41,968 bases of DNA from Desulforhopalus sp. (GTDB taxonomy: Bacteria > Desulfobacterota > Desulfobulbia > Desulfobulbales > Desulfocapsaceae), in contig JANJUM010000132.1 in the NCBI GenBank assembly GCA_024710585.1, forward strand, positions 1 to 41,968, written 5' to 3'. The notes beneath the pieces are model-generated. The model was not told the origin of the DNA, ran no database searches, and saw only the letters and a program-made list of their open reading frames with translations. The translations under genes and the position numbers were made by a program. Of this stretch, positions 1 through 41,968 are shown one piece after another (position 1 is the first letter of the stretch; each line of letters begins with the position of its first letter).

Positions 1-21
1 GACTTCGCTAGGGATGAACCA

Positions 22-540
22 TCAACGGAAACTCTTCCGCCTCCGCACTGCTGTGAACCCAAGCAGACCAGCGCCGAAGAGAAACATGGTCGCCGGCTCG
101 GGCACGGGACTCAAAGAGGAATGATCGATCTTGATGAACGCGCCACCCGACCCATGCGGGCTGAGCTCGACGAAGAGATGGATATTGCCGTAATATCCTG
201 CAAAGAGAGGAAATTCCCCGCGGCTGTAAAGGCCCGAGTCATATGCCCCCTGGGGCTCTTCATATCCGCTGGCCCCCGTCGCCACATAACTGGTCAGCCC
301 GAGCAGGACACCGTCGTTATAGACTGCGAACTGGTCGCCGGACAAGAAGGCATCGGTGACATAGAGCGAGTACCCGGCAGGAAGGTCGAAGGCCCAGGTC
401 TCGTCCACCGCCGTACCAGCGGCATAAAAATAAAAATCATCCCATACGCCTGGGGACAGCACCACGAGAGCAGCAGAGGAGAATGTTCCTCCACCAAGCA
501 TCGTGCCAGCCAAGGCCATTGCTGCAAGTAATTTTTTCAT
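22..540 (-). CDS. PEP-CTERM sorting domain protein, exported
   Basis: A 172-residue protein with an N-terminal signal peptide (Lys-Lys, then a hydrophobic Leu/Ala/Gly stretch ending near residue 24). It ends in a classic PEP-CTERM tail: V-P-E-P-A-T, a hydrophobic helix with an LFGAGLLG core, then an Arg/Lys-rich end. PEP-CTERM tails are known sorting signals cut by exosortase in the inner membrane of biofilm- and exopolysaccharide-forming Gram-negatives. The middle is rich in Gly, Tyr, Ser and Asp and looks like a beta-rich secreted domain; I recognise no enzymatic motif. The ATG at 540 follows a G-rich Shine-Dalgarno (GAGGGGGGG). No exosortase or EPS gene lies in this window. The cargo role (surface or matrix protein) is inferred; the tail itself is certain. 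Confidence 0.9.
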   Translation of the reverse strand: MKKLLAAMALAGTMLGGGTFSSAALVVLSPGVWDDFYFYAAGTAVDETWAFDLPAGYSLYVTDAFLSGDQFAVYNDGVLLGLTSYVATGASGYEEPQGAYDSGLYSRGEFPLFAGYYGNIHLFVELSPHGSGGAFIKIDHSSLSPVPEPATMFLFGAGLLGFTAVRRRKSFR

Positions 541-1123
541 ATCCCCCCCTCACTAATTATTTATCATGCCGATACATCAAACAACCTTCACACGGACATC
601 AACTCCAACAGATAGTGCAAAAAAGAACAATACTCTTCGAGAGCAACGCTACCATTTCAAACTTTTTCCCCACTACTCAAACATACTTATATCTATAAAT
701 CCATATATTTAATGATTCAATGGTCAGCGCAAACCCTGAAGCCACTGCCAACTCTAGAAATATTTCATATCAATTTTTAACCTCATCAATACCCGCGACA
801 ATATAGCGATCTACTCTGTTTCAATAGCACACTTATATATCATGTTCAATCTGAGTAGTTGCTCTTACGATAACAATTATCAGGATGAGGAGTACAAGGT
901 CACCCCGCTCATCTCATGGCAAGACGGGGAGGCGAAGAAGTGAGGAACGGGCGAGCCTGGAGGCCATCGCTGGCCGTGGCGGGGATATGGCGAAACACCT
1001 GCGGCAACCTTGCGCCGGTGCCGGCCAGGTAAAAAAGGCGGATCGCTGCCAGAGCCGCATCGTCAGATACGGAGGGACTGTCGGGAAACGTTGGCGTAGG
1101 CCCCTGCCATGAGGGGACTGGGG
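541..1123. other. Gene-free region: AT-rich block followed by GC-rich block
   Basis: No convincing gene lies here. About 545-880 is strikingly AT-rich for this window and holds the upstream region of the PEP-CTERM gene. About 885-1120 returns to high GC and contains local inverted repeats: CGGCAA/TTGCgCCG around 1002-1017, and CCTGG (956-960) with CCAGG (1025-1029). The plus-strand open frame at 885-1112 has no ribosome-binding site and an Arg/Gly-rich low-complexity translation, so I do not call it. I found no canonical sigma-54 -24/-12 element upstream of the PEP-CTERM gene. Confidence 0.6.
1101..1116 (-). terminator. Hairpin just past the receiver gene
   Basis: CCCCT (1101-1105) and AGGGG (1112-1116) form a 5-bp stem with a 6-nt loop, starting 8 nt past the stop of the receiver gene on the minus strand. 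A second GGGGCTA nearby could pair alternatively. No T-tract follows, so terminator function is only suggested. Confidence 0.3.
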
Positions 1124-1504
1124 CTAGAGGACCTCGAGGAGACGCTGCACCGTGGCCATATCGAAGGGTTTGTCGATGGCGCCGATAAAGCCGTAACGCC
1201 GGTGGTCGACCATGATCGGGTCCCCGGCAAAACCACTGGAGACGAAGATTTTCGCATTCGGATCGAGGGCGAGGATCTGCGCCGAGGCTTCACTGCCCCC
1301 CATGCCCTGAGGTACGGTAAGGTCGACGATGACCGCCGCATAGGCACAGCCTGCCTCCAGCTGGCGCTGGTACTCGGCCACGGCGGCGCCGCCCTCCGCC
1401 ACCCAGACGCCCTCGAAGCCGAAAAAGCGCAGCATGTGGCAGGCGATTTCCCCCACCATCGCCTCATCATCCATGATGAGGATCTTCCTTTTTTCAGCAG
1501 CCAT
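1124..1504 (-). CDS. Stand-alone response regulator receiver domain
   Basis: A 126-residue single-domain CheY-like receiver. The acidic pocket is D12-D13, the phospho-acceptor is D61 in IVDLTVP, the switch Ser is in VSSG (89-91) and the conserved Lys is K112 in DKPF. I chose the ATG at 1504 because GGAG lies 9 nt upstream; an upstream in-frame start at 1534 would add ten residues unlike a receiver. It has no output domain, so it must act by protein contact or in a phosphorelay. The GMGG-x-EA and SSG-x3-DP-x-M signatures closely match the receiver ending the hybrid kinase at 28865-31570, so it looks like a detached receiver of that family. It lies 138 bp downstream of the LuxR-type gene on the same strand. 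The partner kinase is unknown. Confidence 0.9.
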   Translation of the reverse strand: MAAEKRKILIMDDEAMVGEIACHMLRFFGFEGVWVAEGGAAVAEYQRQLEAGCAYAAVIVDLTVPQGMGGSEASAQILALDPNAKIFVSSGFAGDPIMVDHRRYGFIGAIDKPFDMATVQRLLEVL

Positions 1505-1642
1505 AAATGTACACTCCGCCTTTTGCCGGGTCATCTCTACACACCCCGTCCCTACTGTCAGTATGCCAAAAGCTTCAACGGACAGTCAAGCCCAGCGCGA
1601 GGATCATTCCGTCTTCAACACGCCCCTTATGGCTGCAAGGGT

Positions 1643-2410
1643 TTATAACAGGCCGTTTTGAAAGGCTACCTGGGTGAGATCGACCACCGAACGGCAACCC
1701 AACTTTTTCAGGAGATTGCGGCGGTGGGTGTCGACGGTATGGGGACTGATGAAGAGCCTCGCGGCAATCTCCCGGCTGGTTCTGCCGATTGCCACGTGAC
1801 GAAGAATCTCGAGTTCCCTGCCGGTCAGCCGGTGTTCCTCGCGCAACGGCGAATAGACCTTGCTGAACGCCAGCTCGGCCACATCGGCTTTGCGAAGCCG
1901 TTTGATCGCCAGGCGTACGGGGAGAACCTCCTCGCTCTGCAGCATGATGACATTGCCAAGAACCAGCCCCGGCCGCCCCGCTTCATCGAGCGCCAGCACA
2001 TTGACATTTTCGAGGAGGTTGACGAACATTCCGTTTTTACGTCGGAAACGATAGTTGTACTGAACAAGCACCTGGGTTCTTTCTCCCTCGTCGAGGCTCG
2101 CCACGAAGGCGGTGATATCGGGATAGACATGATTGAGGACGATATCCACCTCGTCGGGGTGGATATTCTCGAGGAAGAAGCCCACCCCCCGCTCGAAAAA
2201 CACCTCGTTGGGATAGCCCGAGACCGCCTCCTGCTGCCTGCCAAGGAAGCTGTAGCGCCCGTCGGGGAACTTGACCACATAGAAAAACGACGCCGTATCG
2301 GGTAAATGCCTGTCGATGAGCAGATGATACTCGATCTGCTTCTGCAGAGACTCTTCGAGAACATACCCCGCCTGCCACACATCCTGATAGGCCTTGAGAT
2401 AGTTACGCAT
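1643..2410 (-). CDS. PAS-like sensor, LuxR-type HTH transcriptional regulator
   Basis: A 255-residue regulator. Residues about 40-160 resemble a PAS_3-type fold, with a G-Y-P segment, an IHPDE segment near 83-87 and a YNYRFRRKNG strand-turn near 118-127. Residues about 194-255 form a LuxR/GerE helix-turn-helix: LTGRELEIL, then REIAARLFISPHTVDTHRR, then LLKKLG. The REC domain of NarL-type regulators is absent, so activation is probably by a ligand or signal at the PAS domain, not by phosphorylation; that is inference. The ATG at 2410 follows GGGGGG. The gene is divergent from microprotein cassette copy 1, and a perfect 12-bp palindrome lies 30 bp upstream of its start, so autoregulation or control of the cassette is plausible. 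Confidence 0.85.
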   Translation of the reverse strand: MRNYLKAYQDVWQAGYVLEESLQKQIEYHLLIDRHLPDTASFFYVVKFPDGRYSFLGRQQEAVSGYPNEVFFERGVGFFLENIHPDEVDIVLNHVYPDITAFVASLDEGERTQVLVQYNYRFRRKNGMFVNLLENVNVLALDEAGRPGLVLGNVIMLQSEEVLPVRLAIKRLRKADVAELAFSKVYSPLREEHRLTGRELEILRHVAIGRTSREIAARLFISPHTVDTHRRNLLKKLGCRSVVDLTQVAFQNGLL

Positions 2411-2439
2411 CGTCGTCCCCCCAATGACCGAAGAAAATA

Positions 2440-2451
2440 CTCAACGTTGAG
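2440..2451. promoter_or_regulatory. 12-bp perfect palindrome, candidate operator
   Basis: CTCAACGTTGAG is a perfect palindrome in the divergent spacer between the LuxR-type gene (start 2410) and the microprotein cassette (start 2631). On the minus strand it lies directly upstream of a TATTTT sequence (2434-2439) that could be a -10, so it would cover the usual activator position. Dyads placed like this are typical of LuxR-family binding sites. No -35 match is visible. Confidence 0.35.
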
Positions 2452-2600
2452 GATATGCACCTGGCTCCGAGCAGGGTAAGCTGCATCAGGCGATGGACCG
2501 GCTGCCACCCCCATCGCCACCCTTTTGCTTCCCGTTGACCGAACATTCCCGCCAGCCGCCGACAAGGGCGACCTCGGCCCGTGCAGCTTCCGCTGCCAGG

Positions 2601-2619
2601 CCATAATCACCGCTTATGG
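2601..2619 (+). promoter_or_regulatory. Inverted repeat touching the ribosome-binding site of cassette copy 1
   Basis: CCATAA (2601-2606) and TTATGG (2614-2619) form a 6-bp inverted repeat with a 7-nt spacer. The right arm runs into the GGAGG Shine-Dalgarno (2618-2622) of the gene at 2631. The left arm contains CATAAT (2602-2607), a 5/6 match to a -10 box. It could therefore be an operator over the -10 or, if transcribed, a hairpin partly masking the ribosome-binding site. Confidence 0.3.
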
Positions 2620-2630
2620 AGGAAAAGGTC

Positions 2631-2813
2631 ATGGAACACTCGCAGATTCTCGTCGCTCTCCTTCTCGTCCCCGTCACCCTGCAAATCCTCTTTCCCCTCT
2701 CCCTGCTCGCCGCGGCTGCGCTCATCGGCCTCTGCAGGCGCCTCCTCGCCTGCCTCTCGACCAGGCCGGAGGGTGTCGTCGTGCCGGAGAGGGTCATGGC
2801 CGAGAAGGCATGA
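2631..2813 (+). CDS. Microprotein A, copy 1: 60-residue one-helix membrane protein
   Basis: Sixty residues starting MEHSQI, followed by a long hydrophobic helix (about residues 7-38, with V-P-V-x-LQIL and P-L motifs), then an Arg/Cys turn and a polar tail. The ATG at 2631 follows GGAGG with 8-nt spacing. I do not recognise the family. The reality of the gene is supported by a second copy at 16939-17121 of exactly the same length: 18 of the first 26 residues are identical, while the tails diverge. In both places it is followed by the same kind of second gene. The predicted topology is a single inner-membrane span with a cytoplasmic positive tail. Function unknown; small membrane regulator, holin-like or toxin-like roles cannot be distinguished. 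Confidence 0.75.
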   Translation: MEHSQILVALLLVPVTLQILFPLSLLAAAALIGLCRRLLACLSTRPEGVVVPERVMAEKA

Positions 2814-2857
2814 CCTCAATGTCGCAAGGGAGAAAAAGTCCACCCTGGAGACGACCG

Positions 2858-3034
2858 ATGACCATCCCCGAGCACCTCTCTTCTTCGGCCTTGTGGAAGA
2901 AATGGGAATTATACTCAGCGCAGCAGAAGGAGGCCATCCTCAAGGAATTCCGCCGCAAGCTTCCCGAGGACCATTTCGACAAGAGGTTGCTGGTGCGTTT
3001 TCTGCGCGATAAACACCAGCAGCAGCCGCTCTGA
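2858..3034 (+). CDS. Microprotein B, copy 1: 58-residue W..WELY protein
   Basis: A soluble, highly charged, probably all-helical 58-residue protein. Its core is W-K-K-W-E-L-Y, then QKEAIL, EFRR, LPEDH and a C-terminal amphipathic segment LLVRFLRDK. The ATG at 2858 has GGAG 7 nt upstream and begins 44 bp after the end of microprotein A. Copy 2 at 17187-17354 matches 26 of 46 aligned residues, with most differences conservative (K/R, E/D, F/Y). That pattern strongly supports a real, selected gene. No known domain is recognised. The partner membrane protein next door suggests the two act together, for example a membrane anchor plus a cytoplasmic binding subunit, but that is inference. Confidence 0.75.
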   Translation: MTIPEHLSSSALWKKWELYSAQQKEAILKEFRRKLPEDHFDKRLLVRFLRDKHQQQPL

Positions 3035-3877
3035 GCCTTGCCAGGAGGAGGGACACAGTCGCCGTCACGCCGCTGACCGAGGCGCGAAACGTGCTCCCGC
3101 AGACGGGGAGGCCTGTCATTGCCCGGGCATGGTTCATCGCCTGATCTGCCTGATATGGTTGACAGGGCCACCCATGGGGCAATCCAGCGCGCTGGCCCAG
3201 GGATTGGCCAGATGGCCCTGCGGGTTGGCATAGCAAAAACGACATTTTCTCGAGGCGATAAACTGACCGAACACCTCATGACAGGACACAGCCTATCCCG
3301 TGAAACCCCTTTCGGCAAGAGGAAAGAGGGCGAGAGCGATCACCTGTTATCCAGAGAATCCCCTTTGTATGAAGAGGGGCCGAGAAAATCATCATCGATT
3401 CTCTGTTGTTGACAGCAAACATTGGTTATCATGACATAGCGCCCAGCGTCCGACCGCCTGCGCGATAAAAACCTTCCGCCGCCAGCCCCCATCCGCCGGC
3501 AAGACCGTCGTGGAGTCCATCCCCGAGATGGGCGCCCCCCCACCACAGGAGAGGCGGAAAGAACCACCCTTATCCCGCCCCCATTGCACCACTCCGCTCT
3601 TGACTGAGGGCGGAAAACAGGTCATTGGAGAAAGACGGTGCGTCGCCACCCCTCCCCTGGAAGGAAGGGGGCGGCAGACCGCGGATACTGGCAAAGACCT
3701 TCCCGCCCCTTGATGAAAGAGATGTCGTCCCCGGCAGGTGCACCGTGCCGGCTGAGGTCGCCCCCCAGCGCAGAGCGGCCGGCAGCGAGGCGAGACCTTC
3801 GACGACACGCTCCTCCCGCTTCCCAGGCAGACATGGCCAACACCCCCGGCACCCTCGTCCATAAGGAACACCATGAG
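3035..3877. other. 843-bp gene-free region with one nested inverted repeat
   Basis: Open frames here (for example 3119-3412 plus) lack ribosome-binding sites and show no recognisable protein. The most structured part is 3352-3405: an outer inverted repeat CAGAGAATC (3352-3360) with GATTCTCTG (3397-3405) encloses an inner hairpin CCCCT (3360-3364) with AGGGG (3375-3379). A perfect TTGACA (3409-3414) follows, but no good -10 is seen 16-18 bp further on. The rest, to the methyltransferase gene, is GC-rich with no recognised feature. Confidence 0.5.
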
Positions 3878-4624
3878 ATGCGCATCGAGATCCGCGACAA
3901 TGGCGAGCTGCGCAGCCTCTACTTCGCCGACGGCCAACTGCAGAGCCGTATCAACCTGTCGCGGCCCTGGGACCTGGCGCTGGCCTATACCCGCTATATG
4001 GCCGCGGCCCTGCTGCTGGTCCCCGAACCGCGGCGGATCACCATGATCGGCCTTGGCGCCGGGGCTCTGGCACAGTTTTTCCTGCACCACTTCCCGCAAT
4101 GCCGCCTCACCTGCGTCGAACCCTCGCGGCGCGTCGTCGCCCTCGCCCGCGCCTTCTTTCGCCTGCCGGAGAGCGAGCGGCTGGAGATCTTTTCTGGCGA
4201 CGGTCGAGACTTTGTCGAAAAAGCCGCGGGAGTCTACGATCTCGTCCTGATCGATGCCTTTGACGACACTGGCATGGCCCCCTCCATCTACGACGAGACG
4301 TTTCTCGGCAACTGCACCGCGCTGCTCGGCGAGGACGGCGTGGCTGTCTGCAATCTGTGGAGCGGCAACCGTCCCCGACTGCGCCAGATCGAAAATGTCC
4401 TCGCTGACAGCTTTACGACCGTCTGGTATCTGCCGGTGCCGGAACGGGGCAATATCGTCGCCTGGGCCACCGGGCAAGAGTCGCCCTGGGAACGCCTGCC
4501 GCATAAACGCAAGCGCCTCGCCTTGCTGGCGCAGCGTTATGGCATCGACTTTCCCGCGGTGGTGGCCACGGCGCGGAGCAACAACCTCAGCCTCGCCCAG
4601 CGCCTGCTCCTCCTGCTGCGCTGA
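3878..4624 (+). CDS. Spermidine-synthase-like SAM-dependent methyltransferase/aminopropyltransferase
   Basis: 248 residues with a Rossmann SAM fold. It has a glycine loop GLGAGA (58-63), the acidic ribose-binding E81 after a beta strand, GDGRDF (107-112) and the strand VLIDAFDD (123-130) typical of spermidine-synthase-like proteins. An N-terminal beta segment, RSLYF.DG.LQSR, is also typical of the family. It lacks the full polyamine-binding set I would expect of SpeE, so a fused-type or orphan spermidine synthase-like protein is the safe call. The start is uncertain: ATG 3878 has AGGA 10 nt upstream and gives the family-like N-terminus, while ATG 3833 would add 15 unusual residues. It converges on srkA with only 3 bp between the stops. 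Confidence 0.75.
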   Translation: MRIEIRDNGELRSLYFADGQLQSRINLSRPWDLALAYTRYMAAALLLVPEPRRITMIGLGAGALAQFFLHHFPQCRLTCVEPSRRVVALARAFFRLPESERLEIFSGDGRDFVEKAAGVYDLVLIDAFDDTGMAPSIYDETFLGNCTALLGEDGVAVCNLWSGNRPRLRQIENVLADSFTTVWYLPVPERGNIVAWATGQESPWERLPHKRKRLALLAQRYGIDFPAVVATARSNNLSLAQRLLLLLR

Positions 4625-4627
4625 GGC

Positions 4628-5635
4628 TCAGAACTCGTTGCCCGTCGGTTGCCCGCCGCCGAGAATGCGCTGCTCCTGGTCGAGCAGGTCGTCGATCTCA
4701 CGACGCCAGTAGTGCCAGTCGCCGAAGCCGTCGATGGCCCTGGTCACGCCGTCCGCCTCGACCTGCCGGGCGCACCAGGCCATGTAGTGGATATAGCGCA
4801 TCGCTCGCAGCGGCTCGATGAGGGCCAGCGTCCTGCGGTCGAAGGGGTGGAAGGTCTCGTAGCCCTCGAGGAGCAGCTCGAGTTCGTAGGCGGCCTCGCC
4901 CGGGGTGCCGGGCAGGAGCAGCCACAGGTCCTGCACCGCCGGACCCATGGCCATATCGTCGAAATCGATGAGAAAGAACCCCTCGCCGGGACGCTCGAGG
5001 ATATTGGAGAAGTGGCAGTCGCCGTGGATGCGCTGGTTTTTCACCGCGGCAAAAAGCGGGGTGATGGTGGCGAAGATCGACTCTCCGGTCCGCCGCAGCT
5101 CTCCGCGCAGATCTTCCGGGACGCAGGGGCAGAGGAGGAGATACTCGAGCTGCTCGCGGCTCGAGGCACCTGGGGCGATCACCGGGCGGTTGGCGGCGCG
5201 ACTGCGGGAACCGACTGCGTGGATGCGGCCGAGCAGGCGCCCCAGGCGCAGCCAGCCCTCCTCGTCGAACTCGTCGCGGCTGCGGCCGCCGCACTTGGGG
5301 AAGATGGCGTAGAGCAGGTCACCGTCCTCGCCCAGGGTCTTGCCTCCCGCCAGGGTCAGCGGGGCGACCGCCGGAATCTCCTCGTCGGCCAGCTGGCGCA
5401 GAAAACGATGCTCGTCGCCGATGGCCGCCGCCGTCCAGCGACCTGGCCGATAGAACTTGGCGATGAGGCGCTCCCCGGCCCTGGTCTCGACCTCGAAAAC
5501 CCGATTGATATAGCTGTTCAGCGGGCGGAAGAGGTTGCTGCACTCGCGCCCCAGCCCCCGTTCCACCAGATGAAGCACCCGATCAGGCCCGAGTTCGCCA
5601 AAGCCACCGTATTTCTTCCTCTCGCCCTTTGCCAT
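4628..5635 (-). CDS. srkA: Stress response Ser/Thr protein kinase SrkA/RdoA/YihE family
   Basis: 335 residues, close to the about 328 of E. coli SrkA. It carries the family's N-terminal PLNSYINRV and KFYRPGRWT (K60 is the likely ATP lysine), the catalytic-loop HGDCH (204-208) with N211, the metal-binding DFDD (224-227), GPAVQDLW (231-238) and EPLRAMR (274-280). SrkA is a cytoplasmic kinase of the aminoglycoside phosphotransferase fold that protects against envelope and oxidative stress in enterobacteria. The ATG at 5635 has a strong GGAGG upstream; the open frame extends further but without family similarity. A TACTAT hexamer about 57 bp upstream of the start could be its -10. The orthology call rests on motif agreement across the whole length. 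Confidence 0.85.
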   Translation of the reverse strand: MAKGERKKYGGFGELGPDRVLHLVERGLGRECSNLFRPLNSYINRVFEVETRAGERLIAKFYRPGRWTAAAIGDEHRFLRQLADEEIPAVAPLTLAGGKTLGEDGDLLYAIFPKCGGRSRDEFDEEGWLRLGRLLGRIHAVGSRSRAANRPVIAPGASSREQLEYLLLCPCVPEDLRGELRRTGESIFATITPLFAAVKNQRIHGDCHFSNILERPGEGFFLIDFDDMAMGPAVQDLWLLLPGTPGEAAYELELLLEGYETFHPFDRRTLALIEPLRAMRYIHYMAWCARQVEADGVTRAIDGFGDWHYWRREIDDLLDQEQRILGGGQPTGNEF

Positions 5636-5812
5636 GCGTTCCTCCGGCATCCCTCCTGCACAACGTACCCCCCATGGGCCCGCTACAGTCGATAGTACCA
5701 CGCTGTCCCGCTTTGCAAAAGGCGTTGTTGGCCGCCATGCCGACAAAGGCGTGGCCATTGCCGGCCACTGGGTGTATCCTGCCAGCCATGATCACCACCC
5801 CTGCAGAAATTC

Positions 5813-6604
5813 ATGAACGCATCACCCCTCCTCCTCTCCGCCGTTAGCGGCGATGCCGCCGCCGGATGTGCTGGCTACTGCCGGCGCTGCCGGCGGGAAC
5901 ACCGGCTCGGCCCCGGCGAAAGCCGCGCCGCCGCACTGCGGCTCATGGAACGGCTGCACCGCGAGGGCACGGTCGACCTCTTTCGCGAGCAGTCCCGCCC
6001 CGACCCGGGCCTCTCCACCGAGGTCCTCTTCGGCCCGGCGCGGGGCAAGATGTTCGGGGTGCTGCAGTGCTGCACGGCAGACGGAACGCTTCGCCACCTC
6101 TACGCCTTCTCAGGCCAGTACGAAGGCCGCTGGCTGGTTCCCGGCTGGGTGCCGCCTGTCTTCGATCCCGAGGACTTCGCCCGCGTCCACGACCCGCTGG
6201 AGCGGCGCATCAAGGAAATGGGCCGCGAGCTCGACAGCCCGGCTATTTCGGGGGAGCGCCGCCTCCTGCTGCGCCGCGAACGGCGCCTCTTGTCGCGACG
6301 GCTGATGCTCGACCTGCACGGGCTCTACCGGCTGCCCAACCCGCGCGGCGAGGAGCTGCCCATGGCCGAGGCGTTCCTCGGTAACGGCAACATGCCCACC
6401 GGCACCGGCGACTGCTGCGCCCCCAAGCTCCTCGCCGAAGCCTGCCGCCATGGCTTGCGCCCGCTGGGGCTGAGCGAATTCTACTGGGGCCGCGAAAACC
6501 GCTCCGGCACCCGCGACCATGGCCGCTTCAGCTCCCCCTGCGAGGAGAAATGCCTGCCGATCCTCGGCTTCATGCTCTGCGGACTGGACGGGGAGAGGAC
6601 GTGA
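5813..6604 (+). CDS. Cys-rich protein, N-terminal half of RluA-type fusion proteins (stand-alone here)
   Basis: 263 residues with a Cys-x3-Cys-x2-Cys cluster near the start (C19, C23, C26), C86-C87, a GNGNMPTGTGDCC segment (C201-C202) followed by APKLL, and C243, C247 and C256. From memory, the GNMPTGTGDCCAPKLL region forms the N-terminal half of long RluA-family pseudouridine synthases in other bacteria (for example Vibrio-type proteins of about 550 residues). Here it is a separate gene whose TGA overlaps the ATG of the pseudouridine synthase by one base (TGATG), so the two are translationally coupled. The many cysteines suggest metal binding. The middle is Arg/Leu-rich and helical (150-170). 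The upstream ribosome-binding site is weak. Biochemical role unknown. Confidence 0.8.
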   Translation: MNASPLLLSAVSGDAAAGCAGYCRRCRREHRLGPGESRAAALRLMERLHREGTVDLFREQSRPDPGLSTEVLFGPARGKMFGVLQCCTADGTLRHLYAFSGQYEGRWLVPGWVPPVFDPEDFARVHDPLERRIKEMGRELDSPAISGERRLLLRRERRLLSRRLMLDLHGLYRLPNPRGEELPMAEAFLGNGNMPTGTGDCCAPKLLAEACRHGLRPLGLSEFYWGRENRSGTRDHGRFSSPCEEKCLPILGFMLCGLDGERT

Positions 6605-7230
6605 TGGACATCCTCTATCAGGACCGGCAGCTGGTGGTGGTGGTCAAGCCAGGGGGGCTGCTCGCCGTTCCCGGCCGCGGCCCGGACAAGCTCGACTCGG
6701 TGGCCACCAGGCTGCGCCAGGAAGTGCCGGAAATGATCGCCCAGCCAGCGGTGCATCGCCTCGACATGTACACCTCGGGGTTGATGGTCTTCGCGGTGAC
6801 CGGCGCAGCGCACCGGCTGCTCTCCATGGACTTCGCCGCCGGACGGGTGGAAAAGGGCTATACCGCGCTCCTCGAGGGCGAGGTCGACGAGGCGGAAGGC
6901 GAGATGCGCCTGCATTTCCGCCTCGACCCGCAGCACCGCCCCCTGCAGGTCTACGACCCGCAGCAGGGCAAGCTCGGCATCACCCGCTGGCGCAGGCTCT
7001 GCCGCGAAGGCTGCCTGACGCGGGTCCTCTTCACCCCGCTCACCGGCCGCACCCACCAACTCCGCCTCCACGCCGCCCACCCCTTCGGACTGGCGGTGCC
7101 GATCAAGGGCGACAGCCTCTACGGCCTCGGCCAGGAAGGCGAGGCGATGTGCCTGCACGCCAGTTCTCTCGCCTTCCGCCACCCCGAGGGCGGTCAGAGG
7201 CTCGAGTTCCACTCCCCACCGCCCTTTTGA
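6604..7230 (+). CDS. RluA-family RNA pseudouridine synthase, short single-domain form
   Basis: 208 residues, about the size of E. coli RluA (219), without an S4 domain. The catalytic motif is HRLDMYTSG (51-59) with D54 as the nucleophile. Downstream are the family strands L-T-G-R-T-H-Q-L-R-L-H and a C-terminal CLHAS..AFRHP. It is expected to isomerise uridine in 23S rRNA and/or tRNA; the exact target cannot be read from sequence. The ATG overlaps the stop of the preceding Cys-rich gene, with GGAGAGG just upstream, giving a two-gene unit equivalent to proteins fused elsewhere. The frame extends upstream to 6550 but that part is not family-like. It converges on the TPR-methyltransferase gene 20 bp away. 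Confidence 0.88.
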   Translation: MDILYQDRQLVVVVKPGGLLAVPGRGPDKLDSVATRLRQEVPEMIAQPAVHRLDMYTSGLMVFAVTGAAHRLLSMDFAAGRVEKGYTALLEGEVDEAEGEMRLHFRLDPQHRPLQVYDPQQGKLGITRWRRLCREGCLTRVLFTPLTGRTHQLRLHAAHPFGLAVPIKGDSLYGLGQEGEAMCLHASSLAFRHPEGGQRLEFHSPPPF

Positions 7231-7249
7231 GCGCAGCGATGGTGCGGCT

Positions 7250-8494
7250 TCAGCCGCCCCGCGCCTCCCGCTGCCGGGCGGGCGCGGCATCGAGTTCACA
7301 GAGCCACAGGTCGCCCTCGACCCACTGGCCCTTCTCCTTGCGCAGGCCCTGACGAGCGCAGCCGAGCACCCGCCAGCCGCCTCCACCGGCCATGTCCCGC
7401 ACATACCCCGCGCCATGGGCGAAACGCCCGCAGGGCAGCAGGTGATGCCCCTCGCCCGTCCAGCTCTCGGTGGAGAAGGCGAACAGCCCTCCCGGCCGCA
7501 TGCGCCTGGCGAGGAGGGTGAAGAGCGTGTTCAGGTCGCCGATATAGGCGAGGACATCGGCGGCGAGGGCGAAGTCGTACGTCTCCGGGCAGTCGAGGAG
7601 GCAGGCGTCGATCGCCGCAGCATGGAGCCGCCGGTAGAGCTTCTTCTCCGCCGCCACCTGCAGCATCTTCGGCGAGAGGTCGACACCGTCGAAGGCCTCC
7701 ACCAGATCTGCAAAAGCCTCGGCGCCAAGGCCGGTGCCGCAGCCGAGGTCGAGCCCATGGCGAAAACGGGCCTCGGGCCGCCGCTCGGCGAGGAGCCGGC
7801 GCAGGGCCGTCGGCACGCAGTACTCCAATTCGCCGAGCAGGCTGCGCTCGTAGTGATCGCTATACTGCTCGAAGACGCCGCGCACATAGGCGTTGGAGCT
7901 GGCATCGGGCTCCTCGCCGGTCAGCGCGGCGAGCATGTGGCGGGCGGCGGCATGGTCCGGCTGCACCGCCAGCACCCGGCGGTAGGGGTGCACGGCCAGG
8001 TCAATCTCCCCTTGGCGGTGACAGAGGAAGGCGAGGTTGGAGTTCGCGGCGGCGTGATCCGGGTCAAGGCGCAGCACCCTGCGGTACAGCTCCATGGCCT
8101 CTTCCTGGCGGCCACTGTCCTTGCAACAACCGCCGAGATTATAGAGGGCGTCGACACAGTCCGGCTGCTGCTTCAGCAGTTGCCGGTAGTGGTCACTAGC
8201 CCGACCAAGGTTGCCGATCTTTTTTTCCGTCAGGGCAAGGTTGAAGCGGCTGTCGCCGTCGTCGGGCGCCAACTCCACCGCCCGGGCAAAGGAGTGCTGT
8301 GCCTGGACGAAATCCTCAGCCTGAAAGTATACCAGGCCAAGGTTATAGTGGAGCAGCGGCAAATCGGGGCAGTAGCGCAGCAGCTCGCGGTAGACCCGCT
8401 CGGCGACGTTCAATTCGCCGGCCCGGTGGGCATTGCCCGCCTTGGCGAAGAGGTCGGTGAGTTCCTGATGGGTAGGATGAAAGAAGGTGCTCAT
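7250..8494 (-). CDS. TPR repeat protein with C-terminal SAM methyltransferase domain
   Basis: 414 residues. Residues about 10-190 contain around five tetratricopeptide repeats with the usual pattern (for example ALYNLGGCCKDSGRQEEAM, then LDPDHAAANSNLAFL). Residues about 205-340 are a class I methyltransferase: a YSDHYERSLL lead-in, the glycine motif DLGCGTG (249-255) and VDLSPKML (271-278). The frame opens at a TTG at 8515, but I prefer the ATG at 8494 because the upstream residues are not TPR-like; neither start has a good ribosome-binding site. The TPR part probably docks a protein substrate or partner and the methyltransferase acts on it or on a small molecule; the substrate is unknown. 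A candidate promoter lies at 8590-8618. Confidence 0.85.
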   Translation of the reverse strand: MSTFFHPTHQELTDLFAKAGNAHRAGELNVAERVYRELLRYCPDLPLLHYNLGLVYFQAEDFVQAQHSFARAVELAPDDGDSRFNLALTEKKIGNLGRASDHYRQLLKQQPDCVDALYNLGGCCKDSGRQEEAMELYRRVLRLDPDHAAANSNLAFLCHRQGEIDLAVHPYRRVLAVQPDHAAARHMLAALTGEEPDASSNAYVRGVFEQYSDHYERSLLGELEYCVPTALRRLLAERRPEARFRHGLDLGCGTGLGAEAFADLVEAFDGVDLSPKMLQVAAEKKLYRRLHAAAIDACLLDCPETYDFALAADVLAYIGDLNTLFTLLARRMRPGGLFAFSTESWTGEGHHLLPCGRFAHGAGYVRDMAGGGGWRVLGCARQGLRKEKGQWVEGDLWLCELDAAPARQREARGG

Positions 8495-8589
8495 GGGATG
8501 GTAATGGCTGGGCAAGGCGACTTGCGGTTACGGCGTGCTTCCTCGGGGGCGCCGGGACGGTTGTTGACGAGGTACAGATATTCGGCGCC

Positions 8590-8618
8590 ATCCTAGTGCA
8601 TTTTGGGCCGGGAAACAA
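8590..8618 (-). promoter_or_regulatory. Candidate sigma-70 promoter for the TPR-methyltransferase gene
   Basis: On the minus strand TTGTTT (8613-8618) and TAGGAT (8590-8595) are separated by exactly 17 bp, about 96 bp upstream of the ATG at 8494. The -10 matches 4/6 and the -35 matches 3/6. Confidence 0.3.
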
Positions 8619-8653
8619 CGGCAAATCGGCTAGGCACCGAGCGGTCTTATCCA

Positions 8654-9580
8654 TCAGAAGCCGATGACACCGGCGACGACGCGGTTGCGCCCTCCTTCCT
8701 TGGCCAGGTAGAGGTTCTTGTCGGCGCCGGCGATAAACGCCTGGGGGGTTATGTCGCCGTTGATGCGGGTGGTGACCAGGCCAATGCTGACCGTCACATG
8801 GGGTGCTGCCGAGGAGTGCTGATGGGGGATGTTCAAGGCCGCCACCGCCTTCAGGGCCCGCTCGGCCACCGCCTTGGCGGCGAAGGCGTCGGTCTCGGGC
8901 AGGAGCATGATGAACTCCTCTCCGCCGTAGCGGGCGATGAGGTCGGCGGGGCGGAGCAGGGCGTGGTCGAGGGCCTTGGCGATGCGCTGCAGGGTGCGGT
9001 CGCCCATGGCGTGACCATAGTGGTCATTGTAGGGTTTGAAGAAATCGACATCGACCATGGCCAGGGAGAAGGGGGTGCCGTTGCGGGCCGAGCGGGCCCA
9101 CTCGCGCTGGAAATACTCCTCGAAGCGACGGCGGTTGGAGATCTCGGTGAGGCCGTCGAGGTAGGCGAGCTGGTCGAGGAGCTTGTACTGGTGGACGATG
9201 CGCAGATGGTTATGCACGCGGATCTTGACGATCGGCGGTGAGAAGGGCTTGGTGATATAGTCCACCGCGCCGAGCTTGAGCCCGTATTCCTCGTCGACCA
9301 CCGAGTCGAGGGAGGTGACGAAGATCACCGGGATATTCTTGGTGCGGTCGTTCTCCTTGAGCCGCTTGATCACCTCGTAGCCACCGAGCTGCGGCATGAT
9401 GACGTCGAGGAGGATGAGGTCGGGCGGAGCGTCGCCGAAGGCGTGCTGCAGGGCCTGCTCGCCGTCGCGGGCGAGCACCGGGCGGTACTCCTCGCGCAGC
9501 AGGTCAGCCAGCACCTTGAGGTTCATCTTCTCGTCGTCGACGATGAGTATGCGCGGTTTCTCCCTATGTTCCATCGCCAT
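8654..9580 (-). CDS. Response regulator with diguanylate cyclase output (REC-GGDEF)
   Basis: 308 residues. Residues 10-125 form a receiver with D15-D16, phospho-acceptor D59 in LLDVIMP, T89 and K111. Residues about 140-305 form a GGDEF domain with an intact GGEEF active site (219-223) and an RxxD inhibitory site (R210-D213) five residues upstream. It should therefore be an active, product-inhibited cyclase making cyclic-di-GMP when phosphorylated (PleD/WspR-like logic). Its start overlaps the end of the hybrid kinase gene by 17 nt (11 nt if the second Met at 9574 is used). That makes it the last gene of the hydrogenase operon and the natural recipient of phosphate from the kinase's HPt domain. 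It is soluble, with no membrane segment. Confidence 0.92.
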   Translation of the reverse strand: MAMEHREKPRILIVDDEKMNLKVLADLLREEYRPVLARDGEQALQHAFGDAPPDLILLDVIMPQLGGYEVIKRLKENDRTKNIPVIFVTSLDSVVDEEYGLKLGAVDYITKPFSPPIVKIRVHNHLRIVHQYKLLDQLAYLDGLTEISNRRRFEEYFQREWARSARNGTPFSLAMVDVDFFKPYNDHYGHAMGDRTLQRIAKALDHALLRPADLIARYGGEEFIMLLPETDAFAAKAVAERALKAVAALNIPHQHSSAAPHVTVSIGLVTTRINGDITPQAFIAGADKNLYLAKEGGRNRVVAGVIGF

Positions 9581-12419
9581 TTCCCGCAGTCTGCCGCAGG
9601 AGGTAGAGCAGCTCCCTGGCCGCCTCCACCGCCCGCTCGTACTCGATATCCTCGACCAGGCCGGCCAGCTCGCGCAGCGGCTCGGCGAACCTGGTGTTCT
9701 CGAGCAGCCCGGCCACCGTCTCGAGCCGCTCCTCCGCCGCCAGCTCGCCGCGCTGCAGCAGGACGATCATTTCGCGCAGCGCCTCCTCGATCTCTTCGAG
9801 CCTGATGATCGTCGCCTCGGCGGCCGGCGGCGCGGCAGCCTGGTCCTCGCGACGTACCGGCAGGGCCGACAGCGAGGAGAGAATCTGGTCGAGCACATGG
9901 ATGAAGGCCGTCAGGCACTCTCCGGCCCCCTCGCGCTCGTCGTTGCGCACCATGTTCTCCAGCCGCTCGGCGCTGCGCTGCAGCTCGACGGACCCGATAT
10001 AGCCGGAGACCCCTTTGACGGTATGCGCCCGCTTGCCGATTTCCTCCCAGTCGCCGGCCGCCGCCCACTGGCGCAACATGGTCGGCAGGGTGCCGAAGTT
10101 CTTGCGAAAATCGTAAAGCATCTTGACGAACAGGTCGGCCTTGTTGTTGAGCACGCGCAGCGCCTCGACCCGGTCGATCCCCGGCAACTCGGGCAGTCCG
10201 GCGAGCTCATCCTCGGGCGCCGGGCCTGGCGCGGCAGGAGTCGGCGACAGCATGACGCGGTGGCGCAGCCAGCGCTTGAGCACCTTGTAGAGTGCGGCGG
10301 TGTCGATGGGCTTGGTGATATGGTCGTTCATGCCGGCGGCGAGGCTCTTCTCGCGGTCGCCGGTCATGGCGTGAGCGGTCATGGCGATGATCGGCAACTC
10401 GGCATAGGCGGCCTGGGCGCGGATGCGCCGCGTCGCCTCGAGGCCGTCCATGACCGGCATCTGGATATCCATGAACACCAGATCGAAACTGCCCCTGGCA
10501 AGGGCGTCGAGGCTCTCCTGGCCATTGGCGGCGATCACCACCTCCATGCCGACGTCGGTGAGGAATTCCCTGGCCACCTCCTGGTTGATGAGGTTGTCGT
10601 CGACGAGGAGGATGCGCGCCCCGGCCACCTCGGCGAGGCGCGGGTCGACAGCCAGCTCGCCGACCAGGGTCGGGGTGGCCACCGACTCCACGCCGAGGAT
10701 GTCAAGCAGGGACTCGTACATCACCGAGGCATAGACCGGTTTGAGAAGGAAGCCGTCGAGGCCGACTTTCTCCGCCTCCATATAGGCTTCCTCGCGGCCG
10801 TTGGCGGTGACCATGAGCATCGCCGGCACCTTGGCGAGGCGGGAGTTGCTCTTGATGCGCCGCGCCGTCTCGATGCCGTCGATGCCCGGCATGATCCAGT
10901 CGAGAAGTACCAGGTCGTAGGGCTGGCCCTCCTCCACCGCCTCCTCGAGACGGGCGATGGCCGAGAAGCCGTCGACGGCGGTATCGACGGTGATGCGCAG
11001 CGACGAGAGCATCGCCGACAGCACCTCGCGGGCGGCGCCGTTGTCGTCGACCACCAGGGCGCGGATGCCGGAGAGGGCGCTCTCCTCCCCGTCCAGGGCG
11101 ACCATCCCCTTATGGGCGAGGCGCAGGACGACGGTGAAGACGAACTCGGTCCCCTGCCCCGGCTCGCTGGTCACCCAGATGCGCCCGCCCATCAGCTCGG
11201 CGAGCTGGCGGCAGATGGCCAGGCCGAGGCCGGTGCCGCCATATTTGCGGGTGATCGAGTCGTCGGCCTGGCTGAAGGCGGAGAAGAGGCGGGCGATCTG
11301 CCCCTGCTGCAGGCCGATGCCGGTGTCACGCACCGCAAAGCGCAGCACCGCCTCGTCCTCGCGCACCTCTTCTGCGGCGACGCTGATCACCACCTCGCCC
11401 TTTTCGGTGAACTTGACGGCATTGCCGGCCAGGTTCATGAGGATCTGGCCGAGGCGCAGGGGGTCGCCGATGAGGTTCTGCGGCACCCCGCCGTCGATGC
11501 GGAAGAGGAACTCGAGCCCCTTCTTCTCGGCCTGCATGCCGACGACGTTTGCGATATTGCCGAGGATCTCCTCGAGGTTGAAGGGCGTGGCCTCGAGCTG
11601 CAGCTTGCCGGCGTCGATTTTGGAGAAGTCGAGGATATCGTTGATCAGGCCGAGCAGGGTGTTGGCGGAGCTGAGCACCTTCTCGGCATAGTTGAGCTGC
11701 TTGGCGTCGAGGCCGGTCTTCTTGAGCAGCGTCGCCATGCCGATGATGCCGTTCATCGGCGTGCGGATCTCGTGACTCATGCGGGCGAGGAAGTCGCCGC
11801 GCGAGGCATTGGCCGCCTCGGCCTGCTCCTTGGCGTCGATGAGGTCCCGCTCCATCTGCTTCTGCAGGCTGAGGTCCATGGCGGTGAAGAGGTAGCCCAC
11901 CACCCGGCCGACGGGGCTGAACAGGCTGGTCACCGACAGGCTCACCGGCAGATGCGATCCGTCGCGGCAGACGTAGGTCCACTCCTGGGCGCGGCTCTGG
12001 CGGCGCTTGACGAACTGGTCGAAGACCTCCATGTCGCGCAGGCGGGTGCCGGGCACGCCGCTGACCATCTCGCCGTAGTAGTCGAGCTGCTCGGGTAAAT
12101 GCAGGGAGAGGATGTTGCGCTTGTTGATCATCTCCGCCGGGCGGTAGCCAAGCAGGGTCGAGGCGCCTTCACTGAACAGCTGGATGGTGCCGTCGAGATA
12201 GGTGGCGATGATCGACAGCTGGGTGGCCCCGTCGAGCACCGCCTGGCGCTCGGCGTTGGCGCTCTGGAAGCGGTGCAGCATCTGCTCGGTCTGCTCGAAC
12301 TGCTTGACGACGAAGTCGGAGGTGATCTCCGCCGCCTCACGCGCCACCTTGATCTCGCGGCGCAGCATGTCGATCTCCTGCTGCAGTTCCTCGCGCGTCT
12401 TTTCCCTTACCCGCTGCAT
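9564..12419 (-). CDS. Soluble hybrid histidine kinase (coiled coil-PAS-HisKA-HATPase-REC-REC-HPt), hydrogenase-linked
   Basis: 951 residues, no membrane segment. Order: N-terminal coiled coil (1-55); PAS (about 57-185); dimerisation/phosphoacceptor helix with H216 in SHEIRTP; ATPase domain (about 320-435) with NAVKF N-box, RDTGIG and GGTGLGL; first receiver (about 452-575) with D507; second receiver (about 600-720) with D651; HPt domain with H799 in AHTVKG; and a helical tail. All phosphorelay residues are present. I chose the ATG at 12419 because GGAGG lies just upstream; it overlaps the maturation protease gene by 13 nt. A cytosolic kinase joined to a cytosolic hydrogenase suggests that the PAS/coiled-coil end reads the hydrogenase state, as HoxJ does in known H2-sensing systems (established for HoxBC-HoxJ; inferred here). 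Confidence 0.92.
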   Translation of the reverse strand: MQRVREKTREELQQEIDMLRREIKVAREAAEITSDFVVKQFEQTEQMLHRFQSANAERQAVLDGATQLSIIATYLDGTIQLFSEGASTLLGYRPAEMINKRNILSLHLPEQLDYYGEMVSGVPGTRLRDMEVFDQFVKRRQSRAQEWTYVCRDGSHLPVSLSVTSLFSPVGRVVGYLFTAMDLSLQKQMERDLIDAKEQAEAANASRGDFLARMSHEIRTPMNGIIGMATLLKKTGLDAKQLNYAEKVLSSANTLLGLINDILDFSKIDAGKLQLEATPFNLEEILGNIANVVGMQAEKKGLEFLFRIDGGVPQNLIGDPLRLGQILMNLAGNAVKFTEKGEVVISVAAEEVREDEAVLRFAVRDTGIGLQQGQIARLFSAFSQADDSITRKYGGTGLGLAICRQLAELMGGRIWVTSEPGQGTEFVFTVVLRLAHKGMVALDGEESALSGIRALVVDDNGAAREVLSAMLSSLRITVDTAVDGFSAIARLEEAVEEGQPYDLVLLDWIMPGIDGIETARRIKSNSRLAKVPAMLMVTANGREEAYMEAEKVGLDGFLLKPVYASVMYESLLDILGVESVATPTLVGELAVDPRLAEVAGARILLVDDNLINQEVAREFLTDVGMEVVIAANGQESLDALARGSFDLVFMDIQMPVMDGLEATRRIRAQAAYAELPIIAMTAHAMTGDREKSLAAGMNDHITKPIDTAALYKVLKRWLRHRVMLSPTPAAPGPAPEDELAGLPELPGIDRVEALRVLNNKADLFVKMLYDFRKNFGTLPTMLRQWAAAGDWEEIGKRAHTVKGVSGYIGSVELQRSAERLENMVRNDEREGAGECLTAFIHVLDQILSSLSALPVRREDQAAAPPAAEATIIRLEEIEEALREMIVLLQRGELAAEERLETVAGLLENTRFAEPLRELAGLVEDIEYERAVEAARELLYLLRQTAGNGDGT

Positions 12420-12847
12420 GGGCCTCCACCTTCGGCAATGGCCAGGCTGATGGCCGCCGCCCTGGCGATGGTCTGCGCCGAGCAGCGCCCTTCGAGCCCG
12501 ACCAGGGTCACTTCCTCGGCCATCTCGCCCTCGCACACCGCCGGCAGCACGGCCATCAGATAGGGCAGACCGGCCTCGTGCCCGTAGTGGCCGGAGCCGG
12601 CGGCAACGATCTCCTCGCGGTCGACGACGACCACCTCGTCCTCGGCGGCAAAGCCGCGCACCTGGTCGACGAAGACCACCCGGCCGCCCCGCTCGAGCAG
12701 AGGCAGCAGGTCGAGCCCGGCCAGGCCGCCCTCGACGAGCTCAAGCCCCTCGGGAAGCGCCTGTCCGCGCAGCAGGTCGTAGACCTCCAGCGCGGCGCGG
12801 TCCTCCGCCACGAGGCGGTTGCCGATGCAGACGATGGCCCGCCTCAC
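12407..12847 (-). CDS. [NiFe] hydrogenase maturation endopeptidase (HyaD/HupD/HycI family)
   Basis: 146 residues, typical family length. It starts with the family signature IGN(R)L..ED. The expected nickel-sensing ligands are present as E15/D16, D61 in VFVDQV and H90 (or H87) in GHYGHEAGLPYL. This family cuts the C-terminal peptide from the hydrogenase large subunit after nickel insertion. The start is GTG at 12847, forming a 4-nt GTGA overlap with the large-subunit stop, so it is translationally coupled to its substrate. Its 3' end overlaps the kinase gene. The substrate's C-terminus (DPC-x2-C-x2-H plus 15 residues) is present in the adjacent gene, so the protease is not redundant. No HypA-F accessory genes lie in this window; they must be elsewhere. 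Confidence 0.9.
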   Translation of the reverse strand: MRRAIVCIGNRLVAEDRAALEVYDLLRGQALPEGLELVEGGLAGLDLLPLLERGGRVVFVDQVRGFAAEDEVVVVDREEIVAAGSGHYGHEAGLPYLMAVLPAVCEGEMAEEVTLVGLEGRCSAQTIARAAAISLAIAEGGGPCSG

Positions 12848-14388
12848 CGTGGTCGCCTCCTGCCGGACCCGCCACCCCCCCTGGTCAGGCAGTGCACGGC
12901 ACAGACCAGGCAGGGGTCGAAAGAGCGGATGACATGGCCAGCCTGCACCGGGTTGTTGACATCGGGCAGCGGCGTGCCGATCAGCGCCTCCTCCCAGGCG
13001 CCGCGACGCCCCTTCTCGTCACGAGGCGAGCCGTTCCAGGCTGTGGGGGTGATGATCTGGTAGGAGACGATCTTCTCGTCCTGCACCGTCACCCAGTGAC
13101 CGAGGGCACCCCGCGCCGCCTGGAGCAGGCCGGCGCCGGAGCCGTCGGGAATGCCGCTCACCGAGCGGTAGAAACTGTCGCCGGCATGGCTGGCGGTCTC
13201 CTCCAGCCAGCGCGTCATCGGCGCCAACAGCGCGGCTGGCCGCACCAGACGGGCCAGCTGCCGCACCATGACGTTGGGGCCGCCGTTCTCGACGAGGCTG
13301 ACGAAGAGCGGGTCGCCGGCAACCACCTTCTCCGCCAGGGGGCCGGTCTCCACCACCTCGCCACCATAGCGCGGCGCCTTAACCCAGGAGTAGAGACGGC
13401 CGCTCTGTCCCGAGGCGTAGGGCTTGGTGGCGCCGACATAGGGGTGTCGCGGGCCACCGCCCTGCTCATACCAGGAATGGGAGACGTCCTCGGAGATCTG
13501 CTGCGGGTCGAACGGCAGCACGGTGGTGGCCACGGCGTAGCCGGCCGGCAGCAGCCGCCCGTCGCTGCCCTGCACCGCGGTCTCCTCAGGCAGGGGCAGG
13601 TTGCCATAGGAGAGGTAGCGGTTGGGGCCGCGGCCGAGGCGGTCGAGACCGGCCTCGCGACAGAAGCGGAGGAAGAAGCCCACCGTCGCCTCCCGGTGCC
13701 GCTCGCTCTCGGCAAGCCAGGCGTCGAGGTCGGCAAGGCTCTGTATCTCCTGCCAGCGCTCGATGCTGCAGCCGAGGATGGCGCTCTCGTACCAGGAGCG
13801 GAAGCCCTCGACGATGATGCGCGACTGCAGCAGCTTGGCGACGTCGGGGATGGCGGTGACCCCGCCGGGAACCATGAACGAGGTGTGCGGCCACTGCCCG
13901 CCGATGATGGCGATGACCTGCACCAGCCGCTTGCTCTCGCGGATCACCTCAACCGCCAGCCGCCCCTCGAGGGGCTGGAAGCGGGCTCGCGCCTCGGCGG
14001 CCAGGGAGTGCTCCCCATAGGCTCCGCTGTTGGCGAAATCGGCCATGAACATGAGGACCGACTGCCGCACGTCGCTCTGCACCGTCTCCGCCATCAGCGC
14101 CAGGTTACGCAGCCGGCAGGCGTTGTCCGGCGGGGTCACCCCGGCGATGCGATCGAGGGCCTCGGCGGCGGCGTTGAGGTGGGTGATGGAGCAGATGCCG
14201 CAGACGCGCGGGGTCATGACCAGGCCGTCGAGGGCGCCGCGCCCCTGCATCATCGCCTCGAACCCGCGGTACAGGGTGCCGACGCTCCACGCCTCGCGCA
14301 CTACCCCCTCTTCCACCTCGACGTTGACCTCGAGGTCACCCTCGGCGCGATTGATCGGGATGTTGATTTCCTTGATTCCTCTCACCAT
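12844..14388 (-). CDS. [NiFe] hydrogenase large (catalytic) subunit, cytosolic group 2-like
   Basis: 514 residues. Both nickel-binding motifs are intact: R-V-C-G-I-C-S-I-T-H (C63, C66, H70) and D-P-C-L-V-C-A-V-H (C493, C496, H499). After H499 a 15-residue tail starting with Cys and rich in Gly/Arg remains, the expected substrate of the adjacent protease. The enzyme would oxidise or sense H2 with the small subunit encoded 80 bp upstream. It has no export signal, and the small subunit lacks a Tat peptide, so the complex is cytosolic. The HupSL/HoxBC-like features and the downstream kinase and diguanylate cyclase point to group 2, in particular the subgroup described in hydrogenase classifications as diguanylate-cyclase-linked; the subgroup is inference. 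ATG 14388 has only a weak ribosome-binding site. Confidence 0.93.
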   Translation of the reverse strand: MVRGIKEINIPINRAEGDLEVNVEVEEGVVREAWSVGTLYRGFEAMMQGRGALDGLVMTPRVCGICSITHLNAAAEALDRIAGVTPPDNACRLRNLALMAETVQSDVRQSVLMFMADFANSGAYGEHSLAAEARARFQPLEGRLAVEVIRESKRLVQVIAIIGGQWPHTSFMVPGGVTAIPDVAKLLQSRIIVEGFRSWYESAILGCSIERWQEIQSLADLDAWLAESERHREATVGFFLRFCREAGLDRLGRGPNRYLSYGNLPLPEETAVQGSDGRLLPAGYAVATTVLPFDPQQISEDVSHSWYEQGGGPRHPYVGATKPYASGQSGRLYSWVKAPRYGGEVVETGPLAEKVVAGDPLFVSLVENGGPNVMVRQLARLVRPAALLAPMTRWLEETASHAGDSFYRSVSGIPDGSGAGLLQAARGALGHWVTVQDEKIVSYQIITPTAWNGSPRDEKGRRGAWEEALIGTPLPDVNNPVQAGHVIRSFDPCLVCAVHCLTRGGGGSGRRRPR

Positions 14389-14468
14389 GCCACCATGTTT
14401 GCCGTGCCACCCCTCTCCTGCCGGGGCGGCGATGCGTCTTCGTCACCGCCTCTTGCCGCGCGGCGACC

Positions 14469-15404
14469 TTATACCTTGGAGCGCCGCTTGCGCAAGTGCT
14501 CGGGGGCGGCGGCGGCCGCCATTCCCTTGTAGACCATGTAGTGGGCGCGATTGACCCCCATGGGCAGCGCCAGGGGGATGCCCTCGATATTCGGCGTCTG
14601 GAAGAAGGGGTTGGGCCGGGGAAACTCGGGGTCGGTGCAGCCGAAGCAGGGCACCCCCATGCGCGTCTTCGAGGACTGCTGGTTCCACAAGGACTTGTTG
14701 CATGGCCCCGGCACCAGTGGCCCGGCGCGGCCCATATGGAAGAAGAGACAGCCCATCTCTCCGAAATCGGATTCCTCGACACGGTATTCGTGGTATTCGT
14801 TACGGGTGCAGCCCTGGTGGACGGTGGTGCCGTACCACTCCAGCGGGCGCTGGTACTTGTCGAGTTCCAGAGGTATCCCCGCCGCCACCGCCATCAGGGC
14901 GCCGGCGACGACATCGTGGTGGCAGGGGCAACCGGCGAGGTTGATCACCGGCTGGCCGGAGGCGGCGACGAAGTCCGGGCCAAGAAATCCGCCGCGCCGC
15001 TTCTTGAGGAACTGCAGGCCGGTGGATTCGACCACGTCGTCGACGCCGAAACCGCCGAAGCAGGCGCAGGTGCCCACGGCGAGCACCGTTGCCGCCCGCG
15101 AGGCGAGGGCATAGATGCGTTCCTTCCTGGGGTGGCCGTCGCTGGTGTGGAACATTCCGGTGCCGGCCGGCCCGCAGATCACCGAACCCTCGAGGACGAG
15201 GATGTCGAGGGGCCGTTCCCCGGAGAGTATCCCCTGGCAGAGCGCTTCGTGCTCACCTGGGGAGATGTTCGACAGGGAAGGATGCCAGAGCAGGGAGATG
15301 TCCAGGGAGTGCAGCAGACCGAGAAAATCGGGGTTCTCGCCGCTGAGCAGAGAATAGGTGTCGCCACCGCAGCCGCCCCCCTGGAACCAGTAGAGTGTTT
15401 TCAC
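14469..15404 (-). CDS. [NiFe] hydrogenase small subunit, no Tat signal, Asp in proximal cluster motif
   Basis: 311 residues. It starts directly with the core fold (YWFQGGGCGGDTYS), without the twin-arginine leader of membrane-bound hydrogenases, so it is cytosolic. Cluster ligands visible include C12, the Cys residues in VGTCACFGG and AGCPCHH, then H and C in VHQGC, later Cys residues in GEMGC and GPCN, and PCFGC. The second proximal ligand position, normally Cys (C-x2-C), is Asp (D15); cyanobacterial HupS has Asn there. The start is GTG at 15404 with AAGGTGG 5 nt upstream. The gene is first in an operon of five and is preceded by a good promoter (15470-15498). It carries electrons between the NiFe site and a partner, or in a sensor only reports redox state. 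Confidence 0.93.
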   Translation of the reverse strand: MKTLYWFQGGGCGGDTYSLLSGENPDFLGLLHSLDISLLWHPSLSNISPGEHEALCQGILSGERPLDILVLEGSVICGPAGTGMFHTSDGHPRKERIYALASRAATVLAVGTCACFGGFGVDDVVESTGLQFLKKRRGGFLGPDFVAASGQPVINLAGCPCHHDVVAGALMAVAAGIPLELDKYQRPLEWYGTTVHQGCTRNEYHEYRVEESDFGEMGCLFFHMGRAGPLVPGPCNKSLWNQQSSKTRMGVPCFGCTDPEFPRPNPFFQTPNIEGIPLALPMGVNRAHYMVYKGMAAAAAPEHLRKRRSKV

Positions 15405-15469
15405 AGAACCACCTTTATGTTATTTGCCCGGTCGCGAACCTTGTGCGCCGTCTCGAGCCATCTTCTGCT

Positions 15470-15498
15470 AGTATCGAGGATGACATCAGCAAAGTCAA
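15470..15498 (-). promoter_or_regulatory. Sigma-70-like promoter of the hydrogenase operon
   Basis: On the minus strand TTGACT (15493-15498) and GATACT (15470-15475) are separated by 17 bp. The -10 lies 66 bp upstream of the GTG at 15404. Matches are 5/6 and 4/6. The 15405-15627 spacer is divergent with the radical SAM gene and also holds GACCA (15541-15545) and TGGTC (15566-15570) as a spaced inverted repeat, which may be an operator. Confidence 0.55.
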
Positions 15499-15627
15499 CC
15501 GCGACCAGCCTCATGACAGTCGCTTTTTTATGCAATGAACGACCATTATTGATAAATTTGCCCATTGGTCAAGAGGCGCCGGCCGTTTTTTTGCCCCTTG
15601 ACCCGTTCTTTGCCATCGAGGAAAATT

Positions 15628-16761
15628 ATGACCGCCGCCCGCAAGGATTTCCAGATCTTCGCCAAACCGGTCGGCTGGCGCTGCAACCTGCGCTGCCGAT
15701 ACTGCTACTATCTCGATACAGAGCAGGTCTTTTCAGACTCGCAGCCGGCAACCATGGGCGAGGCCCTGCTGCGCCGCTATATCGAGCACCACCTGCTCGC
15801 CCACCCCGGGGAGGTGGTGCGCTTCTCCTGGCACGGCGGGGAGCCGACCCTGCTCGGCCTCGACTTCTTCGAACGGGTCGTCCGGCTGCAAGGTCGCCTC
15901 TGCCCTCGGGGTAAAAAAGTCGCCAACGGCATCCAGACCAACGGCACCCTCATCGACGCCAGCTGGGCGGCGTTCCTCGCCGAACACAGCTTCACCGTCG
16001 GCCTGAGCCTCGACGGCCCGCAGCCGCTGCACGACCGCTACCGCTGCGGCCCGGGCGGCGAGGGCAGCTTTGCGCGGGCTTTCGCCGGCTACCAGCAGCT
16101 GCAGAGCCACGGGGTGGCAGTCGAGGCCCTGTGCGTGGTCAATGACGAAAACGTCATGTACCCCCTGCAGGTCTACGAGTTCTTCCGGGAGATCGGCGTG
16201 CGCGCGGTGAGCTTTCTGCCCCTGGTGGAACGGGGAGCGGAGGGGGTGGGCGGCGCCTCGGTAGAGCCCGAGGCCTTCGGCGCCTTTCTCTGCACCATCT
16301 TCGACCGCTGGCTGGCGCAAGATATCGGCCGCATCGCCGTGCAGATCTTCGAGGAGGCCTTGCGCACCGCCTTCGGGGAGGAGCACGCCCTGTGCCTCTT
16401 CCGACCGACCTGCGGCAATATTCCCACGGTGGAGCATAACGGCGACGTCTTCCCCTGCGACCATTACGTCCGGCCCGAACACCGCCTCGGCAATATCGCC
16501 GTCAGGCCCCTCCTCGAGATTCTCCGTTCGCCGCGACTGGCCGCCTTCGGCAACGGCAAGCGCCGCACCCTGCCCCAGGTCTGCCGAACCTGTCGGGTCC
16601 TCGACATGTGCGCCGGCGAATGCCCCAAGAACCGCTTCGTCGACCTGCCCGGCGAGACGATGAAGGGCAATTACCTGTGTGCCGGCTACAAGATGTTCTT
16701 CACCCACTGCCGGCCTTTCGTCGACGAGGTGGCGCGGCAGTGGCGCAGCCGACCTCGGTAA
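15628..16761 (+). CDS. Radical SAM/SPASM protein, anaerobic sulfatase-maturase-like
   Basis: 377 residues. The radical SAM cluster motif C-x3-C-x2-C is C19, C23, C26 (WRCNLRCRYCYY), followed by the SAM-binding segment FSWHGGEPTL and IQTNGTLID. The C-terminal SPASM part has many Cys residues (PTCGN, FPCDHY, CRTC, MCAGECPKNRF, NYLC, HC), matching AslB/anSME enzymes that oxidise a Ser or Cys of sulfatases to formylglycine. The ATG at 15628 has GAGGAAAA upstream. No sulfatase gene lies in the window, so the substrate is unknown; related SPASM proteins also modify peptides. It is divergent from the hydrogenase operon and 177 bp upstream of microprotein cassette copy 2 on the same strand. Confidence 0.88.
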   Translation: MTAARKDFQIFAKPVGWRCNLRCRYCYYLDTEQVFSDSQPATMGEALLRRYIEHHLLAHPGEVVRFSWHGGEPTLLGLDFFERVVRLQGRLCPRGKKVANGIQTNGTLIDASWAAFLAEHSFTVGLSLDGPQPLHDRYRCGPGGEGSFARAFAGYQQLQSHGVAVEALCVVNDENVMYPLQVYEFFREIGVRAVSFLPLVERGAEGVGGASVEPEAFGAFLCTIFDRWLAQDIGRIAVQIFEEALRTAFGEEHALCLFRPTCGNIPTVEHNGDVFPCDHYVRPEHRLGNIAVRPLLEILRSPRLAAFGNGKRRTLPQVCRTCRVLDMCAGECPKNRFVDLPGETMKGNYLCAGYKMFFTHCRPFVDEVARQWRSRPR

Positions 16762-16814
16762 CGGGAGCCTCGCCAATCCTTGATTTTTTTTGTGATCGGG
16801 CGGCGATTTCGCCC

Positions 16815-16850
16815 ATCGGTAACCTATCGGTAAGTGCCTCGCGGTAGAGT
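16815..16850 (+). promoter_or_regulatory. Tandem direct repeat plus -10, candidate activator site for cassette copy 2
   Basis: ATCGGTAA occurs at 16815-16822 and again at 16826-16833, an 11-bp period. TAGAGT (16845-16850, 4/6 to the -10 consensus) follows 11 bp after the second copy. Direct repeats one helical turn apart in place of a -35 are the layout of OmpR/PhoB-type activator sites. The microprotein A gene starts at 16939, about 88 bp downstream. Confidence 0.4.
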
Positions 16851-16938
16851 GAGCCCAGCGCGCAGCGGGCAGACCCGAACCCCGCCCCCAGCCCTGGGGG
16901 CGTCGTCGTCACACTCTTTCCCGGATGGAGGCAGCACC

Positions 16939-17121
16939 ATGGAACACTCGCAGATTATCATCGGCATCCTCTTCGTCCCCGTGCTCTTGCAGATCCTTCT
17001 CCCCCTCGCCTTGCTCCTCGGTTATTTCCTGCGCCGCCTGACCGCCCCCATCTTCTCCGGGCCATGGCGCAGCAGCGCGGCTGCCGGGGCGCCGTGCGCC
17101 CCCTCGTCGCAACAGGCCTGA
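16939..17121 (+). CDS. Microprotein A, copy 2: 60-residue one-helix membrane protein
   Basis: Sixty residues, the same length as copy 1 at 2631-2813. It starts with the same MEHSQI and continues with a hydrophobic helix (about 7-30) carrying FVPVLLQILLPLALLL, then YFLRRL and a Ser/Ala/Pro-rich tail unrelated to the copy 1 tail. The ATG at 16939 follows GGAGG. Conservation of the N-terminus and membrane helix with a free-running tail suggests that the membrane segment is the functional part. It lies 177 bp downstream of the radical SAM gene and behind its own candidate promoter, so it need not be in that operon. Family not recognised; function unknown. Confidence 0.75.
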   Translation: MEHSQIIIGILFVPVLLQILLPLALLLGYFLRRLTAPIFSGPWRSSAAAGAPCAPSSQQA

Positions 17122-17186
17122 GCCTGGGAATGATGCCCCCACCCGGAAGTATGTCTCACGCAGGCATCGATCAAGGAAGGAAGACC

Positions 17187-17354
17187 ATGCGCCACCACGA
17201 CCACAATGCCATCTGGCGACGCTGGGAGCTCTACCCGGAGCGGCAGAAGGAAGCCATTCTCGAGGAGTTCCGCCGTCGCCTCCCCGACGATCACTACAAC
17301 AAGGAGTTCCTCCTCGAGTTTCTCAAGGAGAAGTTCGAGCGTCAGGATGGCTGA
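17187..17354 (+). CDS. Microprotein B, copy 2: 55-residue W..WELY protein
   Basis: Fifty-five residues with a His-rich start (MRHHDHN). The conserved core follows: IWRRWELY (9-16), QKEAIL (20-25), EFRRRLPDDHYNKE (27-40) and FLLEFLKEKF (41-50). The ATG at 17187 has AAGGAAGGA just upstream; an earlier in-frame ATG is possible but gives residues not shared with copy 1. The gene follows microprotein A by 65 bp. The strong positional conservation with copy 1 (aromatic W/W/Y, LP.DH, K) implies a fixed helical surface. No Cys residues, no membrane segment, no recognised domain. A strong hairpin begins directly after the TGA. Confidence 0.78.
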   Translation: MRHHDHNAIWRRWELYPERQKEAILEEFRRRLPDDHYNKEFLLEFLKEKFERQDG

Positions 17355-17380
17355 CCCCGCCGCCGCGAGAGGCGGCGGGG
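17355..17380. terminator. Ten-bp perfect hairpin between convergent genes
   Basis: CCCCGCCGCC (17355-17364) and GGCGGCGGGG (17371-17380) form a perfect 10-bp GC stem with a 6-nt loop. It starts at the base after the microprotein B stop and ends 31 bp before the stop of the convergent hydrolase gene. Neither side has a T-tract, so it is a bidirectional hairpin terminator or RNA-end stabiliser; which of these cannot be told from sequence. Confidence 0.55.
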
Positions 17381-17411
17381 ATGCCAAGCGGTGTCGAGGT
17401 GGGGCGCCGGC

Positions 17412-18272
17412 TCAGCCGCCGAGCCTGCGCCTTAGGAAGTCGATGGTGCGCCGCCACGCCAGCTCCGCCGCCTCCTTGTTGTAGCGGGCGGGGTTGGTGT
17501 CGTTGTTGAAGGCGTGCTGCGCCCCCTCGTACATATGCAGCTCGTAGTCGACGCGGTGTTTGTCCAGCGCCTCTTTGAGGGCGGGAATGCCCTTGTTGAT
17601 GCGTTCGTCCAGTTCGGCGTAATGGAGAAGCAGGGATGCCTTGATGCGCACCACCTCCTCGCTGGCCGGCTGCATGCCATAATAGGGGACGGCGGCGACG
17701 ATATCCGCGGAATGTACCGCCAGGCTGTTGGCGATGGCCCCGCCCCAGCAGAAGCCAACCACCCCGACCTTGCCGGTACTGTGTGGGTGGGTCTTGAGGT
17801 AGGCCGCCGCGGCGGCGAAATGACCTATGGTCTGCTTCATGTCGAGGCCCTTGATCATGGCGATGGCCTTTTCCTCGTCGGGCGGCGTACCCCCTTGGGC
17901 CGACAGGGCGTCTGGGGCGAGGGCGATGAAGCCTTCCAGGGCGAGGCGGCGCGCGACATCCTCGATGTGCCGGTTGAGACCGCGATTCTCATGAACGACG
18001 AGGACGGCGGGCAGACGCGCCCCTTCCTTGGCCCGGGCCTCGTAGCCGCTCATCTTTCCTTCCGGCACGGCAAACTGCACCGAGCCCACCTGCAGCCGGC
18101 TGTCGTCGGCGGCGGTCAGGGCGGCCAGCGCCTCGCCCTTCTCGAGTATCGGCAAGAGGGCGTAGGCGGCCGCCACCCCACCGGCAAGAACCGTCAACTT
18201 CTCGAGAAATCGCCGCCGGTCGATAGCCTTGGCAAGGTACTGCGCGTAGAGCTGAACGGCTTCTTCTTTCAT
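17412..18272 (-). CDS. Dienelactone hydrolase family protein, YghX-like, with twin-arginine N-terminus
   Basis: 286 residues of the alpha/beta hydrolase fold. The DLH-type triad is C175 in GFCWGG, D222 in AELDERI and H253 in GAQHAF. VVHENRGLNRHIEDVARR (92-109) matches the E. coli YghX subgroup closely. The N-terminus has DRRRFLEKL (18-26) and then a hydrophobic stretch to about residue 42, resembling a Tat signal or anchor; cleavage is uncertain. The natural substrate is unknown, since DLH relatives hydrolyse dienelactone in aromatic breakdown but no such pathway is nearby. The ATG at 18272 has GGAGGAGG upstream. A TTGACT-18-TACATT promoter lies at 18360-18389. It converges on microprotein cassette copy 2 across a strong hairpin. 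Confidence 0.85.
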   Translation of the reverse strand: MKEEAVQLYAQYLAKAIDRRRFLEKLTVLAGGVAAAYALLPILEKGEALAALTAADDSRLQVGSVQFAVPEGKMSGYEARAKEGARLPAVLVVHENRGLNRHIEDVARRLALEGFIALAPDALSAQGGTPPDEEKAIAMIKGLDMKQTIGHFAAAAAYLKTHPHSTGKVGVVGFCWGGAIANSLAVHSADIVAAVPYYGMQPASEEVVRIKASLLLHYAELDERINKGIPALKEALDKHRVDYELHMYEGAQHAFNNDTNPARYNKEAAELAWRRTIDFLRRRLGG

Positions 18273-18359
18273 GGCTTCCTCCTCCTGTGGCTGGGTTGGT
18301 GGATGGCTCCGCGATGAGCAGGCGTCCTCGGCGCGGGGAAGATCTGAGCAGCATGGCGG

Positions 18360-18389
18360 AATGTAGACCGTGGGAGGAGGCGAAGTCAA
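18360..18389 (-). promoter_or_regulatory. Sigma-70-like promoter of the hydrolase gene
   Basis: On the minus strand TTGACT (18384-18389) and TACATT (18360-18365) are 18 bp apart, with the -10 88 bp upstream of the ATG at 18272. Matches are 5/6 and 4/6. Confidence 0.45.
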
Positions 18390-18561
18390 GGGAAGAGGCT
18401 CAGCTCGGCCCGGCCCATAGTGACTGCCCCTGGGCATGCTGCCTCCATCACCTTGAAATCACAGGGCATCGCTGTCGCCGGGAACAGCCTCAAGTCATCC
18501 CCGACACGCTCTGAGCCCATCGAATTCACTGCCTTTCCTCCCCCGGACAACTACTTCGCGG

Positions 18562-18590
18562 TTGACATTCCCCCGGTGATCGTCTATTTC
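18562..18590 (+). promoter_or_regulatory. Candidate promoter of the NlpC/P60 gene
   Basis: A perfect TTGACA (18562-18567) is followed after 17 bp by TATTTC (18585-18590), a weak -10. If used, it gives a leader of nearly 200 nt before the ATG at 18791. Confidence 0.35.
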
Positions 18591-18790
18591 CTATGCCACG
18601 TGCTTGTGCAGCACCACCATGCGCCAATGGTGTTCTGTGCACACTTGAACGTTTTGCACAACGCCACAATCAGCCATTTTTGGGGGCAAAGATCACTGCA
18701 CCCCAGGAGGATCAGCGCGGCGGAAGGAACAGGTTCTGTCCCGCGCCAGTTTCGAGAAAACTGAACAATCATTACCATGACGAGAGGATA

Positions 18791-20044
18791 ATGCAGAAAC
18801 AAATCCGTCCCGATCTGATAAAGAAAAGGCTCATTTGTTGTCTTTGCAGTGCCGCCATCGCCATCACTGCTTCCGGGGCTCTGGCCACGGAGAGTCATTC
18901 AGGGTCATCACTGTCGTCGTTCTCACTGAGTGAACGACGGTTCGCCGACGAGGTCAAAGAGTACCTCGGCATCCCTTATCGAAGGGGCGGCTCCACCAAA
19001 AAGGGTATGGACTGCTCCGGCTTCGCCCGCACCGTCTACGACCGGCTGCTGGGCATCAACCTGCCGCAGAGTTCCGCCGACCAGTTCCGCTCCCAGGAAC
19101 TGCAGAGGATCGACACTCGCGAGCTGCAGACCGGCGACCTGGTCTTCTTCGGCAGCAGCAAGAAAAAACGCATCAACCACGTCGGCATCTACCTCTCCGA
19201 CGGCCAGTTCATCCACGCCAGCAGCAGCGAAGGGGTCATCGTCTCGAGCCTCAGCGACAGATACTGGAAAAAGCGCTATGTCGGCTCCAAGCGGCATACC
19301 GCCCTCGGCTCCCTCGACGACCTTGGCGAGAGCCGTTCCGAAGGCCTCGTGCAGACCCAGATGGAAGACAGCAGCCTGCTCAGCGTCTATGCCTCCAGCA
19401 GCCAGCCTTTCGCCTCCCCCACCAGCACCGCCTTCGCCCTCTCCACCGCCATCGACGACCCCTTCGCCGACAGCACTGGCAGCCACTACCAGGAAATGGC
19501 CTTCACCCACAACCTCTCGGAGAGCTTCGACCTCAGCCTGAGCGCCTTCAACCACTACACCACCCGTGGCTACGCCCGCGCCGGGCTTGCCGACGAAGGC
19601 GGCGCCTATGGCCTGGGCGAGACGCAGGTCGGCGCCAGCCGCCAGGGCATCACTCTTTCCGGCGATTTCCGGGCCAACGAATGGCTGAGCTTCAGCCCTT
19701 CGATCTCCTACTTCGATGACGACAACGACGGCGAACCGCTCGACTTTCAGCCGCGGCGCAGCCTGGGACTGGCCACGCAACTGTGCTCCCTCGACAACAG
19801 CTGGTCGCTATCGATGCTGATGCACTACAACCATGGCGACAGCCGCGACAACGCCACGCTCTTCGACAGCGGTGTCAATTCCTTCGATCTCGCCTTCAAG
19901 CTCGGCATCGCCTTGAGCGACAACATGCAGCTGTCGATCATGAGCAAGTACGACAAGCGGCCAAACGGCCTGGGTACCCTCGACGAGGCCAGCTTCGACA
20001 ACAAGGGCGGCGATTTCGCCATGGTCTTCGACTTCAACTATTGA
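18791..20044 (+). CDS. NlpC/P60 peptidase with C-terminal outer-membrane-barrel-like domain
   Basis: 417 residues. A signal peptide (1-33, KKR then Leu/Ala/Ile) ends near A-T-E. The NlpC/P60 domain (about 47-172) has the catalytic C75 in KKGMDCSGF, H130 in RINHVGIYL and H142 in FIHASS, so it should cut cell-wall peptides. A Ser-rich linker leads into about 220 residues of alternating polar/hydrophobic strands (for example MAFTHNLSESFDLSLSAF) that end in Phe-Asn-Tyr. A terminal aromatic after alternating residues is the hallmark of proteins handed to the BAM complex, so a beta-barrel anchor in the outer membrane is a reasonable inference. The ATG at 18791 has AGAGG at short spacing. Its 3' end overlaps the convergent kinase gene by 11 nt. 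Confidence 0.85.
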   Translation: MQKQIRPDLIKKRLICCLCSAAIAITASGALATESHSGSSLSSFSLSERRFADEVKEYLGIPYRRGGSTKKGMDCSGFARTVYDRLLGINLPQSSADQFRSQELQRIDTRELQTGDLVFFGSSKKKRINHVGIYLSDGQFIHASSSEGVIVSSLSDRYWKKRYVGSKRHTALGSLDDLGESRSEGLVQTQMEDSSLLSVYASSSQPFASPTSTAFALSTAIDDPFADSTGSHYQEMAFTHNLSESFDLSLSAFNHYTTRGYARAGLADEGGAYGLGETQVGASRQGITLSGDFRANEWLSFSPSISYFDDDNDGEPLDFQPRRSLGLATQLCSLDNSWSLSMLMHYNHGDSRDNATLFDSGVNSFDLAFKLGIALSDNMQLSIMSKYDKRPNGLGTLDEASFDNKGGDFAMVFDFNY

Positions 20045-20693
20045 CGGCCGCCCGCCCCCGTGGCAACGCCGTGCCCACCCCTGCGCCCGCCCCCTCGCCG
20101 CCCAGCAGCCGGTCGAGGCGGCGGGCGAGTCGTTGTGGAGACTCCTCGCTGCAGAGGGTGAAGAGCGTCCCTTCTGGCAGTTCCGTCGGTTCCTCAAAGA
20201 GCTCCCGCTGGCGGAGGTAGACCCGCCAGTCGCCGTCCGAGACCGCGTCCGGGTCAACTGCCCTGGCGGCGAGACGGGCCTTTACCGCAGCCTCGCCGCA
20301 GTGGCACAGCACGAAGAGCACCGCCGCCTGGCTCGACAGGGCCTGGCGCAGGCGGTCGCGTTCCTCGCGGCGGTGATAGCTGCCATCGAGCACCACCGTT
20401 GGCGCCCGCGACAGCTGCCCGGCGGCGAAAGCTGCCAGGGCGTCATAGGTGCGGCGGGTGAACTCGGCCGAGTAGATGCCCTCCCCCAGCCCCAGCCCCC
20501 TTGTCGCCCCGGGTGCGCCGGCCAGCCCTTTGCGCACGACGTCGCTGTTGGCATAGGGAAAGCCGTGCCTGACCGCCCACAACTTCGCCAGGGTGCTCTT
20601 GCCCGAGGCCACCAGCCCGAAGAAGACTACCACCCGCCTGACCGCCGCCACTGCGCCGCCGTGTCCCTCTTTCGATCCGGTCGTTTTCGTCAT
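20034..20693 (-). CDS. P-loop kinase/ATP-binding protein (COG0645 type)
   Basis: 219 residues. The Walker A motif is GLVASGKST (26-34) in a VVVFFG strand. YANSDVVRK follows, as in nucleotide- and sugar-kinase-like AAA proteins, then LDGSYHRREERDRLR, a typical substrate-pocket segment of this family. The substrate is unknown. In many proteobacteria this domain is the C-terminal half of a single protein whose N-terminal half is the phosphotransferase-like domain. Here that half is the separate gene 59 bp upstream (20753-21793), on the same strand and in the same order. The ATG at 20693 has AGAAGG close by. The 3' end overlaps the NlpC/P60 gene on the opposite strand. Confidence 0.82.
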   Translation of the reverse strand: MTKTTGSKEGHGGAVAAVRRVVVFFGLVASGKSTLAKLWAVRHGFPYANSDVVRKGLAGAPGATRGLGLGEGIYSAEFTRRTYDALAAFAAGQLSRAPTVVLDGSYHRREERDRLRQALSSQAAVLFVLCHCGEAAVKARLAARAVDPDAVSDGDWRVYLRQRELFEEPTELPEGTLFTLCSEESPQRLARRLDRLLGGEGAGAGVGTALPRGRAAVNS

Positions 20694-20752
20694 AACCTTC
20701 TTCTCCCCCTCACCACCCACCAACGGCTGTCGCCTGTCTGCCCCACGCCATT

Positions 20753-21793
20753 TCAGAGGCCCCGCGCATACTCCTCGGCAAGCAGGAAATATCGTGCCGC
20801 CGCCTCGCGGGCGGCCGCCGCCTGGCCGGCCGGCATGGCCGGGTCGACCGCCGAGAGCAGCCCGACCTTGCCGCGTACGCAGGCGCGATAGCATTTGTAG
20901 AACTCGAGCAGTCGCAGCAGGCCGACATCCCCCGACTGCGCCACGAAGCGCCTGACAAAAAAGTCGCTCAACTCCATCAGCCCATGGTACTCGAGGTCCA
21001 TGGCGAGAAAGGCGATATCGGCACAGACATCGATATGACGCAGCCCGTCATTGAACTCGAGGCAATCGAAGATATGGATCCTGCCCCCTTCGCCGAGGCA
21101 GATGTTATGGGAATAGAGATCGCCATGGCAGTCGCGGATGCGGTTCTTACGGCGCCGCTCGGCAAAGAGTTCCTCGCGGGCGAGGACGCGGTCGGTGGCC
21201 GCGCATATGCGGGCGAAGCGCTCCTCCGGCAGGGCTTCGCTGCCGACGAAGGGCCGGCTCTGCTGGGAGTTGTTGGCCAGGGTGCGGGCAATGGCCGCCA
21301 CCCGGCCGTTGTTGCGCACGCGGCGGCCATGCTGCGCCCGGCGATAGAAGGGCACGAGGATATCGACGATGCCCTGCAGATGGTCACGCCCCAGCCCACC
21401 GGCGGCGATGACCCGGTCGAGCATGCCCTCTTCGGGCATGCGCCGCATTTTCACCCCGTATTCCACCACCTCGCCGTCGCCCCCCAGGGCAAAGCCATCG
21501 CCGTTGCGGGTGACGGCGACGACGCCGAGATAGATGTCCGGACAGAGGCGGCGGTTGAGCTCGACCTCGCGGCGACAATAGAACTCCCGCTTGGCCAGGG
21601 TAGAAAAATCGACGAAGCCGAAGTTGACCGGCTTCTTCCACTTGTAGACAGAGTCCCCGGCGACGATCACCAGAGAGATATGGGTCTGCACCAGCCGTAC
21701 CGACGCCACCGGCGGAGAGTAGCGGTCCGGGTCGAGGAGGGCGCGGATGAACCCGGGCAGTCGGGGGTTATGGCAAAGGTCTGCCTCGGCCAT
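20753..21793 (-). CDS. Aminoglycoside-phosphotransferase-fold protein (COG2187 type)
   Basis: 346 residues with a kinase-like fold: an N-terminal VYKWKKPVNFGFVDFST segment (49-65) that supplies the ATP-binding Lys residues, CHGDLYSHN (222-230) as the catalytic loop and IFDCLEFND (241-249) as the metal-binding segment. This signature (K.VN.GF.D.S and HGDLH.NI) is typical of the family often annotated as the N-terminal half of a bifunctional aminoglycoside phosphotransferase/ATP-binding protein; true aminoglycoside activity is not implied. The ATG at 21793 has GGAGG upstream. It is followed after 59 bp by the P-loop kinase gene, so the pair reconstitutes the usual fusion. Function in the cell unknown. 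Confidence 0.85.
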   Translation of the reverse strand: MAEADLCHNPRLPGFIRALLDPDRYSPPVASVRLVQTHISLVIVAGDSVYKWKKPVNFGFVDFSTLAKREFYCRREVELNRRLCPDIYLGVVAVTRNGDGFALGGDGEVVEYGVKMRRMPEEGMLDRVIAAGGLGRDHLQGIVDILVPFYRRAQHGRRVRNNGRVAAIARTLANNSQQSRPFVGSEALPEERFARICAATDRVLAREELFAERRRKNRIRDCHGDLYSHNICLGEGGRIHIFDCLEFNDGLRHIDVCADIAFLAMDLEYHGLMELSDFFVRRFVAQSGDVGLLRLLEFYKCYRACVRGKVGLLSAVDPAMPAGQAAAAREAAARYFLLAEEYARGL

Positions 21794-21972
21794 CCTTCAG
21801 CCCTCCGAGCGAGTGATTTCTAACTCTTTCCTCATCATTTGCTAACATCCGCCAGCTATCGTTGCCGCCATGCGAGAAGAGGGCAGCCGCCGTGGCTCCT
21901 CTCTCCATCTTCCGATGATATCGCCTTTTGGCGGCAATGTACACCATCCACCCTCTTTACCGTGGATCAGCG

Positions 21973-23850
21973 ATGTTCTTTATGCACCTCCTCGACCCCA
22001 CGCACCATGCTTCAGCACCGAGCGACACCGAAACAAGCGGCGAGGCCGCGGTGGCGCGCCGGGCGATCGCCGACATGCTCTCAGCCAGGCGCCTCACCTG
22101 CCATTTCCAGCCGATCGTGCAGGCCAGCCGGGGCAAGATCTTCGCCTACGAAGCCCTGTGCCGGACACTGGATCGCAATCCCTTCGACTCCATCGAGGAG
22201 CTCTTCTTCCAGGCGGGTCGCTGCGGCATGGTCCTGCCTCTCGACATGCACTGCCGCGAGAACGCCATGAGGCTGGCTTCCGACCAGGGCCTGGCGGAGA
22301 AGAATGGCCTGCTCTTCCTCAACATCTGCCCCACCAGCCTGCTCCACCCGGACCACAGCGCCGGCTCCACCGGCCTGCTCGCCAGCCGCTACGAGTTGCA
22401 GCGGCAGAACATCGTCCTCGAGATCACCGAGAACGAGGCGGTTTCCAACTACAACCTCTTCCGCAAGGCCATCGACCACTACCGCAGCAAGGGCTTCCGC
22501 ATCGCCATCGACGACGTCGGCGGCGGCTACGGCGGGTTGAAGATGCTCTCGGTGCTGGAGCCGGACTTCGTCAAGATCGACCGCCATTTCTTCAAGGAGA
22601 GCCCGAAAAGCAGTATCAACTTCAACCTCATCGACGCCATCGCCACCGCCTGCCACCGTATCGGCATCGAAGTCATCGCCGAAGGCATCGAGACCGAGAA
22701 GGACCTGCAGATCTGCCGCGACATCGGCATCGACCTCGTCCAGGGCTATCTGCTCGCCCGGCCGGCAGCGGCCCTGGCCGAGGACACCGACCTGCAGCTG
22801 CCGCCGGCGACGCCACCGCGCCCCTCGCCGACCAACCTCTTCGACGAGGTCATCTGCGTCGGCGACATCGCCACCTACGTCGTCCCCCTTTCCGTCGACG
22901 ACCGCATCCCCGAAGCGCTCGATCGCTTCAACGCCTCCCCCGACCTGCTCTGCCTGCCGGTGCTCGACCGTGGCCAGATCCGCGGCCTGATCAGCCGCCA
23001 CCGCTTCATGGAGACCCATATGGTCGGCCGCTTCGGCTATGGGCTGAGCCTCAACTACTACAAGAAGATCGCCGAGATCCTCGAGGAGGACTATCTCGAG
23101 GTGGTGCACTCCTTGTCCGTCGAGGACGTGGCGCGCAAGATACGCGAGCGCAGTCGCCTGTCGATCTACGACGATATCTGCGTCACCCGCAGCGGCAAGT
23201 ATATCGGCACCGTCGCCGTCAGCGCCATCCTCGACGCGGTGACCGAGAACAGCATGATGCTCGCCCGCGGCGCCAACCCCCTCACCGGCCTGCCCGGCAA
23301 CGAGTTCATCCAGCGCAAGATCGCCAAGATGCTCTCGCAGTCGCTGCATTTCGACGTCTGCTACATCGACCTCGACAGCTTCAAGCCCTTCAACGACCGC
23401 CATGGCTTCGAGATGGGCGACCGGGTCATCAAGACGGTGGCCGAGCTGATGACCGCCGCCCTGGAGCGCTGCGAAGGGCAGAGCTTCGCCTTCGCCGGGC
23501 ACATCGGCGGAGACGACTTCATCATGGTCACCCGGCCGAAGAACTCGGTGGCCGTCTGCCGCGAACTCATCGACCGCTTCACCGAAAAGCTGCCACTCTT
23601 CCATTCCGCCGAGGAGATGCGCGACTCGTACTACATCAGCCTCGACCGCCAGGGCACTGAGCGTCGCTTCGACCTGCTCTCCTTGTCCATCGGCATCGTC
23701 AGCACCGAGATCCACCGCATCACCTCCTTCGCCGAGGTCTCCTCCATCGCCACCGACCTCAAGAAGCGCGCCAAGGAGATTCCCGGTTCGGTCATCGTCC
23801 GCGACCGCCGCAGCACGGCCCAGGACCGCGACAAAGACAAGGCCCGCTGA
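21973..23850 (+). CDS. EAL - CBS-like - GGDEF cyclic-di-GMP signalling protein
   Basis: About 625 residues. The EAL domain (about 40-285) is complete: YEALCR (E60), LEITENEA, IAIDDVGGGYGGL, FVKIDR, EGIET and QGYLLARP, so phosphodiesterase activity is expected. A middle CBS-like region (about 310-435, VVPLSVDDRIPEAL then LPVLDRGQIRGLISR) probably binds a nucleotide. The C-terminal GGDEF domain (about 445-620) keeps NPLTGLPGN and IDLDSFKPFND but has GGDDF instead of GG(D/E)EF, so cyclase activity is doubtful. The order EAL-CBS-GGDEF is a known architecture. No clear ribosome-binding site: ATG 21973 is my choice, with ATG 21937 and TTG 21928 as alternatives. The chemoreceptor gene follows after 39 bp, so they are probably co-transcribed. 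Confidence 0.88.
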   Translation: MFFMHLLDPTHHASAPSDTETSGEAAVARRAIADMLSARRLTCHFQPIVQASRGKIFAYEALCRTLDRNPFDSIEELFFQAGRCGMVLPLDMHCRENAMRLASDQGLAEKNGLLFLNICPTSLLHPDHSAGSTGLLASRYELQRQNIVLEITENEAVSNYNLFRKAIDHYRSKGFRIAIDDVGGGYGGLKMLSVLEPDFVKIDRHFFKESPKSSINFNLIDAIATACHRIGIEVIAEGIETEKDLQICRDIGIDLVQGYLLARPAAALAEDTDLQLPPATPPRPSPTNLFDEVICVGDIATYVVPLSVDDRIPEALDRFNASPDLLCLPVLDRGQIRGLISRHRFMETHMVGRFGYGLSLNYYKKIAEILEEDYLEVVHSLSVEDVARKIRERSRLSIYDDICVTRSGKYIGTVAVSAILDAVTENSMMLARGANPLTGLPGNEFIQRKIAKMLSQSLHFDVCYIDLDSFKPFNDRHGFEMGDRVIKTVAELMTAALERCEGQSFAFAGHIGGDDFIMVTRPKNSVAVCRELIDRFTEKLPLFHSAEEMRDSYYISLDRQGTERRFDLLSLSIGIVSTEIHRITSFAEVSSIATDLKKRAKEIPGSVIVRDRRSTAQDRDKDKAR

Positions 23851-23889
23851 GCCGCCGCCACCCCTTCCCTTGCTGCACGGAAATTCGCT

Positions 23890-25884
23890 ATGACATCCAG
23901 CATTACCACCCCGCGCACCTCTTTCGGACAACGGCCGGGCCTCGGCATCGGCGTGAAGATCCTCACCGGCGTCGCCCTGGTCTCGAACCTCTTCATCGCC
24001 CTGCTCCTCTACGGCCATGTGCAGAGCGGCGACACCCTGGCGCGGCGGGTCGACGAAGTGCTGCTGGTCAAGGAACAGTTGAACGATAACCTCCGCCAGA
24101 GCGTGGCCGGGCTGCAGGGCAACCTTCTCGACATCTCCGGGTCTTTCAAGGCCGACGATGGCAGCCGCCTCCTCGCCCGCATCGAAGGTTCCTATACCGT
24201 TCTCGGCCGTCGCACCCTTGAGGGCCGCGAGAGTTACGGCCCCCATTTCGACCGCAGTCAGCGGCGCGACCTCGCCAAGGGCACTCCCGTGGCGGGAAGG
24301 GACGGCACGACCCTCACCCTGGCCGTGCCGGTCATGGACGCCAAAGGGCATTTTACCGAGGCGGTGACCCTGCTCTCGCTGAAGAGCCGCAACGAGGCGG
24401 CGGACGACATGGCGGAACTGCAGGGCCTGCTCGCCACGGTCGGCGCACAGGAAGACGGTGAGGCCCTGCGCCAGCGCGTCGACCAAGCGGTGGCCGCCAT
24501 GGGCGAGGCCGCCATGGCGGCGGAAAACGGCCGCACCGAGATCCTCACCCATATCGAAAACATACGCCACCAGGAAGGCCAGCTCGTCGACCTGCGCATG
24601 CAGCAGCGCCGGCTATCGCTGATCATGGGCGGGGTGGTGGCGGCAGCCAACCTGCTGGCCCTGCTGGTGCTGGTCCGCACGGTGGTGGAGCGGCCGCTGC
24701 GCCGCCTCACCGCGGCGGTGGCCGGGCTCGACGGCAAGAAGGCGGCAGACATCCCCTACACCCACCGCCGCGACCAGATCGGCATTCTCGCCGGGGCGCT
24801 GCACAATTTCCACGGCGCCCTGCAACGGCTCGAGGAAGAAGGAGCGCGCCAGCAGCGTGACAAGGAAGCCATGGAGGAAATGCTCGCCTCGCTCACCCAG
24901 GTGGTCGACACCCTCGACGCCCGCGCCACCGACCTGGCCGGCAATGCCCTGACCATGCGGCAGTCGGCCCTGACCACCCAGAAGGAGGCCGAGGAAGTGG
25001 GCCGACAGGCGGAAGAAACGGCGCGACACAACCACCAGGTGGCCGATGGCGCGGCCCTGCTGCAGAAAGCGGTCTCGGCCATCGATGGGCGGGTGAGCCT
25101 GCAGAACGGCATCGCCGCCACCCTGCTGGCCGACAACACCCAGGGCCTGCAGCACCTCACCGCCCTCGACCGCAACCTCGCCGACATGGTCGCCATCCTC
25201 ACCACTCTCGAGGAGATCAACGACCAGACCAAGCTGCTTTCATTGAACGCCACCATCGAGGCGGCCAGGGCAGGAGAGGCGGGAAGAGGCTTCGCCGTCG
25301 TCGCCGGGGAGATCAGGGCGCTGTCGCAGAAAACCGCCCAGGCCACCAAGGAGGCCCGCGAGCGCCTTGCCGCCATCGAGGGGGCACGTTCCATCCTCAC
25401 AGGCCACCTCCACAAGGTCCACGGTCAGATACAGCGGCAGGAAGAGCTGAGCCGCGACATCGGCTTGGCGGTGACCGAGCAGCGACGCGTCAGCGTCGAT
25501 ATCGCCCGCCTCGCCGAAGAGAGCGCCGCCATCAGCGGCCAGGTCTCAGAAAGCATCGCCGCAGTGGCCAGCGATGCCGCCGCCGGCCTTAAGCTGGCCG
25601 CCGCAGTGCATGATGCCGCCGGGGACATCTCCCGCCGCCTCGGCGAACTCCTCGAAGATGGCCACAGCCGTCTCGGCAGACTCATGTCCGGGAACACGGC
25701 AGGCGAAGCGGCGGCGGAAGCAGGCCAGTCAGAGGAGAGACTCTGCGGCGAGACCACCGGGCAGGCGGCGCCGGGAGCCAGCCCCATCACCGCCCTGCGA
25801 CCTGCCGGGGAGAAGCCGCCCCGGAAAAAAGACCCCGCCACGGCCCCCTCCGGCCCTGGCACCGTGCCTTGCCCGGCCCGCTGA
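23890..25884 (+). CDS. Methyl-accepting chemotaxis protein (transmembrane chemoreceptor)
   Basis: 664 residues. TM1 is about 21-43 and TM2 about 240-262, with a roughly 200-residue periplasmic domain between (a single-Cache-like DGTTLTLAVPVMD strand near 140-150). A HAMP-like linker follows, then a long coiled coil with the receptor hairpin tip: INDQTKLLSLNATIEAARAGEAGRGFAVVAGEIRAL read as E-I-N-D-Q-T, then N-A-T-I-E-A-A-R-A-G-E. That tip contacts CheA/CheW. The tail is unusual: the last 80 or so residues are rich in Pro, Ala, Gly and Lys with no CheR-binding pentapeptide. The ligand cannot be inferred. The gene lies 39 bp after the EAL-GGDEF gene, linking taxis and cyclic-di-GMP at this locus. 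The ribosome-binding site is weak. Confidence 0.92.
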   Translation: MTSSITTPRTSFGQRPGLGIGVKILTGVALVSNLFIALLLYGHVQSGDTLARRVDEVLLVKEQLNDNLRQSVAGLQGNLLDISGSFKADDGSRLLARIEGSYTVLGRRTLEGRESYGPHFDRSQRRDLAKGTPVAGRDGTTLTLAVPVMDAKGHFTEAVTLLSLKSRNEAADDMAELQGLLATVGAQEDGEALRQRVDQAVAAMGEAAMAAENGRTEILTHIENIRHQEGQLVDLRMQQRRLSLIMGGVVAAANLLALLVLVRTVVERPLRRLTAAVAGLDGKKAADIPYTHRRDQIGILAGALHNFHGALQRLEEEGARQQRDKEAMEEMLASLTQVVDTLDARATDLAGNALTMRQSALTTQKEAEEVGRQAEETARHNHQVADGAALLQKAVSAIDGRVSLQNGIAATLLADNTQGLQHLTALDRNLADMVAILTTLEEINDQTKLLSLNATIEAARAGEAGRGFAVVAGEIRALSQKTAQATKEARERLAAIEGARSILTGHLHKVHGQIQRQEELSRDIGLAVTEQRRVSVDIARLAEESAAISGQVSESIAAVASDAAAGLKLAAAVHDAAGDISRRLGELLEDGHSRLGRLMSGNTAGEAAAEAGQSEERLCGETTGQAAPGASPITALRPAGEKPPRKKDPATAPSGPGTVPCPAR

Positions 25885-26127
25885 GGGAAAGCCAGGAAAG
25901 CCTTGGCCTTGCTTCAGCCGCCTGCTCGGTCCCTCGCCCTGGCCGCTCGCTGTCGCTGCGGGAGCGGTCCCGCCCCGTCCCGACCAGCGAGGACCCTGGG
26001 CCACCCCCCCGGACCTCGCCACGGGGCAGAAAATTTCCTTGCTTTGCCGCCTGCTGTCGACTAAAGACCGCCAATCCCGGTCATAAATGGCCGCCCCCTC
26101 CCCGTTCCCCAACCACTTCGGTGCACC

Positions 26128-27057
26128 GTGAGACTCGAACGCCTCCTGGCGATCATCGTCCTGCTCCTCAACCGCCGCCGCCTGACCGCCGGGGAACTGG
26201 CGCAACGCTTCGAGGTCTCGGTGCGCACCATCTACCGCGATATCGCCGCCCTCAACGGCGCCGGCATCCCGGTGATCGCCACCCAGGGACACGAGGGCGG
26301 CCTGGCCATCCCCGACGGCTACAAACTGAGCCGCCAGCTGCTCCCCGCCCGCGACCTCGCCGCCATGCTCGCCACCCTGCGCGGCGTCAACCGAGCCATG
26401 GCCAACCGCGACCTGGAGCGCATCATCGACACCCTCGACAACCTGCTCTCCCCTGAGAACGACCCAGGGCCCCTGCCCGCCCATCGCCGCCTGGTGGTCG
26501 ACATCACCCCCTGGGGACCGGCGCTGACCCCGGAACAGACCGTCGAGACGGTGCAGCGCGCGGTCGACGGGGCGCTGCTGCTCGAGTTTGCCTATACGGA
26601 CAGCGCCGGCCAGGCGAGCCGCCGCAGGGTGGAACCCCACGTCCTGGTCTTCAAGGGCTACGCCTGGTACGTCATCGCCTATTGCCGGCTGCGCCGTGAT
26701 TTCCGCATCTTCCGCCTCTCCCGCATCTCCGCGCCGCGCCTCTGCGGCGAAGCCTTCGTCCCCCGCGAGGTCGGCGATATCGGCCGATTTCTCGACTTCC
26801 ACTGCGGCCCCGTCGAGCCGGTGCGGCTGCGCGTTGCCGCCGCGGCGCGGGCCAGGGTGGAAGACCTCTTCCCCGGCACCGACTTCCGTCCGGATGGGGA
26901 GGGAACCTATACCATCGACGTCCAGCTGCCCGACGACCCCTGGCTGTTCTCCCTGCTGCTCGGCTTCGGCACCGACCTGCAGATCCTCGCCCCGCAAAGC
27001 TGGCGCGACAAGATGAAAAAAAACATCAGGGCCATCGCGGAAGTCTATGCAACATGA
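26128..27057 (+). CDS. YafY/WYL-family transcriptional regulator
   Basis: 309 residues. The N-terminus (1-60) is a winged helix-turn-helix: LLLNRRRLTAGELAQRFEVSVRTIYRDI. The middle (about 145-220) is a WYL domain with VEPHVLVFKGYAWYVIAYCRLRRDFRIFRLSRI, which binds a small ligand or nucleic acid. The end (about 225-305) is a WCX-like dimerisation part. The start is GTG at 26128 with a poor ribosome-binding site. YafY-type regulators often sit next to, and control, a VOC-family gene; that is exactly the arrangement here (VOC gene 122 bp downstream). About 240 bp upstream (25885-26127) is gene-free, and I see no clear operator. Ligand unknown. Confidence 0.9.
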   Translation: MRLERLLAIIVLLLNRRRLTAGELAQRFEVSVRTIYRDIAALNGAGIPVIATQGHEGGLAIPDGYKLSRQLLPARDLAAMLATLRGVNRAMANRDLERIIDTLDNLLSPENDPGPLPAHRRLVVDITPWGPALTPEQTVETVQRAVDGALLLEFAYTDSAGQASRRRVEPHVLVFKGYAWYVIAYCRLRRDFRIFRLSRISAPRLCGEAFVPREVGDIGRFLDFHCGPVEPVRLRVAAAARARVEDLFPGTDFRPDGEGTYTIDVQLPDDPWLFSLLLGFGTDLQILAPQSWRDKMKKNIRAIAEVYAT

Positions 27058-27179
27058 CATGGTGCTGTCACCACGTCGGATTATCGTATTCGTCAAGGGG
27101 CCGGGGAACTCCGGCGCCACCATGCGACAGGGCCGACGGCCGTCGCTCCCATGAACTTCCGACCAGAGAGGAACGGGAT

Positions 27180-27551
27180 ATGAAGACGAATGCAGTGGTG
27201 TGGTTCGAGATCTACGTGCAGGACATGGCCAGGGCGAGGGCCTTCTACGAGACCATGCTCGCCTTGCGCCTCAGCGAAGTGCCCTTCGCCGGACTGGAGA
27301 TGTGGTGCTTTCCCATGGAGGACAATGCCCCGGGGGCCATGGGCGCTTTGGTGCGCATGGAGGGCTGCCCCTCGGGCGGCAACAGCACCCTGGTCTACTT
27401 CGCCTGCGAGGACTGCGCCGTCGAGGCGGCGCGGGCCAGGGACGCGGGCGGCCAGGTGTTCAGGGAGAAGTTTTCCATCGGTGAGCACGGCCATATCGCC
27501 CTGGTCATCGACCCCGACGGCAACATGATCGGCCTGCACTCCATGAAGTAA
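27180..27551 (+). CDS. VOC (glyoxalase/bleomycin-resistance fold) protein
   Basis: 123 residues with the paired beta-alpha-beta-beta-beta modules of the vicinal oxygen chelate fold: WFEIYVQDMARARAFYETML at the start, a central MWCFPMEDN, then VYFACEDC and the closing IALVIDPDGNMIGLHS. Small stand-alone VOC proteins of this YafY-linked type are known, but their substrates are mostly undefined; metal ligands (His/Glu) are incomplete, so catalysis is uncertain. The ATG at 27180 has GAGAGGAACGG upstream. It is probably controlled by the WYL regulator just upstream and is followed by an intrinsic terminator. Confidence 0.88.
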   Translation: MKTNAVVWFEIYVQDMARARAFYETMLALRLSEVPFAGLEMWCFPMEDNAPGAMGALVRMEGCPSGGNSTLVYFACEDCAVEAARARDAGGQVFREKFSIGEHGHIALVIDPDGNMIGLHSMK

Positions 27552-27554
27552 TGG

Positions 27555-27577
27555 CCGGCTGCGCCGGAGGCTTTTTT
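27555..27577 (+). terminator. Rho-independent terminator after the VOC gene
   Basis: CCGGC (27555-27559) and GCCGG (27563-27567) with a 3-nt loop, followed by aggc and TTTTTT (27572-27577), starting just after the VOC stop. The 5-bp stem and the slightly delayed T-run make it moderately good. It separates the regulator/VOC unit from the aminotransferase. Confidence 0.45.
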
Positions 27578-27646
27578 CCTGGCGCCCCCGGCGCAAGGGG
27601 GGTAAGGTGGCGCCCACCCCTTCCCCCCAACCGAACCAGGCAGGCG

Positions 27647-28807
27647 ATGCGCTTTTCCTCACGACTCCCGCGAAACCTCCAGCCCAGCGACTTTTCCCGG
27701 CTGCAGAGCGACCTCGCCGCCAGCGGCGACCTTTGCGACCTCACCCAGTCGAACCCGACCCTGGCCGGCTTCGCCATCGATCCCCTGGCGGGTCTCGACC
27801 TCCTCGCCGCCGGCCAGGGCTATCATCCCTCGCCGCGCGGCGACCTCGCCGCCCGCCAGGCCATCGCCGATTATTACCGCAACAACGGCCACGGCGAAAT
27901 CGACCCCGAAGACCTCCTCCTCACCGCCTCCACCAGCGAGGCCTACGCCTTTCTCCTCAAGCTGCTCACCGAACCGGGCGACGAGATCCTCGTCCCCGCC
28001 CCCAGCTACCCGCTGTTCGACTTTCTCGCCGCCATGGAGAAGGTCCATGTCGAGAGGTACCCCTTGCGCCCCGACCCCGGCGGCGGCTGGAGTATCGACT
28101 TTGCCCTCCTCGAGGAGCGCATCTCTCCGGTGACCAGGGCCATCGTCGTCGTCAACCCCAACAACCCCACCGGCTCCTATCTCGGTGAGCGCGAGGCGGC
28201 GACCCTGGCCGGCATCTGCACGGAGCAGCGCCTGGCGCTGCTGGTCGACGAGGTTTTTCTCGACTACCGCAACCCGCGGCACGCTGACGCGGCCCGCTCG
28301 GCGGTGGGCGAAAGGGCGACGCCAACCTTCGTCATGAGCGGCTTTTCCAAGATCCTCGCCTTGCCCCAGGTGAAACTCGGCTGGATCCATAGCGCCGGCC
28401 CGGCGCCTTTCAAGGAGGAAGCCCGGCAGCGCCTCGACTTCATCGCCGACACCTACCTCTCGGTGAACGCCATGGTGCAGCGGGCCGCCCCCGCCCTGCT
28501 CGCCCGACAGCGGCCCGTGCAGGAGGAGATTCTCACCCGCATCGTCGCCAACGAAGCAACCCTGGCCGCCCTCGGGGTGACCGCCATGGACCGCCAGGGC
28601 GGCTGGTACGCCGTCCTTCCCCTGCCGCCGGAACTGGGCGACGAACGCTGCTGCCAGCAGCTGCTGGCGGAGCAGCGCGTGCTCGTCCACCCCGGCTACT
28701 TCTACGATTTCCCGGAGAGCGACCGCCTGGTGGTCAGCCTGATCACCCCCCCGGAGCAGTTCGCGCACGGCATCGCCTGCCTCGCCGATTTCCTGCGCCA
28801 GGGCTGA
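27647..28807 (+). CDS. PLP-dependent class I/II aminotransferase
   Basis: 386 residues with the aspartate-aminotransferase fold type I signatures: QSNPTLAGF and Y-x-PSPRGD near the start, NPNNPTG (170-176), D201 in LLVDEVF (pairs with the pyridine nitrogen), and SGFSK (231-235) with K235 as the PLP lysine, then LGW. The C-terminal domain has GGWYAVLPLP and SLI (the expected substrate-carboxylate Arg is near SDRLVVSL). Substrate specificity cannot be read; AspC/ArAT-like aminotransferases are close. The ATG at 27647 has AGGCAGG upstream; the longer open frame starting at 27551 is not family-like. It stands alone between the VOC terminator and a convergent hybrid kinase gene 57 bp away. Confidence 0.88.
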   Translation: MRFSSRLPRNLQPSDFSRLQSDLAASGDLCDLTQSNPTLAGFAIDPLAGLDLLAAGQGYHPSPRGDLAARQAIADYYRNNGHGEIDPEDLLLTASTSEAYAFLLKLLTEPGDEILVPAPSYPLFDFLAAMEKVHVERYPLRPDPGGGWSIDFALLEERISPVTRAIVVVNPNNPTGSYLGEREAATLAGICTEQRLALLVDEVFLDYRNPRHADAARSAVGERATPTFVMSGFSKILALPQVKLGWIHSAGPAPFKEEARQRLDFIADTYLSVNAMVQRAAPALLARQRPVQEEILTRIVANEATLAALGVTAMDRQGGWYAVLPLPPELGDERCCQQLLAEQRVLVHPGYFYDFPESDRLVVSLITPPEQFAHGIACLADFLRQG

Positions 28808-28864
28808 AGCCACGCTGGAGCGGCTCCGCCCTCAGGCCCTGGCGGCCGGCGGGAACAGCCCCCA

Positions 28865-31570
28865 TCAACTCGCTGGCGGCACGCCCGACAATTTTCCGCC
28901 CCCACCCCCACTCTCCTCGCCTCCTTTCCCCGACCGGCCCGCCTCGGCCAATGCGTTGGCCAGCGCCTCCTTCAGCTGCGCCAGCACGAACGGCTTGGCC
29001 ACCGTGGCATTGAAGCCGTGCTGCCGATACGAGGCCATGACCGGGTCGGTGCTGTAGCCGCTGGCGACGATCACCGGCAGGCCGGGCTCGACCTGGCGCA
29101 GCAGGGGAAGCGCCTCCCGGCCGCCCATGCCGCCGGGAATGGTCAGATCGACGATGGCCATATCGACCGGCATCCCCTCGCGACGGCCTTGCTCCGCCAA
29201 CGCCACCGCCTCCCGCCCGTCGGCGGCAGCGACCGCCTGATGGCCCAGGGAGTGCAGCATGGCCGAAACCACCTCGCGCACCATCTTCTCGTCATCCATG
29301 ACCAACACCCGCAACGAGGGTAGCGCCAGCTGGCTGTCGGCCGGGACCTCCGCGGCGGCAGGCACGTCGGCGGCGGGCAGGTAGACGACGAACTCGGTGC
29401 CCTGGCCGGGGGTGGAATCGACGAGGATATGGCCGTGGTGCTTGTTGACGATGGACAGGGTGATGGCCAGGCCGAGGCCGCTGCCCTCCTGCTTGGTGGT
29501 GAAGTAGGGGTCGAAGATCCTCTCGAGGAGGTGGCGCGGGATGCCGATGCCGCTGTCGCGGATGGCGATGCGCACATAGCGCCGCCCGGGGTCGAGCACC
29601 GCCCCCTCCTCGCTGCCGGCGGCGACGTTGCTGCAATGGATGGTCACCGCGCCGCCCTCGGGCATGGCGTGGCGGGCATTGAGGACGATGTTCTGGATGA
29701 CCTGGCTGATCTGGCCGCGATCGACATGGGCCGGCCACAGCTGCCCCGGAATCTCCACCCGGCAGGAGACGTTGCTGCCGCTGAGGACGAAGCCGGCCGA
29801 GTCCTCGATGAGCTCGGCGAGAGAGGTCGACTGGCGGATGGGCTCGCCTCCCTTGGCGAAGGTGAGCAGCTGCTGGGTAAGGTCGCGGGCACGCAGCGAG
29901 GCCTTTTCGGCCGCCGCCAGCAGGCCACGGCTGCTCGCCGCCAGGGCCGGGTCGTGCAGGGCCAGGTTGAGGCTGCCGAGGATGGCGGTGAGGATGTTGT
30001 TGAAGTCGTGGGCGATGCCTCCGGCGAGGACTCCGGTCGACTCGAGCTTCTTCTGCTTGATGGCCTCCTCCTCGGCGCGGAGTCGCTCGCGGGCGTCCTG
30101 CACCAGGGAGAGCGCGCCGACCACCCGGCCAGACCCGTCGCTGATCGGGGTATCGACCCAGTCACAGGGAATCGCCTCGCCGTCCTTGCGCAGGTTGCGG
30201 GTGCTGCTGCGCACCCCCTGCGGCGTTGCCAGCAGCGTGCGCCGGATCTCCGCGAAGTCCCCCCGGCGTTCCTCCGGCAACAGTGCCTCGGCCGACATGC
30301 CGAAGGCCTCGGCGGCGGAGTAGAGGAAGATACGTTCCGCCATCTTGTTCCAGCGCACCACGCGCAGGTCGTTGTCCCAGACGATGACCCCCAGGGGGGA
30401 CTGCTCGATGATCATGCGCAGCCGCTCCTCGTTGACGCGCAGCAGCTGCTCGGCCTCGCGGCGCTGCTCTATCTCGCGCAGCAGGTCGGTGGTGCGCCGC
30501 GCCACTTCCTCCTCGAGGTGGTCGCGATAGCGGAGGATGTCGGCGAAGCTGTCGCGCAGGCGGGCAGTCATCTCGTTGAAGATGCGGCCGAGGGCGCCAA
30601 TCTCGTCGGCCGAGGAGATGGCCACGGCGGTGTCGAGGTTGCCGGCGACGATCTCCTCGGCGGAGTGCCGCAGCTGGGCGATGGGCCGGGTGATACGTGC
30701 GGCGAGGAAGAGGGCGGCGGCGATGGCCAGCAGCAGGGCAACGAGGGAGGCGAGGACGGCCCTGTTGCGCAGCGCGACGATGTCCGCGGCGACGACCTGG
30801 TTCTCGCGGTCGACGAAGTCGTGCAGCTGTTCGGTGAGCTCTCGGCCTTTGCTAAAGAGGTGCTCGTAGCCTTTGGTGAACTGCTGCCGCTGCCGCTGGT
30901 AGTCGGCGAACACCTGGCGATAGGTGGCGGCGGCCCGGGCGATGCGGAAGAGGCGCAGCTGCCGCACCTCGTCGACTTCATGCTGCATGGCGTCGGTGAC
31001 CTGGCGCTCGAGGGCCGCCGCCCCGCCGGCCACCATGTCCGCCTTGTCGTCGTCCTGGCTGAGCAGGTAGTCCTTTTCCGCCTGCAAGAGGCGCCCGACC
31101 TCATGAAAAAATGCCTGGCCGCCGTCGCCGGCTCCGCGGGGCAGTTCCCCGCTGGCCGCCAAAAGGCGCGTCCCCTCGAGACCAAGACGGCTCTTCAAGG
31201 TCTCCAGGGCCACCGTGTCGACGGAGAAACGGCGAAACTTCTCCTCATATTCGTCGAGTCCGATGGCCGGCCTGCCATCCCCGTCGCCGCCGCGGACGGC
31301 GAAACGCTGGCCGGCCTCGGCGAGGCGGGAGGCGAGCCCTTCGAGGAGCGCGGTGGTGGCGACGGCGTGCTGGATCTTCTGGGTGGAGATGAACAGGTGC
31401 TGCTGGTGTTCGATGTCATAGAGCGCCGTATAGACATCGAGACTGAAGGAGGCGATGGCCGCCTGCCGGGTCAGGGCGGTCTCCAGGCTCCACCACACGA
31501 CGAGCAGGATGCTGGCCATGATGGCCACCACGGTGGCGAAGGCGATGCCGAGCCGGTTGCGAAAGGACAT
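28865..31570 (-). CDS. Membrane-bound hybrid histidine kinase (periplasmic helical sensor-HAMP-PAS-HisKA-HATPase-REC)
   Basis: 901 residues. TM1 is about 8-28 and TM2 about 272-292. Between them is a helical periplasmic region of about 240 residues with HQQHLFISTQ-type segments. HAMP (about 293-345), a coiled coil and PAS (about 378-495) follow. The phosphoacceptor is H521 in GGIAHDFNNIL (the AtoS/NtrB-like HisKA group), then an ATPase domain with VLNARHA, RDSGIGI and GSGLGL. The C-terminal receiver has MDDEK, phospho-Asp in IVDLTIPGGMGG, SGYSTDPVM and KPF. The tail is Gly/Ser-rich. The ATG at 31570 has GGAG 7 nt upstream. The gene begins 13 bp after the end of a solute-binding protein gene, so the two are made together; the receiver resembles the lone receiver at 1124-1504. 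Confidence 0.92.
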   Translation of the reverse strand: MSFRNRLGIAFATVVAIMASILLVVWWSLETALTRQAAIASFSLDVYTALYDIEHQQHLFISTQKIQHAVATTALLEGLASRLAEAGQRFAVRGGDGDGRPAIGLDEYEEKFRRFSVDTVALETLKSRLGLEGTRLLAASGELPRGAGDGGQAFFHEVGRLLQAEKDYLLSQDDDKADMVAGGAAALERQVTDAMQHEVDEVRQLRLFRIARAAATYRQVFADYQRQRQQFTKGYEHLFSKGRELTEQLHDFVDRENQVVAADIVALRNRAVLASLVALLLAIAAALFLAARITRPIAQLRHSAEEIVAGNLDTAVAISSADEIGALGRIFNEMTARLRDSFADILRYRDHLEEEVARRTTDLLREIEQRREAEQLLRVNEERLRMIIEQSPLGVIVWDNDLRVVRWNKMAERIFLYSAAEAFGMSAEALLPEERRGDFAEIRRTLLATPQGVRSSTRNLRKDGEAIPCDWVDTPISDGSGRVVGALSLVQDARERLRAEEEAIKQKKLESTGVLAGGIAHDFNNILTAILGSLNLALHDPALAASSRGLLAAAEKASLRARDLTQQLLTFAKGGEPIRQSTSLAELIEDSAGFVLSGSNVSCRVEIPGQLWPAHVDRGQISQVIQNIVLNARHAMPEGGAVTIHCSNVAAGSEEGAVLDPGRRYVRIAIRDSGIGIPRHLLERIFDPYFTTKQEGSGLGLAITLSIVNKHHGHILVDSTPGQGTEFVVYLPAADVPAAAEVPADSQLALPSLRVLVMDDEKMVREVVSAMLHSLGHQAVAAADGREAVALAEQGRREGMPVDMAIVDLTIPGGMGGREALPLLRQVEPGLPVIVASGYSTDPVMASYRQHGFNATVAKPFVLAQLKEALANALAEAGRSGKGGEESGGGGGKLSGVPPAS

Positions 31571-31583
31571 GCCGACTCCGCCT

Positions 31584-32852
31584 TCAGGGGTGATGCCGCA
31601 GGGCATCGGTTTCCTGGCTCAGGTGGCGCAGGATCTCCCGGTACTGGCCGGGAAAGGCGAGCAGCTCGGTAAAGCTGTCGAGGCCCTTCTCGGCCACCGC
31701 CGGCCTGGTGGCGAGGTCGTAGTTGAAGGCCCACTCCTCGGCTGCGGCCATCTCCTTCTGGATGCGCCGCTTGAGCGGCGAGTAGACATCCACCGGCACC
31801 CGGCTGTTGGCGGCGAAGGCGCCGGAGCCGAGGCTGAAGCGCAGCTGTGGCTCGGCCTCGGCAAAATAGCCGAGCAGCGTCTCGGCAAGGGGGTACTGCG
31901 CCGCCGCCGTGGAGAGGACGATGCCATCCACCGGCCCCAGGGCGACCTTGGGCAGGGCCGGATCCATCACCGGGAAGGGGAAGAAATCGAAGCCGCTCTC
32001 CTCCTCGAGGCCGCAGGTGGCCGAGGAGAGCAGGGGCATGGCCCAGGTGCCCATGAGGGTCATCGCCGCCTTCCCGGAACAGACGCGGTGGATAGCCTCC
32101 GACCAGTCGGCATCGTTGACGTCCTCGTTGAAGAAGCCCTCTGACAGCAGCTCGCCCCACAAGGCGTAGGCCCGCTCCACCTCGGGGTCGCCATAGGAGG
32201 CCTCGCCGGACATGAGGCGCTGGCGGTAGTCGGGCCCGGCAAGACGGAGCAGCAGGTAGTCGAACCAGAATTGCGCCGGCCAGCGCTCTTTGGCCCCGAG
32301 GGCGAAGGGCTTCACTCCCTGCTCTTTGAGGGTGGCGGCGAGGTGCAGCAGTTCTTCCCAGGTGGCCGGCGCCGTCAGGCCGTGGCGGGCGAAAACCTTG
32401 GCATTATAGAAAAAGACCACGAAGTGCTGGGTGATCGGCAGGAGATAGCGCCTGCCGTTATAAAGGCTGGCCCGGTCGGCGACGGCGGTGGCGAAGCCTT
32501 CGGCCAGGCCCGGCCGGCGCCACAGGTCGTCGAGGGGCAGCAGATGCCCCTCGTCAACCAGTTGCTGGGTCTTGGCCCCGGCCCAGTAGCTGAACATCTC
32601 CGGGGGGTTGCCGCGAGCCACGAGGGCGCGGATCATGGTCTTGAAGGCTTCGTGGTCCAGGCCCTGGGCGAGGACCTGGGCATCTCTGCGATCCCGGTTG
32701 ACGGATGCCACCATCTCCTCCACCCCACCGCTCAAGGTACCGGAGAAATAATGGAAGAAGGTTATTTTCGCGGGCGACGCCGCCTGCGCCACTGCGGGAG
32801 AAAGAAGCAACAGCCAGAAGAGAACAGGCAGCAGCGGCGAGACGAGCTTCAT
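31584..32852 (-). CDS. Periplasmic carbohydrate-type (family 1) extracellular solute-binding protein
   Basis: 422 residues. The signal peptide (1-24) ends A-Q-A; no lipobox Cys, so it is free in the periplasm. The mature part has the family 1 sugar-binding layout: ITFFHYFSGTL at the start, NPPEMFSYWAGAKTQQLVDEGHLLPLDDLW, then YLLPITQHFVVFFYNAKVFARHGL (the hinge region), TWEELLHLAATLKEQG, and AAMTLMGTWAMPLL. No ABC permease or ATPase gene is adjacent. Instead the next gene is a membrane hybrid kinase 13 bp away, so it may feed a signal to the kinase rather than a transporter (inference). The ATG at 32852 has GGGGGAG upstream. Confidence 0.9.
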   Translation of the reverse strand: MKLVSPLLPVLFWLLLLSPAVAQAASPAKITFFHYFSGTLSGGVEEMVASVNRDRRDAQVLAQGLDHEAFKTMIRALVARGNPPEMFSYWAGAKTQQLVDEGHLLPLDDLWRRPGLAEGFATAVADRASLYNGRRYLLPITQHFVVFFYNAKVFARHGLTAPATWEELLHLAATLKEQGVKPFALGAKERWPAQFWFDYLLLRLAGPDYRQRLMSGEASYGDPEVERAYALWGELLSEGFFNEDVNDADWSEAIHRVCSGKAAMTLMGTWAMPLLSSATCGLEEESGFDFFPFPVMDPALPKVALGPVDGIVLSTAAAQYPLAETLLGYFAEAEPQLRFSLGSGAFAANSRVPVDVYSPLKRRIQKEMAAAEEWAFNYDLATRPAVAEKGLDSFTELLAFPGQYREILRHLSQETDALRHHP

Positions 32853-32937
32853 CGGCGAACTCCCCCGGGAACAGGGTGGCACAGCCACCCGGATCGTAAT
32901 CGGCCAGAGGCGGAATGCCCGTAGCCCTAGGCTTTCA

Positions 32938-32966
32938 TGGTAGCAAAAAACCGCTGCCGAAAAAAG
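32938..32966 (-). promoter_or_regulatory. Weak promoter candidate for the binding-protein/kinase operon
   Basis: TACCAT (32938-32943 on minus) is preceded after 17 bp by a T-run (32961-32966), which is not a good -35. The -10 is about 85 bp upstream of the ATG at 32852. Confidence 0.25.
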
Positions 32967-33059
32967 GTCGCCCCTATTTTTTTCCCGAGATGACGCGCTT
33001 TCACGATCAGCCAGACCATCTGCTGCCGACAGCCCCTCGGGCCACGACCATGGCGTGAA

Positions 33060-33072
33060 GCGCCGCCGGCGC
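33060..33072 (-). terminator. Short GC hairpin after the MFS gene
   Basis: GCGCC (33060-33064) and GGCGC (33068-33072) with a 3-nt loop, located 3 nt past the MFS stop on the minus strand. No T-tract. Confidence 0.3.
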
Positions 33073-33075
33073 CGC

Positions 33076-34374
33076 TCACTGCTCGCTGATGCGGCAGTGC
33101 GACTCGCGGGTGAAAAACAGCATGACCACCGCCAGGGCGGTGCTGACCACGAACCACAGGAAGGCCGCCTGGTAGGCGGCTGCATCGTAGATGCGCACCC
33201 CATTGTCGAGGGTGCCCTGCCAGTGGCGGTCGAGGATGAAACCGAGCATCGGCTGCATGATGGCGGCAAAGCCCAGCACCGACATGTTGACCACTCCGCC
33301 GGTGGCGCCCGAGGCGCCGGGGTGATTGACCTCGCGAGCGAAGGCGAAGCCGATGATGACCGCCCCGGAAAAAAAGCCGAGCAGGGCCAGCACCGGGTAG
33401 AGCAGGGTCACCGACAGGCCGCCCCAGAGGAAGACCGCCCACAGGGTCGCCGACACCGCCACCGCCAGCAGATAGGGCAGGCGGCGCAGGCGCACCCGGT
33501 CGGAGAGGGCGCCGAGGCAGGGCCCGCCGATGGCCCAGGCGATGAGCATCACCGAGGTCATGGTAGCCGCCTCGCTCCGCGCCAGGCCATGGACCTGGGT
33601 GAGATAGGGCACCCCCCACAGGCCGGCGAAGACCAGCACCGGGGCGATGGAAAAGCCGCCGGCAAAAAAGAGCAGCCAGGTGGCGGGGCGACTGACCACC
33701 GACTTCAAGGCCGCCATGGCCGGCAGGCCCCCGTTCTTACGGGCCGAGGCATGGGCGTGGCTGCGGTAGCCGCAGTCGCCCGGATCGTCGCGTACCACCA
33801 GCCAGATGATCCCCGCGCAGAGAAGGGTCAGTCCTCCGCTGACCGCCATGGCGACCCGCCAGCCCACCGAGGACACCGCCGCCGCCAGCGGCACCCCGGC
33901 CAGCACCCCGCCGAGATTGCCGTAGACCAGGGAGACGCCGGTCACCGTGGCGAACATGGTTGCCGGAAACCAGTGGCCGGCGAGCTTCATGCAGGTGACG
34001 AAGGCCACCGCCACCGAGGCGCCGACGAGCAGCCGCCCGACATACGCCACTTCCAGGGTCGGCGCCCAGGCGAAGATGAGCTGGCCTGCGGCGAAGACGA
34101 GACAGGCGACGGTCGCCAGGAGACGCGGGCCGATGCGGTCGGCGAGGAGTCCCGAGGGGATCTGCATCGCCGCGTAGGTGTAGAAGTAGGTGGCCGAGAG
34201 GTTGCCCATGACCGCCCCGGTGATGGCGAAGTCGCGCATCAGTTCGCCGACCATCACCGCCGGGGCCATGCGCTGAAAGAATCCGAGGAGATAGAACAGG
34301 GCCACCAGGCCCCACATCAGCCACCCCAGTCTCAGCGAGGGGTAGCCGCTCTGTGTATCGTCTGCCGTCATCAT
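33076..34374 (-). CDS. Major facilitator superfamily transporter
   Basis: 432 residues with about 12 hydrophobic helices. The loop 2-3 signature ADRIGPRL (Asp-Arg-x-Gly-x-Arg) and an equivalent in the second half, GALSDRVRLRRLPYL, are typical MFS A-motifs. The first helix region reads GLVALFYLLGFFQRMAPAVM, as in organic-anion or sugar-phosphate-type porters; the substrate is not clear. The frame opens at TTG 34401, but ATG 34374 (or 34371) fits the usual short cytoplasmic N-terminus. Neighbours in the same direction (SDR upstream, binding protein downstream) are separated by more than 100 bp and by hairpins, so it is probably a single-gene unit. Inner-membrane location is certain from the helices. 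Confidence 0.9.
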   Translation of the reverse strand: MMTADDTQSGYPSLRLGWLMWGLVALFYLLGFFQRMAPAVMVGELMRDFAITGAVMGNLSATYFYTYAAMQIPSGLLADRIGPRLLATVACLVFAAGQLIFAWAPTLEVAYVGRLLVGASVAVAFVTCMKLAGHWFPATMFATVTGVSLVYGNLGGVLAGVPLAAAVSSVGWRVAMAVSGGLTLLCAGIIWLVVRDDPGDCGYRSHAHASARKNGGLPAMAALKSVVSRPATWLLFFAGGFSIAPVLVFAGLWGVPYLTQVHGLARSEAATMTSVMLIAWAIGGPCLGALSDRVRLRRLPYLLAVAVSATLWAVFLWGGLSVTLLYPVLALLGFFSGAVIIGFAFAREVNHPGASGATGGVVNMSVLGFAAIMQPMLGFILDRHWQGTLDNGVRIYDAAAYQAAFLWFVVSTALAVVMLFFTRESHCRISEQ

Positions 34375-34481
34375 GGGTGGTGTGTCTCCGCCGCAGGGCA
34401 AAAGGGCTCGAAGTTTGTGGACCGTTAGTACTACCCGAAAAAAAGCGGCGACGAAAGCATTTGTTGGCGGATGGCCGCGGT

Positions 34482-34497
34482 GGCTGACGGCTCAGCC
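34482..34497 (-). terminator. Hairpin overlapping the SDR gene stop codon
   Basis: GGCTGA (34482-34487) and TCAGCC (34492-34497) form a perfect 6-bp stem with a 4-nt loop spanning the stop codon (34492-34494, minus strand). No T-tract follows. Confidence 0.4.
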
Positions 34498-35988
34498 GGC
34501 GGGGATGCGATAGGGGCCGCCGACGATCCGTGCCCGCGCCGCCTTGGCCATCTGCCGCAGCATGGCCGGAAAGACCAGGGCGTGGGAAGGGGCGATCAGC
34601 CACCAGTAGAGCTTGCCCCAGCGCCCGCGCGGGCGGAAGCTGGGGATCATCCGCAGCTCGCTGCTTCCGTCGGAGAGGTCCCTGATGCGGAACTCCAGGT
34701 AGGCGTCGCCCGGGGCGAGCATCTCGGCGCGCAGCAGCAGATGGCGAGGCTCCTCCACCGCCACCACCCGCCAGAAGTCGAGATGGTCGCCGAGCATGAC
34801 GTGGTCGACGCGGCGGCGTCCCCGCGACAGGCCCGGCCCGCCGAGGATCTCGTCGAGCAGGCCGCGCATCTGCCACAGGCAGGTGCCGAAGTACCAGCCG
34901 TTGTCGCCGCCGATGCGCTTGACCACGTCCCAGGCGGACTCCGGCGGGCCCTCCAGGGTGATGGAGAAGATGTCCCGGAAAAAGGGCGTCTCCGCCTCCG
35001 ACTGGCTGCCCGCCCACTCCGGCAGGTGCGTCGAGCCGGCGTCGTGGCAGCTCGAGGCCACCTGCTCCAGGAAGGTTTCGCTCAAGGCCTGGACAATGGC
35101 GTCGCGGCTGCTCAGCAGCCGCTGCGGCACAATGTCGCGGATGCGGGTATCGCGACACAGCACCTCGTCGCGCATGCGCTCGATGAGCGGGCGGATGAGC
35201 GCCACCGACACCGGAGTGACGAGGTTCATCCACCAGATGGAAATGCGGTGGATGCGCAGGGGCAGCACCAGCACGAGGCGCCGCGGCAATCCGGCCTCCT
35301 CGGCATAGATATGGAAGAGCTCCCGCCAGCTGAGGATGTCGGGGCCGCCGATCTCATACACCTCGCCCGCCGTCTCCGGCTTCTCGGCGCAGGCGGCGAG
35401 GTATTCGACGACGTTGGCGATGGCGATGGGCTGGCACTTGGCATCCATCCAGCGCGGCGCAAACATCACCCGCAGATAGCCACAGAAGGCGCGGATCATC
35501 TCGAAGCTCGCCCCGCCCGAGCCGAGCACCAGGGGGGCGCGCAGCTGGGTCACCTCAGCCCCGCCGAGGGCGAGGATCTCCCCCACCTCATAGCGCGCCC
35601 GCAACTGCGCCGAGAGGTGGGCGGGGTTGCCGAGGCCGGTGAAATGGATGATGCGCTCCACCCCCGCCTGCCGCGCCGCATGCACTGTGCTGTAGGCAAG
35701 CTGACGGTCCAGGGTGGCAAAGTCCTGTTCGCCGGGGCGCAGGGAGTGGATGAGGTAGAACACCGTCTTGCAGCCGCTCATCGCCCTGGTCAGGGCTTCG
35801 CTGTCGAGGGCGTCGGCGACGACGATCTCAACGTTGGCATGCCCGGCCCAGGGGCGCGCGGCCAGCTTGCCCGCCGAGCGGCCGGCGACACGGACCTTGA
35901 AGCCGCGCTGCAAGAGGAGCGGCACCAGGCGGCCGCCGACGTAGCCGGTGGCCCCGAGGACGAGGAGCGGCGCATCGTGGAAAGTCAT
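34492..35988 (-). CDS. NAD(P)-binding SDR protein with C-terminal DUF2867 domain
   Basis: 498 residues. The first half (about 1-290) is an atypical short-chain dehydrogenase/NmrA-like Rossmann domain with GATGYVGG (13-20), VRVAGRS, VADALD, VFYLIHSL and IHFTGLG. The second half (about 330-498) is the DUF2867 type: SAWDVVKRIGGDNGWYFGTCLW, then RRVDHVMLGDHLDFWRVVAVE and RPRGRWGKLYWW. This two-domain architecture is common in proteobacteria, where the function remains uncertain; the catalytic Tyr-x3-Lys of classical SDRs is not evident, so it may bind NAD(P)H without being a standard dehydrogenase. The ATG at 35988 has only a weak upstream ribosome-binding site. It stands alone, ending in a hairpin. 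Confidence 0.88.
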   Translation of the reverse strand: MTFHDAPLLVLGATGYVGGRLVPLLLQRGFKVRVAGRSAGKLAARPWAGHANVEIVVADALDSEALTRAMSGCKTVFYLIHSLRPGEQDFATLDRQLAYSTVHAARQAGVERIIHFTGLGNPAHLSAQLRARYEVGEILALGGAEVTQLRAPLVLGSGGASFEMIRAFCGYLRVMFAPRWMDAKCQPIAIANVVEYLAACAEKPETAGEVYEIGGPDILSWRELFHIYAEEAGLPRRLVLVLPLRIHRISIWWMNLVTPVSVALIRPLIERMRDEVLCRDTRIRDIVPQRLLSSRDAIVQALSETFLEQVASSCHDAGSTHLPEWAGSQSEAETPFFRDIFSITLEGPPESAWDVVKRIGGDNGWYFGTCLWQMRGLLDEILGGPGLSRGRRRVDHVMLGDHLDFWRVVAVEEPRHLLLRAEMLAPGDAYLEFRIRDLSDGSSELRMIPSFRPRGRWGKLYWWLIAPSHALVFPAMLRQMAKAARARIVGGPYRIPAG

Positions 35989-36334
35989 GGAAGAGCCTCA
36001 GGGAAGATAGGAGATGACCGGTCTCGTGGCGGAGCGGCCTGTGAAGCCCCCTTTCCTACTCACTTCCCCACCGTTCGGCAAGCCCTCCGTTGCCTTAAGG
36101 CCAAAAAAGCGCACTTGGCTTCCTCCTGCCGGACGCCTCCGCACATGGTGCCGCAGGGTGGTGCCGCCAGGCGCCCATGTGGGGCCGCCGCGGCGAGGGT
36201 GCAGCGAGAGCCCGATGGTCGCCACTGCGCCATGCCCGGACCGGGATGGGGTCCGTCGCGACCGTGACCTGGGCGATCGCCACGGGCTCCGGGTGTGAGG
36301 GAGGGGCCACCGCCCATGGCGGCGGCCCCGGCTC
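35989..36334. other. 346-bp gene-free region between the Ala-rich gene and the SDR gene
   Basis: No gene recognised. Open frames here are shadows without ribosome-binding sites. The only marked element is the hairpin at 36303-36329 just past the stop of the Ala-rich gene. I see no clear promoter for the SDR gene, although one is expected between 35989 and about 36290. Confidence 0.5.
36303..36329 (-). terminator. Strong GC hairpin after the Ala-rich exported protein gene
   Basis: GGGGCC (36303-36308) and CCGCC (36310-36314) pair with GGCGG (36318-36322) and GGCCCC (36324-36329). There is one mismatched base on each side and a CAT loop, giving 11 bp in all. It begins 5 nt after the stop codon at 36335 on the minus strand. 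No T-tract follows. Confidence 0.5.
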
Positions 36335-37630
36335 TCAAAGGTCGATGTTCTCCGCGGGAATGGCCTTCTTGTCGCCGGTGTGGGAGATATAGAGCTTGCC
36401 CCAGCCGCCGCCGAGCAGCACTCGCTGATGGAAGGTGACGCGGCGATAGAAGTAACTGCCGTCGTTGTCCTTGGCCGCCACCGCCGCCTCGATATGCCGC
36501 GACTCCACCGGGCTGTCGCCGCCAGAGACGCGGTCCAGCCACCAGTCCTTGTCGACGATGACCAGGCGGCGCACCGCTGGCCAGCCGGCGTCGCGCAGCA
36601 GGGCCATCATCTCCTTTTCGAGGCCGAGGTCGCTCATCCCCGGCCGGGGCATTTTCTGCTGCTTGTCACCGCCCTTCTTGATATCGTCGAGAAGGGTCCC
36701 ATAGGCGGCGAAGCTGTTGCCGGCGATGGTGAACTCCCCGGCGGCATAGACATCGCCATAGGCCTTGACCTCGAGGCGGAAGGTATGGCTTCCCGGGCCG
36801 AGCTCGCTGAGGAACTTGGTGAACATCTCCGGGCCGAAGCGCAGTCCGTCCTTTTCCGGGAAGACGATGTCGCGGTCGCTGTAGTTGGTCATCGCCGCCG
36901 GGTCGGGGGCGATGTCGATGATGAAATAATCCAGGGCGAGGAGATCGGGCCGGTTGAGGTTGACCATGCGATAGATCTTCTGCTGGCCGTCGATGATGAC
37001 GTAGATGATCAGGTAGTTGCTCGAGCCGAGCAGCGCCTTCCACGGCTTGGCGGCCTTGAGCATGCCATAGATGCGATCCCCGGCGGCGAAGGACGACACC
37101 CCGGCGGGCGGCGCAGCCGGGTTGATCGGCTCTTTGGAGAAGATGGTGCCGCCTTTCTTGCCGCCCCCTGCCGCAGCGGCAGCCGCCGCCGGTGCCGCGG
37201 CCGCAGCTGGCGCCGCCACGGCGGCCGCCTGACGGACCGTCCCCCCGCCGCTGGCCGGGGCCTCGTCGGCCGGGGGCGCGGCGGCCACGCTCTTTGTCGC
37301 CGTGGCAGCCTTTTTAACCGGCGCCGGGGCTGGTGCCTCTTCGTCGAAGAGCGATTTCTTGGCGATGCCCTTCTGGGCCGGGGCAGCGGCCTTTTTTACC
37401 GCCTTCTCCGGCGCCGGGACGCGCTCCTCGGCGGCAGCCCGCTTCTCTTCTTCACCGGGGACGACCTTGCGCACCCCTTCCTCCACCGCCGCCGCCCCGC
37501 TCTTCACCGCCCGGCCAACATCGTCGACCACCGCGCCAAGATCAAAAGCCAGCGCCGTCACCGGCAAAAGGAGTCCCAGCATCGCCCAAAATACGTAAAA
37601 GCTTTTCACTCTCACCGTGTTCGCGCCCAT
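36335..37630 (-). CDS. Exported protein with Ala/Pro/Lys-rich linker, unknown function
   Basis: 431 residues. A signal peptide (1-28) has a VFWAMLGLLLPVTALA core. Residues about 30-165 are low-complexity: Lys/Glu-rich helix, then Ala/Pro/Val with repeated A-P-A and a run of Ala, like a periplasm- or wall-spanning linker. The C-terminal 260 residues look globular and mixed alpha/beta: IYGMLKAAKPWKALL, NYLIIYVIIDGQQKIYRMVNLNRPDLLALDYFIID, FRLEVKAYGDVYAAGEF, RRLVIVDKDWWLDRVSGGDS and YFYRRVTFHQRVLLGGGWGKLYIS. No family recognised. ATG 37630 is preferred (GGGGGTG upstream); ATG 37657 would add nine residues. A promoter candidate lies 80 bp upstream and a strong hairpin follows the stop. Confidence 0.75.
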   Translation of the reverse strand: MGANTVRVKSFYVFWAMLGLLLPVTALAFDLGAVVDDVGRAVKSGAAAVEEGVRKVVPGEEEKRAAAEERVPAPEKAVKKAAAPAQKGIAKKSLFDEEAPAPAPVKKAATATKSVAAAPPADEAPASGGGTVRQAAAVAAPAAAAAPAAAAAAAGGGKKGGTIFSKEPINPAAPPAGVSSFAAGDRIYGMLKAAKPWKALLGSSNYLIIYVIIDGQQKIYRMVNLNRPDLLALDYFIIDIAPDPAAMTNYSDRDIVFPEKDGLRFGPEMFTKFLSELGPGSHTFRLEVKAYGDVYAAGEFTIAGNSFAAYGTLLDDIKKGGDKQQKMPRPGMSDLGLEKEMMALLRDAGWPAVRRLVIVDKDWWLDRVSGGDSPVESRHIEAAVAAKDNDGSYFYRRVTFHQRVLLGGGWGKLYISHTGDKKAIPAENIDL

Positions 37631-37710
37631 GACCGCACCCCCGTGGTTAGCTGACATCGGTGACCGGGCAGCCCCCCACCCGGCCGATTTCTTACGGCAC
37701 CATACGGGCA

Positions 37711-37739
37711 ATGGTACCAGAAAGTACGACCGCAGGCAA
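37711..37739 (-). promoter_or_regulatory. Candidate promoter of the Ala-rich exported protein gene
   Basis: On the minus strand TTGCCT (37734-37739) and TACCAT (37711-37716) are exactly 17 bp apart, each 4/6 to consensus, about 80 bp upstream of the ATG at 37630. Confidence 0.4.
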
Positions 37740-38028
37740 ACCTTCCCTGACCACCGGAAAACAATGGAGGGCCTGTTACGACTACGTGATAACGCGGATC
37801 TGGGGGTAATGCTCGCCTTACCCGCGGCTCCACCGCAAGGGGATGGGAGGGCCACGGCCATAAAGCCGCAAGCCGCGCAGGGGTCGAGCCGCGCAAGGGT
37901 CGGGCGACCGGCGGGGTTTGCTCTTCCTGGTCGCCCCTCCCTCCTCGGCAAGGCGGTCGGCGAGGAACAAGGGCTCCAGGGACGCCCTGCCGGCAGGTCG
38001 ACGGCAGCTGGCCGCAGTGGCGGGCCCA

Positions 38029-38041
38029 GCCCGATACGGGC
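38029..38041 (-). terminator. Short GC hairpin downstream of the S4-pseudouridine synthase gene
   Basis: GCCCG (38029-38033) and CGGGC (38037-38041) with a 3-nt loop, 18 nt past the stop at 38060. Flanking CCAG and GCC could extend it. No T-tract. Confidence 0.3.
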
Positions 38042-38059
38042 CAGCCCCGGCAAGGGCAG

Positions 38060-38983
38060 TCAGACCCCTTTCGGGGGACGGAACAACCTCAGGAAAGCGG
38101 CGGGGATGGGGGTCTCGAAACGGCACAGCTGGCCACTGCGCGGGTGGTGGAAGGCGAGCACCCGCGCATGGAGGCAGAGGCGGCGCAGCGGGTTGGCGGT
38201 GGCGCCATATTTGCTGTCGCCGACCACCGGATGTCCGAGGTCCTGCATGTGGACGCGGATCTGATGCTTGCGGCCGGTGTCGAGATTGAGCTCGAGCAGG
38301 GAATAGATGCCGTTGCCGCGCAGGCGGCGGTAGTGGGTGACGCTTTTGCGGCCATGTTTGGGGTTCGGCGAGGAGTAGACGACGAGGGCGCTGCTCTCGG
38401 TGAGGTACGAGGTGACGGTGCCCTTCTCCGCCAGCACCTCCCCCTGCACCACCGCCACATAGCTGCGCTCGGCGACGGTGCTCTCCCAGGTCTCCTGGAT
38501 GCGGCGCTTGATCTCCTCGCTCTTGGCGAAGAGCAGCAGGCCGGAGGTCTCGCGGTCGAGGCGGTGAACGATGAAGATCTTCGCCTCCGGGTTGGCGCTC
38601 TTCAGGTAGTCGCTGAGCATGGCGTAGGCGGTGCGGCGCTTTTCACGGTCGGTGGCCACGGTGAGCAGGCCGCCGGGCTTGTCGATGACGATGAGGTCGT
38701 CGTCCTCGTGGACAATGGTCAGCCCTGGGGCGGCAGCCGCCAGGGCCGGTCCATGCCAGCACACCTCCACCACCTGGCCGGGGGTCAGGGGATGGTCGAA
38801 GCGGGTCACCACCCGCCCGCCGACGGTGATGCCCTGGCCGCGCAGGGCGGCCTTGATGTCGTTGCGGCTCCTTTTCGGCAAGGAGGCGATGACGAAGGCG
38901 AGCAGGGTGTCCTCGCGGTCGACGAGCAGCTTCTCGCCCTGGGTGGCGGCGCCCGCCGGAGGGCGGATCGGGGGTCGTTTCAT
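38060..38983 (-). CDS. RluA-family 23S rRNA pseudouridine synthase with S4 domain (RluC/RluD-like)
   Basis: 307 residues. An S4 RNA-binding domain (about 25-75, TLLAFVIASLPKRSRNDIKAALRGQGITVGG) precedes the catalytic domain with DDDLIVIDKPGGLL (94-107) and HRLDRETSGLL (140-150), D143 being the catalytic Asp. R-K-H-Q-I-R-V-H-M and LCLHA follow near the C-terminus. RluC/RluD enzymes modify uridines of 23S rRNA, including helix 69 in RluD; which one cannot be told. It is distinct from the short S4-less enzyme at 6604-7230. The ATG at 38983 has GAGAAA upstream; the longer frame to 39151 is not family-like. It is divergent from the thiolase gene across 253 bp. Confidence 0.9.
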   Translation of the reverse strand: MKRPPIRPPAGAATQGEKLLVDREDTLLAFVIASLPKRSRNDIKAALRGQGITVGGRVVTRFDHPLTPGQVVEVCWHGPALAAAAPGLTIVHEDDDLIVIDKPGGLLTVATDREKRRTAYAMLSDYLKSANPEAKIFIVHRLDRETSGLLLFAKSEEIKRRIQETWESTVAERSYVAVVQGEVLAEKGTVTSYLTESSALVVYSSPNPKHGRKSVTHYRRLRGNGIYSLLELNLDTGRKHQIRVHMQDLGHPVVGDSKYGATANPLRRLCLHARVLAFHHPRSGQLCRFETPIPAAFLRLFRPPKGV

Positions 38984-39123
38984 GATGGCATTTCTCGCTG
39001 TGCAATGGCGGCCTCGGGGCCGCGACGGGGAGGAGTGTCGCTTCGACGGCAATCTACCCTCTTTATGGTGAGAAGTCGTCAACATTTCTCCCCTCCCCCC
39101 GTCACCGCGTCGACGAATAGTCC

Positions 39124-39152
39124 TTGACCTTCGTCCCGCGATCCTGAACAAT
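39124..39152 (+). promoter_or_regulatory. Candidate promoter of the thiolase gene
   Basis: TTGACC (39124-39129) and AACAAT (39147-39152) are 17 bp apart, 5/6 and 4/6 to consensus, 84 bp upstream of the ATG at 39237. The upstream part (38984-39123) holds the divergent RluC/D gene's upstream region and nothing else recognised. Confidence 0.4.
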
Positions 39153-39236
39153 GTGGCCTGCGGCGCATGACGCTTCCGTCAGCGTCAGGACCACCGCCGC
39201 ACCGCCCCCATCCATCCCACTGTCACGAGGTCTGTC

Positions 39237-40487
39237 ATGAAAGATGTGGTCATCGTTTCCGCCTGCCGCACCGCCATCGGCGCCTTCGGCGGCACCCTGC
39301 GCGATATGAACGGCGCGGCGCTCGCCGCCGTCACCATGAAAGAGGCTGTACGTCGCGCCGGCATCGACCCGGTGCTGCTCGACGACATCCGCTACGGCTG
39401 CTGCATGGAGTCGGCCGACACCCTCAACGTCACCCGCGTGGCGGCGCTCATGGCCGGCTTGCCGGAGACGGTGCCGGCGGTGACCATCAACCGCGTCTGC
39501 ATCTCCGGCATGGAGGCGGTCCTCTCCGGCATGGCGATGATCCAGGCCGGCATGGCCGAGGTCATCCTCGCCGGCGGCACCGAGCACATGTCGAGCGTGC
39601 CCTATTCGGTGCCCGGCGCCCGCTGGGGCTGCCGCCTGCAGGACCAGGTCTTCGTCGACAATATGATCCACGCCCTGCACTGCGGCTCGCACCTCATCCC
39701 CCACCCCGAAGAAGGGCCGGTGGACGCCAGCCAACCGCCCCTGTCGATGTTCGTCGGCAAGCCCTATATCATGGGCCACACCGCCGAGTTCGTCGCCCAG
39801 CACCTCGGCATCAGCCGCGAAGAGATGGACGAGGTCGCCCTGCGCAGCCACAACCAGGCGGAGCGGGCCAGCGACGATGGCTCCTTCGCCGAGGAGATCG
39901 TCGCCGTCGAGGTGCCTCAGCGCAAGAAGGCGCCGCTGTCCTTCGCCCGCGACGAGCACTTCCGCCCCGGCATGACCCTCGATATGCTGCGCCAGCTGCC
40001 ACCGGCCTTCGTGCCCAAGATCGGCAAGGTCACCGCCGGCAACTCGAGCGGCATCAACGACGGCTCCAGCGCCATGGTCATCATGTCCGCCGACAAGGCG
40101 CGGGAACTCGGGGTCACGCCGCTGGCGCGCATCAAGGCGGTGGGCCGCGGCGCCTGCCACCCCTCGGTAATGGGCCTCAGCCCGGTGCCGGCAGTGCGCC
40201 ACCTCCTTGCCGACTCGGGCCTGGCCATCGGCGATTTCGACCTCGTCGAGGTCAACGAGGCCTTCGCCGCCCAGTACCTCGGCTGCGAGAAGGAGCTCGG
40301 ACTCAACCGCGACGTCACCAACGTCAACGGCTCCGGCATCGGCCTCGGCCACCCGGTGGGCTCCACCGGCTCGCGCATCATGGTCACCCTGCTGCACGCC
40401 ATGAAGCATAGGGGCAAGAGCCTCGGCCTCGCCACCCTGTGCGGCGGCGGTGGGGTTTCCATGGCCTGCGCCCTGGAAATGCTGTAA
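39237..40487 (+). CDS. Thiolase (acetyl-CoA acetyltransferase-like)
   Basis: 416 residues, slightly longer than the usual about 390-395. The acylated Cys is C88 in NRVCISG (canonical NRVCGSG). The C-terminal active-site pair is H372 in GLGHPVG and C402 in TLCGGGG. NVNGSGIGLGHPVGSTGSR is a divergent version of NVNGGAIALGHPxGxSGAR, so the substrate may differ from plain acetoacetyl-CoA. It condenses or cleaves 3-ketoacyl-CoA in the cytosol. The ATG at 39237 has GAGG 7 nt upstream. No other beta-oxidation or butyrate gene is adjacent; the next gene is a molybdopterin oxidoreductase 246 bp downstream in the same direction, which does not obviously share a pathway. Confidence 0.9.
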   Translation: MKDVVIVSACRTAIGAFGGTLRDMNGAALAAVTMKEAVRRAGIDPVLLDDIRYGCCMESADTLNVTRVAALMAGLPETVPAVTINRVCISGMEAVLSGMAMIQAGMAEVILAGGTEHMSSVPYSVPGARWGCRLQDQVFVDNMIHALHCGSHLIPHPEEGPVDASQPPLSMFVGKPYIMGHTAEFVAQHLGISREEMDEVALRSHNQAERASDDGSFAEEIVAVEVPQRKKAPLSFARDEHFRPGMTLDMLRQLPPAFVPKIGKVTAGNSSGINDGSSAMVIMSADKARELGVTPLARIKAVGRGACHPSVMGLSPVPAVRHLLADSGLAIGDFDLVEVNEAFAAQYLGCEKELGLNRDVTNVNGSGIGLGHPVGSTGSRIMVTLLHAMKHRGKSLGLATLCGGGGVSMACALEML

Positions 40488-40559
40488 ACGGCCGCGCACC
40501 ACCATGAAAGGAGCCGCAGGAGGCGCCTGACCGAGGCTCGTCCGCTGCCGACGGTAACG

Positions 40560-40590
40560 GGCGACGGCGTGGGCAGTGTCGCCGCCTGCC
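40560..40590 (+). other. Overlapping inverted repeats upstream of the molybdopterin gene
   Basis: GGCGAC (40560-40565) pairs with GTCGCC (40578-40583), while GGCAG (40572-40576) pairs with CTGCC (40586-40590). The two stems are mutually exclusive. They lie 73 bp after the thiolase stop and 144 bp before the next ATG. I could not match the region to the Moco riboswitch consensus. No T-tract follows. Confidence 0.2.
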
Positions 40591-40733
40591 ACAATGTTTT
40601 CCCGCACCAGCGGGTGATAGCCTCGGTCATGCCGCTATCGCCCGCGTTTTGGTCGCTTCCACCTCTTGGCAGGCCGGCCGGCTCGGGCCATCCTGCCCTC
40701 AACCCCCCGGGGGAAGACCCCGAAGGAGCGGTC

Positions 40734-41968
40734 ATGCAGCAATCGACCTGGCACAAGAGCGGATGCGTGCTCTGCGCGCAGAACTGCGGCCTCGAGGTGG
40801 AGGTCGCCGACAATCGCCTGATCCGCGTCCGCCCGGACAAGGACAACCCGCGCAGCAGCGGTTACGCCTGCCGCAAGGGCATGAGCGTCGCCCACTACCA
40901 GCACCATGGCGAGCGGCTGACCACCCCCCTCAAGAAGACCGCCGCCGGTTTCGTGCCGATCAGCTGGGAACAGGCCTGCACGGAGATCGGCGAGCGCCTG
41001 CAAGGCGTCGTCGCCAGCCACGGCCCGCGCAGCTTCGCCTATATGGGCGGCGGCGGCCAGGGCTGCCACTTCGAGGCGGCCTTCGGCCTCTCCCTGTTGC
41101 GCGGCCTGGGCTCGCACTACCATTACAACGCCCTGGCCCAGGAACTGACTGGCTATTTCTGGGTCTGCGGCAGGATGCTGGGGCGGCAGAACCGCTTCCC
41201 CATCGCCGACGAGCAGGGTGCCGAGATGATCCTCGCCGTCGGCTGGAACGGCATGGTCAGCCACCAGATGGCGCGCGCCCCCCTGGTGCTGAAGGAGTTC
41301 GCCGCCAACCCCGCCAAAAAGCTGGTGGTGGTCGACCCCCGCCGCTCGGAAACGGCGGCCATCGCCAACCTCCATCTTGCGGTGCGCCCGGGTTGCGACG
41401 CCCTGCTGTGGCGTGCCGTCATCGCCCTGCTGCTGGCGAGGGGCCTCGTCGACGAGGAACGGGTGCGGAGGTCCTGCACCGGCTTCGACAAAATCAGGCC
41501 GTGGTTCACCGGGATCGATATCGATGCCGCCCTGACCCTCTGCCAGCTGCAGCGCCCGGCGGTCGACACCCTGGTGGAGGACCTGGCGACGCGCCGCTGG
41601 TGCCTGCACTTCGACCTCGGCATCCACATGAACCGCCACTCCACCCTCAGCGCCTATCTGCTCATGCTGCTTGCCGCCCTCTGCGGGCGCATCGGCGTCC
41701 CCGGCGGACAGGTCGTCCCCGGTGCGCTGATGCCCCTCGGCTCGCACAGCGACGAACGCAAGGCCGAGACCTGGCGCACGGTGGCCAGCGACTTCTTTCC
41801 CATCTGCGGCGTCTTTCCCCCCAACGTCATGCCCGAGGAGATCGAGAGCGACAGCCCGGAGCGGCTGCGCGCCGTGCTCTGCTCCTCCGCCAACCCGCTG
41901 CGCAGCTATGCCGACAGCGGCGCCTACGAGAGGGCCTTCGCCAAGCTCGACCTGCTGGTGGTCATCGA
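40734..41968 (+). CDS. Molybdopterin-dependent oxidoreductase (DMSO reductase family), 3' end cut by window
   Basis: At least 411 residues; the gene runs off the window. The N-terminus has the [4Fe-4S] motif C11-x2-C14-x3-C18 (CVLCAQNCG) with the fourth ligand C46 in YACRKG, as in the Mo/W-bis-MGD family (COG0243). Typical segments follow: PLKKTAAGFVPISWEQA, SFAYMGGGGQGCHFE, MILAVGWNG, KKLVVVDPRRSETA and HLAVRPGCDALL (MGD binding). There is no Tat leader at the start, so a cytosolic enzyme is likely. The catalytic ligand to Mo is not obvious from this part, and specificity (formate, thiosulfate or other) cannot be assigned. The ATG at 40734 has AAGGAG 6 nt upstream. Confidence 0.9.
   Translation, partial: MQQSTWHKSGCVLCAQNCGLEVEVADNRLIRVRPDKDNPRSSGYACRKGMSVAHYQHHGERLTTPLKKTAAGFVPISWEQACTEIGERLQGVVASHGPRSFAYMGGGGQGCHFEAAFGLSLLRGLGSHYHYNALAQELTGYFWVCGRMLGRQNRFPIADEQGAEMILAVGWNGMVSHQMARAPLVLKEFAANPAKKLVVVDPRRSETAAIANLHLAVRPGCDALLWRAVIALLLARGLVDEERVRRSCTGFDKIRPWFTGIDIDAALTLCQLQRPAVDTLVEDLATRRWCLHFDLGIHMNRHSTLSAYLLMLLAALCGRIGVPGGQVVPGALMPLGSHSDERKAETWRTVASDFFPICGVFPPNVMPEEIESDSPERLRAVLCSSANPLRSYADSGAYERAFAKLDLLVVI

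Follow-up and report, generated by a model that had tools for sequence, protein, structure and literature searches.

A likely acquired cassette of two unnamed microprotein families and its candidate regulation in Desulforhopalus sp.

Small membrane proteins are often overlooked, and their control can rarely be read from sequence. The closest described systems are AcrZ, a membrane microprotein that is the partner of an RND pump, and the phage shock (Psp) system, with its activator PspF, its membrane protein PspB, and its rhodanese PspE. Here, we compare with them a two-gene cassette located in a 41,968-nucleotide stretch of DNA from Desulforhopalus sp. (contig JANJUM010000132.1, hereafter the window). 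Its first gene, A2 (16939-17121, + strand), encodes a single-pass membrane microprotein of 60 aa with one hydrophobic helix and the conserved core PVLLQILLPL, and the second, B2 (17187-17354, + strand), a charged, soluble three-helix protein of 55 aa. Both reading frames are open in the window sequence and have ribosome sites ahead of them (GGAGG at 16927-16931 for A2 and AGGAAGG at 17174-17180 for B2). As originally predicted, a perfect 10-bp hairpin follows B2 (17355-17380, + strand, arms 17355-17364 and 17371-17380 around a 6-nt loop, fold z -3.8); it has no T-run, terminator calling gave no terminator there, and the genes on either side converge on it.

By sequence, the family to which A2 belongs (family A) matched no Pfam or NCBIfam family. 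Like AcrZ, the A proteins have one short membrane helix containing a PV motif, but one of 21 members matched PF10766 only weakly (E 0.0027, not significant over 21 members), the hhalign probability was 31%, and, unlike AcrZ, A loci have no consistent pump neighbor; more generally, no transporter or complex consistently adjoins them. Some A loci recall the Psp system: the gene for the small membrane protein is transcribed away from that for a sigma54 activator, its promoter is -24/-12-like, and a rhodanese gene follows. In contrast with Psp, their activator is of the GAF type. Comparison of family A with PspB yielded no Pfam match and an hhalign probability of 6%. By sequence, A is not a PspB protein and probably not an AcrZ. 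At L119, L123, and L133, a gene downstream of A encodes a rhodanese-domain protein whose start resembles a signal peptide. Family B matched nothing in Pfam, NCBIfam, or the PDB.

Family A is a large Desulfobulbales family (75 genes, spread over 38 of 97 genomes with at most eight in each) whose aligned proteins have invariant P14, P22, and L23 residues and many of whose members are placed by genes coding for PAS-LuxR, GAF-sigma54, MalT-like LuxR, or FIST proteins. A sensor or regulator gene lies within 800 bp at 27 of the 59 A loci outside this genome, compared with 2 of the 20 loci containing B without A (Fisher 0.006), and it is divergent at 20 of the former and at none of the latter (Fisher 0.002), the B loci being the sole control for this adjacency. 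Regulators were assigned by sequence clusters, and the Pfam check, carried out on cluster representatives only, recognized PAS-LuxR proteins, GAF-sigma54 activators, FIST proteins, and a histidine kinase. Further partners include one BTAD match and a group that looks MalT-like by its sequence. Of the A genes, seven are divergent from GAF-sigma54 activators, and each of these is preceded by a -24/-12-like promoter ~110-160 bp upstream of the first start of the frame; among the 55 others, 12 have such a promoter (hypergeometric probability of about 1e-4). Judging from this gene order and these promoter motifs, A is likely a regulator-driven, inducible membrane microprotein.

The cassette under study had been described as a second copy. 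Its genes are indeed paralogous to A1 (2631-2813, + strand) and B1 (2858-3034, + strand) in the same window, but the genome contains three cassettes rather than two, the third full one being encoded on the minus strand of another contig (C171, locus L003) with a far lower G+C content (0.39-0.48 versus 0.55-0.67). Protein identity among the copies is 39-61%, and third codon positions have mostly diverged, less clearly so between A2 and A1. Every pair of B genes, as well as A1/A3 and A2/A3, has either a dN lower than dS or a saturated dS, which suggests purifying selection; the signal is weaker for A1/A2, the least clear pair (dN 0.34 versus dS 0.58). It had also been stated that copy 1 lacks a neighbor comparable to the radical SAM gene found next to copy 2. 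Although no such gene adjoins it, copy 1 does have a meaningful neighbor, namely a PAS-LuxR (GerE) regulator gene (1643-2410, - strand) divergent from A1, in an arrangement that recurs at five other A loci. Copy 3 is divergent from a gene for a FIST sensor protein. Since copy 1 retains the PAS-LuxR and copy 3 the FIST arrangement, and copy 2 alone has an operator-like tandem element, the three cassettes appear to be differently controlled, in agreement with the original prediction.

This tandem element is the direct repeat ATCGGTAACCTATCGGTAAGT (16815-16835, + strand), which has an 11-bp period and contains an exact 8-bp repeat, ATCGGTAA-CCT-ATCGGTAA, at 16815-16833. The repeat-containing promoter region proposed for copy 2 is therefore present, and it is unique: GTAA-N7-GTAA has a single site on both strands of the window, at 16819, 120 bp upstream of A2, whereas simulated sequence with matching dinucleotide composition would yield 0.017 per window. 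A stronger element, TTTGTAAGAAATTTGTAAGAAA, occurs upstream of B genes in relatives. The pattern GTAAGANNTNNGTAAGA has 11 exact sites in the 15 genomes of the genus (none for the reversed-pattern control); ten of them precede a gene or gene remnant of family B, and the remaining one precedes a gene for a HEAT-like protein, a relative of which is encoded 3' of a B gene. Likewise, when up to one mismatch was allowed, 23 B loci contained 11 sites, every one of them upstream of B. By contrast, in a genome-wide search at two mismatches the pattern performed no better than its reversed control, so that the strict form alone is informative. Because the copy 2 repeat differs by three mismatches from the GTAAGA-N5-GTAAGA of relatives, and no element of this type precedes copies 1 and 3, it stays a candidate operator.

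The GTAAGA-N5-GTAAGA element resembles an OmpR/PhoB-type operator and would be bound by a response regulator. The direct repeat of ~11-bp period expected ahead of genes of an OmpR/PhoB-type regulon is found before the B genes of relatives and, with the three mismatches, before copy 2, and PhoB boxes likewise consist of two direct half-sites 11 bp apart; a direct repeat has been reported for D. vulgaris PhoB (PMC3333781). PhoB itself was considered as the regulator and discarded: the GTAAGAAATTTG found upstream of pstS-like genes is part of the preceding coding region, where it encodes RKKFE, and, instead of GTAAGA half-sites, CTAAC-type repeats precede the true pstS of G004. Some other occurrences of these sequences may be mentioned. 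The HEAT-repeat-like protein (~780 aa; L138 and L050) is under an exact operator in G014, and its relative is located 3' of a B gene in G006. A near-operator, TGTAAGAAATTTGTCAGA, precedes another small-protein family, MHTDETEKLVDEAHAIFN... (L151 and L161). In G014, TTAAAGATTTTCGTAAGA recurs near dozens of contig ends, at a distance of ~20-130 bp, and is probably an assembly-breaking repeat.

Family B comprises 73 genes in 25 of the 97 genomes; among named records, close B genes are found in Desulfopila, Desulforhopalus singaporensis, and related assemblies (Desulfobulbales, Desulfocapsaceae), and none was found in plasmids, phages, or viral contigs. B was modeled by AlphaFold2 as three helices with fair confidence (pLDDT 79), and a fold search returned nothing significant. 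B is likely a small cytosolic helical protein with its own separate control, joined to A in this genome. In G004, G006, G007, and G011, the B gene is followed by one encoding a protein with RxxxR and [DN]xSxxG motifs, or a decayed form of it, and in G047 and G055 a similar PilZ-like domain is fused to A. Although these PilZ motifs are present, PF07238 scores reach 18-21 bits for a cut-off of 22.5 and some members have no match, so that the identity of the B-linked and A-fused proteins as PilZ, a c-di-GMP receptor, is likely, not established.

The gene preceding the cassette (15628-16761, + strand) qualifies as an anaerobic sulfatase maturase, with radical SAM and SPASM domains and a TIGR03942 score of 416 bits, over the cut-off of 349; the gene that follows it (17412-18272, - strand) belongs to the dienelactone-hydrolase family. 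In four relatives (G003, G004, G007, and G012), the gene order is the same as here, with the large and small hydrogenase subunits, the maturase, the dienelactone hydrolase, and an NlpC/P60-like protein, but the maturase and the hydrolase are separated by only 2, 31, 7, and 22 bp, respectively, and by 59 bp in G057, from another genus. Here, the spacing is 650 bp (16762-17411), taken up by the cassette. Since these conserved flanks stand 2-59 bp apart without a cassette in five relatives, the 650-bp stretch is likely a lineage-specific insertion or acquisition; a gain here rather than a loss in five relatives is the simpler reading but is not proven. No terminal repeats longer than 7 bp were found. 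The best explanation is that A2 and B2 form a small, self-contained operon, which this Desulforhopalus sp. lineage acquired between two older genes, next to an apparently unrelated maturase.

The original prediction had tentatively offered a different explanation for this proximity, namely that A2 or B2 is a substrate for modification by the radical SAM enzyme. The 177-bp gap from the maturase stop codon (16761) to A2, which we confirmed, and the shared strand speak for it, as does the similarity of the A2 tail, ...PCAPSSQQA, to the C-x-P-x-R site of sulfatase maturases, although the Arg is missing. So does the scarcity of other substrates: the only PF00884 protein in the genome assembly, L140 (G000:C34, 3733-5721), looks like a membrane phosphoglycerol transferase rather than a type I sulfatase, judging from its hydrophobic N-terminal part. 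A sulfatase as the reason for the maturase was consequently rejected: in this assembly, from which 4% of the genome is missing, no type I sulfatase that could serve as its substrate is seen. However, the relatives conserve the maturase and its flanking genes without the cassette, with no A or B genes inside the maturase loci of G003, G004, G007, and G012, and no other maturase gene was found near any A or B, so that the co-occurrence proposed as a check does not hold and no maturase-precursor linkage conserved across genomes was found at this locus. In addition, the C-A-P-S-S tail is missing from all the other aligned A proteins and, as had been noted at the outset, B2 contains no Cys. We therefore reject the substrate link, which we consider extremely improbable. 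Among the orthologous maturases (L252, L254, L256, and L259), most end in a SEC-C-like tail (NxPCPCGSGRKYKKCC), which is missing here and in G004.

The relationship between A and B themselves is a more delicate question. The proposal that they work as a single device was to be abandoned if the two genes were found apart in most genomes, and this is what we observed: within 1 kb, only four A-B pairs exist, three in this genome and one in G004 (L026). These represent 4 of the 75 A and 4 of the 73 B genes and, since the other 71 and 69 stand apart, A and B must be regarded as two families; the idea of an obligate pair is thereby weakened. The same counts would suit two unrelated proteins that each act alone, with no common task, and whose chance joining was kept by duplication. 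We regard this as somewhat unlikely, given that the order is always A then B in the three pairs here and in that of G004, and that PilZ-like partners occur with both families. A small toxin-antitoxin pair, with A as membrane toxin and B as its antidote, might also be imagined from the succession of a short hydrophobic and a short charged protein, encoded in several dispersed copies, one of them on an inserted stretch. Nevertheless, most genomes have A without B or B without A, and the siting by regulators and the sigma54-type promoters are unlike those of toxin-antitoxin pairs, which makes this possibility very improbable.

On balance, we lean, with modest confidence, towards an acquired A2-B2 operon in which A would be a membrane microprotein wired to regulators or sensors and B a cytosolic protein often under an OmpR/PhoB-type operator, the three pairs of this genome having three different controls. 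In such an operon, a signal would turn on both genes; A would use its two-proline helix to insert in the inner membrane and would dock on a membrane complex, and B would serve this response from the cytosol. The docking of A, the role of B, and any A-B contact are all inferred, the first from the conserved two-proline helix and by analogy with AcrZ or PspB. As A and B are rarely together, any joint function is surmised from four loci. A broader scheme, speculative and in our opinion distinctly unlikely as a whole, would make A and B a plug-in membrane output of the Desulfobulbales, in which A would be coupled to four or more kinds of sensors or regulators and, in some lineages, linked both to an OmpR-type regulon consisting almost entirely of the tiny helical B proteins and, through PilZ-like partners, to c-di-GMP.

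An adjoining radical SAM gene can thus mislead, and synteny with relatives dissolves the apparent link. The part of interest is not the maturase link but the A and B families and their control. Two unnamed families have been delimited, of which one has a sharp operator-like element and the other is repeatedly found beside different regulators; on both, regulator-target pairs of sulfate reducers can be tested directly.
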